The notes beneath the pieces were generated by a model that searched no databases, was not told the DNA's origin, and worked only from the letters and a program-made list of their open reading frames with translations. This document shows positions 1-45,310 of a stretch of DNA of 45,310 nucleotides, piece by piece. Location: contig JAEETO010000008.1 of the NCBI GenBank assembly GCA_016290385.1, positions 1-45,310 of the forward strand, in the 5' to 3' direction. The DNA is from Bacteroidales bacterium (GTDB taxonomy: Bacteria > Bacteroidota > Bacteroidia > Bacteroidales > UBA932). The translations under genes and the position numbers were made by a program. Each line of letters begins with the position of its first letter. Position 1 is the stretch's first letter.

Positions 1-51
1 AATACTGCCAACAGCAACAGCTTGGTCCTTTCACTCAGATTTCTGGACCTG

Positions 52-405
52 TCAGTCTTCACCTTCTTCCTGGGCAGCTTCGGCCGCGGCGATATCATCG
101 TCCGATGCCGGGAAGCTTCCGCCTTCGCCCTCCTCTCCATCATCTCCATCATCGTTCTTGAAAACTTCCTCTGCATCTTCGTAGTCGTCCACCCTCACCT
201 TGATCTTGACCAGGTAGAGCGCGTCCGGAATCTCCAGGGTAACGGCATAAAAAGAAGTGCCGTCCGGTTTGTCCACTTTGAATATGTCCCCCATATAATC
301 GGCATAGCCGTGGGGATACTTTTCCTTGAAAGCATCCATCAACGCCTCCGACATGTTTTCGTAGCTGATTACAGCACGTTTCTTAGGGATATTTTGTCCT
401 GCCAT
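52..405 (-). CDS. Small acidic conserved hypothetical protein
   Basis: This 117-residue protein has a lysine-containing N-terminal half that looks globular (residues 1-75, mixed beta strands such as FYAVTLEIP and YLVKIKVRVDD). Its C-terminal tail (about residues 76-117) is almost entirely Asp, Glu, Gly and Ala. I recognise no enzyme motif, signal peptide or membrane segment. It resembles short hypothetical proteins of Bacteroidota with an acidic tail, but I cannot name a family. It lies 59 nt downstream of ygiQ on the same strand and has its own promoter-like sequence in that gap, so it could be transcribed alone or as the last gene of the rpoD-to-ygiQ run. The acidic tail could bind a basic partner, which is only a guess. 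The reading frame is convincing because it has an ATG start, a plausible composition and ends before the window edge. Confidence 0.7.
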   Translation of the reverse strand: MAGQNIPKKRAVISYENMSEALMDAFKEKYPHGYADYMGDIFKVDKPDGTSFYAVTLEIPDALYLVKIKVRVDDYEDAEEVFKNDDGDDGEEGEGGSFPASDDDIAAAEAAQEEGED

Positions 406-427
406 AGTTCGTATTTGTTTGATGGTG

Positions 428-459
428 CAAGTATAGATGTTTTTTTCACCAACCGCAAA
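428..459 (-). promoter_or_regulatory. Possible Bacteroidota-type promoter for the small acidic protein gene
   Basis: Read on the minus strand, positions 435-428 give TATACTTG, one mismatch from the Bacteroidota -7 consensus TAnnTTTG. Positions 459-456 give TTTG, matching the -33 element, with a 20-nt spacer. The start codon follows at 405, giving a leader of roughly 15-20 nt. The -7 mismatch keeps this tentative. Confidence 0.4.
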
Positions 460-464
460 AAAAA

Positions 465-1991
465 TTAGCGTTTCTTGAAGAAAAATGATTTCTGCCGCTG
501 TTTTTTTGCGATGTCACGTTCCACGAAGACTTTTTTGCCGGTACGGGGGTCACGCCCGGTTGCGAACATTTCGGTCGAAATGGTCATAGGAGTGGGCGTA
601 AAATCCTGTACCTGCTCGGTGCGCACGCCACGCAGGGCCGGGTGTTTCGAGAGGGCTTCCATGTCCTGCATCGTACAGCCGGGGTGGGCAGAGATAAAAT
701 AGGGAATGATCTCGTACTTGAGCCCTTTTTCGCGGATCAGGCGCTGGAATTCCTTCTCCAGCCGGACAAACAGTCTGAAGGAGGGCTTGCCCATGGCGTC
801 GAGGACTTTGTCCTCCGTATGCTCAGGAGCCACCTTCAGCCGGCCGCTGGTGTGCTTCGTCACCAGTTCCTCGAAATAGCGGCGGCAAGTTGCATCGAGG
901 AAGCCGTTTTCGTCAAGGAAGAGGTCGTAGCGGATGCCGCTGCCGATGAACACATGCTTGACCCCGGGCACCTTGAGCACTTTCTCATAGAGTTGCAGCA
1001 GGGGCGTGTGGTCGTAGTTGAGGTTCCTGCAGCGATTCGGATAAAGGCACGAAATCCGCTTGCACTTGGCGCAGAGGTCCCTGTCCCGTCCGCCCATGCG
1101 ATACATGTTGGCGGTCGGAGCACCCAGGTCGGAAATGGTGCCTTTCCATTCGGGATGACGGGTGAGGGCCTCCACCTCCCGAAGGATCGAGGCTTCGCTG
1201 CGCGACTGGATCTGCCTGCCTTGATGCGCGGTGATAGCGCAGAAGTTACAGCCGCCGAAGCAGCCCCGGTGCGTGGTGATCGAGAACTTGATCATGTCGT
1301 AGGCGGGGATGCGCTTGCCCTTGTAGCGGGGATGCGGCAGCCGGGTGAACGGCAGATCGTAGATCCAGTCCATCTCTTCCGTGGTCAGGACGGGGCCAAA
1401 CAGGATGCGGGGCAATTGGGCAAGGGTGCCGTTTTCGCAGGCTTCAGCCACCTGGACCATGGTCTTCTCGCCCATGCCGGCCACGAGCAGGTCGGCGCCG
1501 CTCTCTTCGAGGATCGGCGGCTTCATGCAGTTGTCCCAATAGTCGTAGTGGCGTTCGCGCCGCAGCGAGGCTTCGACGCCGCCGATGACAACGGGAACGT
1601 CGGGCCAGAGCTGTTTCAAGATCTTTGTATAGACGATGGTCGCACGGTCGGGGCGGGCGCCGGCACGGCCTTCCGGCGTATAGGCGTCGTCACTGCGCAG
1701 GCGCTTGGCGGCGGTATAATGGTTGACCATGGAATCCATGGCGCCGGCGCCCACGCCGAAGAACAGCCGCGGCCGGCCGAGCTTGCGGAAGTCACGCAGG
1801 TCATCACGCCAGTTGGGCTGCGGCACGACGGCCACCTTGTAGCCTTTAGCCTCCAGCACGCGCGCAATGACCGCCACGCCGAACGAAGGATGGTCGACGT
1901 AGGCGTCGCCCATGAAAAGGATCACGTCGGCCTGCTCCCAGCCCAGCGCGTCCATCTCCTTCTTCGATGTCGGCAGGAAAAGACTCGTCAT
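465..1991 (-). CDS. ygiQ: YgiQ family radical SAM protein
   Basis: This 508-residue protein is a radical SAM enzyme of the YgiQ type, whose substrate is not established. The radical SAM cluster motif is GCFGGCNFCAITAHQGR (CxxxCxxC form), which ligates the 4Fe-4S cluster that cleaves S-adenosylmethionine. Upstream is the N-terminal domain typical of the family (MTSLFLPTSKKEMDALGW, then GVEASLRR and HYDYWDN). Downstream is a second cysteine-containing stretch, CAKCKRISCLYPNRC, that may hold another metal site. It is shorter than the enterobacterial homologue (over 700 residues), mainly at the C terminus, where it ends in a basic FFFKKR tail. The core looks intact. Its start codon overlaps the argS stop by 1 nt, so the two genes are translationally linked. 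Confidence 0.92.
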   Translation of the reverse strand: MTSLFLPTSKKEMDALGWEQADVILFMGDAYVDHPSFGVAVIARVLEAKGYKVAVVPQPNWRDDLRDFRKLGRPRLFFGVGAGAMDSMVNHYTAAKRLRSDDAYTPEGRAGARPDRATIVYTKILKQLWPDVPVVIGGVEASLRRERHYDYWDNCMKPPILEESGADLLVAGMGEKTMVQVAEACENGTLAQLPRILFGPVLTTEEMDWIYDLPFTRLPHPRYKGKRIPAYDMIKFSITTHRGCFGGCNFCAITAHQGRQIQSRSEASILREVEALTRHPEWKGTISDLGAPTANMYRMGGRDRDLCAKCKRISCLYPNRCRNLNYDHTPLLQLYEKVLKVPGVKHVFIGSGIRYDLFLDENGFLDATCRRYFEELVTKHTSGRLKVAPEHTEDKVLDAMGKPSFRLFVRLEKEFQRLIREKGLKYEIIPYFISAHPGCTMQDMEALSKHPALRGVRTEQVQDFTPTPMTISTEMFATGRDPRTGKKVFVERDIAKKQRQKSFFFKKR

Positions 1992-3772
1992 TACATCCGT
2001 TCGGGGAGGTCGATGCCGAGGATGTTCATCGCGTGGCGGAGGGTGCGGGCGATGGTGGCGATCAGGCAGAGGCGCTGGTCGCGGACGGCCACATCTTCTT
2101 CACGCAGGATCTGCGTGTCGTGGTAGTACTGGTTGAATTCCTTGGCCAGGTCGTAGGCATAGTTCGCGATCAGGGCCGGCGAATGCGCGAGACCGGCTTC
2201 CCGGATCTTGTCAGGATAGGCACTGAGTATCTGCACGATAGCCTCTTCCTTCGGCAACAGCGTCGCACCTGTGACGGCGGGCCGGTAACCAGCTTCAGCC
2301 GCCTTGCGCAGGATCGAGCAGATACGGGCGTGCGTATACTGGATGAACGGACCCGTGTTGCCGTTGAAATCGATGGATTCCTTCGGGTCGAAAAGCATGG
2401 TCTTGCGCGGGTCCACCTTGAGGATGAAATACTTGAGGGCGCCGAGCGAGAGCATCTTGAAGAGCTCGTCCTGCTCCTGCTCCGACATGCCTTCGAGCTT
2501 GCCCAGCTCCAGCGAAGTCTCCTTCGCCGTGGCATACATGCGGTCGAGCAGGTCGTCGGCATCCACCACCGTGCCTTCGCGCGATTTCATCTTGCCCTCC
2601 GGCAGTTCCACCATGCCGTAGGACATGTGGTAGATGGTCTCCGCCCAGTCGAATCCCAGTTTACCCAGAATCAGCTTGAGTACCTGGAAGTGGTAGTTCT
2701 GCTCGTTGCCCACCACATAGATCATCTCGTCGAAGTTGTATTCGTCGTGCCGCTGCTTGGCCGTGCCCAGATCCTGGGTCATATAGACCGAAGTGCCGTC
2801 CTTGCGCAGCAGCAGTTTCTCGTCTAGGCCGTCGGCTGTCAGATCGCACCATACGCTGCCGTCGGGGCGGCGGTAAAGCACGCCCTTCTTCAGGCCTTCC
2901 TCCACGAGCGCCTTCCCATCCTTGTACGTCTGGGATTCATAGTAGATGCGGTCGAACGAAATGCCGAGCCGCTTGTAGGTCTCGTCAAAACCGGCATAGA
3001 CCCAGCCGTTCATCTTCGCCCAGAGCGACCGGACTTCCGGATCGCCCTTCTCCCACTTGACCAGCATCTCCTGGGCTTCCTGCAGGATCGGAGCCTTTTT
3101 CTCCGCTTCCTCGGGATCCATTCCGCCTGCCACAAGTTCTGCCACTTCCGCCTTCAAAAGGTCGTTGAACTTCACATAATAGTCGCCCACCAGATGGTCG
3201 CCTTTCTTGCCGGAAGACTCCGGGGTCTCGCCGTTGCCGCATTTGAGCCAGGCCAGCATCGACTTGCAGATATGGATGCCGCGGTCATTGACCAGATTGA
3301 CTTTCAGCACTTTGTGCCCACATGCACTCAGCAGCTGGCTCACCGACCAGCCCAGCAGGTTGTTGCGGATGTGGCCGAGGTGCAGCGGCTTGTTGGTATT
3401 CGGGCTGGAAAATTCCACCATCACGGTCCGGCCGGTGGCGGGCAGCTGCCCGAAATCGGGTTGTGCGGCAATCTCGGCGAGCGTCTGCGACCAGTAGTTG
3501 CCGGCCAGCTTGAGGTTGAGGAAGCCCTTCACCACGTTGAATCCGGACACATGCGGATCGTTTTCCTGCAGCCAGGCTCCGATTTCACTTGCAGTGGCTT
3601 CCGGAGCCTTGTGGCTGGTCTTGAGCAAAGGAAAGACGACGAGGGTCACGTCGCCTTCGAACTCCTTGCGGGTGGGCTGCACCTGGATCAGGCCGGGGGC
3701 CGGTTCCACACCATAGAGGGCGGCCACGGCTTTCGCTGCCGCGGCGGATATATAATCGAGCGGATTCATCAT
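1991..3772 (-). CDS. argS: Arginyl-tRNA synthetase
   Basis: The 593-residue product charges tRNA-Arg with arginine in the cytosol, a class I aminoacyl-tRNA synthetase. The HIGH signature appears as HLGHIRNN in the N-terminal third, preceded by VEFSSPNTNKPLHLGH, which is diagnostic for ArgS. The KMSKS-like loop reads KMKSREGTVV. The C-terminal anticodon-binding (DALR) helical domain begins near QYTHARICSILRKA and ends LRHAMNILGIDLPERM. The N-terminal Arg-tRNA-synthetase domain (IQVQPTRKEFEGDVTLVVFP) is present, so the protein is full length. It starts 7 nt after the symporter gene stops, and its stop overlaps the ygiQ start, placing it inside the rpoD operon. Nothing is unusual about the protein. 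Confidence 0.97.
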   Translation of the reverse strand: MMNPLDYISAAAAKAVAALYGVEPAPGLIQVQPTRKEFEGDVTLVVFPLLKTSHKAPEATASEIGAWLQENDPHVSGFNVVKGFLNLKLAGNYWSQTLAEIAAQPDFGQLPATGRTVMVEFSSPNTNKPLHLGHIRNNLLGWSVSQLLSACGHKVLKVNLVNDRGIHICKSMLAWLKCGNGETPESSGKKGDHLVGDYYVKFNDLLKAEVAELVAGGMDPEEAEKKAPILQEAQEMLVKWEKGDPEVRSLWAKMNGWVYAGFDETYKRLGISFDRIYYESQTYKDGKALVEEGLKKGVLYRRPDGSVWCDLTADGLDEKLLLRKDGTSVYMTQDLGTAKQRHDEYNFDEMIYVVGNEQNYHFQVLKLILGKLGFDWAETIYHMSYGMVELPEGKMKSREGTVVDADDLLDRMYATAKETSLELGKLEGMSEQEQDELFKMLSLGALKYFILKVDPRKTMLFDPKESIDFNGNTGPFIQYTHARICSILRKAAEAGYRPAVTGATLLPKEEAIVQILSAYPDKIREAGLAHSPALIANYAYDLAKEFNQYYHDTQILREEDVAVRDQRLCLIATIARTLRHAMNILGIDLPERM

Positions 3773-3779
3773 GATCGGA

Positions 3780-5177
3780 TCAACGTTGTTTTTTGTGCCG
3801 GGCGAAGTAGCGGTCCATCTCCTTGCGGGCCTTGGGGGCCAGGCAGAAGAGCGTGAACATCGTAGGGAATGCCATCAAGGCATAGGCGGCATCGATCAGG
3901 CTGACGGCCACCCTGAGGGGGATGACGGCCGCCACCACCAGCATCGCCAGGAAAAAGTAGTTATAGTATTTTGCGTATCGGGCCCCGAAAAGGAATCCGG
4001 TACATTTTTGTCCATAGTATGAATACGAGAACATCGTGCTGAATGCGAAGAGGATCACCATCACGAAAAGCAGGTAGCCGCCCACTCTGGGAATGGCTGC
4101 TCCGAAGGCCAGCAAGGCGTAGCGGAGGCCTTCCATCGAGTTCAAGCCTGAACCGGAAGGGATGATGGACGGGTCGATGGCGGATCCGATGAGGATGGCC
4201 AGCGCGGTCAGCGTGCAGACCAGGCCCGAGTCGATCGAGGGGCCGATCATCGCCACCAGGCCTTCACGGACCGGCTCGTTGTTCTTCGAGGCGCCGTGCA
4301 TCATGGAGGCGGTACCCACACCGGCTTCGTTGACCAGTGCCGCACGCCGCACGCCCGTCAGGGCGATCATGATGATGGAGCCGATGCCGCCGCCCAGTGC
4401 ACCGCGCGGGGTGAATGCCCCGGTGAAAATGTCGCGGAAAACCCCGGGCACCAGCCCGATATGGCGGATCAGGATGAAGATGACGAGCAGGAAATACAGC
4501 GCGACCATCGTAGGTACCAGTTTGGTGGCGATCTTGGAGATGCGTTGGATGCCGCCGATCACGACGAACGAGACGATGATCATGATGACCAGGCCGATGA
4601 TCAGGCGAAGCGTCGCCGTGTTCTGCTCAGGCGCGAAGAAAAGGGTCGTGACCGACTCCGTAAGCTGGTTGGCCTGCATCACGCAGAGCGTGCCGATCAG
4701 GCCGAAGATGGAGAAGAAGACCGCCAGCGGCTTCCAGTTCTTGCCGAGCCCTTCGACGATCATGTACATCGGGCCGCCCTGGGTCTCGCCGGCATCGTCC
4801 TTGCCCTTGTACATCACGGCCAGGGTCCCTTCAAAGAATTTCGTGGCCATGCCCACGATGGCACTGACCCACATCCAGAAGATGGCGCCGGGACCGCCGA
4901 TCGAGAGGGCCACCGCCACGCCGGCGATGTTGCCCATGCCGACTGTCGCGGCGATAGCGCTGGTCAGGGCTTCAAACGAGGAGATCTGTCCGGCGGCACC
5001 GTCGTCCTTGACACGAAGCGCCCCGATGGCGCGACCGTAGTAGCGCAGCGGAGCGAATTTCGAATAGACGAGGAAAAAGAGTCCCCCGCCGATGAGCAGG
5101 AAGAAAAGCGGATAGCCGCAGATAAAATCGCTGAATGCGGCGATGCCGTGTCCGATGGAATCCCAGAAACCGCCCAT
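3780..5177 (-). CDS. Sodium:alanine/glycine symporter (AGCS family)
   Basis: This 465-residue inner-membrane protein belongs to the alanine or glycine:cation symporter family and should import small neutral amino acids with Na+. The family signature is clear at about residues 78-105 (GMGNIAGVAVALSIGGPGAI), followed by TQGGPMYMI and a second conserved stretch ALTGVRRAALVNEAGVGTASM. Around ten to eleven hydrophobic segments are visible. The C terminus is basic (KEMDRYFARHKKQR) and probably cytoplasmic. The gene starts 12 nt after rpoD stops and precedes argS by 7 nt, so it is co-transcribed with both. The exact substrate (alanine or glycine) cannot be read from the sequence. Use of Na+ would fit the Na+-NQR encoded at the right end of the window. 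Confidence 0.93.
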   Translation of the reverse strand: MGGFWDSIGHGIAAFSDFICGYPLFFLLIGGGLFFLVYSKFAPLRYYGRAIGALRVKDDGAAGQISSFEALTSAIAATVGMGNIAGVAVALSIGGPGAIFWMWVSAIVGMATKFFEGTLAVMYKGKDDAGETQGGPMYMIVEGLGKNWKPLAVFFSIFGLIGTLCVMQANQLTESVTTLFFAPEQNTATLRLIIGLVIMIIVSFVVIGGIQRISKIATKLVPTMVALYFLLVIFILIRHIGLVPGVFRDIFTGAFTPRGALGGGIGSIIMIALTGVRRAALVNEAGVGTASMMHGASKNNEPVREGLVAMIGPSIDSGLVCTLTALAILIGSAIDPSIIPSGSGLNSMEGLRYALLAFGAAIPRVGGYLLFVMVILFAFSTMFSYSYYGQKCTGFLFGARYAKYYNYFFLAMLVVAAVIPLRVAVSLIDAAYALMAFPTMFTLFCLAPKARKEMDRYFARHKKQR

Positions 5178-5189
5178 GGCCGCGAACGA

Positions 5190-6050
5190 TTAGCCCAGGT
5201 ATCCCTTGAGCAGTTTGCTGCGGGCGCTGTGGCGCAGGCGACGGATGGCTTTCTCCTTGATCTGGCGCACACGTTCGCGGGTCAGGCCGAATTTCTCGCC
5301 GATCTCCTCGAGGGTCATCTCCTGGCAACCGATGCCGAAGAAATATTTGACGATGTCGCGCTCGCGCTCGGTGAGCGTGGAGAGGGCGCGTTCGATCTCG
5401 GTGTTGAGGCTTTCGTTGACGAGGCCCTTGTCGGCGTTGGGAGAGTCGTTGTTGACCAGCACGTCGAGCAGGCTGTTGTCTTCGCCGTCCACGAACGGTG
5501 CGTCGACGGAGACGTGACGGCCGGAGACGCGGAGGGTGTCGGCGATTTTCTCGCGCGGAATCTCGAGCATGTCGGCCAGTTCGTCGGGCGAAGGCTGGCG
5601 TTCATACTGCTGTTCGAACTGCGAGAGGGCCTTGTTGATCTTGTTGAGGGAGCCCACCTGGTTGAGGGGCAGGCGCACGATACGGCTTTGCTCGGCGAGT
5701 GCCTGGAGGATCGACTGGCGGATCCACCACACGGCGTAGGAGATGAACTTGAAGCCGCGGGTCTCGTCGAATTTCTCGGCGGCCTTGATCAGGCCGAGGT
5801 TGCCTTCATTAATGAGGTCGGGCAGGCTGATGCCCTGGTTCTGGTACTGCTTGGCGACGGACACGACGAAACGGAGGTTGGCGCGGGTGAGTTTGTCCAG
5901 CGCTTCCTGGTCTCCTTTCTTGATACGTTGTGCGAGTTCGACTTCTTCTTCGACGGTGATCAGTTCTTCCCGTCCGATCTCCTGCAGGTATTTGTCAAGC
6001 GATGCACTCTCTCTGTTGGTGATCGACTTGGTAATCTTTAGTTGACGCAT
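5190..6050 (-). CDS. rpoD: Housekeeping sigma-70 factor, short Bacteroidota type
   Basis: The 286-residue primary sigma factor directs RNA polymerase to promoters. Region 1.2 is [20 protein letters not shown]. Region 2 includes [20 protein letters not shown] and the following [11 protein letters not shown]. Region 4 holds the helix-turn-helix [20 protein letters not shown] and ends SKLLKGYLG. Region 1.1 is missing, as usual for the phylum. I chose the ATG at 6050 ([18 protein letters not shown]) because that is the conserved start. A second ATG seven codons upstream at 6071 is in frame but adds atypical residues. In Bacteroidota this factor reads TTTG / TAnnTTTG promoters, and good matches occur elsewhere in this window. 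Downstream, 12 nt away, is the symporter gene. Confidence 0.96.
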
Positions 6051-6060
6051 AGAAAAAAAC

Positions 6061-6086
6061 AAGTGCCGCAAAAATTCGCGACACTT
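6061..6086. other. Imperfect stem-loop in the rpoD leader
   Basis: On the plus strand AAGTG pairs with CACTT, then after a C/A mismatch CGC pairs with GCG, around an 8-nt loop. It lies 11 nt upstream of the rpoD start codon and could affect its translation. The stem is short and may be chance. Confidence 0.25.
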
Positions 6087-6097
6087 ACTTATACGAA

Positions 6098-6120
6098 TAT
6101 TGAAAATTAATGTTTCAATA
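6098..6120. other. 8-bp inverted repeat directly after htrA
   Basis: TATTGAAA at 6098-6105 is perfectly complemented by TTTCAATA at 6113-6120 with a 7-nt loop. It begins 4 nt beyond the htrA stop codon, on the rpoD side. It is AT-rich with no T-tract, so at best a weak terminator, or an operator-like site for rpoD. I found no clear -7/-33 pair for rpoD in this 73-nt gap. Confidence 0.3.
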
Positions 6121-6123
6121 ATT

Positions 6124-7257
6124 TTACAACGTGACGATGATCTCGAGCTGTTTACCTTCGCGGAGGACGGTGACGACGGCTTTTTCGCCGGGACGGAGCT
6201 TGCTGATCTGCTCCTGAAGGCCGGCGCTGTTGTGGACGGGATTCAGGTTGATCTCCTTGATGACATCGCCCTGGATGATGCCGGCGTTGAAGGCCGGGCC
6301 GTCTTTCTGGACGGTGGTCACATACACGCCGTCGATGTCCACCAGATTGGCCTGGGCAGCGATCTGCGCATTCACGTCGGCAATGCCCACGCCCAGCATC
6401 GCGCGCTGGACGGCACCGAACTCGATGAAATCGTCCGCCACCTTGCTGACGATATTGACTGGAACGGCGAACGAATAGCCCGCATACGAACCGGTCAGGG
6501 AGATGATCGAGGTGTTGATGCCCACCAGTTCACCGGCAGCATTGACCAGAGCACCGCCACTATTACCCGGGTTGACGGCCGCGTCGGTCTGGATGAACGA
6601 CTCCACGCGGTACTGGCCGTCGTAGTTCGGCATCGAGCGCCCCTTGGCGCTCACGATGCCCGCCGTGATGGTGGAACGCAGGTCATAGGGCGAGCCGATG
6701 GCCAGCACCCATTCACCCAGCCGAAGGTCGTCGGAATTGCCAAGCGGAACGACCGGAAGGTCTTCCGCCTCGATCTTGATCAGGGCGATGTCGGTGGCCG
6801 GATCGGTACCCACCAGCCTGGCTTTGTATACCTGATTGTTTTCCAAGGTCACTTCGATGACGTCGGCGTCGGCGATCACATGGTTGTTGGTCACGATGTA
6901 ACCGTCGGGACGGATAATCACGCCCGAGCCCAGGCCCACCTGGTCGCGCGGCGTCTGCGCGAAGCCGAAGAGCAGGTCGAAAATGGAATTGGGCTGCTGA
7001 TAGCGCGCCTTCTGCGTCACCTTGACATAGACGACGGCCGGCAGAGCCGACTCGGCGGCGTCGGACAGATTGGCCACCTCCCGGACTTCGATACGCCGTG
7101 AAGGAGCTGACTTTTTGTCAGTCGGGACGATGGCCGCGACTTCGTCGGAAGTGGCGGCGGCGGGGAGCCTGCGATTGACGGTCCAAGTCGCCGTCATGTA
7201 GCCGATAAGCCCTGAAATAATGACGATTAGAATCAGGTAGAGAAGTTTTTTACCCAT
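6124..7257 (-). CDS. HtrA/DegP-type serine protease with one PDZ domain
   Basis: This is a 377-residue trypsin-like protease of the periplasmic quality-control (HtrA/Deg) family. Residues 5-24 form a membrane anchor or uncleaved signal ([20 protein letters not shown]). The catalytic triad is visible as His126 (VTNNHVI), Asp156 (ATDIALI) and Ser233 (NPGNSGGAL). A single C-terminal PDZ domain (about residues 290-377) starts near [21 protein letters not shown], giving the DegS-like one-PDZ layout rather than the two-PDZ DegP layout. The frame stays open 168 codons upstream, but that extension is antisense to dnaN, so I chose the ATG at 7257. The gene is divergent from dnaN with only 70 nt between the two start codons. 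No perfect promoter was found for it. CATATTTG, read on the minus strand at 7330-7323, is one mismatch from the -7 box. Confidence 0.93.
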
Positions 7258-7274
7258 AATACTGTATTTTATAT

Positions 7275-7282
7275 TATATTTG
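7275..7282 (+). promoter_or_regulatory. Probable -7 promoter element of dnaN
   Basis: TATATTTG matches the Bacteroidota -7 consensus TAnnTTTG exactly and lies 45 nt upstream of the dnaN ATG. The -33 element is poor: only a T-run at 7245-7251 is near the right distance. Transcription would begin near 7290. Confidence 0.5.
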
Positions 7283-7309
7283 TATTTCAAACCCAAGGTA
7301 TTTGAAATA
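7283..7309. repeat. Perfect 9-bp inverted repeat over the dnaN transcription start
   Basis: TATTTCAAA at 7283-7291 is perfectly complementary to TTTGAAATA at 7301-7309, with a 9-nt spacer. The left arm abuts the -7 box and the predicted start site falls inside the repeat. This arrangement fits an operator for a dimeric repressor. If transcription starts further upstream, it could be a leader hairpin instead. No regulator gene is adjacent. Confidence 0.5.
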
Positions 7310-7327
7310 ATAAAAATTATACCAAAT

Positions 7328-8455
7328 ATGAAATTCGCAGTATCCAGTTCCGAACTTCTCAGCGGACTGATGTCCGTCTCCAAAGTCATCGTCCCCAAGC
7401 CCACCAACTCCATCCTCGAGAACTTCCTCTTCCAGCTCGAAGGAAACACCCTGACCGTTACGGCTTCCGACGGTGAGACCACGCTCAAGACCACGATCAG
7501 CATCGCACAGGTGTCGCAGGAAGGCGCCACCGCCGTTCCTGCGAAACTGCTGACAGATTCCCTCAAGGAGTTCCCCGACCAGCCCCTGGCATTCAGCGTG
7601 GATGAAGGCAGCTCCGTGATGGACATCGTCTGGGCCAGCGGTGCATCCAAGATTCCCTGCTTCGATGCTGCGGACTTTCCCGAACTCCCGAAGATCGGCG
7701 AGATCTCCGAAAGCGTGATCATCCCCTCCTCCACCCTGCTCGACGGCATCAACAACACCATCTACGCCACTGCCGAGGAGGAACTCCGTCCGGTCATGAA
7801 CGGTATTTTCTTCGACATCGATCCGGAAACGACCACCCTGGTCGCTTCCGACGCCCACAAGCTCATCTGCTACAGCTTTACCGACGCCCAGGTGTCGCAG
7901 AAGTCCAGTTTCATCCTCCACAAGAAACCGGCCTCCATCCTCAAGAGCATCCTGGCCAAGGTGGACGAAGACATCACCATCCGCTACGACAACAAGAACG
8001 CCTACTTCAGCTTCGGAACCAGCATCCTGGTCTGCCGCCTGATCGAAGGCAACTATCCGGCCTACCGGAGCGTGATCCCGAAGAACAACGACAACCACCT
8101 GGTGATCGGCCGCACCGACCTGCTCGGCGTGGTCAAGCGCATCGCCGTGTGCTCCAACCAGATCTCCAACCAGATCCGCCTGAAACTCTCGCAGAACGAA
8201 GTGCTCATCTCCGCACAGGACCTCGGCTTCTCGATGTCCGCCCATGAGACCCTCCCCTGCCAGTACGACGGCCAGGAGATGGAAATCGGCTTCAAGGCCC
8301 CGTTCCTGCTCGAGATTCTCAGCAATCTCCCCTATCAGCACATCTGCATGCAGCTCGCCGACCCGGCCCGCGCCGCCCTCATCGTCCCTGCCGACGAATC
8401 CGCAGGCGGACAGGATATCCGCGCCCTGCTGATGCCCGTGATGATCAACGCTTAA
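7328..8455 (+). CDS. dnaN: DNA polymerase III beta subunit (sliding clamp)
   Basis: The 375-residue clamp encircles DNA and tethers the replicative polymerase. It starts MKFAVSSSELLSGLMSVSKV, the usual beginning for Bacteroidota clamps. The three-fold clamp architecture is supported by typical segments: KPTNSILENFLFQLEGN in domain 1, ELRPVMNGIFFDI opening domain 2, and the C-terminal IRALLMPVMINA. The reading frame extends 16 codons upstream to 7280, but the ATG at 7328 gives the conserved N terminus and leaves room for the promoter. Its stop is 10 nt before the exonuclease gene. The protein is full length with no oddity. The inverted repeat in its leader suggests separate control of the gene. 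Confidence 0.97.
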   Translation: MKFAVSSSELLSGLMSVSKVIVPKPTNSILENFLFQLEGNTLTVTASDGETTLKTTISIAQVSQEGATAVPAKLLTDSLKEFPDQPLAFSVDEGSSVMDIVWASGASKIPCFDAADFPELPKIGEISESVIIPSSTLLDGINNTIYATAEEELRPVMNGIFFDIDPETTTLVASDAHKLICYSFTDAQVSQKSSFILHKKPASILKSILAKVDEDITIRYDNKNAYFSFGTSILVCRLIEGNYPAYRSVIPKNNDNHLVIGRTDLLGVVKRIAVCSNQISNQIRLKLSQNEVLISAQDLGFSMSAHETLPCQYDGQEMEIGFKAPFLLEILSNLPYQHICMQLADPARAALIVPADESAGGQDIRALLMPVMINA

Positions 8456-8465
8456 GCGCACGCCC

Positions 8466-9257
8466 ATGCAGCTCGCGCTCAAGAACCCGCTCCTGTTCTT
8501 CGACATCGAGAGCACAGGACTGAACGTCGCGTCCGACCGCATTGTCGAAATCTCCATCGTCAAGGTGTCGCCCGGCGGCCCGGGCCAGCCCAACGACGTG
8601 GAGGTCAAGACCCGTCGCATCAACCCCACCATCCCCATCACGCCCGGCGCCCAGGCCGTCCACGGCATCAGCGACGAAGACGTGAAAGACTGCCCCACCT
8701 TCAGGCAGGTGGCCAAGTCGCTGGCCCGGCTGATGGAGGGTTGCGACATCGCCGGCTACAACTCCCTGAAATTCGACATCCCGATGCTGGCCGAGGAATT
8801 CCTCCGGGCCGGCGTCGATTTCGACTTCCGCAAACGCAAGCTCGTGGACGTACAGAACATCTTCCACAAAAAAGAACAGCGTACGCTGAAAGCCGCCTAT
8901 AAGTTCTACTGCGGACAGAATCTCGACAACGCCCACTCGGCCGAAGCCGACACCATGGCCACCTACGAAGTCCTGGAGGCTCAGCTCGACCGCTATGCCA
9001 ACGACGAGGAAGACCCCCTGCAGAACGACGTCGCCTACCTGGCCAAGTATTCCTGCCAGAACCGCCTGGTCGACTATGCCGGCCGCATCGCCCTCAATGA
9101 CGACGACGAGCCCGTGTTCAACTTCGGCAAGCACAAGGGCCGCCGCGTGGTCGACGTGCTCGCCAAGGAACCCTCCTATTACAGCTGGATGATGGAGGGC
9201 GACTTCACGCTCGACACCAAGCAGCAACTGACCCGGATAAAACTCTCGATGCAATGA
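8466..9257 (+). CDS. DnaQ-like 3'-5' exonuclease
   Basis: The 263-residue protein has a DEDD exonuclease fold related to the proofreading epsilon subunit. ExoI is LFFDIESTGL, with Asp13 and Glu15 as metal ligands. ExoII is GYNSLKFDIPML. The ExoIII region reads AHSAEADTMATYEVL, carrying the conserved His and the last Asp, as in the DEDDh subgroup. The extra C-terminal segment (about residues 190-263, FNFGKHKGRRVVDVLAKEPS) is typical of exonuclease proteins found in this phylum and is absent from minimal epsilon subunits. It follows dnaN by 10 nt and overlaps the next gene by 4 nt, so clamp and exonuclease are co-expressed. Whether it proofreads for the replicative polymerase or acts in repair is not decidable here. 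Confidence 0.9.
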   Translation: MQLALKNPLLFFDIESTGLNVASDRIVEISIVKVSPGGPGQPNDVEVKTRRINPTIPITPGAQAVHGISDEDVKDCPTFRQVAKSLARLMEGCDIAGYNSLKFDIPMLAEEFLRAGVDFDFRKRKLVDVQNIFHKKEQRTLKAAYKFYCGQNLDNAHSAEADTMATYEVLEAQLDRYANDEEDPLQNDVAYLAKYSCQNRLVDYAGRIALNDDDEPVFNFGKHKGRRVVDVLAKEPSYYSWMMEGDFTLDTKQQLTRIKLSMQ

Positions 9258-9703
9258 ACATCCATGTCGTCAGGACTGATGGAAGCTGGTACGCCCGCCC
9301 CGACATCACGCTCGTGCGGGATGCCGACCGCTTCTGCCTTCCCGACGACTGTATCAGTGCGCTGGCCTGCCGCTGCCGCTGCATCCGCATCGACAAGGCC
9401 GGCAAGGCCATCGCTCCCCGCTTCGCCCGCCGCTACTTCAGCAACTGGGCCCCCGGCATTTGCTTCTACGGCGTCCTCGCCGACGGTGCGGTCACACCGT
9501 ATCTCGACCGTGCCACCTGGGTAAGCCGTGACTTCCGGCCCGTGGAAGAGCTGCCCGATGTGGCCTTTGCGCCCATCATCGAAGGCATGGAGAGCGTCTC
9601 CCGGCACGTGTCGCTCCGCATCGGCGACTTCCTTATGTTTGAACTATCCCTCCCCGCACCACTGAAAAGGGGAGACACCATTGATACGATTTCCATCTTA
9701 TGA
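9254..9703 (+). CDS. Short protein, possibly a degenerate FAH-fold remnant
   Basis: This 149-residue protein has no motif I can assign firmly. The stretch CIRIDKAGKAIAPRFARRYFSNWAPGICF, read in two parts (RIDKAGKAIAPRFARRYF and NWAPGICF), resembles fumarylacetoacetate hydrolase (FAH) family proteins as I remember them, where the pattern is roughly VxRIxKxGKxIxxxFAHxYY followed by GIDF. In that alignment the metal-binding Glu-x-Glu falls on CRCRC, and the Asp of GIDF is Cys. Length is also about two thirds of the family norm. If the relation is real, the protein has lost its metal site and is probably not a hydrolase. It overlaps the exonuclease gene and the YfhO gene by 4 nt each, so it is translated in a coupled row. 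The FAH relation is an inference from memory. Confidence 0.6.
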   Translation: MNIHVVRTDGSWYARPDITLVRDADRFCLPDDCISALACRCRCIRIDKAGKAIAPRFARRYFSNWAPGICFYGVLADGAVTPYLDRATWVSRDFRPVEELPDVAFAPIIEGMESVSRHVSLRIGDFLMFELSLPAPLKRGDTIDTISIL

Positions 9704-12147
9704 AAGCATTCTTCCAGAAATATGGCGTCTACCTGCTTGCCCTTGTCCTTTTCATCGGGCTGGCCCTCATCTATTGCAAACCCGTCCTGAGCGGGAAAGT
9801 GCTGCAGTCGGGCGACAATACGAATGCCATCTGCAACCAGCAGAACGGACACTACGGAGAATACTCCTGGTGGAACGGCTCGCTGTTCAGCGGTATGCCC
9901 AGCTACCAGATCGGGGGCGGCATGTACCAATCAGCCAAGATCTACATCCTCCATCGCTTGTCGCACCGTGACATGAACAACCCGGCATGGGTGCTGTTCT
10001 ATTATTTCCTGTGCTTCTTTATCCTGCTGCGATGTTTCGGCGTCAAGCCCTCATTGTCCATAGCCGGGGCCATCGCCATTGCCCTGTCCTCCTATTTCCT
10101 GGTCATCATCGGTGCCGGGCACTACACCAAGACCACCACGCTGACCTTCATTCCGCTGGTGATGGGCGGATTCTATCTCATCTATCGGAAACGCTACTGG
10201 CTCGGAGCCATTTTCGTGATGGTATTCACATCCATGGGCCTGACAGACCATCCGCAGATGGCCTATTACATTTTCATGATGATCGGGCTGTGTTTCCTCG
10301 CTGAACTGGTCATCCATGCCCGCGAGAAACGCTGGAAAGATTTTGCGCTGGCCACCGTAATCTTCGTCGCCGCTTTGGGGATCGGCATCGGGACAACGAC
10401 ATCGAGTATTTTTGCCAATGCCGAATATACGCGTGAAACGATGCGCGGCGGCCACTCCGACCTTGTCCGCGAAGGAGAGACCGCCGATGATTCAAACGTC
10501 AACGGGCTGGACATCGATTACGCCACCCAGTGGAGCTACGGCATCGATGAATCCTTCAGTTTCCTGATTCCGGGCTTCAAGGGTGGTTCTTCCATGTACC
10601 CGCTGGGGCCTTCTTCGAATACTTACAAGACGGCCCGGGCAATGGGCATTCCGGCCAAGTCGGCCCAGGACTTCGTCCGTGCCCTTCCCATGTATTGGGG
10701 CGACCAGCCTTTCACGGCAGGCAACGTCTATATGGGCGCCATCGTCTGCTTCCTCTTCCTGCTGGGCTGCCTGATCGTGCCAGGTCCCTATAAATGGGCG
10801 CTGATCCTCTCCACCCTCTTTTCCGTGATGCTGGCCTGGGGATCCAACTGCATGTGGCTCACTGAATTCTTCTTCAAGTATTTCCCGTTCTACAACAAGT
10901 TCCGGGCGGTATCCTCCATCCTGGTCGTCGCCGAATTCGCCATGCCCCTGCTGGGATTCCTGGCACTCAAGGCCCTGACGGACGGTACTGTCACAAGGGA
11001 AAAAGCGAAGAAGAGCATCCTGACAGCCGGCGGCATTACGGCCGGCCTCTGCCTGTTCTTCGCCCTCTTCGGGAAATCGGTCTACAGTTTCATCGGCCCG
11101 GGTGATGAAGCCTTCGCCGGCCAGATTCCCGTCAGGATCTACGATGCTATCCTGGCCGACCGTGCCGCCCTGCTGACGGGCGATGCCTGGCGCAGTTTCC
11201 TCTTCATCGTGGCCGCCGCCGTGCTCATCTTCCTGTATAACGAGAAAAAACTCAAGCTCGTCCCGCTGGCCGTCGGACTCGGCGTGCTGATCCTTGCCGA
11301 CATGTGGCCGGTCGACAAGCGATACTTCAACGACCACAATTTCGTCTCGCCCAAGGCTAAACAGTCAACCTTCGACAAGCAGCCCTGGGAGGAGCTCCTC
11401 CTGCAGGACCCCGATCCGCACTTCCGGATCATGAACCTGACGACCGACACTTTCAACGAATCGCGTTCCAATTACTGGCTCAAGTCGATCGGCGGTTACC
11501 ATGCAGCCAAGCTCCGCCGCTACCAGGACCTGATTACCGAGCACCTTTCACAAGGAAACCTGCCCGTCATCGGCATGCTCAATGCCAAATACCTCATCGT
11601 TCCGGGCGAAGACAACCAGCCCACTCCGCAACTGAACCCCTATGCATTGGGCAATGCGTGGTATGTGGGGGACATCCTTGTCGTCGACAACGCCAATCAG
11701 GAGAGTGATGCCCTGAACGACATCGATCTCGGGAATACCGCCGTCGTCGACCGCCAGTTCGCCGGTTTCGTAAAGGATCCCCATCCGGGCATCGCTCCGG
11801 ATGCTTCCGTCGAGCTCACCTATTTCCGGCCCCGGAAAGTCGAGTACGACAGTCACTCGTCCGCCGACGGGACGATCGTCTTCTCGGAAATCTACTATCC
11901 CTACGGATGGAAAGCCTCCATTGACGGAAACCCTGTCGACCATTTCCGCGCCAATTATACGCTGCGGGCCCTCAACGTCCCTGCAGGCGACCACCATATC
12001 ATTTTCATTTTCGACCCCGACAGCGTCCGCAAGGGCGACACCATCGCAATGACCTGCATCATCGCCATGTACCTGCTCATCCTGGTGGCCATTACTTCAG
12101 GTTGCATCCGATCCTGTCGAAAGAAAACGGATACCCTGGCCCAATAA
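9700..12147 (+). CDS. YfhO family polytopic membrane protein
   Basis: The 815-residue inner-membrane protein has an N-terminal transmembrane segment (VYLLALVLFIGLALIYC) and about a dozen further hydrophobic segments to residue 540. A large extracytoplasmic C-terminal domain and a final membrane helix (IAMTCIIAMYLLILVAI) follow. The SGDNTNAICNQQNG and NGSLFSGMPSYQIGG segments just after the first helix are typical of Bacteroidota YfhO-like proteins. These resemble GT-C glycosyltransferases that use polyprenyl-linked sugars. YfhO of Bacillus is implicated in glycosylation of lipoteichoic acid, but a function for this homologue is not known. It overlaps the preceding gene by 4 nt and stops 18 nt before legB, so it sits at the junction between the dnaN genes and the glycan island and may act on a glycan made there. 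Confidence 0.85.
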   Translation: MKAFFQKYGVYLLALVLFIGLALIYCKPVLSGKVLQSGDNTNAICNQQNGHYGEYSWWNGSLFSGMPSYQIGGGMYQSAKIYILHRLSHRDMNNPAWVLFYYFLCFFILLRCFGVKPSLSIAGAIAIALSSYFLVIIGAGHYTKTTTLTFIPLVMGGFYLIYRKRYWLGAIFVMVFTSMGLTDHPQMAYYIFMMIGLCFLAELVIHAREKRWKDFALATVIFVAALGIGIGTTTSSIFANAEYTRETMRGGHSDLVREGETADDSNVNGLDIDYATQWSYGIDESFSFLIPGFKGGSSMYPLGPSSNTYKTARAMGIPAKSAQDFVRALPMYWGDQPFTAGNVYMGAIVCFLFLLGCLIVPGPYKWALILSTLFSVMLAWGSNCMWLTEFFFKYFPFYNKFRAVSSILVVAEFAMPLLGFLALKALTDGTVTREKAKKSILTAGGITAGLCLFFALFGKSVYSFIGPGDEAFAGQIPVRIYDAILADRAALLTGDAWRSFLFIVAAAVLIFLYNEKKLKLVPLAVGLGVLILADMWPVDKRYFNDHNFVSPKAKQSTFDKQPWEELLLQDPDPHFRIMNLTTDTFNESRSNYWLKSIGGYHAAKLRRYQDLITEHLSQGNLPVIGMLNAKYLIVPGEDNQPTPQLNPYALGNAWYVGDILVVDNANQESDALNDIDLGNTAVVDRQFAGFVKDPHPGIAPDASVELTYFRPRKVEYDSHSSADGTIVFSEIYYPYGWKASIDGNPVDHFRANYTLRALNVPAGDHHIIFIFDPDSVRKGDTIAMTCIIAMYLLILVAITSGCIRSCRKKTDTLAQ

Positions 12148-12165
12148 CGTTATAAGCCGAGACCT

Positions 12166-13374
12166 ATGTTCAATCTGAACAATTTTATTTCAACCAGCAT
12201 AACCTTCAGGCGAAACAGTCTGTTTGCCGCTGACATCGCGATGAACAAGGACGCGTTGAGCCGCGAAATCAATGGCAGTAAGGTTTGCGTGATTGGAGGA
12301 GCCGGTTCCATCGGGTCCAGTTTTATCAAGGCGCTGCTTCCTTTCGAGCCCAAGAGCCTGGTTGTGGTTGACTTGAATGAAAACGGCCTGGCCGAACTTG
12401 TACGAGACGTAAGGAGTACCGACGGGCTATTTGTCCCCGAGGAATTCCGCTGCTATACGCTCAACTTCGCCGATCCTATATTTGAACGGATATTTCGTGA
12501 GGAGAAGGGGTTCGACATTGTGGCGAATTTTTCTGCCCACAAGCATGTGCGCAGCGAGAAAGACCGTTACAGCGTACAGGCTTTACTGGAAAATAATGTC
12601 ATCAAGGCAAAGAGCCTGATGGATTTGCTGACAGTGTATCCTCCAAAGCATTTCTTTTGCGTTTCAACCGACAAGGCGGCCAATCCCGTCAATATCATGG
12701 GCGCATCGAAGCGCATCATGGAAGACCTGGTGATGTCTTATAACCCATTTTTCAAAGTGACAACGGCAAGATTTGCCAACGTGGCTTTTAGTAACGGATC
12801 ATTGCCCGACGGTTGGTTGCACCGTCTGCAGAAGCGCCAGCCCCTTGCTGCGCCCAGCGACGTAAAGCGTTATTTTGTCTCGCCCGAAGAGAGTGGCCAA
12901 ATCTGTATGCTGGCTTGTATCCTCGGTAAACCGGGTGAAGTATTCTTCCCCAAATTGGGAGAAAACCAGATGCTCACCTTTTCAGCGATCTGCGATGACT
13001 TTGTGAAAGCGGAAGGGTTCGAGAAAAGAGAGTGTTTCACAGACGACGAAGCCAGACGTTATGCCAGCCATATGGGTGATGACCCCAAAGACTATCCTGT
13101 CGTCTACTTCCAAAGCGATACAACGGGAGAGAAATCCTATGAGGAATTCTACGTTCCCGGAGAGAAGATTGACCTGGATCGATTCAAAGCGCTCGGCGTG
13201 GTGGAACATACACATAGGCACGACATAGCTGAAGTGAATGATTTTTTAAATACTCTGGAGCAGCTTTTTGCCCGGGATCATTTTACCAAAGCACAGGTAG
13301 TAACGGCCATCAAGGAGTTTATCCCTAACTTCGAGCACGAAGAAAAGGGCAAAAACCTGGACCAGAAGATGTAA
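12166..13374 (+). CDS. legB: Nucleotide-sugar 4,6-dehydratase (LegB-like)
   Basis: The 402-residue cytosolic enzyme should convert a UDP- or GDP-activated N-acetylglucosamine to the 4-keto-6-deoxy sugar, the first step toward legionaminic acid. The Rossmann loop is CVIGGAGSIGSS (residues 41-52). The active site reads STDKAANPVNIMGASKR, with Thr168-Asp169-Lys170 and Met178 where ordinary SDRs have Tyr. This Met form, spaced nine residues from the Asp, is that of the retaining PglF/WbpM-type dehydratases, not the inverting PseB type, so the product should lead to legionaminic rather than pseudaminic acid. The N-terminal 38 residues before the fold (MFNLNNFISTSITFRRNSLF) are conserved in this subgroup, supporting the start. 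No membrane segments are present. legC follows after 17 nt. Confidence 0.88.
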   Translation: MFNLNNFISTSITFRRNSLFAADIAMNKDALSREINGSKVCVIGGAGSIGSSFIKALLPFEPKSLVVVDLNENGLAELVRDVRSTDGLFVPEEFRCYTLNFADPIFERIFREEKGFDIVANFSAHKHVRSEKDRYSVQALLENNVIKAKSLMDLLTVYPPKHFFCVSTDKAANPVNIMGASKRIMEDLVMSYNPFFKVTTARFANVAFSNGSLPDGWLHRLQKRQPLAAPSDVKRYFVSPEESGQICMLACILGKPGEVFFPKLGENQMLTFSAICDDFVKAEGFEKRECFTDDEARRYASHMGDDPKDYPVVYFQSDTTGEKSYEEFYVPGEKIDLDRFKALGVVEHTHRHDIAEVNDFLNTLEQLFARDHFTKAQVVTAIKEFIPNFEHEEKGKNLDQKM

Positions 13375-13391
13375 TTTAGGCATTATATCCT

Positions 13392-14555
13392 ATGTATCAA
13401 AACGTTATCAACTTCATTAAAGGTTTGTACGAAAATCCGGAATTCGTCCCCTTGTCCGTGCCGAAGTTCATCGGCAATGAGAAGAAATATCTGGAGGAGT
13501 GCATTGACTCGACATTCGTGAGTTCCGTGGGGCCATTCGTAGACCGCTTTGAAGCAGACATGGCCGCATATACAGGCGCCAGACGGGCGGTGGTTTGTGT
13601 GAGCGGAACGAACGCGCTGCATATGGCCATGTTGTTGTGTGGTGTAGAGCGCGGCGATGAAGTCCTGACGCAGGCACTGACATTCATAGCTACCTGCAAT
13701 GCCATCAGTTATCTTGGGGCCCACCCTGTTTTCATCGACGTAGACAAGACCACGATGGGGCTTTCTCCGGATGCGGTAAAGTCCTGGCTTTCCCGAAACG
13801 GCGAAATCAAGGATGGCCATTGCTATGACAAGCAGACAGGCCGGCGCGTCAAGGCCTGCGTCCCGATGCATACTTTTGGACATCCCGTTCGAATTGAGGA
13901 GCTGGCCGAAATCTGCGCAGAATGGCATATCGAATTGGTTGAGGATGCTGCCGAAAGCATTGGCAGCAAATATAAAGGCAGACATACAGGTCTCTTCGGC
14001 AAGGTGGGAGCTCTGAGTTTCAACGGCAACAAGACCATCACCACGGGCGGCGGCGGCATGCTGCTGTTTATGGACGAAAACTTGGGTGCACTTGCCAAAC
14101 ATCTTACTACCCAAGCCAAAGTACCGCATCGCTGGGAGTTCAAACATGACCATATCGGTTATAACTACCGTATGCCGAATATCAATGCTGCGCTTGGCTG
14201 TGCCCAGTTGGAGCATTTGGATCAGTATATTGCAGACAAAAGGAAAACGGCCTCAGAATACGCAGCCTTTTTCAAAAACGAGAAAGACATTTCATTCTTT
14301 GTTGAGCCTGAAAATTGCTTCTCGAACTATTGGCTCAATGCCGTAATATTGCCTGACCATGACAGGCAACTGGCATTTCTCCAGGAAACCAATGACAACG
14401 GCGTGATGACACGGCCGATTTGGGAACTGATGAATCGCTTGCCCATGTTTGAGCATTGCCAGCACGACAGTCTGGAGAATACGATCTGGTTTGCCGACAG
14501 AGTGGTTAATATACCGAGTTCTGTAAGATTAAATGATGAGAATTATGGACATTAA
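13392..14555 (+). CDS. legC: LegC-family PLP aminotransferase (DegT/DnrJ/EryC1)
   Basis: The 387-residue enzyme should transfer an amino group to C4 of the keto sugar made by LegB. Fold-type I features are visible: the phosphate-binding SGTNALHMAM (residues 71-80), the cofactor-contacting Asp185 in LVEDAAESIGSKYKGRHTG, and the Schiff-base lysine Lys214 in SFNGNKTITTGGGG. The length matches the LegC subgroup. It starts 17 nt after legB, and the two form the usual dehydratase/aminotransferase pair. Its last codons overlap the ACP gene by 11 nt (start at 14545). Pairing with a retaining-type dehydratase supports a D-configured 2,4-diamino-trideoxy sugar. Confidence 0.9.
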   Translation: MYQNVINFIKGLYENPEFVPLSVPKFIGNEKKYLEECIDSTFVSSVGPFVDRFEADMAAYTGARRAVVCVSGTNALHMAMLLCGVERGDEVLTQALTFIATCNAISYLGAHPVFIDVDKTTMGLSPDAVKSWLSRNGEIKDGHCYDKQTGRRVKACVPMHTFGHPVRIEELAEICAEWHIELVEDAAESIGSKYKGRHTGLFGKVGALSFNGNKTITTGGGGMLLFMDENLGALAKHLTTQAKVPHRWEFKHDHIGYNYRMPNINAALGCAQLEHLDQYIADKRKTASEYAAFFKNEKDISFFVEPENCFSNYWLNAVILPDHDRQLAFLQETNDNGVMTRPIWELMNRLPMFEHCQHDSLENTIWFADRVVNIPSSVRLNDENYGH

Positions 14556-14772
14556 CGAATTCATTGTAAATTTTGCCAATCAATTTGACGAGACGGACCC
14601 CGACGAAATCAAAGCTGATACCAAATTTCACGATTTGGCGGAGTGGAGTTCCCTCACCGGCATGGGCGTCATTGCAATGGCCAAGACCATTTACGGAAAG
14701 ACCATCTCAGGCCGGGAAATCAGGGAGTGTATAACCGTTGAGGATTTGTTCAATCTCGTTGCCGGCAAATAA
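14545..14772 (+). CDS. Acyl carrier protein
   Basis: The 75-residue protein is acidic, four-helical in pattern and carries the phosphopantetheine attachment site as Ser36 in LAEWSSLTGMGVIAM. The usual Asp before that serine (DSL) is Ser here, a variant that occurs in specialised carrier proteins of glycan clusters. Three in-frame ATGs lie at 14533, 14536 and 14545. I chose 14545 (MDINEF) because the others add only MMRI. All of them overlap the legC stop, so translation is coupled. Its neighbour is a KAS III gene 17 nt downstream. It is separate from fatty-acid synthesis genes and is thus probably dedicated to an acyl group put on the sugar. This last point is inferred from context. Confidence 0.88.
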   Translation: MDINEFIVNFANQFDETDPDEIKADTKFHDLAEWSSLTGMGVIAMAKTIYGKTISGREIRECITVEDLFNLVAGK

Positions 14773-14789
14773 AGTCAAAGACAGGCGAT

Positions 14790-15788
14790 ATGGCATTTAT
14801 AAAGGCAATCTCTTATTACCTCCCTGAGCGGATATTGACGAATGAGGAACTTGTAGCTGAGTTCCCCGAGTGGAGCGTTGAAAAAGTTGCCCAAAAAGTC
14901 GGTGTTGAGGCACGCCATCTGGCTGCTGATAATGAAACAGCAGGCGATTTGGCTGAAAAGGCCGCCAGGCGCCTGTTTGATGAAAATGGGATTTCGCCCA
15001 AGACCATTGATTTCGTTTTGCTCTGTACGCAAAGTCCCGACTATTTTTTACCCTCAACAGCGTGTCTCCTGCAGGACCGCCTGGGCATACCGACATCTGC
15101 GGGCGCCTTTGATTATAACCTTGGGTGCTCCGGATGCGTATATGGGATGGCTTTAGCCAAAGGCCTCATCACTGCAGGAATTGCGAAGAACGTTCTACTT
15201 TTAACGGCAGAGACTTACAACAAATACCTGCATCCTGCAGACAAGAGCAATCGCGCGATATTCGGCGATGGGGCTGCCGCCTGCTTGATATCCACTGAGG
15301 GCATGGCTGAAATCGGCAACTTTTCCCTCGGCACTGATGGGAGGGGCGCCGACAATCTCATTGTCAAGACGGGGGCATCTCGCCAGAAAGCCCCTACGGG
15401 ACTCCATACAGAAGATGATGAAGGCCATGTCTGGCATGATGACTATCTCTACATGAACGGCGGCAATATCTTCAACTTTACGCTGGATACTGTTCCCTCC
15501 ATGATAGTGGACATTCTTGAAAAGAACGCCCTGGCACTTGACCAGATTGACTACTTCGTTTTCCATCAAGCCAATAAATACATGCTTGATACGATTCGCA
15601 AGCTCTGCGTCCTTCCCAGGGACAAATTTTACGTAAACTTGTCCGGCACCGGAAATACCGTTTCCTCCACGGTACTTATTGGAATCAAGGATTGCCTGGA
15701 CCGCCATGTCATCCAGCAAGGATACAAGGTAATGATATCCGGGTTTGGCGTAGGTTTAAGCTGGGGAGGTACAATTCTGAATTTTTAA
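14790..15788 (+). CDS. 3-oxoacyl-ACP synthase III-like ketosynthase
   Basis: The 332-residue protein has the thiolase fold of FabH-type condensing enzymes. The catalytic triad Cys-His-Asn is intact: Cys113 in YNLGCSGCVYGM, His259 in VFHQANKYM, and Asn289 in LSGTGNTVSS. Length and the C-terminal GFGVGLSWGGTILNF are typical. In primary metabolism FabH condenses acetyl-CoA with malonyl-ACP. Here the enzyme sits directly behind a dedicated ACP in a sugar pathway, so it probably either makes a short 3-oxoacyl-ACP or moves an acyl group between CoA and ACP. No ketoreductase or dehydratase is clustered, so any further processing would depend on housekeeping enzymes or on the SDR at 23735. The gene lies 9 nt upstream of the acyltransferase-like gene. 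Confidence 0.9.
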   Translation: MAFIKAISYYLPERILTNEELVAEFPEWSVEKVAQKVGVEARHLAADNETAGDLAEKAARRLFDENGISPKTIDFVLLCTQSPDYFLPSTACLLQDRLGIPTSAGAFDYNLGCSGCVYGMALAKGLITAGIAKNVLLLTAETYNKYLHPADKSNRAIFGDGAAACLISTEGMAEIGNFSLGTDGRGADNLIVKTGASRQKAPTGLHTEDDEGHVWHDDYLYMNGGNIFNFTLDTVPSMIVDILEKNALALDQIDYFVFHQANKYMLDTIRKLCVLPRDKFYVNLSGTGNTVSSTVLIGIKDCLDRHVIQQGYKVMISGFGVGLSWGGTILNF

Positions 15789-15797
15789 AGAAAAATC

Positions 15798-16835
15798 ATG
15801 TCAATATACGATATTCGAGAAGCTAAAATAACCGAGGGCATCGATATCCAGCAGTTTCTTGACAACTACTGGAAGAAAAACCATTCTCTTGCCGTCTCCA
15901 GAGAACTGTTGGATTTTCAGCATCTGAACAAAGAGGACGATCATTACAACTACGTCGTTGCCATGAATACCAAGACCGGAGAGATGGATGCCATCTTCGG
16001 TTTTATTCCCACTTATCAGTACGATCCGGCACTAAGAGCCGAAGGAGACTATTGGGCGGCTATCTGGAAAAAACGTGAGGATGTAGAAAATGAAGAATCC
16101 AACGAAATCGGGATGGATGTCTTTACAAGAATCTTTGACTATCCGAACTTTCATTCTTTCTCCGCGATAGGCATCAGTGCCATCGCGATGAGAATCTATA
16201 AGGCATTTCAATGCACGGTCGGCTACCTCAGCCAGTATTATATTTTGAACGACCGGATTCATGATTTCAAGATCGCAGGGAATGTCAAAGTCAATCATAT
16301 CGGGCCAGCAGAGAGCTATACCCCGAGCCCGGATTGGAACGTTTCAGAAATAGATTCCTCTGAGCTGGAAAGCTTGCATGTCGAGCCGGTGTACAGGCCG
16401 TTCAAATCCATTGACTATTTGATCAACAGATATGCAAAGCACCCCATCTACCAATACAGATTCCTTGGCGTTTATGAAAAAGGGAATATTACGACGGTAC
16501 TTGTGACAAGATGGATTGAAACCAACGGTGCCACTGTCATCCGCATTGTAGATGTGCTCGGTCAATTACAGGGTTCTCTTTTCGAATCTTTTCAGCACTA
16601 TTTACATGAGACAGGAGCCGAGTATATCGATTTGATGAATTATGGCATCAGCGAAGACCTTTTCATGCAGATGGGGTTCAGGAAACTTGACTTGAATGGC
16701 AGTCTGATCATCCCCAATTATTTCGAGCCCTTTGAACAGTGTAACATAAAGATTGATATTGCCTGGAAAGCAGATTACGATCACTATGTCGCCTTCAAGG
16801 GCGATTCTGACCAGGACAGGCCTAATATATTGTAG
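15798..16835 (+). CDS. Predicted GNAT/FemAB-like N-acyltransferase
   Basis: This 345-residue soluble protein has no signal peptide or membrane segment. Its pattern looks like two related alpha/beta halves. The first runs to about residue 150 (HSLAVSRELLDFQHL, then YVVAMNTKTGEMDAIFGFIP, then AIGISAIAMRIYKAFQCTVGYL). The second runs from about residue 190 (VTRWIETNGATVIRIVDVLG, then YIDLMNYGISEDLFMQMGF). Such duplication fits FemAB-like or double-GNAT acyltransferases, but I see no decisive acyl-CoA-binding loop, so the call is moderate. Placed between a ketosynthase and a deacetylase with gaps of 9 and 3 nt, it is the best candidate for the enzyme that moves the ACP-bound acyl group to an amino group of the sugar. 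It has an AT-rich composition: the 60 nt from 16081 contain 21 G or C. Confidence 0.5.
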   Translation: MSIYDIREAKITEGIDIQQFLDNYWKKNHSLAVSRELLDFQHLNKEDDHYNYVVAMNTKTGEMDAIFGFIPTYQYDPALRAEGDYWAAIWKKREDVENEESNEIGMDVFTRIFDYPNFHSFSAIGISAIAMRIYKAFQCTVGYLSQYYILNDRIHDFKIAGNVKVNHIGPAESYTPSPDWNVSEIDSSELESLHVEPVYRPFKSIDYLINRYAKHPIYQYRFLGVYEKGNITTVLVTRWIETNGATVIRIVDVLGQLQGSLFESFQHYLHETGAEYIDLMNYGISEDLFMQMGFRKLDLNGSLIIPNYFEPFEQCNIKIDIAWKADYDHYVAFKGDSDQDRPNIL

Positions 16836-16838
16836 GAT

Positions 16839-17831
16839 ATGAGCACCTATCGACTAACTGTGGTAATGTACCATTACGTACGTGATTTGCAAAATTCACG
16901 TTATCCTCAAATCAAAGGATGTGACATACGTTTGTTCAAGGAACAGATACAGTTCCTGAAGAAGCATTATCACATGGCAACGGTAGAAGAAGTTCTGGAT
17001 GCCTATTATTCAAACAAGGCGCTCCCCGACCATTCCGTGCTTCTTACTTTTGATGACGCATACAAGGATCATTTCGAGTACGTTTTCCCGGTACTGGAAC
17101 ATGAACATATTCAAGGAGCTTTTTATCCTCCCGTCAAAGCCGTTACTGAGCATACGGTTCTTGACGTGAACAAGATTCATTTCATCCTTGCATCAACACC
17201 CCCCGCACGTTTTGACAATCTTCTCCATGAAGTGCGCCTGCTGCTTGACAAGTATCGCGACGAGTATCATCTGGATTCCTATGAGCATTACTTCAACAAA
17301 CTTGCAACCTTCGACAGATTTGATTCAAAAGAAGTTCTGTTTTTCAAAAGATTGCTTCAGGTTGAATTGCCCGAGAAATTAAGGAATACGATTACCGATG
17401 AACTGTTCGTCAAGATTGTCGGAATTGATGAGAGTTCTTTCAGCCGTGAATTGTATATGAGTATCGATCAGATCAAATGCATGGTTGATTGCGGAATGCA
17501 TATCGGCTCACACGGATATGACCATTACTGGCTGTCTTCATTGCCCAAAGAAAAACAGGAATTTGAAATTGCCAAGTCCATCGAGTTTATCGGAATGGTC
17601 GGTGGGGATCCGGAGAATTGGACTATCTGCTATCCTTATGGAGATTATAATCAGGATACAATTGATTTGCTGAAAGAACACGGTTGCAAAATGGGACTCT
17701 GTACCCGCGTGGATATTGCCACATTGGATCGCGATATGCAAGACAGTATCTTCAAACTTCCTCGCCTGGATGTAAACGATCTTCCGAAAGATGCCCATGC
17801 CAAACCGAATAAATGGTACGAAATAGGATGA
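16839..17831 (+). CDS. NodB-fold polysaccharide/sugar deacetylase
   Basis: The 330-residue protein begins with the MYHYV motif common in NodB-type (carbohydrate esterase 4) deacetylases. It contains LLTFDDAYKDH with the catalytic Asp pair (Asp72, Asp73) and the metal-binding SHGYDHYW further on, followed by ICYPYGDYNQDTI. These give the Asp-His-His metal site of metal-dependent N-deacetylases. There is no signal peptide, so it should act in the cytosol on a nucleotide or free sugar rather than on exported polymer. It starts 3 nt after the acyltransferase-like gene and overlaps the NeuD-like gene by 4 nt. An inferred role is to remove an N-acetyl group so that another acyl group can be installed. 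Confidence 0.85.
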   Translation: MSTYRLTVVMYHYVRDLQNSRYPQIKGCDIRLFKEQIQFLKKHYHMATVEEVLDAYYSNKALPDHSVLLTFDDAYKDHFEYVFPVLEHEHIQGAFYPPVKAVTEHTVLDVNKIHFILASTPPARFDNLLHEVRLLLDKYRDEYHLDSYEHYFNKLATFDRFDSKEVLFFKRLLQVELPEKLRNTITDELFVKIVGIDESSFSRELYMSIDQIKCMVDCGMHIGSHGYDHYWLSSLPKEKQEFEIAKSIEFIGMVGGDPENWTICYPYGDYNQDTIDLLKEHGCKMGLCTRVDIATLDRDMQDSIFKLPRLDVNDLPKDAHAKPNKWYEIG

Positions 17832-18463
17832 ATTCTCTGATTCTTGTTGGTGGTGGCGGACACTGCAAATCCGTGATAGAAGCGGCCGAGAGCGCCGGAT
17901 ACCATATTCTCGGCGTGCTGGACCTTCCTGAAAATGCTGGCAAGAGAATCCTCTCCGCCAAAGTCATCGGAACAGACGATGACATTCCTTATTATGTTGA
18001 TAAGGCCTCATTTGTCGTTACCGTCGGCTTTATCACGGATCCGGATATCCGGATCAGGCTCTTCAATCGAATCAAGGAGTCCGGTGGCCAACTGGCGACG
18101 GTGATAGCATCAACGGCATATGTCTCCAAGTATGCCACGATTGGTGAAGGAACGGTGGTACTGCACCAGGCCTTTGTAAATGCAGATGCACAGATCGGCA
18201 AAAACGTGATTTTGAATACGGCCACCAACATTGAACACGATGCCGTGATCGGCGACCATTGCCATATCTCAACAGGGACCATGGTAAACGGTGCTTGCAA
18301 GATAGGTGACCGCTGCTTCATCGGCAGTCAGTCTGTACTTGCACATTGCATCTCAATAGGAGAGGATATCATCGTCAGTGGCGGGTCATTCGTCCGGAAG
18401 ACCATCACAGAAAAAGGCATTTATTCCGGGAATCCCGCCGTTTTGAAAGTCAAGGCCTTATGA
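17828..18463 (+). CDS. NeuD/PglD-family sugar O- or N-acetyltransferase (LegH-like)
   Basis: The 211-residue protein has an N-terminal nucleotide-sugar-binding domain (MNSLILVGGGGHCKSVIEA) and a C-terminal left-handed beta helix of hexapeptide repeats (from about residue 95, for example IGEGTVVLHQAFVNADAQIG and IGDRCFIGSQSVLAH). This is the layout of PglD and NeuD. In a legionaminic pathway the homologue LegH acetylates the 4-amino group made by LegC. NeuD in sialic acid clusters is O-acetylating, so the call cannot separate these. The frame opens five codons upstream at 17813, but the ATG at 17828 gives the canonical start and the common ATGA overlap with the deacetylase stop. It overlaps the neuB-type gene by 4 nt as well. 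Confidence 0.86.
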   Translation: MNSLILVGGGGHCKSVIEAAESAGYHILGVLDLPENAGKRILSAKVIGTDDDIPYYVDKASFVVTVGFITDPDIRIRLFNRIKESGGQLATVIASTAYVSKYATIGEGTVVLHQAFVNADAQIGKNVILNTATNIEHDAVIGDHCHISTGTMVNGACKIGDRCFIGSQSVLAHCISIGEDIIVSGGSFVRKTITEKGIYSGNPAVLKVKAL

Positions 18464-19470
18464 AGCATACCATCATCATTGCAGAAGCCGGTGTGAACCA
18501 CAATGGTTCCCTTGAACTGGCCAAACAGCTGGTTGACAACGCCGTGTCTGCAGGAGCGGACTATATCAAGTTCCAAACTTTCAAAACAGCCAATCTCGTC
18601 ACGAAAAGCGCAAGGCAGGCCGAATACCAGAAAAATAATGTCGGGAGCCCGGATGACAGTCAATACCAGATGCTCAAGAAACTTGAACTGTCCGCCAGGG
18701 ATCATGAGATCTTGATTCAATATTGCCAGGATCGGAATATCAGGTTCTTCTCTACGGCATTTGATTTTGACAGCATCCATTATCTTCATTCCCTTCATTT
18801 GGGATTATGGAAGATTCCCTCTGGAGAAGTAACCAATCTCCCCTTCTTGAAACGGATCGCCGCCTTTAATGAAAAAACGATCCTTAGTACAGGCATGTGT
18901 GAGATGGAGGATGTACGGGCTGCCGTGGACATCTTATATAAAAATGGTTTGTCAAAAGACAATTTGATTCTGCTGCATTGCAACACAGAATATCCGACTC
19001 CCTTCGAAGATGTCAACCTCCTGGCGATGGATGCGCTTCGGAAAGAATTCGGCGTTGAAGTGGGGTATAGTGACCATACCAGAGGCATTGAAGTTCCGAT
19101 TGCAGCAGTAGCCTTAGGAGCAGCAGTAATAGAAAAACACTTTACTCTTGACCGGAGCATGGCCGGTCCTGACCACAAGGCCAGTCTGGAACCTGACGAG
19201 TTGAAAGCGATGGTATACGCCATCCGCAACGTCGAGAAAGCCATTGCCGGTGACGGAACCAAGCACGTGAGCGAAAGTGAACGCAAGAATATCGCCATTG
19301 CCCGTAAAAGCATCGTGGCAGCTCGTGCCATAAAGAAAGGAGAGCGACTCTGCGAAGAAAACCTGACTGTCAAGCGACCTGGGACGGGGCTCTCCCCCAT
19401 GCTTTGGGAAGATGTGATCGGGACCATGGCTGTCCGCGATTTCATGGAAGATGAATTGATTGAAGTATGA
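18460..19470 (+). CDS. legI: Nonulosonate synthase, NeuB/LegI family
   Basis: The 336-residue enzyme condenses a 6-carbon N-acyl-mannosamine-type sugar with phosphoenolpyruvate to give a nine-carbon nonulosonic acid. The N terminus IIIAEAGVNHNGSLELAKQL is the family hallmark. The barrel carries KFQTFKTANLVTK and the substrate-binding HCNTEYPTP. A C-terminal antifreeze-like SAF domain begins near SIVAARAIKKGERLCEENL and ends in DFMEDELIEV. The frame extends 38 codons upstream inside the neuD-type gene, but the ATG at 18460 begins the conserved sequence and overlaps the previous stop by 4 nt. Sialic-acid and legionaminic-acid synthases are close relatives. I favour legionaminic because of the legB-legC partners. 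It overlaps the epimerase gene by 4 nt. Confidence 0.92.
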   Translation: MKHTIIIAEAGVNHNGSLELAKQLVDNAVSAGADYIKFQTFKTANLVTKSARQAEYQKNNVGSPDDSQYQMLKKLELSARDHEILIQYCQDRNIRFFSTAFDFDSIHYLHSLHLGLWKIPSGEVTNLPFLKRIAAFNEKTILSTGMCEMEDVRAAVDILYKNGLSKDNLILLHCNTEYPTPFEDVNLLAMDALRKEFGVEVGYSDHTRGIEVPIAAVALGAAVIEKHFTLDRSMAGPDHKASLEPDELKAMVYAIRNVEKAIAGDGTKHVSESERKNIAIARKSIVAARAIKKGERLCEENLTVKRPGTGLSPMLWEDVIGTMAVRDFMEDELIEV

Positions 19471-20633
19471 GAAAGATTTGCGTAGTAACGGGGACACGGG
19501 CAGAATATGGCTTGTTGCGTCGTCTGATGCGACTGATCCAGGAGTCGCAGGACACATGTCTACAAGTCATCGCCACCAATATGCACCTGAGCCCGAAATT
19601 CGGCAATACCTATCAGGAAATAGAAAAAGACGGTTTTTCCATTGACTATAAGATTCCCATCCTTGACGAGGATGGAAACGATGATACTGTCAGCACAGTC
19701 AAGTCCATGGCAAAAGCGCTGACTGGCTTTGCAGACGCTTTCCATGCCTTAAAGCCGGATATGATCGTGGTTTTGGGGGATCGTTACGAAATACTGGCTG
19801 CCGCCGAAGCCGCCTTGATTGAACGCATCCCCATTGCACATATCCACGGCGGAGAGCTTACAGAAGGCGCAATTGATGATGCTATCCGACACAGTATCAC
19901 CAAGATGAGCCATCTGCATTTCACATCTACCGAGCAATACAGAAAACGTGTCATTCAGTTGGGAGAACAACCTGAAAGCGTTTTTTACGTCGGGGCACTT
20001 GGCGTGGAAAATATCAAGACTATGGAATTATTGGACAAGAAAGATATTGAGGAGCAAATCGGTTTCAGGATTGACAATGATACGATTCTTGTGACCTATC
20101 ATCCCGTAACGCAGGGCAAGCTCACCGCCGCACAAGATATCAATGATTTCCTGGCCGCACTTGAAGAGCGAAAAGACCTGCGCATGATCTTCACGATGCC
20201 CAATAGCGATCCTGGCGGCAAGGCCATTGCAGATGCCATTGCTTCTTTCGTAAAGAATAATTCCGACAGGGCTAAGGCCTTCAAATCACTGGGTGTGCTT
20301 CGCTATCTTTCCGTGATGAAATATGTGGCCGCAGTAGCAGGAAATAGCTCAAGCGGCCTTTTGGAAGCCCCGTCATTCGGCATACCCTCCCTGGATATCG
20401 GAGACCGCCAGAACGGGCGTATCGCCGCTGAGAGTGTTTTTCATTGCAATTCAGATAAGACGTCCATCCTGAATGGGCTTGAACAAGTGCTGTCACAATC
20501 ATTTCGAAAGAAGGCACAGACCGTTCACAATCCTTACGAAAAGAAGAATACAGCGAAGGACATATTTCAGATAATCAGCACTTTTCCGCTGGAGAACCTG
20601 AATCAGAAACATTTTTACGACTATTCATACTGA
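19467..20633 (+). CDS. legG: Hydrolysing nucleotide-sugar 2-epimerase, NeuC/LegG family
   Basis: The 388-residue GT-B-fold enzyme removes the nucleotide and inverts C2 to give the manno-configured sugar used by the synthase. The start MRKICVVTGTRAEYGLLRRL is diagnostic of the hydrolysing type. Further signatures are VLGDRYEIL, IAHIHGGELTEGAIDDAIRH and NSSSGLLEAPSFGIPSLDIG. Together with LegI it makes the 9-carbon precursor. The ATGA overlap with legI fixes the start at 19467. In sialic-acid pathways the same family uses UDP-GlcNAc. Here a 2,4-diacetamido-trideoxy-glucose linked to a nucleotide is more likely, from the genes around it. Confidence 0.92.
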   Translation: MRKICVVTGTRAEYGLLRRLMRLIQESQDTCLQVIATNMHLSPKFGNTYQEIEKDGFSIDYKIPILDEDGNDDTVSTVKSMAKALTGFADAFHALKPDMIVVLGDRYEILAAAEAALIERIPIAHIHGGELTEGAIDDAIRHSITKMSHLHFTSTEQYRKRVIQLGEQPESVFYVGALGVENIKTMELLDKKDIEEQIGFRIDNDTILVTYHPVTQGKLTAAQDINDFLAALEERKDLRMIFTMPNSDPGGKAIADAIASFVKNNSDRAKAFKSLGVLRYLSVMKYVAAVAGNSSSGLLEAPSFGIPSLDIGDRQNGRIAAESVFHCNSDKTSILNGLEQVLSQSFRKKAQTVHNPYEKKNTAKDIFQIISTFPLENLNQKHFYDYSY

Positions 20634-20641
20634 TTTTGCCC

Positions 20642-21688
20642 ATGGTTGATTTAAAATACATTATTTCACAGGAGAAGAGCCTTCTGGAAGCGCTTGGACA
20701 ACTTAACGATATTGGAAAGGGACCATTGTGCCTCTTTGTGGTAGACCAGAACGGCAAAATGGTTGGAACCCTTACTGACGGTGATTCCCGCAGGGCACTC
20801 ATAAAAGGATCTTCGGTCAATGACAGCGTTTCATCCGCGATGAACCGGAATTTCAACTGTCTGCATGAAGGAGTAGATGATGACGTCATCCATCTTCGCC
20901 AGCAACGGGATATGAAAATGAAACTGGTCCCTGTCCTGGACGGCAACGATCATATCGTAGAAATCATTGACCTTGAACGTTGCATCACGAAGCTGCCCAT
21001 AGATGCCGTAATGATGGCCGGGGGAAAGGGAGAGAGGTTACGTCCGCTCACATTGACTACCCCGAAGCCTCTTCTACCCGTCGGAGGAAAAGCCATCATT
21101 GACTATAACGTAGAACGTCTTGCTTCGTATGGGGTAACCGACATCGCTGTCACGGTCAATTATCTGCACGAACAAATCGAAGAACACTTTTCAAAGGAAA
21201 TCAAAGGAATCAAGGTAACGTGTGTGCGAGAGCCACAGTTTCTGGGCACAATCGGTTCACTCAAGTTTGTGGAGAAATTTCATCATGATATCATCTTGTT
21301 GATGAACTCGGATTTATTTACCAACCTGAACTATGAGGATTTTTATTTGCATTTCGCACGTCATGACGCAGACATGTCCGTGGCGACAATCCCCTATTCG
21401 GTGAATATCCCTTACGGCATCTTTGATTTGGATGGAAGAGATATTCGGGGAATCAAGGAAAAACCCTCTTACAATTACTATGCAAACGCCGGTATCTATC
21501 TGTTGAAGAAAGAACTTGTAGATTATATCCCTGACGGGACTTTCTTCAATACAACAGATTTGATCGAAAAGATGATATCAATGGGGAAACGCGTCATCCG
21601 TTTTCCCATTACCGGATACTGGATTGATATCGGAAGAGCTGAAGATTATAAAAAAGCGCAAGAATTAGTTAATCATCTGCAATTTTAA
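20642..21688 (+). CDS. ptmE: CBS-domain sugar-phosphate nucleotidyltransferase (PtmE-like)
   Basis: The 348-residue protein joins two parts. Residues 1-115 are a CBS-type regulatory module (GPLCLFVVDQNGKMVGTLTD, then RRALIKGSSVNDSVSSAM). From residue 120 there is a sugar-1-phosphate nucleotidyltransferase with the pyrophosphorylase loop VMMAGGKGERLRPLTLTTPK and the ending YWIDIGRAEDYKKA. This fusion matches Campylobacter PtmE, which makes GDP-GlcN, the entry step of its GDP-based legionaminic pathway. A nucleotide choice of GDP is therefore likely here but not provable by eye. The ORF can start at TTG 20636. I prefer ATG 20642, 8 nt after the legG stop. The CBS module suggests control by an adenine nucleotide. 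Confidence 0.88.
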   Translation: MVDLKYIISQEKSLLEALGQLNDIGKGPLCLFVVDQNGKMVGTLTDGDSRRALIKGSSVNDSVSSAMNRNFNCLHEGVDDDVIHLRQQRDMKMKLVPVLDGNDHIVEIIDLERCITKLPIDAVMMAGGKGERLRPLTLTTPKPLLPVGGKAIIDYNVERLASYGVTDIAVTVNYLHEQIEEHFSKEIKGIKVTCVREPQFLGTIGSLKFVEKFHHDIILLMNSDLFTNLNYEDFYLHFARHDADMSVATIPYSVNIPYGIFDLDGRDIRGIKEKPSYNYYANAGIYLLKKELVDYIPDGTFFNTTDLIEKMISMGKRVIRFPITGYWIDIGRAEDYKKAQELVNHLQF

Positions 21689-21691
21689 TTT

Positions 21692-22426
21692 ATGTACAAA
21701 GGACAAAAAATTCTGGCCATCGTACCTGCAAGAGGCGGAAGCAAGGGACTGCCCGGGAAAAATATCCGTCCACTTCTTGGAAAACCGTTGATTGGCTGGT
21801 CTATCGAACAAGCCAAAGCCAGCCAATATATCGACCGTATCTTTATTTCAACTGATAGTCAGGAAATTGCAGATATGGCCAAACCTTATCTGGAAGGGCA
21901 GGACATCGAACTCCGACCGCCGGAGCTTGCTACGGATACAGCCCCTTCCAGCGCTTTCATTGCGTATACAATCAACAAACTGAAAAACGAAGGCGAATCC
22001 TTCGATTATATCATTCTTCTTGAGCCGACATCTCCGCTTCGCGACGTTTACGACATCGACCATTCCATCGAGATGCTTCTGGATCATCCTGTAGCGGAGA
22101 GTTTGCTGAGTGTCGTCCGGGCAGAAGACGCCAATCCGTCCTTTATGGTTACCATTTCCGACAACGGACTGATGAAGCCCTATCTGGCCGACACCGTAGG
22201 CGGAATGAGACGGCAGGATATCAATGACGTATATTACTTTGAAGGAACCGTCTACATCAGCAAATGCAGCACTTTTTTAGAAAAAAGAACTTTTCTTCAC
22301 AAAAAAACACTATCTTACGTCGTTCCGAAATGGAAGAGTTTTGAGATAGACGACATGACTGATTTTATCATCATTGAAGCCTTGATGCGCGAAAAGATGA
22401 ATGGTACTTTTAGCAAACATAATTAG
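21692..22426 (+). CDS. legF: CMP-nonulosonate cytidylyltransferase (NeuA/LegF family)
   Basis: The 244-residue enzyme activates the nine-carbon sugar as its CMP derivative, the donor for the transferases. The signature KILAIVPARGGSKGLPGKNI near the N terminus is the CTP-binding motif. Other family segments are FISTDSQEIADMA, ILLEPTSPLRDVYDID and the metal-binding region KSFEIDDMTDFIIIEALM. There is no C-terminal phosphatase or hydrolase extension. It lies 3 nt after ptmE and 8 nt before the next gene. Sequence alone does not separate CMP-sialate from CMP-legionaminate synthases. The choice follows the pathway context. Confidence 0.92.
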   Translation: MYKGQKILAIVPARGGSKGLPGKNIRPLLGKPLIGWSIEQAKASQYIDRIFISTDSQEIADMAKPYLEGQDIELRPPELATDTAPSSAFIAYTINKLKNEGESFDYIILLEPTSPLRDVYDIDHSIEMLLDHPVAESLLSVVRAEDANPSFMVTISDNGLMKPYLADTVGGMRRQDINDVYYFEGTVYISKCSTFLEKRTFLHKKTLSYVVPKWKSFEIDDMTDFIIIEALMREKMNGTFSKHN

Positions 22427-22434
22427 TTTACAAT

Positions 22435-23727
22435 ATGAATTATAGTGAGAGACTGAATCATGTGATTCCAGGAGGCTGCCACACCTACAGCCGCGGGGAC
22501 GATCAGTATCCCGAAAACGCCCCTCAGATTTTTGAGAGAGGCGAAGGTGCATACCTTTATACGCCCGAAGGCAAGAAACTGCTTGACTACGGAATGGCCC
22601 TCCGCGCTGTTACTTTGGGCTATGCAAACAAGAAAGTCAATGAGGCTGCCGTTGAAGGCATGATGAAGGGCAACAACCTCACCCGGGCGTCTGTCATCGA
22701 GTTGGAGGCTGCCGAAAAGCTGGCTGAGATCATTCCATCCGTGGACATGGTCAAGTTTGCGAAAAATGGATCCAATGTGACGACTGCTGCTACGAAAATT
22801 GCGCGCGCCTATACTGGCAGGAAATATATTGCCCGTTGCCTCGATCATCCGTTTTTCTCTTTTGATGACTGGTTCATCGGAGATACGCCTCTGACCCGTG
22901 GCATCCCCGAGGAATATCATTCTCTGACCATTAATTTCAAATATGACGACATTGCTTCTCTAAGAGCTTGTTTCGACAAGTATCCCGGTCAGATTGCCGG
23001 TGTCATCATGGAGGCAGCGACCGGTGCGCACCCTTCACCCGGCTATTTACAAGCTGTTCAGGATATGTGCCATAAAGAAGGCGCCTTGTTTATCATTGAC
23101 GAGATGATTACCGGTTTCCGCTGGCATTTACAAGGAGCACAGACTTATTATGGTATCCAACCCGACTTGAGCACCTTCGGAAAAGGCATGGCTAACGGAT
23201 TCTCCGTCGCCGCACTTGGCGGGAAGAGAGAATTTATGAAAGTAGGTGGCATCAAGGAATTGGGAATGGAACGCACTTTCCTGGTTTCGACCACTCACGG
23301 TGGAGAAATGTGTGCTTTGAATGCCTTCCTGGCAGCAGCCAAAATCTATCAGGAGCAGGATGTCATCGGACATTTATGGTCATATGGACAGAAACTGATT
23401 GATGGCATGAACGAAATCGCCAAAGAATTCGGCATCCAGGATTATTTCCAGGCGGTCGGCGTTCCTTGCTCTCCTAACTATATTACGAAGGACAAGACTG
23501 GGGCCGCATCCATGGCCTTCCGTACCCTTTATAGTCAGGAAATGATCAATAATGGCGTACTGATGCCATGGATCGCCATTTCTATGGCTCATGGCCAGGA
23601 GGAATTGGATATTACCTTGACTGCTGTGCGAAAAGCACTGAAGGTTTATGCTGCAGCTCTCGAAGAAGGCTATGAAAAATATCTGAAAGGCGCTGTCATC
23701 AAACCCGTGTTCAGGCGGTTTAATTAA
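22435..23727 (+). CDS. Class III PLP aminotransferase / glutamate-1-semialdehyde aminomutase-like
   Basis: The 430-residue protein has the class III aminotransferase fold seen in glutamate-1-semialdehyde 2,1-aminomutase. It opens with [20 protein letters not shown]. The cofactor-binding Asp222 lies in [12 protein letters not shown], and the Schiff-base Lys250 in [15 protein letters not shown]. HemL proper is unlikely because the gene is inside a sugar cluster with no haem genes. Relatives occur beside neuB-type genes in other bacteria, by memory. Its role could be a second amino-group transfer or a 1,2-amino shift on the sugar or on the acyl substituent. This is open. It lies 8 nt after legF and 7 nt before the SDR gene, which suggests they work in sequence. 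Confidence 0.85.
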
Positions 23728-23734
23728 TGAAGCC

Positions 23735-24469
23735 ATGCTCAGCGACAAAATAGTCATCGTTGTTGGAGGCGGCGGCCTGATTGGACGGGAGATTGTGAAG
23801 GATGCCCGGAAGAAACATGCCACTGTCATCAATTGCGATATCGTTTTTGACACGGATTGGGAAAAAGGAACTTATCATCTGGATGTTACTTCCACGTCGG
23901 CCATCGACAAGCTGATAGCCGACGTGGTAGAAAAATACGGCCGGATTGACGGTCTCGTGAACAGCGGTTATCCTCGGACAAAAGACTGGGGCGTCTTCTT
24001 CGAAGATATTCCCATGGATTCATGGCGAAAGAATGTCGAGTGGCAATTGAACAGTTGCTTTTACTTGTGCCAGAAGACACTGGAGGTCATGAAAAGACAA
24101 CAGTCCGGCTCTATCGTGAACTTTGGTTCCATTTACGGGGTCGTTGGAAACGATTTTACCATTTACGAAGGATATGGCGGAACCTCTCCCGCTGCCTATC
24201 CGGCCATCAAAGGCGGGATTATCAATTTCTCACGCTATCTCGCTTCTTACTTCGGCAAGTATGGTATCCGCGTGAATGTCGTTTCACCGGGCGGAATCAT
24301 TGACAAACAAAATCCTTCATTTATTGAACGATACAGCAACAAATCACCCCTCAAGCGTTTAGGCAGGCCTGAAGAGGTCGCTCCGGCTGTCAGTTTCCTT
24401 CTGTCTGACGAAGCTTCCTTCATCACGGGCCATAATCTGATGGTAGACGGTGGTTGGACAGCTATTTGA
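23735..24469 (+). CDS. Short-chain dehydrogenase/reductase, PtmA-like
   Basis: The 244-residue classical SDR carries [16 protein letters not shown] as its cofactor loop (residues 6-21) and the Ser132-Tyr155-Lys159 triad (NFGSIYG and AAYPAIK). Its C-terminal [16 protein letters not shown] is typical. It resembles PtmA, the SDR next to PtmB/LegF in the Campylobacter flagellin-modification locus, whose exact reaction is not settled as far as I know. Two roles can be pictured: oxidation or reduction of the nonulosonate, or reduction of the 3-oxoacyl group made by the cluster ketosynthase. The start at 23735 is 7 nt from the PLP-enzyme stop. The stop lies 7 nt before the first GT-like gene. Confidence 0.87.
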
Positions 24470-24476
24470 TTCATCC

Positions 24477-26003
24477 ATGAAGTATTTGATCATTGTTCCT
24501 GAATGTTGCAGTTTCCTTTCACCTGCAGCTACAGCACAGCTCATAGACAATGCGCTGCAATATGCCGAGCAGGGTCATGAGGTAACGGTGACCTACTGTG
24601 ATGATTCCTCGCGGCACTATTGCTTCACTAATACCGATTGTTCCAAAGGTGTCTGCAAGATGTGCCGAAGCTATTTGCAGACTATCTTATCTTCCAGAGA
24701 GGTTCGCCGACACAAAGACATCCGTTGGATTGCATACAAGGATAACGGCCTGCCATTTCCCACCTTTGAATATGCATCGATGGAGGACATCAAGAAACTG
24801 AAATACAAGGGTGTATCCATCGGATATGCCGCATATTCAACTTTCTTGTCTTCCACTCGGAACCTCTATCCCAAAATCAATCCCGAATTCCGCGCTTATT
24901 TTGACAAGTTATTGGGAATTGCCTGCAAATATACGGACTTTACTTTAGGCATCATCGAGAACGACCGGCCTGATTTGATCTGCAGCATCAACAGCCGGTC
25001 CGTCTGTTCCCGGCCGTTATGGGATATCTCTCGAATGAAAGGAATTCAATACGATTGTTGGGAAGGAGCTTATAACAGAAGTAACCAATACTGCAAATTG
25101 TCGTTCGGTAACTCGACACCGCATGATCCCGAAACGAACAGACGCGTGATCGAGGAAAAATGGAACAAGTCCAGACTTCCTTTAGCGGACAGGATCAAGG
25201 TCGGCGAGGATTTTTTCCAGAAACGCCGCAATTCCATCCCGTCTGGCGATAAATTGTATGTCAAAGACCAGGTGCAGGGCCTGCTTCCGGAAGGATTCGA
25301 CCCGGCCAAGCACAATATCCTCATCCTCAACAGTTCGGAAGATGAATACGCAGCTCTCTACGAAGAATACGTAGAAGGCATTCCGTTCCGGGTCCAGTAT
25401 CCCGGTATCAAATACATCGCCGAATCTCTGTCTGATGATTCAAATTATCATCTCTACCTTAGGATCCATCCCAATCTCAAGGGCATTTCATACCTCTATC
25501 ATACCAAACTCTATGAACTGGCGGAAAAGAATCCCAATCTGACCGTCATTCCGCCAGACTCACCGGTTAGTACTTATTCCCTGATCGATGCCTGCGAAAA
25601 AGTGATGGTCTTCGGATCCACGACCGGACCCGAAGCCACCTATTGGGGGAAGCCAGTCATTCTCATGTCGAATTGCGCCTATCCACTGATCAACGTCAGT
25701 TACACACCACGCACGCCCGAAGAGGTTATCGAGCTGGTCAAGACCCCGGATCTCCCGCCAAAGGACCGGCTGCAAGCCATCAAGTTCGGCTACTATTACC
25801 TCAACGACGAGAATGAAGGTTACAAGTACTTCCATCCGTACAGGGACCACAAGAAACTGCTGGGCCGCAGCTTTGACTACCACAAGCTGGAAGCCGGACC
25901 CCTGCGCAGCAAGTGGCTCATCCTTCTGCAGACCGCCGGGAAGTATTTCTACTACAAACACCTGGACTACCCGCAGGAAGAGGATCCTGCACTATATGAA
26001 TAG
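24477..26003 (+). CDS. Cys-rich GT-B-like predicted glycosyltransferase, copy 1
   Basis: The 508-residue soluble protein looks like a two-domain GT-B enzyme. The N-terminal domain starts MKYLIIVPECCSF and has HEVTVTYCDDSSRHYCF, then TDCSKGVCKMCRSY, a run of cysteines that could bind metal. The C-terminal domain holds NILILNSSEDEYAAL, LRIHPNLKGISYLYH, and the nucleotide-sugar-type loop MVFGSTTGPEATYWGKPVIL, which resembles capsule-synthesis (KpsC/KpsS-like) and CDP-glycerol transferase C-terminal domains. It is a tandem paralogue of the next gene, with the same order of motifs. The frame opens 9 codons earlier at 24450, inside the SDR gene. ATG 24477 matches the start of the paralogue. The N-terminal part is AT-rich, while the last third approaches the GC-rich composition of the neighbour. 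Confidence 0.75.
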   Translation: MKYLIIVPECCSFLSPAATAQLIDNALQYAEQGHEVTVTYCDDSSRHYCFTNTDCSKGVCKMCRSYLQTILSSREVRRHKDIRWIAYKDNGLPFPTFEYASMEDIKKLKYKGVSIGYAAYSTFLSSTRNLYPKINPEFRAYFDKLLGIACKYTDFTLGIIENDRPDLICSINSRSVCSRPLWDISRMKGIQYDCWEGAYNRSNQYCKLSFGNSTPHDPETNRRVIEEKWNKSRLPLADRIKVGEDFFQKRRNSIPSGDKLYVKDQVQGLLPEGFDPAKHNILILNSSEDEYAALYEEYVEGIPFRVQYPGIKYIAESLSDDSNYHLYLRIHPNLKGISYLYHTKLYELAEKNPNLTVIPPDSPVSTYSLIDACEKVMVFGSTTGPEATYWGKPVILMSNCAYPLINVSYTPRTPEEVIELVKTPDLPPKDRLQAIKFGYYYLNDENEGYKYFHPYRDHKKLLGRSFDYHKLEAGPLRSKWLILLQTAGKYFYYKHLDYPQEEDPALYE

Positions 26004-26007
26004 CCCC

Positions 26008-27561
26008 ATGAAATATCTGTTCTTCCTCCCGCATTATCCTTCCTTCTGCTGGTCAGGCATCTACGGCGTCATTCTCGACCAGGTCGAAGTCCTTGCCCGG
26101 GAAGGACATTCCGTCCGTCTGGTTTACTGCTCGGACTGCAGGACCCTGGGCGCCTGCTATCACAATCACACCCACCCGGAGCGGGTGTGCAAGCTCTGTA
26201 ATTTCAATCGCAATTACCTGCTTTCCAAACTCTCCAAAAAGGTAGAAAAGATTCCGGTATCGGCCTGGTCATCTGCTGTCAACACGCCTCCCGCCATGAA
26301 GTACGACAGCATCGATGATATCCTGAAACTCCAGTACAAAGGCGTCCACATCGGCTATGCCGCCATGTCCACCTACATTTCCTACGGCGTGCGCAATCTC
26401 TATCCGCTGCTGGATGACCCGTTCCGCGCTTACCTGAATGCACTGCTGGATCGCTGCTGCCGCTATACGGATGTCGTGGAAGCAGCCATTGCCGATTACC
26501 AGCCGGATTCCGTCGGGCTTTTCAACGCCCGGCTGGTCGATGACCGACCGGTAGTCGACATCTGCCGTCGGGAAGGCATCGACTTTACCTGCTACGAACA
26601 CCGTTTTATACTGGGCAATCAACCACGCAAGACAAGTTACCACAATACGACGCCCCATAATGAAGCCGATGTTCGCAAGCGCATAGAAGAAATATGGAAT
26701 GATCCTTCTGCCCCCATGGATGACAGGATCGCCTTGGGCAAGTCTTTTTTTGAAAACCGCCGCAACGCCATTGCGGCCGGCGACAAAGTATATACCGGAG
26801 ACCAGAAGACAGGACTGCTGCCCGAAGGCTGGGACAAGTCGAAACACAACATCGTGATCTTCAACAGCTCCGAAGATGAGATGTCCTACGTTCTGGAAGA
26901 CAACCAGGCCGGAGCCCTGTTCCCCACCCAGCTGGACGGATTCGATTACCTCTTCAAGAAATTCAAGGACCGGGACGACATCCATTTCTACATCCGAGTT
27001 CATCCCAACCTCAAGAATATCCCGTACCTGTACAGCACCCTCCTTCCGAAATACGGAGAAAAATACGACAATGTCACGGTGATTCCGGGAGACTCCCCCA
27101 TCAGCACCTACTCCCTGATCGACGTCGCCGACAAGGTACTGGTTTTCGGCTCTACGGCCGGAGCGGAAGCCGCCTATGCCGGCAGGCCCACCATCCTCGT
27201 CGCAGGGTCCGTCTATACCGACCTGGGCATCTGCTATGTCCCCAGGACCGTGGAAGAATTGGAAGAACTGCTGCTGGACAAGGACCTGCCGGCCAAAGAT
27301 GGCAGCGGCGCGCTCAAGATGGGCTATTACTACCTGCGCACCTACGATGGGGACTTCCAGTATTTCAAGGTGGAAAACAAGTATTACTCCATCCTGGGCA
27401 AGCCCTTGCGCATCCAACGCTTCGACATCGATGGGCACAAGGGCACCAAATGGCGGACCTGCTTCAACCAGACCCTCTGCAAGATCTTCTATGAGACGCT
27501 GCCGAAAATCGAGCTGCCCGTAAAGGAGGATGTCGCCAAATACGAGAAATACCTAAAATAG
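26008..27561 (+). CDS. Cys-rich GT-B-like predicted glycosyltransferase, copy 2
   Basis: This 517-residue paralogue of the previous protein starts MKYLFFLPHYPSFCWSGIYG. The N-terminal Cys cluster reads YCSDCRTLGACYHNHTHPE then RVCKLCNFNRNYLL, more cysteine-rich than in copy 1. The C-terminal half repeats the same blocks: NIVIFNSSEDEMSYV, YIRVHPNLKNIPYLYS, SPISTYSLIDVADKVLVF, then GSTAGAEAAYAGRPTILV. An ATG at 25996 would add MNSP and overlap the previous stop by 8 nt. I prefer 26008, which matches copy 1 and leaves a 4-nt gap. Two such genes behind a CMP-sugar pathway are the natural candidates for transfer of the nonulosonate to the growing glycan. Its 3' end overlaps the convergent GT2 gene by 9 nt. 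Confidence 0.75.
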   Translation: MKYLFFLPHYPSFCWSGIYGVILDQVEVLAREGHSVRLVYCSDCRTLGACYHNHTHPERVCKLCNFNRNYLLSKLSKKVEKIPVSAWSSAVNTPPAMKYDSIDDILKLQYKGVHIGYAAMSTYISYGVRNLYPLLDDPFRAYLNALLDRCCRYTDVVEAAIADYQPDSVGLFNARLVDDRPVVDICRREGIDFTCYEHRFILGNQPRKTSYHNTTPHNEADVRKRIEEIWNDPSAPMDDRIALGKSFFENRRNAIAAGDKVYTGDQKTGLLPEGWDKSKHNIVIFNSSEDEMSYVLEDNQAGALFPTQLDGFDYLFKKFKDRDDIHFYIRVHPNLKNIPYLYSTLLPKYGEKYDNVTVIPGDSPISTYSLIDVADKVLVFGSTAGAEAAYAGRPTILVAGSVYTDLGICYVPRTVEELEELLLDKDLPAKDGSGALKMGYYYLRTYDGDFQYFKVENKYYSILGKPLRIQRFDIDGHKGTKWRTCFNQTLCKIFYETLPKIELPVKEDVAKYEKYLK

Positions 27562-28557
27562 GTCTTTGCTGGCTTTCGAATACAGATGTACCGCCCGGAT
27601 CCCCAAGGTGGGGAATTTTCGTAGCAGGAACTCGATCAGCCGGGCCTTGGGGTCGCGGCAGAAATAGGAATTGGACGTTCCGCCGGGAATCACTTCTTCC
27701 ATGTGGGTCCTGATGCTGCGGATCACTGCCTTGGACGGACAGGTGGAATTCAGCACATAGTTGAAGGTGGGCACAAGGTATGCCTTTTTGAGGTAGACAT
27801 AGTCCAGTTCCTCGCGATATCTTTCATACAAGCCCCGCTGCCTTATGACGGAAAGCAGATTGTCGAAAAGGGAAACCTTCTGCTTGTACTTGGTGTCGTC
27901 GACAGTGGTGCAGATCGAATTATCCCGCACATAGTAGCGATAGTACGGTTCCTTGATATAGGAAATCCTGCCTGCATAGAGATAGACAAGCGGAACGAAG
28001 AAACTGTCCTCGTATTTCTCCGGCGTGAAATAAATCGCATGGTCCAACAGGAAGGAACGGCGGCAGAGCATCGTCCACATCGCCGTAACGTAACTGGTAA
28101 GGAGATACTTGCGCTTCTTTTCCGTCACTTCCCCGGCAGCATCGGCTGGATGTCCCAGACAGAGGACCTTGCCGTCCGGCAGGATCTTGGCAGCATCGCA
28201 GAGACACACGTCGCTGCCATCCTGAACGGCCCGGGCATACATTTTCTCGAACATTTCCGGGACGATCTCATCGTCGCTGTCGATGAAGATCACATATTCG
28301 CCTTTCGCGTGGGACAGGCCCGTGTTGCGGGCAATGCCGGCACGGGAGTTCTTTTCAAGGGACACCAGACGGATACGCTCGCCGCCCGGAGCCGCCATCA
28401 TTTCCCGGACCACATCAACACTATGGTCCGTGCCGCGGTCATCCACCACGATGATTTCTATTTCCCGCATTGTCTGGGCCAGGATGGAATTGATGCAGGC
28501 ACCGATGTATTTCTCCGCATTGTACAGCGGAATCACAGCTGAGATCTTAGGATTCAT
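27553..28557 (-). CDS. GT2 family glycosyltransferase
   Basis: The 334-residue protein is a GT-A-fold enzyme that adds a sugar from a nucleotide donor to a lipid-linked acceptor on the inner face of the membrane. The N terminus KISAVIPLYNAEKYIGACIN, the Asp39-Asp40 pair in IVVDDRGTDHS, and the DxD motif in YVIFIDSDDEIVPEMFEKMY are visible. The C-terminal 100 residues are rich in Tyr and Arg, with no membrane helix. The frame extends 40 codons further upstream, but ATG 28557 gives the standard start and overlaps the flippase gene by 11 nt, as expected in a compact operon. Donor sugar is unknown; UDP-xylose from the linked decarboxylase is one option. Confidence 0.9.
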   Translation of the reverse strand: MNPKISAVIPLYNAEKYIGACINSILAQTMREIEIIVVDDRGTDHSVDVVREMMAAPGGERIRLVSLEKNSRAGIARNTGLSHAKGEYVIFIDSDDEIVPEMFEKMYARAVQDGSDVCLCDAAKILPDGKVLCLGHPADAAGEVTEKKRKYLLTSYVTAMWTMLCRRSFLLDHAIYFTPEKYEDSFFVPLVYLYAGRISYIKEPYYRYYVRDNSICTTVDDTKYKQKVSLFDNLLSVIRQRGLYERYREELDYVYLKKAYLVPTFNYVLNSTCPSKAVIRSIRTHMEEVIPGGTSNSYFCRDPKARLIEFLLRKFPTLGIRAVHLYSKASKDLF

Positions 28558-30088
28558 GGGATTTCTTGAAATTTTTTGCCAGGACACCATCAATGAGGTC
28601 GTTTGCTTCAGGAGACAGTTTCCAGAAATAAATGGCAGCCACGCCTGCCCCGCCCAGCACAAGCGTCTTGGCGACACAGTCCAGCAGGCTGGCAGCGAAC
28701 TCAGGCAAGTCCAGATTCAGGATAAAAGGAGTAACGAGTGCCGACCAGACCATATAAAGTGCAACCAGGACTGCGAACAGGCCCAGAACTTTCAAATGCC
28801 CGATAGAAAAAGACCGGACACCGATGACGAGACGGACAACTACCAGCATCACGGCCATATAGGTTACATAAGAGAACAATGTGGCTAATGCCGCACCATT
28901 CATTCCATAAAGAGGTATCAACTTATTATTCAAAAAAATGGCAGAAAAAGTAAGGAAGAATGCGAAAAACAGAGAAAGGTAATAATACTTCGAGTAGCTG
29001 ATGACAGAGAGACCTATGATGCAGGTAATGTAGATCAATCTCGAAGCACCCAAGATCAAAACGACAGTTTTTGCAGCAGCATAGTCCTCGCCATTGGGCA
29101 TTATTCCATAGATAAAGTCCAGGTTGATCCAAATCAAGTAAAAAACAAAAGCGCTGACCAGCAACTGGTGCATGGACAGATTTTTACAAAGGGAGCTCAC
29201 GCCAGGGATATCCCCTTCCTTCATATATCTGGAGATAATAGGCGCCGATATTGAACTAAGCGATCTGTATGGAACTTCTATCATGGCAACGATGTTGACA
29301 GCGATTGTATAGATGCCCGTAAAAGCCAGGCCCAGTTTGGCGGACACGAAAAAAGTGTTTACAAAAGGCGTGATGTAATCACTAAGGGCAGCCAGCACCA
29401 GAAAAGAAGTATAAAACAGAAAGTCCTTACGAATCGCTTTGGTGATATATTTGAAGTCCGGCTTGAGGTTGATTTTCTTCAACGAGAAGAAATACACCAG
29501 ATTCACGAGCGTAGCGATGACATAGACGAGGCAGAACAGCACCACGAAACCGTCAAGCGACACCACCCGGAAAGCATAGAGCAGGTATACGGCCAGCGTA
29601 AGAAGCCGGACCAGTACTTCCCGGATGAAATTGGGAACGGCAATCCGCATCAGCAGGTTCGAGTTGGTCTCGAAAACCCGGATGTACAGGAAGCAGAACC
29701 CCATCGGGAACAGGAAGTAGTAATAATTGTTGAACAATGCAGATTTCTCGGCAAAGGATGCCGTGACAGAATCCTTCAACAACAGGAATACGATGCCATA
29801 GATCAAGAAGCCTATAAAAGGAATGATCAGCGTCCAAAAGAAAAAACCGTGGTCCTCGTCACTGTCTTCCTGTTTAAAATAGGGATAGAAACGCATTGAT
29901 GACGACGATGTACCCAGCATCGCCAGCCCGGAGAACATGGTTGCAGCGTCTACCAGTACCCGGGCGAATCCCACCTCTTCCGTGGTGAGATATTTCGTCA
30001 TCACGAAGAAGGTCGTAAAAAGCCCGATCGCTATCCCGATATAGTTAACGATCGTGCCCTTTATGCTCTGCCGGATGATGACGCCCAT
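28547..30088 (-). CDS. Wzx-type oligosaccharide/lipid-linked glycan flippase
   Basis: The 513-residue polytopic protein has about 12-14 hydrophobic segments across its whole length and matches the polysaccharide transporter (MATE-like/Wzx) superfamily. The N-terminal region GTIVNYIGIAIGLFTTFFVM, then TTEEVGFARVLVDAATMF and YRSLSSISAPIISRYM are typical. Such proteins move undecaprenyl-linked repeat units from the cytoplasmic to the periplasmic side. It lies 10 nt after the UXS-like gene and overlaps the GT2 gene, so the three are one transcript. No Wzy-type polymerase or Wzz is recognised in the window, so the glycan may be a single unit, or the polymerase may be elsewhere. YfhO at 9700 is the only other large glycan-type membrane protein. 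Confidence 0.9.
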   Translation of the reverse strand: MGVIIRQSIKGTIVNYIGIAIGLFTTFFVMTKYLTTEEVGFARVLVDAATMFSGLAMLGTSSSSMRFYPYFKQEDSDEDHGFFFWTLIIPFIGFLIYGIVFLLLKDSVTASFAEKSALFNNYYYFLFPMGFCFLYIRVFETNSNLLMRIAVPNFIREVLVRLLTLAVYLLYAFRVVSLDGFVVLFCLVYVIATLVNLVYFFSLKKINLKPDFKYITKAIRKDFLFYTSFLVLAALSDYITPFVNTFFVSAKLGLAFTGIYTIAVNIVAMIEVPYRSLSSISAPIISRYMKEGDIPGVSSLCKNLSMHQLLVSAFVFYLIWINLDFIYGIMPNGEDYAAAKTVVLILGASRLIYITCIIGLSVISYSKYYYLSLFFAFFLTFSAIFLNNKLIPLYGMNGAALATLFSYVTYMAVMLVVVRLVIGVRSFSIGHLKVLGLFAVLVALYMVWSALVTPFILNLDLPEFAASLLDCVAKTLVLGGAGVAAIYFWKLSPEANDLIDGVLAKNFKKSHES

Positions 30089-30098
30089 GACGGGGAGC

Positions 30099-31046
30099 TT
30101 AAGCGACGCCCTCCCTGATCAGGCCCTCAAAGTAAGCGATGGTACGCTGGAGTCCTTCCCGGAGCTGGACCGTCGGTTCCCAGCCGAGGAGTTCCCGGGC
30201 CTTGTCGATGACGGGCTTGCGCTGGGTAGGGTCGTCCGAAGGCAGCGGCTTGTAGATGAGCCGGGACTTGGCACCGGTCAGGTCGATGACCAGCTCGGCC
30301 AGCTGCTTGATGGTGAACTCGCCCGGATTGCCGAGATTCACGGGACCGGTCACCTCATCGGGCGTGGCCATCATGGCGATGAAGCCGCGGACCAGATCGT
30401 CGCAATAGCAGAAACTGCGGGTCTGGCTTCCGTCGCCGTAGATGGTGATGTCTTCGTTCCGGAGGGCCTGCATGATGAAATTGGATACCACCCGGCCGTC
30501 ATTGGGATGCATGTTGGGCCCGTAGGTGTTGAAGATGCGGACCACCTTGATCTTTACCTTGTTCTGGCGATGATAGTCGAAGAACAGCGTCTCGGCGCAA
30601 CGTTTTCCCTCGTCGTAGCAGGACCGGATGCCGATCGGGTTGACATTGCCCCAGTAGCCCTCGGGCTGCGGATGCACCTTGGGATCGCCGTAAATCTCAC
30701 TCGTGGAGGCCTGCAGCACCTTGGCCCCCGTCCTCTTGGCCAGTCCCAGCACATTGATCGCTCCCATGACCGAAGTCTGGATCGTCTTGATGGGATCGTA
30801 CTGATAATGGATGGGAGAAGCCGGGCAGGCCAGGTTGTAGATCTCTTCGACCTCCAGGTCGATGGGCCTGGTGATATCGTGCCGGACCAGCTCAAAATAG
30901 GGATAGGACTGCAGATCTATGATGTTCCGCTTGCTGCCGGTAAAGAAGTTGTCCAGACAGAGAACCTCGTTGCCTTCCTCAAGCAGTTTCTTGCAAAGAT
31001 GGGAGCCCAGAAAGCCAGCTCCGCCCGTGACCAGGATCTTTTTCAT
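30099..31046 (-). CDS. UDP-glucuronate decarboxylase (UDP-xylose synthase)-like enzyme
   Basis: The 315-residue extended SDR probably converts UDP-glucuronate to UDP-xylose. The NAD loop is [20 protein letters not shown] (residues 2-21). The catalytic Tyr144 and Lys148 lie in [12 protein letters not shown], the Y-D-E-G-K form that marks the UXS branch, and the Ser/Thr is in [31 protein letters not shown] is also characteristic of the UXS branch. The protein has no membrane anchor. It is first in its three-gene operon with a good -7 box upstream at 31080-31087. The source of UDP-glucuronate is not encoded in the window. Confidence 0.88.
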
Positions 31047-31079
31047 ATTCCGATAATGGTGAAATTTCGTTGTAACTTA

Positions 31080-31087
31080 CAAAGTTA
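31080..31087 (-). promoter_or_regulatory. Probable -7 promoter element for the UXS-wzx-GT2 operon
   Basis: Read on the minus strand, 31087-31080 is TAACTTTG, an exact match to TAnnTTTG. The expected -33 TTTG is not clear; the right distance holds AATTTATG-like sequence. The start site would be near 31073, about 27 nt before the ATG at 31046. Confidence 0.55.
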
Positions 31088-31153
31088 ACACTTTTCCTGC
31101 ATAAATTGCTTTTTTGCGGGTGGTGATTCGAAAATAATGGCTTCCTTTGTCAT

Positions 31154-31172
31154 GGCGGGGATGGTCCCCGTC
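31154..31172 (+). other. GC-rich hairpin in the leader of the DUF6359-like gene
   Basis: CGGGGA at 31156-31161 pairs with TCCCCG at 31165-31170 around a 3-nt loop, extended by one G-T and one G-C pair to 8 bp. No T-tract follows on either strand, so it is not an ordinary terminator. It sits 18 nt upstream of an unusually strong Shine-Dalgarno. Confidence 0.45.
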
Positions 31173-31189
31173 CTTGACATACATTAAAA

Positions 31190-31195
31190 AGGAGG
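31190..31195 (+). promoter_or_regulatory. Strong Shine-Dalgarno sequence
   Basis: AGGAGG at 31190-31195 lies 4 nt before the ATG at 31200. Bacteroidota rarely use such sequences and other starts in this window lack one. It decides the start codon here, since the next in-frame ATG (31215) is too far away. Confidence 0.7.
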
Positions 31196-31199
31196 TTAT

Positions 31200-31697
31200 A
31201 TGAAAAGAATTGTGATGGCGGTGGTAATCTCCGCCATGATGTATGCGGCTGCTGCCGTGACGGCTACGTCCTGTACCTGGATGGATGAAGTGTGGGCGTC
31301 GTACGACAAGGGAAGCAACAAGTCGGACGAGCCCGAAATCCCGATGGACGAAGTGATGTCGGTCGAAGATCTGCTGGACGGCGGCTTCGTGGGCGACACG
31401 GTTTGGGTTAAAGGCTTCGTCGTAGGCGGCCTGCTCAGCGACGGAACGGTCGATTTCTCCTGCGATGAAGGAGTGCTGGGAACCGTCGTGGTGCTGGCCG
31501 ACGACGTGGACTGCGACGAAGAAGACGACTGCATGGTCCTGCACCTGACCAAAAAGGCGCACAAGGAGGCGCTGGGCCTCGACCAGTCAGCCGTCAAATC
31601 CAAGATCTACCACCAGCAGATCTATGCGCAGGGAAAAGTCGCTACCCACAAAGGCTTCCCTTCCCTGACCAATCTGTGCAATTACAAGCTGGAGTGA
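31200..31697 (+). CDS. Small exported protein, probable lipoprotein with DUF6359-like OB fold
   Basis: The 165-residue protein begins with a signal sequence (MKRIVMAVVISAMMYAAAAV) ending TATSCTW, where Cys25 could be lipidated, although the -3 residue Ala is not the usual Leu. The mature part is acidic (DKGSNKSDEPEIPMDE). It ends with beta strands VWVKGFVVGGLLSDG, then YHQQIYAQGKVATHKGFPSL, resembling the OB-fold DUF6359 domains of Bacteroidota lipoproteins. Function is unknown. It stands alone on the plus strand between two minus-strand operons and overlaps the end of the LPG-TM-like gene by 16 nt. The strong Shine-Dalgarno and leader hairpin suggest special translational control. Confidence 0.75.
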   Translation: MKRIVMAVVISAMMYAAAAVTATSCTWMDEVWASYDKGSNKSDEPEIPMDEVMSVEDLLDGGFVGDTVWVKGFVVGGLLSDGTVDFSCDEGVLGTVVVLADDVDCDEEDDCMVLHLTKKAHKEALGLDQSAVKSKIYHQQIYAQGKVATHKGFPSLTNLCNYKLE

Positions 31698-32668
31698 CGC
31701 CGCGCAACAGAAATGCGCAGGTATGAGATCACGCCCAGGACCAGCACCAGGACGGCGTGCAGCTCATGCTGGAGCGTAGCATAGAGAATGCCCGCTTCCC
31801 ACGTTTTCCCGTAGATGCCGGATACGGCCAGGGCCATCAGGTAATGGTAGGCTCCGATGCCGCCCGGCACCGGGATGACGGAGGCGCAGTTGCCCACCAC
31901 CGTGAAGAACAGCGCGTCTTTCATATCGAGCTCCGCCAGGTCGGGCATGGACTTCATGACACTGAAAGCCATGAGCAGGTACATGGTCCAGATGCCCAGC
32001 GTGAAGAGAAGGAAGGGACCTTTGTGCTGCATGTGGCCGAAACTGCTGAAACCCTGCCCCACAGAGGAAAGACCGCCGGCAATCTTCGCGCAGAGCCGGC
32101 TCTTCTCGCGGAAATGGTACACGGCCCAGAAAAAAAGCACGACGAGAACGACGACCATCACGAGCACCCACCAGAGTGAGAACTGGAAGCGGCTGGTCAT
32201 GGGCCCCCAGACCTGCTCGGCGAAAAACGGACCGAACTTGTCCCGGTCCAGCACCAGCGAAAGGCCCAGCATCAGGAAAATCGCCACGATGTCCCACAGA
32301 CGCTCCATCAGCACCGTACCGAACACATTGCCGAACGTGGACTTGCTACTCACATAGCCGCAACGGAGCACTTCGCCCGCGCCGGGAATGCCCAGGTTGG
32401 CGAGATTGCCCACGTTGTTGGCATCCCACGCTTCCAGCCAGGTGGTCTTCAGGCCCGTAGAACGCAAGAGCAGCCGCCAGCGGAACGCCCGGAAAACCAA
32501 AGCCCCGACCGAAGCCACAAAGAAAGGCACGAGCCAGACCCAGCGCGTCAGCTTGAGTCCTTCCCAGAATTCCTTCCAGTCAACGCTCCGCAGCGCGAGC
32601 CAGAGCAGCACGCCCGCCAGCGCCAGCGAAAAGACAAACTTCAGGACGGTTTTGACTTTCGCGTTCAT
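31682..32668 (-). CDS. LPG synthase TM-domain (YbhN/UPF0104) flippase-like protein
   Basis: The 328-residue inner-membrane protein has about eight hydrophobic segments and matches the lysylphosphatidylglycerol-synthase transmembrane domain family (UPF0104/YbhN), without the soluble aminoacyl-transferase half. Marks are VFRAFRWRLLLRSTGL, NVGNLANLGIPGAGEVLRCG, SVIPVPGGIGAYHYLMALAV and the basic C terminus. In full-length MprF this domain flips the aminoacylated lipid. Stand-alone versions are of uncertain function and often sit with lipid or glycolipid genes. Here it is the last gene of the seven-gene operon. Its ATG (32668) abuts the stop of the NRPS-like gene with no gap. That makes a lipid-linked or membrane-inserted product of the synthetase a reasonable idea, but only an inference. 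Confidence 0.85.
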   Translation of the reverse strand: MNAKVKTVLKFVFSLALAGVLLWLALRSVDWKEFWEGLKLTRWVWLVPFFVASVGALVFRAFRWRLLLRSTGLKTTWLEAWDANNVGNLANLGIPGAGEVLRCGYVSSKSTFGNVFGTVLMERLWDIVAIFLMLGLSLVLDRDKFGPFFAEQVWGPMTSRFQFSLWWVLVMVVVLVVLFFWAVYHFREKSRLCAKIAGGLSSVGQGFSSFGHMQHKGPFLLFTLGIWTMYLLMAFSVMKSMPDLAELDMKDALFFTVVGNCASVIPVPGGIGAYHYLMALAVSGIYGKTWEAGILYATLQHELHAVLVLVLGVISYLRISVARRHSSL

Positions 32669-35113
32669 TTAGACATTCTTCAGGAAATAGTCAACCAGAA
32701 TATCCTTGCTCTCCCGCGTAATCAGGAATCCATTGTGGTCCGTTGGATGCTGGATGACTTCACATTCGGGATAGCGGTTCTTCCAACGCTGCTCGTTGGT
32801 GAAGAACTCCTCCTTCTCCATCTTTTTTACTTCCGGAGATTTCTCGATGCCCGTGTTGACGGCGCTTCCTTCCGTATAAATACTGGAGATGAAGGCGGTG
32901 ACGCGACCGTTGTAGGTCTCCTCCGGCATCGTTGCCATCAGGTTGATGTCCAGATCCGTGCGGGCGTTGTTGCGCGCTTCGTTGTAGAAGGGGAAGAAGT
33001 ACAGCGCGCGCATCTTCTGCTGTAGGGAGATGTCGCGGTCCAGCTCTCCGTCCAGGACAATGACGTGCGGCTTGTGCACCTTGTCGTTATACAGGCGCGC
33101 GGCCAGGGCGAGGCCCTGTTCGCCACCAGCACAGAAACCGGTGATCGCCACAACGTTACGTGTATCGACAACGTCCTTTACGAGCTTGACATATTCGTCT
33201 ACCAAGCCGTTTATGTCTGTCAATCGGTCCTCCATGATGGTATGGTAGGACTCGATGGCGAAGATGGCGAATTTGTGCGACAGCCTTTCGGCCCATTCAC
33301 CAAAGATGAAAGAGAAACTGGTAAAACCACTGATCACGATGATGACGGGCTTGTCCGGATCAGCCCCAGAATCGCCGAACCAGAAGGCATTGGGATGTTG
33401 CTCGGCAGCCATGACTTTGCGGATGGTCCGCAGCGTGTAGAAGTCATTGGCGGTCAAGTGGAAACCGGACATACCCATCTGGACGGTCAGTTGCATGACG
33501 TGCAGCGAGGTGATACCCAGGTCGTTGAAAAGATCCGCTTCGACATTGACGCTGGGCAGGCCGAGCATCGTGGCCGTGGCCTGCATGAGCAGTTCCTCAT
33601 GGGGCGTCAGGGGCGTATCGTTGGTGATGACCGGGTCCAATGCCCGGTTGACGAGCGAGGCCTTGTCAATCTTGCCGTTGATGTTCAGCTTGAAGTCTTC
33701 GACCTGGTTCCAGAATGTCGGCACCATGTATTCCGGCAGCAACCGGGCGACATTTTGCTTGATCTGATTCAGGTTGTCAATGTCATCTGCGGTCCGGACG
33801 TAGGCCACGATGTATTTTTCCGTGCCGATCTCTTCCAGTCGCACGAAGGCCCGCAGGACACCCTCCTGCCGCTCGATCAGCGTGCAGATTTCACCCAGTT
33901 CAATCCGGTAGCCGTGCAGTTTGATCTGCGAATCCTTCCGGCCGATGTAGTTGAAACTGCCGTCTTCGTTGAGCGTCACCAGGTCGCCGCTGTGATAAAG
34001 CCGCGAGACGTCGATGCCATCGTGCTCCTTTTCATACGGATTCTCGAAGAACATCTGGGCGTTCAAGTCAGGACGGTTCCAGTAGCCGTTGGCCAGCTGC
34101 TCTCCACTGATAAGCAGTTCTCCTTCTTCGCCAGGCCGCACCAGTTTTCCGTCTGCATCGGCCACATAGCATACCACACCGGGGAACGGATAGCCTATGC
34201 TCTGCCATTCATTCACGCTGCGGACCTCCAGCCCGGTAACTGCGACACAGGATTCCGTGGGTCCGTATGCAATGACAAAACGGTAGGAATACTTGCCGAC
34301 AATCATTCGGGTAAGGTTTTCAGGAACAGCTTCTGCACCGGTGGCCAAGGTGTCCATCGCAGGAAAATCGTAATCCAGGAAGACTGCCAGCAGCGAAGGC
34401 GGGAGCAAGGTGAAAGTAATTTTCTGCTCTCTGATAAGCTTCTGGAGAAGGGTGGCATCATGGCGCTGGTCATTCTGGGCAATGACCAAGGTGCCGCCAT
34501 AGTAAAGCGAAGAGAAAATCTCCAGCACAGATACGTCAAAACTAATGCTGGCGAACTGAAGGATGACCGAGCTTTCGCTCACATGGAAAATATCCGGCCT
34601 GCATACCGCCTGCAAGAAACTGTAAAGCGCCTTGTAAGGCACAGAAACCCCCTTGGGCCGGCCTGTGGTGCCCGATGTGTAAATCATATAAGCTTCGGAG
34701 ACGCCACTGTTGAGTTTCGGCAGTTCCTCCATCAGCGGACTGACCAGCAGTTCATCGAGGTTCTCCGATGTGATCAGTACGCTCAGTTCCGCATCCCGGC
34801 TGATGAAATCCCGGCGGTCCGCCGGCGTCTCCACGTCGATGGGGACATACGAGCAGCCGAGTTTCATGGCGGCCAGGATGCAGGGCACATAGTGCTCGTT
34901 CCGGTCCAGGGATATACCGATGCGGACAGGAACATCCTGCTTGAGCGGGTGCTTTTCGACCAGCCGTACCACGCCGGAAGCGATGTGGTTGGCCATTTCG
35001 TCCATTTGGGCATAGGTGACCTCCCGGTCAACCATGACATAGGCGACCTTGTCTTTATAGGTTTCGACGATCGACGCTAAGCGCCATGAAAGTTTCTCAC
35101 GATACAGGTCCAT
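32669..35113 (-). CDS. Single-module NRPS-like A-T-TE protein with Cys-type thioesterase
   Basis: The 814-residue cytosolic enzyme has three domains. An adenylation domain (about residues 1-510) shows A3 YTSGTTGRPKGVSVPYKAL, A5 AYGPTESCVA, A7 YHSGDLV, A8 GRKDSQIKLHGYRIELGEI and A10 NINGKIDKASL. A thiolation domain carries LGITSLHVMQL, its Ser being the phosphopantetheine site. An alpha/beta hydrolase-type thioesterase (about residues 605-814) has the nucleophile loop GFCAGGE, with Cys where Ser is usual, and a distal His in TDHNGFL. No condensation domain is present. Reading the ten specificity positions by eye gives roughly D V L L A G A V A K; the first Asp suggests an alpha-amino acid substrate, but I cannot name it. 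The layout is that of A-T-TE synthetases that release or dimerise one activated acid. It starts 13 nt after the TonB receptor gene. Confidence 0.9.
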   Translation of the reverse strand: MDLYREKLSWRLASIVETYKDKVAYVMVDREVTYAQMDEMANHIASGVVRLVEKHPLKQDVPVRIGISLDRNEHYVPCILAAMKLGCSYVPIDVETPADRRDFISRDAELSVLITSENLDELLVSPLMEELPKLNSGVSEAYMIYTSGTTGRPKGVSVPYKALYSFLQAVCRPDIFHVSESSVILQFASISFDVSVLEIFSSLYYGGTLVIAQNDQRHDATLLQKLIREQKITFTLLPPSLLAVFLDYDFPAMDTLATGAEAVPENLTRMIVGKYSYRFVIAYGPTESCVAVTGLEVRSVNEWQSIGYPFPGVVCYVADADGKLVRPGEEGELLISGEQLANGYWNRPDLNAQMFFENPYEKEHDGIDVSRLYHSGDLVTLNEDGSFNYIGRKDSQIKLHGYRIELGEICTLIERQEGVLRAFVRLEEIGTEKYIVAYVRTADDIDNLNQIKQNVARLLPEYMVPTFWNQVEDFKLNINGKIDKASLVNRALDPVITNDTPLTPHEELLMQATATMLGLPSVNVEADLFNDLGITSLHVMQLTVQMGMSGFHLTANDFYTLRTIRKVMAAEQHPNAFWFGDSGADPDKPVIIVISGFTSFSFIFGEWAERLSHKFAIFAIESYHTIMEDRLTDINGLVDEYVKLVKDVVDTRNVVAITGFCAGGEQGLALAARLYNDKVHKPHVIVLDGELDRDISLQQKMRALYFFPFYNEARNNARTDLDINLMATMPEETYNGRVTAFISSIYTEGSAVNTGIEKSPEVKKMEKEEFFTNEQRWKNRYPECEVIQHPTDHNGFLITRESKDILVDYFLKNV

Positions 35114-35126
35114 GTTGCTTGGAAGT

Positions 35127-37481
35127 TTAGAATTTGAAACTTACATGACCCAGCAGCCATCTGCCTGCCTGCCGCATGGGCGCGACACTGGAACCGCCCT
35201 GCACATAGGTCGTGTTGGCAATGTTATAGACATTCAGGCCCAATTCCACTTTCCAGACAGCATAGCTGACACCCATGTCAAAAATTGCGCGGGCGGGAAG
35301 GTCGATATCGATTTCGGGCGCTCCAGGCAGGACGTAGATTGATTTTTGTTTCGACACAAAAAGGGCATGCGCGTTCACTTTCAATCCGGAAAGGATCTCA
35401 TAGGTGGCGGCCAGGTTTGCCTGCAGATCCGGGACATTATAGAGGCTGTGACCGATGGTCAGATAGTTCTCGTAACCAAGCACTCGCTGCCAGGTCAGGT
35501 TTCCGTCGACCTTGAAGCGGGAAATGGCATAACCGGCCGCCACTTCCACGCCGGCATTGGTCAGACTACCGGCATTGGTGTTACCCAGTTCACTCTGTAT
35601 GATGAAATTGTCGGCTTTGTTCACAAAGCCGTTCAGCTCCATCTTCAGTCCAGGTACAAGTTTGCCGTCACTGTAAAAGGACAGCTGCCATGAGTTCAGG
35701 TATTCGGGAGAAAGGTCGTCATCGCCGAAGTTGATGTCCAGGGTATTGTTGCGATAGAAATAGGGCGCGTCCACAAAGGCCTTGGAATAGCTCAGCTTGG
35801 CACTCCATTGGGGCCGGGAGTAGATCAGAGCGATACGGGGAGAAAGCACGTGCAGCTTCCTGCCCGTCGAGCGCTGCTTGAAGTCGTAACGCAGGCCGGC
35901 ATTGAGCACCAGCCCGTAGCCGAAGGAATGTTTGACCTGCACATAGGCATCGGCACTGGTCTCGTTACCCGTTTTCAGGATTTTGAGATCGTTGAAGGAT
36001 TTCAGGATCAAGTCGAAATCCTTACCCTCAAGATAAACGGCGTCATTCAGTCTGAAACGGTTGGCATGGCCGCCGACCATCACGACGCCGGACTGTTGCT
36101 TGCCAAACGCATAATTGTAACTGCCCTGAGCCGATATGCCATAGGTGTATTCATACCAATTAACGCTCTGGAATACGCCGTCATAAAGCGGGATGCTGAC
36201 ATCTTCCGCGCCATTGGGGTGCACTTCATTGATTCCCACGTCAGGAACGCTGTCCCCATCGATCTGGTAGCGCTGCTGGTTCTGCGAATCAAAGGTGGCA
36301 GAAAGCTGCCAGGAGAACCCTCCCTGGCTGTCGGAATAGCCAATCTCGGCGTGCTGCGAGGTGATGGCGTAGCCGGGGGCATTGCCGTTGAGCAGACGGT
36401 ATCGGCCATAGTCATACGGCGTAAAGAAGTAACTCAGCGTCAATGGCGCCACCGTCTTGGAAAAACGGCGGTTGTAGAGAACATGCATCTTCTCCCAAGT
36501 CAGCGACAGACCCAGGTCGTAGGACGGAGCCTTGTTGTAACCGCCGATGATCATGTCTCCCGCTATCGGCATGACGGCATACGGCTGTTCCTCCGGGGTA
36601 GCGCCATAGTGCACCTTCTGGCCATCTGCCCGGTAGATGCTGGCCCAGCCCAGGATGTCGAGCGAAAGATAGTGTTTGCCGAAAAGCGCATCGCCCCGAA
36701 GCTGGCCGTAGTTGCCGGCACCCGCTTTGACCATGAATCCGTCCACGTCCGATCCGTCCTTGGTGATGATGTTGACCACACCTGTCAAGGCGACGCCGCC
36801 ATACAGGGACGATGCTGGTCCACGGAGCACCTCTATCTGCTTCACCTTGTCAAGGCTGATCGAGAAATCGGGGCTGGCCGTGTTGGTGGAATAGCTGTTC
36901 AGGCGATGGCCGTCCAACATGATGAGAATCTTCTCCTGTCCGGACGAATAAATGCCGCGCATAGCTACGTTCATCTCCTCATTGCAGGCAATGTCGGTCA
37001 TACCGGGCACATAGGCGATGAGGGCGTCTTTCAGGGTCCGGGCACCGATGCGCCGGAGCATGTCTTCCGTAATCAGCGTCACGGGCACAGGTGCCTCTTC
37101 GATGGACTCCGCCTGCTGGGAAGCAGTGGTAATCGTGGCAGCCTTGCCGGCCTTGAGCCTTTCCACCATTTCGGTAAAACGCGGCACGTCATTGTAAACC
37201 CTGTAGTAAGGATCGACAGCCAGAAGTTTCGCGACCCATGTTTCGGCCACTTCGGGCTTGTCCATGTTCAGGTTGCACAAGGCAAGCAGCCTGTACACAC
37301 CGATCCGGTCCTCTCCGCTGAAGCTGCTCACCGAATTGCGCAAAAGCGAGTCGGCTTTCGCAAACAATCCGTACTCGTAGGCCTCCTGCGCCGACTCATA
37401 CAGATGCGTATCATCCTGTGCCCTGACGGCGTACGAGAGGAAAAGAAGAACGAGGGCGAAAATATATCCTTTGATTCTCAT
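35127..37481 (-). CDS. TonB-dependent outer-membrane receptor with N-terminal TPR-like domain
   Basis: The 784-residue protein starts with a signal peptide (MRIKGYIFALVLLFLSYAVRAQ). Residues 25-105 are helical and repeat-like (ALCNLNMDKPEVAETWVAKL), resembling TPRs, where most Bacteroidota receptors have a beta-sandwich. Then comes the plug domain (PVPVTLITEDMLRRIGARTL, IEVLRGPASSLYGG, GVVNIITKDG) and a 22-strand-type beta barrel ending in Phe (LLGHVSFKF), as needed for outer-membrane insertion. No SusD partner follows, so import of a starch-type polysaccharide is not suggested. Embedded between a kinase gene (4-nt overlap) and the NRPS-like gene (13 nt), it may bind or import the small molecule that the operon makes or responds to. 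That is inference. Confidence 0.92.
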   Translation of the reverse strand: MRIKGYIFALVLLFLSYAVRAQDDTHLYESAQEAYEYGLFAKADSLLRNSVSSFSGEDRIGVYRLLALCNLNMDKPEVAETWVAKLLAVDPYYRVYNDVPRFTEMVERLKAGKAATITTASQQAESIEEAPVPVTLITEDMLRRIGARTLKDALIAYVPGMTDIACNEEMNVAMRGIYSSGQEKILIMLDGHRLNSYSTNTASPDFSISLDKVKQIEVLRGPASSLYGGVALTGVVNIITKDGSDVDGFMVKAGAGNYGQLRGDALFGKHYLSLDILGWASIYRADGQKVHYGATPEEQPYAVMPIAGDMIIGGYNKAPSYDLGLSLTWEKMHVLYNRRFSKTVAPLTLSYFFTPYDYGRYRLLNGNAPGYAITSQHAEIGYSDSQGGFSWQLSATFDSQNQQRYQIDGDSVPDVGINEVHPNGAEDVSIPLYDGVFQSVNWYEYTYGISAQGSYNYAFGKQQSGVVMVGGHANRFRLNDAVYLEGKDFDLILKSFNDLKILKTGNETSADAYVQVKHSFGYGLVLNAGLRYDFKQRSTGRKLHVLSPRIALIYSRPQWSAKLSYSKAFVDAPYFYRNNTLDINFGDDDLSPEYLNSWQLSFYSDGKLVPGLKMELNGFVNKADNFIIQSELGNTNAGSLTNAGVEVAAGYAISRFKVDGNLTWQRVLGYENYLTIGHSLYNVPDLQANLAATYEILSGLKVNAHALFVSKQKSIYVLPGAPEIDIDLPARAIFDMGVSYAVWKVELGLNVYNIANTTYVQGGSSVAPMRQAGRWLLGHVSFKF

Positions 37482-38344
37482 TTTACGATCTTTACAGGAA
37501 TGATAAACGTAAACGTGGATCCAACCATCGGTTCAGACTCCACAAGCAGCTGGCCGTTATGGTTCTTGGTAATGATATCATAGGTTATGCTCATTCCCAG
37601 TCCCGTCCCCTGGCCGGCCGGTTTGGTGGTAAAGAAAGTCTCAAATATCTTTTCCTTAACCTCGGGAGTCATGCCCATGCCGTTGTCATGGATGACAATC
37701 TGAAGTTCTCCCCCGCCCTCGCCGTCGGGAGTCAAGGAGACCTTCACGTCAATTTCCGGCTTATAGTCCTCTCCTTCCTGGTCTGCCCGCTCCTTGACCG
37801 TATAGCAGGCATTGTTCATGACATTGAGCACGGCCCGGCTGATATCCTGCGGGATGACCATGACTTTGGGCATATCCTCCTGTATCTCCTCCCGGATGGT
37901 GATATTGAAACTCTTGTCATTGGCGCGCATGGCGTGATAGCTGAGCCACACGTATTCATGGACCAGCTGTCCCACATCGGTGGGGAGCATCTCACCGGCC
38001 TTGCCGCGGCTCTGCTGCAAGATGCCGCGGATGATGCTGATGGCCCGCTCGCCATGTTCCTGAATCTTGGCCAGATTCTCCTTGAGGTCCTGTGAGATAT
38101 CTTCCATGTCGGCGGCGTCATCCTCATCCAGCTTGTCCGCGCAGTCCTGCAATATGTCCTTCAAGTCATCCAACAACTTGACGGACATCTTGCTGAAGTT
38201 GATCACAAAATTCAGCGGATTCTGGATTTCATGGGCAATGCCTGCACTGAGCAGCCCCAACGAGGCCATCTTGTCCTGCCTGTGCAACTGCTGCTGCAAG
38301 TCTTCCACCTTATGTTTCAGGCTTTCAATATCTTCTTCCATCAT
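37478..38344 (-). CDS. Soluble histidine kinase with intact phospho-accepting His
   Basis: The 288-residue cytosolic protein has only a short N-terminal coiled coil (ESLKHKVEDLQQQLHRQDKM) and no sensor or membrane domain. The dimerisation and phosphoacceptor box is LGLLSAGIAHEIQNPLNFVI with His38. The catalytic domain shows the N box VMNNACYTVKE, the G1 box HDNGMGMTPE, and the F/G2 region TTKPAGQGTGLGMSI. I chose ATG 38344. The ORF starts at 38389, which would overlap the upstream sensor gene, while 38344 leaves a 10-nt gap. It lies next to a larger sensor whose own acceptor box is degenerate. Heterodimer or relay between the two is a natural inference, with the receiver of the SpoIIE protein as a likely target. 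Confidence 0.92.
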   Translation of the reverse strand: MMEEDIESLKHKVEDLQQQLHRQDKMASLGLLSAGIAHEIQNPLNFVINFSKMSVKLLDDLKDILQDCADKLDEDDAADMEDISQDLKENLAKIQEHGERAISIIRGILQQSRGKAGEMLPTDVGQLVHEYVWLSYHAMRANDKSFNITIREEIQEDMPKVMVIPQDISRAVLNVMNNACYTVKERADQEGEDYKPEIDVKVSLTPDGEGGGELQIVIHDNGMGMTPEVKEKIFETFFTTKPAGQGTGLGMSITYDIITKNHNGQLLVESEPMVGSTFTFIIPVKIVK

Positions 38345-38354
38345 AACCGTTATC

Positions 38355-41021
38355 TTACGCCATGTTAATGACAAATTCAGTATACTCATCCTTCACGGAA
38401 TCAACCGTAATCGTGCCGCCACAGTCATGCAGGATCTGCTGGCTGAGATAGAGCCCCACACCCGGCGCCTCGGCCGTGGGCTTGGTCGTGAAGAAAGGAT
38501 CGAATATCTTGTCAATGATGCTCTTCTCGATTCCGATTCCGTTGTCATAGATCTTGATCAGTACATGGCCCGAATCAGGCTCCTGCAAGACCGTGACGCG
38601 GAGCACGGGCTCGTACCTGCCAACTTTGTCCGCCTTCTTCTTCAGCGCATAGATGCTGTTTGAAAGCATCGACATGATGGACTTGCTGATCTGATCCGCT
38701 ACAACATTCCGCATGAGCGGCTTATCCGGCCTGATACAATCCACCTGGATTCCGAGCGCAGCGATATCGTCGGCATAGTAGTTCTTCAACTTGTCCACGC
38801 ACTGCTGACACAAGAGGGAGACATCTGCGGAATCAAACTTCCGGGAACGCTCCTTCAGCAGTTCCTCCATGGCTTTCAGGGTACGTGTCGTGGAGATTCC
38901 GTGCTGCTCGATTTTTTCCAGGTTGGTCTTCATCATATCCATCAAGTCCATGGAATCCTCGTAGGTATCGGTCGTAATGCTCTCTTTTTCATCCTCGATG
39001 TTATCATGCAACTCTTTCGACAGCCCCAATGTAAGATGTGCGAAATTATTGATGTAGTTCATAGGGTTGAGAATACGGTCGATCAAGCCCTTGGTCAACT
39101 TACCGATGGCTGCTTCGCGCTCCTGCCGCAGCAGCTGGTCCTGGGCTTCGCGCAACGCGTCGAGTGTCTCCTCAAGTTTGACGGATTTCTCCTTGATCTC
39201 ATCCCTTTGGGCCTCAATCTCATTTTTCTGTTTGACAACCTCTTCGGTACGCTTTTCAACAATCGCCTCCAGTCTTCGCTGTTCCTCGGCCATACGGCGC
39301 ATGCGGTACTTGAAGAACTGGTAGACCAGGTATACGATGACAAGCAGGTAGAACAACAGGGAATACCAGCGGACGAACCACGGATACGGCCGCTTGAAAT
39401 CATACGGACCGGTTTCACTCACCTGTCCATACGCGTCCTTCGAACGGACCGACACCTTATAGGAGCCGAAACTGAGGTTGGCGAAAAGGAACTCCTGCTG
39501 GTCACTCCATTTGGACCATGCGTTATCCTCCTGCAGCCGGTAACTGTAGAGCGTCTGTCCGATGGGGTCGGTCTTGTCGTTGGCAAAACTGAGGGAAAGG
39601 TCGCTGCCGTTCGTGCTGAACCGGCGGATATACAACTGCGGTGCAAACAAGCCGGTCATACGGCATTGGCCCAGATTGAAACGCACCAGTTCGTCGTTGT
39701 CGCCAATCCAGGCGAGACCGTTGTCAACCAGCATGGCTTTGACGCTGAAATCGGCGAACGGCTCGACCCACGCTTTCAGGTCCTCGGGCATACCCTCATA
39801 ATAGAGACCCGAGCCATTGTCATGGCAGCGCCATACATTACCGGCATTGTCCTCATATTCAAATAGTTTGGACAAAGGACCCTCCTCCCGCTTTTCAAAC
39901 GTCCGTCCTCCGGCCGCCATATAATAATAGTCACCCGCCAGGGTCATAGCCCAGACGCCCCCGTTTTCATCCTTCTTGAAGCGCGTGACATTGGGAATCT
40001 CATCGACCGTCACAGTCTCCTTGCCAGGACGGAAACGGGCTATGCGCTCGAGTTCTCCGACCAGATAGGAGCCGTCGTCCATGGCCAGAATGGAAAGGGC
40101 GAACGGGGTGGTCAACTGACGGGCGGCACCTTTGGCATATTCATAGACACCGTCCGAAGTGGCCACGTAAACAAATCCTTTGGAGCCCTGTGCCATCTGC
40201 CAGCAGGCGTGCCTGACACGATCGATCTGCGTGAACTGCTGCCCGTCGAGGCGATACAGGCCCTGGAACGTTCCCACCATCAGGTCCGGGCCACACATGG
40301 CTATGCATGAAATCTGGCCCCTGAGGCCTTCCTTTTCCGTAAAGTGGGTGTATATCTCAGAAAGTGAAATACTGAAAACACCGTTGTCCGTAGCGCCCCA
40401 GACCGTTCCCTTGCCGTCATGGGCCAGTTTCGTGATGCTGTTGGAGCAGAGTCCGTTGTCAACATTGATGCGCCAGACCTCCCGGTCCTGGGCATCGACT
40501 GCAATCACGCCCTCGGTTGCAGTGGCCAGAAGAGTCCGTTCGTCGGACAACTTGAGACGCTGGTATACTTCGATTTCATTCCACCTGTCCACCGCGCTCT
40601 CCCTGATACGCTCGCCGCCGGCAAGCACACTGGCATTGCTGCTGTTACGCTGTGCAAAGGAAACGCGGACCGAGTCTCCGTCGACAGATAAAACACGTCC
40701 CGTCACATTGATTCCCTCGAAAACGACGTTCCCTTCCTCATCCAATTGCAGGCCGACCACGCGGGAGATGTCAGGGGTGTGGACAATCCGCCATTCAACA
40801 TTGTCATAGACAAGCAAACCTTCGAAATTCGCAAAGAAGGTATGTCCCTCACCGTCACAGATGACATCAAAATTCCGGTTGTGGGCATTGTACTTGCTCG
40901 CCGAATAGTTTCTGAAGAACGGAATGCCCATATAGGCATCCGCTCCACTCTGAGCGACTGCCTGTACCGCGAACAGCAGCACAGCAAGCATCAAACCGAT
41001 ACGAAACAGAAACCTTCTCAT
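38355..41021 (-). CDS. Periplasmic beta-propeller histidine-kinase-like sensor lacking the phospho-His
   Basis: The 888-residue membrane sensor has a signal peptide (MRRFLFRIGLMLAVLLFAVQ) and a large periplasmic region of propeller-type repeats (for example VWGATDNGVFSISLSE and VWAMTLAGDYYY) up to about residue 470. A Y_Y_Y-like domain (YSYRLQEDNAWSKWSDQQEF) comes next. One transmembrane helix (WYSLLFYLLVIVYLVYQFF), a long coiled coil and a C-terminal ATPase domain (YDNGIGIEKSIIDKIFDPFF, APGVGLYLSQQIL) follow. The layout recalls the sensor half of Bacteroidota hybrid two-component systems. In the acceptor box GKLTKGLIDRILNPMNYI the His is Asp and the following Glu is Arg, so it cannot autophosphorylate in the normal way. 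ATG 41021 is preferred over 41066, giving a 4-nt overlap with the WD40-like gene. Confidence 0.9.
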   Translation of the reverse strand: MRRFLFRIGLMLAVLLFAVQAVAQSGADAYMGIPFFRNYSASKYNAHNRNFDVICDGEGHTFFANFEGLLVYDNVEWRIVHTPDISRVVGLQLDEEGNVVFEGINVTGRVLSVDGDSVRVSFAQRNSSNASVLAGGERIRESAVDRWNEIEVYQRLKLSDERTLLATATEGVIAVDAQDREVWRINVDNGLCSNSITKLAHDGKGTVWGATDNGVFSISLSEIYTHFTEKEGLRGQISCIAMCGPDLMVGTFQGLYRLDGQQFTQIDRVRHACWQMAQGSKGFVYVATSDGVYEYAKGAARQLTTPFALSILAMDDGSYLVGELERIARFRPGKETVTVDEIPNVTRFKKDENGGVWAMTLAGDYYYMAAGGRTFEKREEGPLSKLFEYEDNAGNVWRCHDNGSGLYYEGMPEDLKAWVEPFADFSVKAMLVDNGLAWIGDNDELVRFNLGQCRMTGLFAPQLYIRRFSTNGSDLSLSFANDKTDPIGQTLYSYRLQEDNAWSKWSDQQEFLFANLSFGSYKVSVRSKDAYGQVSETGPYDFKRPYPWFVRWYSLLFYLLVIVYLVYQFFKYRMRRMAEEQRRLEAIVEKRTEEVVKQKNEIEAQRDEIKEKSVKLEETLDALREAQDQLLRQEREAAIGKLTKGLIDRILNPMNYINNFAHLTLGLSKELHDNIEDEKESITTDTYEDSMDLMDMMKTNLEKIEQHGISTTRTLKAMEELLKERSRKFDSADVSLLCQQCVDKLKNYYADDIAALGIQVDCIRPDKPLMRNVVADQISKSIMSMLSNSIYALKKKADKVGRYEPVLRVTVLQEPDSGHVLIKIYDNGIGIEKSIIDKIFDPFFTTKPTAEAPGVGLYLSQQILHDCGGTITVDSVKDEYTEFVINMA

Positions 41022-42676
41022 TTGAACGTCATATATGGTATGGATGCACCGACATAGCGCGTCCATTCCTGTTGGGTCAGATTACGGTTGATTTTGTCGT
41101 ACAGCTGCGCAGCCATGTCGTCAGCCGAAGAATACAACAGGAGGACACTTCCTGCGGATGTTCCGATCCACACGGATTTCCCGTCCGCATCGCCGCATAC
41201 GGCAAGTGTCCACCCGTCAAAAGTATAATCCACAGGCACCAGCCACTCTGCCGGAATCTCCTTGCCGTTTGCCACACGCTTGCCGGCATTTTCCGCCTCC
41301 AGCTCCTCGCGGAAAGACAATCCGCTCTCGAAAGGCATGTTGTCCAGATTCCAGATGTAGGCCGCCTTGTCATAGCCGCCCGTAACGACGACGGAACCGA
41401 GCATGTCCATGCTCATGCACCGGGCCTTGTGGGCGGACAGCACCTCCAGTACGCGGTTGTATGGGTTGACCGGATATACCGTGCCATCCTCCACGCCGAG
41501 CAACAGGCATTTGCTTGCCTTGTCATAATGTGCGGCCGTTACCACTTCCTTCACCAAAGGGGTCTTATCTGCCATACGGCCCGAAGCATCCATCTCGGCA
41601 TAGGAGCCGTCCGCATAGAACAAGCAGATGGAACCTTCCCGTTCGACAATGGCAGACAGCGGTTTGTCAAGGCTCACTTGTCCCGTTATCTTTCCGTCGG
41701 CATACCAGCACAGGCTCCTGCGTCCTGCCACGAGCAAGCGGCCACCCACCGGGAAGAGTTTGAAATAATTATCCTCCGGCAACGGCACGACCTCATTTTT
41801 CCCATTGAAGTCCAGAAGGCACAAAGGCCCTTTCAGGGAAAGGGTATAGATTTTCCCGGCCAGCACCGTCACATCCCGGAAATCGTACGCCGGATCGAAC
41901 AACAAAACCTTGGAAGTAATCCGCCTGGTTCCGTTGTTCACAGCCGCGGTAAGCCATTCCACCTCTCCGTAATTGGTCACGACCACACTTTGTCCGGGTG
42001 TACCGGGGATCTGCGAGATGGCGTTCACGGCGCCACCTTCGCGGACCTTATAGCGCGGAATACCGCCGGTGGCCTGTGCCAGGGATTTGAAAGTTTCAGA
42101 ATAATACTGGTTTCCCCTATTGCTCTTGAGGAAATACCAGCTGGCGTAGGCAAGAATGTCGGCCACCTCCGTCTCGCCGGCTTCCCGGCGGACCTGGGAG
42201 CTCACCGCCAGGCCCTTGGCCTGGGTGCGCCGGTTCAACGTGTCTGCCACGTTTCTGGCATGCGTCGCCTCATCCCTTTGTTCCAGCGCGATCTCCTGTT
42301 GCCGCTCCGCGTTGGCACGTTCCCGCTCAGCCACGCCCGCCGCTTCATTCGCCTTGCGCTCAGCCTGACGGGCAGCACGGCTTTCCATCTCGGCACGCGC
42401 GGCATTCCGGGTAGCCAGGTTGGACTGTTCCTCGGCACGGTCACGCTGCTGGTCGGAAATCGCTTTCTGCTGATAGGCGATATCCTCCATCTGCTGGCTG
42501 ACGCGCTTCACGATGGCGGCATCCTTCTCGGCAGCCACCAGCCGGTCCATCTCATCCTGCACGGCGGCCAACTCCCGCTTGGACTGCCGGCGGCCCATGT
42601 GATAGGCGGTGACAGCCACACCGGCGATGACGGCCAATGCGATCAGAGACGATACGATGATTGAACGGCGTTTCAC
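41018..42676 (-). CDS. Membrane-anchored coiled-coil and WD40-like beta-propeller protein
   Basis: The 552-residue protein has an N-terminal membrane anchor (SLIALAVIAGVAVTAYHMG, residues 10-28) and a long charged coiled coil to about residue 165 (QRDRAEEQSNLATRNAARAE, ERERANAERQQEIALEQRDE). A short helical bundle (EVADILAYASWYFLKSNRGN) leads into a C-terminal propeller that includes a clear WD-type blade, SMDMLGSVVVTGGYDKAAYIWNLDNM (quoted here in part: VVVTGGYDKAAYIWNLDN). It resembles the WD40 parts of bacterial signalling proteins that follow a coiled coil, but no effector domain is attached. With the orientation assumed from the anchor, the propeller could lie on either side of the membrane. 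It overlaps the SpoIIE gene and the sensor gene by 4 nt each. A scaffold for the cascade is my inference. Confidence 0.85.
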   Translation of the reverse strand: MKRRSIIVSSLIALAVIAGVAVTAYHMGRRQSKRELAAVQDEMDRLVAAEKDAAIVKRVSQQMEDIAYQQKAISDQQRDRAEEQSNLATRNAARAEMESRAARQAERKANEAAGVAERERANAERQQEIALEQRDEATHARNVADTLNRRTQAKGLAVSSQVRREAGETEVADILAYASWYFLKSNRGNQYYSETFKSLAQATGGIPRYKVREGGAVNAISQIPGTPGQSVVVTNYGEVEWLTAAVNNGTRRITSKVLLFDPAYDFRDVTVLAGKIYTLSLKGPLCLLDFNGKNEVVPLPEDNYFKLFPVGGRLLVAGRRSLCWYADGKITGQVSLDKPLSAIVEREGSICLFYADGSYAEMDASGRMADKTPLVKEVVTAAHYDKASKCLLLGVEDGTVYPVNPYNRVLEVLSAHKARCMSMDMLGSVVVTGGYDKAAYIWNLDNMPFESGLSFREELEAENAGKRVANGKEIPAEWLVPVDYTFDGWTLAVCGDADGKSVWIGTSAGSVLLLYSSADDMAAQLYDKINRNLTQQEWTRYVGASIPYMTFK

Positions 42677-43836
42677 TTTCTGCGGATTACTAATTGGGTA
42701 ATATCATCACTCTGGGGTGCCCCATCAACAAACTCGATGACTTTGGCATTGATCGTGTCAACGATCTGCTTGCTGGAAGCGCCTTTCAGTTCAGCCAGCA
42801 CAGCCGCCAGCCTGTCTTCTCCGAATTGGCCGTGATCCTTGTCCTCGGCTTCGGTCACGCCATCAGTGTACATCACGAGGGCATCGCCGTCGTTCAGCTG
42901 AAGCGTCTCTTTATTGTAAGGCATGCCTCCCATCGCGCCGAGCACCAGGTTGCAGGAGCACTTTAACATCTCGACGCTGCCGTCGGCATGAAGGATGAAA
43001 GGCGGATTATGTCCGGCATTGGTAAATTCGACCAGACCGGTCTGCAAGTCATAAATGCCATAGAAAACGGTCACGAACATGGAGTTCACGCTTTCATCGC
43101 AAAGCATGTCGTTGACTGTCTTCATGCACTCGTCCGGAGACTGGGCACGCGTGCCGATCGCCTTGATGAGCGTATGGCTGACCGCCATGAAGATGGAGGC
43201 CGGAACCCCTTTGCCGCTCACGTCGGCGATGGTAAAGCCGATCCGATGGTCATCGATCGGGAAGAAGTCATAGAAATCACCGCCCACATCCTTGGCGGCC
43301 AGCATGCTGGCATAGATATCCACTTTCCCGGCATCGGCCATTTTCAGATCGAAGTTCCGGGGCAGGATGCCTTGCTGGATCTCACGCGCGACAGACAGGT
43401 CGCTCTGGATATCCACCAGCGTGGCATGTTCCTTCTGAGCACTCCGGATATATTCAATCTGCTCCACGGCTTTGTCGATGGTAATCTGCAAGTCATCCAG
43501 GTCTATCGGTTTGGTGGCGAAATCAAAGGCCCCGTTGTTCATGGCATGGCGGATGTTGTCCATATCACCGTATGCACTGACCATGATGCACTTCAAGGAC
43601 GGGTTACGCATCTCGTTGACTTTGGCCAGCAAAGTCAGTCCGTCCATTTCGGGCATGTTGATATCCGAAAGGATGATGGCAATATCCGGATTCTTCAATA
43701 AGATCTGCAGTGCCTCAAGTCCGTTATGGGCAAAGAAGAACTCATATTCGCCTTTTCTGATCTTTCTACGGAAATATTGCGTCAACAGCAACTCAAGATC
43801 GGTTTCATCGTCAACGCTGAGAATTTTAACGGCCAT
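42673..43836 (-). CDS. Receiver + SpoIIE/RsbU-type PP2C phosphatase
   Basis: The 387-residue cytosolic protein has an N-terminal CheY-like receiver (residues 1-125, acidic pair Asp9-Asp10, phospho-acceptor Asp58 in LSDINMPEMDG, Lys in FATKPID). A coiled-coil linker (EQIEYIRSAQKEHATLVDIQ) leads to a PP2C/SpoIIE phosphatase with LAAKDVGGDFYDFFPID, IADVSGKGVPASIFM, VMYTDGVTEAED and the C-terminal SDDITQLVIRRK. The metal-binding Asp residues are all in place. Such proteins dephosphorylate anti-anti-sigma factors or related partners, but no STAS or anti-sigma gene is in the window. It is the first gene of the seven-gene operon, with a strong promoter 49 nt upstream, and its receiver is the likely end point of the kinase genes downstream. 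Confidence 0.94.
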   Translation of the reverse strand: MAVKILSVDDETDLELLLTQYFRRKIRKGEYEFFFAHNGLEALQILLKNPDIAIILSDINMPEMDGLTLLAKVNEMRNPSLKCIMVSAYGDMDNIRHAMNNGAFDFATKPIDLDDLQITIDKAVEQIEYIRSAQKEHATLVDIQSDLSVAREIQQGILPRNFDLKMADAGKVDIYASMLAAKDVGGDFYDFFPIDDHRIGFTIADVSGKGVPASIFMAVSHTLIKAIGTRAQSPDECMKTVNDMLCDESVNSMFVTVFYGIYDLQTGLVEFTNAGHNPPFILHADGSVEMLKCSCNLVLGAMGGMPYNKETLQLNDGDALVMYTDGVTEAEDKDHGQFGEDRLAAVLAELKGASSKQIVDTINAKVIEFVDGAPQSDDITQLVIRRK

Positions 43837-43884
43837 GGTTAAAATGAAAACTACTAATCAGATATACTTATTATTAATAAAGAG

Positions 43885-43915
43885 CAAAACTACAGAAAAA
43901 ATCAAAAAAATCAAA
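43885..43915 (-). promoter_or_regulatory. Promoter of the seven-gene signalling/biosynthesis operon
   Basis: On the minus strand, TTTG at 43915-43912 and TAGTTTTG at 43892-43885 match the -33 and -7 elements of Bacteroidota promoters exactly, with a 19-nt spacer. Transcription should start near 43878, about 40 nt before the ATG at 43836. Confidence 0.75.
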
Positions 43916-43927
43916 AACATACGACAT

Positions 43928-43954
43928 TTCGAGCCCCAAGCGGGTCACAAAAAA
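43928..43954 (+). repeat. Inverted copy of the tRNA-Lys 3' end (27 nt)
   Basis: These 27 nt are identical to the 3' end of the tRNA-Lys gene plus six As beyond it, and lie in the opposite orientation. The other copy is at 44067-44093 on the minus strand, so the two form a perfect inverted repeat enclosing 112 nt. The 5' part of a tRNA is absent next to this copy. It could be a relic of an attachment site, of a lost second tRNA, or of an inversion. Confidence 0.8.
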
Positions 43955-43964
43955 AGCGAAGCGC

Positions 43965-44030
43965 CGGCCGAAGGCCGAGGGGTCTGGGGATATGCCCCAG
44001 TAGAAAAAGAGCCAGCCCTCGGGCTGGCTC
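43965..44030. other. Three successive hairpins between the operon promoter and tRNA-Lys
   Basis: CGGCC/GGCCG at 43965-43977 (loop GAA), CTGGGG/CCCCAG at 43984-44000 (5-nt loop), and a perfect 10-bp stem at 44009-44018 and 44021-44030 with a 2-nt centre. This stretch has no coding gene that I accept. It may insulate the tRNA from the operon or be a genome-specific intergenic repeat. Confidence 0.6.
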
Positions 44031-44078
44031 GGTCACAAAAAAGAATAGCAGCTGTAGCTGCTATTCTTTTTTGTGACC
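44031..44078 (-). terminator. 48-bp perfect palindrome acting as tRNA-Lys terminator
   Basis: Positions 44031-44053 are exactly complementary to 44056-44078, with a 2-nt centre. On the minus strand a strong stem (AGAATAGCAGCT with AGCTGCTATTCT) is followed by six Ts, a rho-independent terminator after tRNA-Lys. Because it is symmetric it would work on both strands. The outer arms contain the last five nucleotides of the tRNA gene, so readthrough RNA could pair with the acceptor end. Confidence 0.8.
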
Positions 44079-44093
44079 CGCTTGGGGCTCGAA
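44067..44093 (-). repeat. tRNA-Lys 3'-end copy of the 27-nt inverted repeat
   Basis: This is the partner of the plus-strand copy at 43928-43954. It covers the T-loop to discriminator part of the tRNA gene and six flanking bases. Confidence 0.8.
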
Positions 44094-44146
44094 CCCAAGA
44101 CCCCAGCATTAAAAGTGCTGTGCTCTACCAACTGAGCTAGCGAGTC
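44074..44146 (-). tRNA. tRNA-Lys (anticodon UUU)
   Basis: The minus strand folds into a complete 73-nt cloverleaf. The acceptor stem is GACTCGC with GCGGGTC (one T-G pair), the D arm GCTC/GAGC, the anticodon stem CAGCA/TGCTG around the loop CTTTTAA (anticodon TTT), and the T arm TTGGG/CCCAA with loop TTCGAGC. The discriminator base is A. CCA is not encoded, so it must be added after transcription. A good promoter lies just upstream and a strong terminator just downstream, so it is transcribed alone. A 5-bp hairpin (44148-44161) sits in the short precursor leader. Confidence 0.96.
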
Positions 44147-44164
44147 TTCCCTAAAAAGGGACTG

Positions 44165-44195
44165 CAAAGGTATGCAATAATTTATTAATTGCAAA
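44165..44195 (-). promoter_or_regulatory. Promoter of tRNA-Lys
   Basis: On the minus strand, TTTG at 44195-44192 and TACCTTTG at 44172-44165 match both Bacteroidota promoter elements with a 19-nt spacer. Transcription should start near 44158, about 12 nt before the mature 5' end. The -33 element shares bases with the T-tract of the nqrF terminator. Confidence 0.75.
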
Positions 44196-44226
44196 AAAAT
44201 CGGGCCGACTTTTCAGCCGGCCCGAT
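44193..44226 (-). terminator. Rho-independent terminator after nqrF
   Basis: On the minus strand a perfect 9-bp stem (ATCGGGCCG at 44226-44218 with CGGCCCGAT at 44207-44199) and a 10-nt loop are followed by a T-run to 44193. It begins 4 nt beyond the nqrF stop codon and should end the nqr operon. Confidence 0.9.
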
Positions 44227-44230
44227 CAAA

Positions 44231-45310
44231 TTAAGCTCCGAAATTATCGTACAGGATGCTCTCGGGCGCAACGCCGAGCGAATCCAGCAGATTCACGACG
44301 GACGAAACCATCATCGGCGGACCGCACATGAAGTACTTGATGTCCTCCGGCGCTTCGTGATCCTTGAGGTAAGTCTCGTTCATCACGTTGTGCACGAAGC
44401 CGGCCGTGTACTTCACGCCTGCGGCATCGGCAGCCGGGTCCGGACGGTCGAGCGCCAGATGGAAGTGGAAGTTGGGGAACTCCTTCTCGATCTCTGCAAA
44501 ATCCTCAAGGTAGAATGCCTCGACGAGGGCGCGGGCACCGTAGAAGAAATGGACTTCCTTCTTGGTCTTGAGCGTCTTGAACAGATGCATGATATGGCTG
44601 CGGAGCGGAGCCATGCCGGCGCCGCCGCCCACGAAGATGTATTCCTGGCTGTCCGGATCGTCCTTCGGGAGCAGGAACTCGCCGTAAGGACCGCTGATCC
44701 ACACCTTGTCGCCCGGCTTGCGGGAGAACACGAAAGTGGAAGCGATGCCCGGAGGCACCGGCAACATCTTGAACACGCCCTTCGGCTGGCTGCGGTCGAA
44801 CGGCGGCGTAGCGATACGCACATTGAGCTTGATGACGTTCTTCTCGGCCGGGTACGAAGCCATCGAGTAGGCACGGATGGTCGGCACGGTATTCTTGTAC
44901 TTGAGGTCGAAGAAACCGTATTTCTCCCAGTCGGCGCGGTAGATCGGATCCACGTCCATGTCGGCGAAATTGACGTCGTAGACCGGGATGTCGATCTGGA
45001 TGTATTCACCGCTCTTGAACTCAATGTTCTCGCCTTCCGGCAACTTGACCGTGAACTCCTTGATGAAGGTAGCCACGTTCTTGTTGGAGATGACTTCGCA
45101 TTCGAGCTTCTTGACGCTGAGCGCGGAATCGGGCACCTGGATCTTGAGGTTGTCCTTGACCTTCACCTGGCAGCCGAGGCGCCAGTTGTCGGCGATCTGC
45201 TTGCGGGTGAAGAAACCGACCTCGGTCGGGAGGATGCTTCCGCCGCCCTCGAGGACCTGGCACTTGCACTGGCCGCAGTTGCCCTTGCCACCGCAGGCCG
45301 AGGGAAGGAA
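44231..45310 (-). CDS. nqrF: Na+-translocating NADH:quinone reductase subunit F, 5' end missing
   Basis: The visible 359 codons run off the right edge, so the N-terminal membrane helix and the start of the ferredoxin domain lie outside. The frame begins with FLPSACGGKGNCGQCKCQ, three of the four [2Fe-2S] cysteines, and the fourth is in WRLGCQVK. An FAD-binding domain follows (IRAYSMASYPAEKN). The NADH domain has FVGGGAGMAPLRSHIMHLF, HFFYGARALVEAFY and YFMCGPPMMVSSVVNLLDSL, and the protein ends LYDNFGA. NqrF takes electrons from NADH into the Na+-pumping complex in the inner membrane. It is the last nqr gene, since a terminator follows. The in-frame GTG at 45166 is internal and not a true start. 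Confidence 0.95.
   Translation of the reverse strand, partial: FLPSACGGKGNCGQCKCQVLEGGGSILPTEVGFFTRKQIADNWRLGCQVKVKDNLKIQVPDSALSVKKLECEVISNKNVATFIKEFTVKLPEGENIEFKSGEYIQIDIPVYDVNFADMDVDPIYRADWEKYGFFDLKYKNTVPTIRAYSMASYPAEKNVIKLNVRIATPPFDRSQPKGVFKMLPVPPGIASTFVFSRKPGDKVWISGPYGEFLLPKDDPDSQEYIFVGGGAGMAPLRSHIMHLFKTLKTKKEVHFFYGARALVEAFYLEDFAEIEKEFPNFHFHLALDRPDPAADAAGVKYTAGFVHNVMNETYLKDHEAPEDIKYFMCGPPMMVSSVVNLLDSLGVAPESILYDNFGA

Follow-up and report, generated by a model that had tools for sequence, protein, structure and literature searches.

A mobile-looking six-gene cassette of Bacteroidales that may sense a self-made ligand through a TonB-dependent receptor and a kinase-SpoIIE relay

Here we present the analysis of a block of genes in a 45,310-nt stretch of Bacteroidales DNA (the window; GCA_016290385.1, contig JAEETO010000008.1). 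The ORF list of the window has seven long minus-strand ORFs at the positions claimed in a first-pass annotation, and the domain identities given there agree with those that we assigned with Pfam and NCBIfam, the WD40 and Reg_prop matches being sub-threshold and a C-terminal thioesterase (TE) not being named by Pfam. The first gene (42673-43836) encodes a response regulator with receiver and SpoIIE (PP2C) domains (Response_reg 7e-21, SpoIIE 4e-54). It is followed by a coiled-coil protein with a WD40-like propeller and an N-terminal hydrophobic stretch (41018-42676), a propeller/Y_Y_Y sensor pseudokinase (propHK, 38355-41066, likely start 41021; Y_Y_Y 5.5e-7, HATPase_c 1.8e-14, HisKA absent) and a soluble histidine kinase with an intact acceptor box (HK, 37478-38389, likely start near 38341-38344; HisKA 1.4e-8, HATPase_c 2e-20). 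Next come a TonB-dependent receptor (TBDR) with a helical N-terminal part, plug and barrel (35127-37481; Plug 1e-17, barrel 2e-29), a single-module A-T-TE synthetase (32669-35113; AMP-binding 3e-63, PP-binding 1e-6) and an LPG_synthase_TM protein (LPG-TM, 31682-32668, named by Pfam).

The tight packing described earlier for the seven genes is borne out. The SpoIIE/WD40 and HK/TBDR junctions in the window are 4-nt overlaps, and the gaps from TBDR to A-T-TE and from A-T-TE to LPG-TM are 13 and 0 nt. Taken from their first starts, the propHK and HK ORFs run 49 and 35 nt into the adjoining genes; codon 16 of propHK, however, is Met, followed by a signal-peptide-like stretch, and HK starts in most relatives at about codon 16-17 of the window HK. 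These later starts give a 4-nt overlap and a 10-13 nt gap, restoring the junctions first described. Upstream of the block, at 43885-43915 on the minus strand, lies a promoter-like match, TTTG-N19-TAGTTTTG, to the Bacteroidota-type consensus (TTTG-N19-TAnnTTTG). The match claimed as "one exact promoter" is thus present, yet it is weak evidence, because 30 of 1000 resampled copies of the same upstream stretch also contain one and only 4 of 14 upstream regions (window, G413, L024 and G395) carry a strict match; nothing below is built on it.

The inherited unit is six genes, not seven: receiver-SpoIIE, WD40, propHK, HK, TBDR and A-T-TE, hereafter the cassette. This order recurs in unbroken related loci at differing insertion sites, and the idea of an operon inherited as one unit is supported for these six. 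In the window the cassette occupies the gap separating a tRNA-Lys(TTT) gene (44073-44146, minus strand, ARAGORN), 237 nt from the cassette start, from LPG-TM, its neighbour at the insertion site. Between the tRNA gene and the cassette sits a perfect 27-nt inverted copy of the tRNA-Lys 3' end (43928-43954, from a repeat search; 100% complementary to 44067-44093). As a raw count, 7 of 15 entries have a tRNA gene no more than 250 nt from an end of the cassette that is visible. Carriage by plasmids was not found among 141 matched plasmid records, all below 60% identity and 2 of them covering at least 80% of the query, nor carriage by viruses among 72 viral-contig matches, which were only 20-31% identical. 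The cassette carriers are Bacteroidales, several of them from ruminant stomachs.

The first-pass annotation had drawn the unit as a seven-gene operon in which LPG-TM moves the product or a lipid; the six genes do travel together, but LPG-TM is not a member. In the close relatives G415 and G403 an LPG-TM orthologue (90% and 86%) adjoins NqrF and tRNA-Lys without the cassette, which sits 40-50 kb from that site, and in G346 a 66% relative likewise lies in an NqrF/tRNA-Lys neighbourhood without a cassette. LPG-TM is found at 1 of 27 relative cassette or module loci, some of them short, namely G413, where it is directly next to the cassette as in the window, and is absent from the other 26. Of 40 genomes of the genus, 38 contain a relative of LPG-TM and 5 contain the A-T-TE. 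Genome searches scored 3 or 4 candidates per genome, and counts from them can be too low. Given the cassette-free orthologues and the 26 loci we reject LPG-TM as a seventh member, and its proposed working part in the pathway is not supported; nor was an LPG synthase or flippase found as a conserved cassette partner, as an MprF-like lysyl-PG pathway would have. LPG-TM is probably co-transcribed with the cassette in the window.

Two outcomes had been named beforehand as counting against the operon. Scattering of homologues to unrelated places is seen for LPG-TM, while the other six of the seven genes stay together. A transcriptional split between the TBDR and kinase genes is seen in G395, where the TBDR (spanning two contig ends) and A-T-TE make up a unit that points away from the adjoining kinase genes, so that transcription is split there without separating the TBDR/A-T-TE pair from the relay. 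Smaller sets also occur: A-T-TE is missing from G270 and G055, which carry the remaining five genes, and in G731 there are genes for WD40, propeller kinase, SpoIIE, STAS and HATPase_c_2 without an adjoining TBDR or A-T-TE.

The receiver-SpoIIE protein of the window is 79-94% identical to those of close cassettes and, at 387 aa, has no third domain and no kinase or anti-sigma domain of its own. The receiver Asp and the SpoIIE Asp motifs, presumably the usual metal ligands and catalytic residues, are present in all 14 aligned sequences. The dead acceptor box reported for the propeller sensor was confirmed, with Asp in place of His (GLIDRILNP instead of GIAHEIQNP) in all 13 aligned copies, from the window, 11 family relatives and G055. 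The soluble HK keeps its His, within [AS]HE[IV]QNPLN, in 13 of 13, and the pseudokinase/kinase split is conserved across these alignments; the single propeller kinase of G731 retains the acceptor His. In the WD40 protein a coiled-coil motif, VKRVSQQMExIAYQQK, is invariant in 9 aligned sequences with identity down to 37%.

In the window cassette itself no gene encodes an exporter, a STAS protein or a known output, and no STAS gene is adjacent to it. In G804 a same-strand STAS gene (Pfam) stops 15 nt short of the cassette, and in G633 one lies ~1 kb upstream; G055 and G731 have STAS and RsbW-like (HATPase_c_2) genes beside the module, and HATPase_c_2 and STAS matches are present in the window's own genome. 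From the genes linked in relatives we infer that receiver-SpoIIE acts on a STAS/RsbW-type partner switch, and the earlier suggestion that the sensors signal to the SpoIIE phosphatase becomes plausible.

In the TBDR, Pfam found plug and barrel families and one chance-level match, with no STN or carboxypeptidase-like N-domain. Its structure model (mean pLDDT 63) has FoxA as best Foldseek match (E 3e-27), with FpvA, PirA, BtuB and PqqU also among the matches. The synthetase is an A domain and a carrier domain, both by Pfam, followed by a TE with a predicted triad, for which conserved residues and the structure model are the evidence: the C-terminus has a hydrolase-like strand/helix order, and Cys661, Asp688 and His793, invariant in 10 aligned sequences (Cys in 15 of 15), follow beta5-, beta6- and beta8-like strands. 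Beta-lactone and Dieckmann chemistry were considered for this Cys-type TE, and the NcmC profile matches it weakly (E 0.0046). A condensation domain is absent from the synthetase, and the six genes include no catechol, hydroxamate or other chelator-tailoring gene. As we read it by hand in GrsA numbering, the A-domain pocket of the window has the code DVLLAGAVAK, and most relatives of class A (defined below) have DVLFSGGIVK. No match for a Trp-like code was found in the literature, and we therefore claim no substrate. An aryl-keto-acid A domain is disfavoured because the amino-group-contacting Asp (GrsA position 235) is present in the sequence.

Using identities, we afterwards grouped both TBDR and A-T-TE into three classes, A (13), B (3: G413, G633 and G804) and C (1), and the two genes belong to the same class in 17 of 17 genomes; L025/L026 (one MAG) and the partial G852 are kept in this count and left out of the distance tests, and L029, a 21% A-domain match, is left out of all counts. 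G413 shares 89-94% of its signalling residues with the window and yet is class B, with a barrel 44% and an A-T-TE 39% identical to those of the window. The signalling tree joins the window with G413 (100/100) and G633 with L027/L093 (98/99), whereas the barrel and A-T-TE trees both join G413 with G633 (100/100); G804, G830 and G988 were outside the trees, and G633 and G804 are sisters in relay genes (88-93%). Of six opposite groupings, five are rejected by AU tests. L027+L093 in the barrel tree was not rejected (p 0.086), and the second co-swap is for that reason the weaker one. Because the two genes are neighbours, a single recombination tract can carry TBDR and A-T-TE together, and the G413 exchange may be one event. 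Across these alignments and trees the TBDR barrel and A-T-TE change in step as a pair, set among signalling genes that are conserved. At the level of sequence classes, such matched exchange may point to a pherotype-type system.

A finer test came from pairwise distances among 11 class A cassettes, with classes B and C set aside. The A-T-TE distances correlate with those of the barrel at r 0.82, versus 0.53 for TBDR 1-239 and 0.57 for the signalling genes; the partial r for A-T-TE and barrel, 0.75, was matched in 0 of 2000 permutations. For the A domain, r of at least 0.7 was reached by 20 of 51 barrel windows and by 0 of 225 windows elsewhere. Parts of TBDR residues about 320-600 covary with the synthetase. 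The strongest windows start at 451-481. TBDR 601-784 is closer than these to the A-T-TE gene, yet its covariation with the A domain is weaker than that of 421-600 (still r 0.70 with the first A-domain segment); plain linkage is therefore insufficient. The covariation survives when the window or the near-duplicates are left out and when the test stays inside class A. For the TE it is weaker (r 0.54, or 0.43 without near-duplicates, when its partial value was reached by 71 of 2000 permutations), and in a 9-cassette scan WD40 window 341 reached r 0.79 with full A-T-TE. A test on the A-pocket segment alone was discarded as proof, since propHK 581-660 comes close to the same score, via a stretch inserted in the window. 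Classes, trees and covariation support the synthetase being tied to the TBDR, as first proposed, and pairing of the A-T-TE product with the cassette's own TBDR is well supported at the level of sequence.

On balance we lean towards a mobile-looking six-gene cassette that senses a self-made ligand via its TBDR and kinase-SpoIIE relay. We infer the direction of signalling, the chemistry and the output as follows. A-T-TE would activate one amino acid and the Cys-type TE would free a small product, which would exit the cell and bind the cassette's own TBDR, as the matched diversification suggests. The helical N-terminal part of the TBDR may convey receptor occupancy to the propeller pseudokinase, which would pair with the separate soluble HK bearing the acceptor His, the split being visible in the sequence. 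HK would then phosphorylate the receiver of the SpoIIE phosphatase, which would dephosphorylate a STAS anti-sigma antagonist and shift an RsbW-type partner switch; the WD40 coiled-coil protein could, at a guess, be a membrane scaffold. More tentatively, and with somewhat less than even confidence, we propose a pherotype-like signalling system of Bacteroidota in which an NRPS-made autoinducer has the TBDR as its dedicated receptor, the TBDR signals by way of pseudokinase, kinase and SpoIIE to a partner switch, and receptor and synthase are swapped as matched alleles on a fixed chassis. Barrel and synthetase would move jointly between lineages while the relay stays constant, as in pherotypes or siderophore lock-and-key groups.

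The same genes could be read as a metallophore or siderophore system: the TBDR would import a metal-chelating product of the A-T-TE, and the two-component relay would do no more than report uptake. The siderophore receptors among the Foldseek neighbours (FoxA, PirA, FpvA) and a covariation pattern like that known for pyoverdine fit such a system, but TBDR folds are similar irrespective of ligand (the list also includes BtuB and PqqU), and with a lone A-T-TE devoid of condensation domain and tailoring genes, and four of six genes devoted to signalling, we regard it as unlikely. TBDRs are phage and bacteriocin receptors, and such agents could select new TBDR loops while the adjacent A-T-TE, not a ligand maker, hitch-hikes. 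We think this rather unlikely: the 13-nt spacing and the possible single tract in G413 speak for it, whereas the weaker signal of the nearest TBDR segment, the persistence of the effect in the reduced sets and the match still seen in G395, whose pair is oriented away from the kinase genes, are at odds with it.

An older relay for envelope-stress or surface sensing might have taken on TBDR and A-T-TE as later cargo with a separate task, as G731 and the absence of A-T-TE from G055 and G270 could indicate. Within the family, however, the TBDR accompanies the relay wherever that end is visible, and a two-step gain, TBDR and then synthetase, would equally suit a receptor that came to have a ligand maker of its own; we judge this reading improbable. 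Very improbable is the seven-gene envelope pathway of the first-pass annotation, in which LPG-TM would flip the A-T-TE product, or a lipid that bears it, and the TBDR would handle it: the 0-nt junction and the G413 arrangement speak for it, and the cassette-free neighbourhoods of G415, G403 and G346, the genus counts and the 26 loci lacking LPG-TM speak against it.

If sensing of a self-made ligand is the right reading, ruminant gut Bacteroidales would have a language of the self-recognition or quorum type, its dialects open to exchange and its reading done at the outer membrane. The cassette would then show how receptor and ligand maker can be replaced together while the relay that serves them is conserved. 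The small molecule made and the TBDR residues reading it become testable, and synthetase-receptor coevolution may extend to a case outside siderophores.

The closest parallel is pyoverdine, where, according to PMC11734721, FpvA is the receptor of a self-made NRPS product, as proposed here for the cassette TBDR, and synthetase-FpvA distances correlate at r 0.88 versus 0.51 for conserved genes; in both systems the synthetase/TBDR correlation is far above background. Unlike the pyoverdine system, the cassette has a single module, no chelator genes, a TBDR without STN domain and no sigma/anti-sigma pair, and carries a two-component/SpoIIE relay in the same operon. In the HsbR/HsbA and CrsR/CrsA partner switches (PMC6482189) a receiver-PP2C phosphatase acts on an anti-sigma factor antagonist; the cassette protein is of the same receiver-PP2C make, with predicted catalytic residues intact, but lacks the C-terminal kinase/anti-sigma domain, has no STAS gene in the window cassette and is tied to a TBDR. 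Pvf signalling in Pseudomonas, in which an NRPS helps to make an extracellular autoinducer, differs in gene set, the cassette having no N-oxygenase; PMC10194917 defers the Pvf receptor and signal path to future studies. Finally, the Cys-type thioesterases of ObiF1, SulM and AB3403 (PMC11298585), and NcmC, have a Cys nucleophile in the TE elbow, as predicted for the cassette TE, whose modelled Asp follows a beta6-like strand as described for AB3403, unlike the placement in ObiF and SulM; a further difference is that the cassette synthetase has no condensation domain.

The window is the whole of contig C59 in a 2.36-Mb genome of 83.5% completeness, and it carries a tRNA-Lys gene followed by seven ORFs on the minus strand. 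For all seven, our analysis agrees with the domain assignments of the first-pass annotation: a receiver-SpoIIE phosphatase, a WD40 protein, a propeller pseudokinase (propHK), a soluble kinase (HK), a TonB-dependent receptor (TBDR), an A-T-TE synthetase and the LPG-TM protein. Of its proposed seven-gene operon, the six upstream genes, hereafter the cassette, recur in constant order in relatives, and the seventh, LPG-TM (31682-32668), has to be set apart from them.

A search with A-T-TE across 84,980 species, each represented by a single genome, yielded nine loci in eight MAGs at 69-80% identity, with goat reticulum, sheep omasum and red deer as sources in the record titles; RUG in the MAG names denotes rumen uncultured genomes. 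A tenth match, with an A domain at 21%, was dropped. All seven unbroken loci (L020-L024, L027, L028) have the six genes in identical order, with flanks that vary between groups of loci. A single MAG contributes both L025 and L026, short contigs that each carry a full A-T-TE and perhaps represent two strains. The same six genes also occur in genomes G562 (locus L093), G830, G988 and G804, and the G852 locus ends inside TBDR. Genome searches score few candidates per genome, so that the following counts are lower bounds. A-T-TE is present in at least 5 of 40 genomes of the same genus, the same five that carry the WD40 protein, and in at least 9 of 320 genomes of a second genus; at E 1e-100 it was found in at least 1 of 247 genomes, the window's own. 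Across the family, the WD40 protein occurs in at least 12 of 398 genomes, 11 of which have a full-length A-T-TE (G270 is the exception). A TE profile search of 393 genomes of the order matched, among the candidates scored, the window's own copy alone. Among the papers listed in searches of an open-access collection, outside which most subscription journals fall, no title or abstract start describes this gene set.

LPG-TM was found at one of 27 relative loci searched (G413), some of which stop shortly past A-T-TE, and a relative of it is present in at least 38 of the 40 genomes of the genus. In genomes G415 and G403, NqrF (98.6% and 99.7% identical to the window), tRNA-Lys and LPG-TM (90% and 86%) adjoin one another with no cassette in between, the cassettes lying about 40 and 49 kb off on the same contig; G346 likewise has this order without a cassette (LPG-TM 66%). 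The space between tRNA-Lys and LPG-TM is occupied by the cassette in the window and G413; in the window, the 3' end of tRNA-Lys recurs as a perfect 27-nt inverted repeat immediately before the cassette. Genes for tRNA-Ser/Val, tRNA-Cys or tRNA-Arg lie near other cassettes. The cassette thus looks like a putative islet that enters near tRNA genes. As a separate observation, G415 and G403 (loci L082, L083) carry tRNA-Lys inverted with respect to NqrF, unlike G346 (L085) and the window (44073-44146).

Between the window and G413, the four relay proteins (SpoIIE, WD40, propHK and HK) are 89-94% identical, as against 44% for the TBDR barrel and 39% for A-T-TE, and DNA identity drops from ~90% to ~50% within the TBDR gene. 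The G413 TBDR is split across two contig ends with a 95% identical overlap, so that this TBDR may mix strains. G633 and G804 belong with G413 in a second class: G633 resembles G413 in barrel (82%) and A-T-TE (79%), and G804, on one unbroken contig, resembles G633 (TBDR 86%, A-T-TE 79%) with relay genes 73-83% identical to those of the window; G395 represents a third class (A-T-TE 45%, barrel 51% against the window). With classes set post hoc by these identities, TBDR class agrees with A-T-TE class in all 17 genomes (13 of class A, 3 of B and 1 of C). In trees, the concatenated relay unites the window with G413 (100/100) and G633 with L027 and L093 (98/99), and the barrel and A-T-TE trees each unite G413 with G633 (100/100); G055, G270 and G395 sit on long branches. 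For groups picked after the identities were seen, AU tests rejected G413+G633 for the relay (p 2.7e-5), window+G413 for the barrel (p 5.4e-5) and A-T-TE (p 8e-84), L027+L022+L023 for the relay (p 1.8e-5) and L027+L093 for A-T-TE (p 1e-43); L027+L093 was not rejected for the barrel (p 0.086). Judged from sequence, receptor and synthetase move together.

Covariation was weighed against plain linkage within class A alone (11 cassettes), hence excluding class swaps, and in a reduced set of 8 lacking near-duplicates. A-T-TE distances correlated with the barrel at r 0.82, and with TBDR 1-239 and the relay at 0.53 and 0.57; in the reduced set the values were 0.67, 0.10 and 0.08. Partial correlations of 0.75 and 0.72 were matched in 0 and 4 of 2000 label permutations, respectively, a procedure that leaves shared ancestry in. 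When 40-residue segments were scanned against the A domain at a cut-off of r>=0.7, 20 of 51 barrel segments passed, versus none of 225 in SpoIIE, WD40, propHK, HK and TBDR 1-239 (8 cassettes: 6/51 versus 0/225; nine cassettes: 16/51 versus 0/225, maximum 0.94 at TBDR 471). Removing the window sequence from the nine-cassette scan gave 19/51 barrel segments plus 1/52 in WD40. The maximum lies at segment starts 451-481, away from the A-T-TE-proximal end of TBDR, and loops ~409-435 and ~489-504 fall within the peak region of the TBDR model (mean pLDDT 63, loops low). Against the three A-domain thirds, TBDR 421-600 gave 0.88, 0.63 and 0.85, and TBDR 601-784 gave 0.70, 0.12 and 0.53; TE covaried less (r 0.54). 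As counter-points, the A-pocket segment alone also tracks propHK 581-660, and one WD40 segment reaches 0.79 with full A-T-TE.

All 14 aligned SpoIIE proteins retain the receiver Asp and intact PP2C motifs. The propHK acceptor box has Asp-Arg in place of His-Glu in all 13 copies (window, 11 family relatives and G055) despite retained ATP-binding boxes, and the neighbouring HK keeps its acceptor His in 13/13. The distant G731 has a single propeller kinase with its own acceptor His, adjoining genes for WD40, SpoIIE, STAS and RsbW-like HATPase_c_2 proteins, and both TBDR and A-T-TE are missing from its immediate surroundings; G055 and G270 have relay and TBDR without A-T-TE. The simplest reading is a putative stepwise build-up from relay and partner switch, through a split kinase and TBDR, to the synthetase. 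Genes for export, among them a C39-peptidase ABC transporter by Pfam, form a cluster divergent from the A-T-TE-less G270 cassette (L091, 1938-9097) that could supply a peptide ligand as substitute. The WD40 protein matched in at least 24 of 393 genomes of the order, and besides the window's genome, G055 and G731 these matches are mostly to the front part of ~1000-1100-residue frames; such frames in other families (L100-L122) have the front coiled-coil part in common with the WD40 protein.

The target of the window SpoIIE is probably a STAS protein in trans, because STAS and HATPase_c_2 genes lie near relatives' modules and STAS genes elsewhere in the window's own genome. The G804 cassette is preceded on the same strand by another SpoIIE gene and by STAS, which ends 15 nt before it; G633 has a comparable pair ~1 kb upstream, and in G055 and G395 both STAS and HATPase_c_2 occur at distances of up to about 10 kb. 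In the window's genome, contig C22 holds one HATPase_c_2 match, one STAS and a SpoIIE gene, and a second STAS adjoins a large NRPS. In the same genome (G000), contig C40 (L038, 4555-13519) shows a second NRPS/SpoIIE neighbourhood, where a 2429-aa NRPS frame adjoins SpoIIE-like and STAS genes. At locus L218 (2458-6946), a HATPase_c_2 match falls towards the end of a 434-aa frame, after which come a substrate-binding-like protein, a Cache/HAMP/SpoIIE protein and a STAS match.

What the sequences show directly is which genes are present and in what order, which sites are intact or degenerate, that the classes match, and the covariation. Most likely, A-T-TE would make a small ligand, presumably exported, that is read by the cassette's own TBDR; with pseudokinase and kinase as intermediates, TBDR occupancy would be signalled to the SpoIIE phosphatase, which would act on a partner switch with a putative STAS target and output. 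The Asp typical of A domains that take alpha-amino acids is present. TE residues Cys661, Asp688 and His793 are invariant in 10 aligned sequences, and the top PDB profile match of TE is the Dieckmann cyclase NcmC, a weak one (E 0.0046). In the predicted model Asp688 follows a beta6-like strand, as the Asp does after beta6 in the AB3403 TE and unlike ObiF and SulM, where it is described as lying elsewhere (PMC11298585). The A-T-TE/barrel correlation compares with that of pyoverdine synthetases and their receptor FpvA, for which the published account gives r 0.88, above the 0.51 between receptor and conserved genes (PMC11734721).
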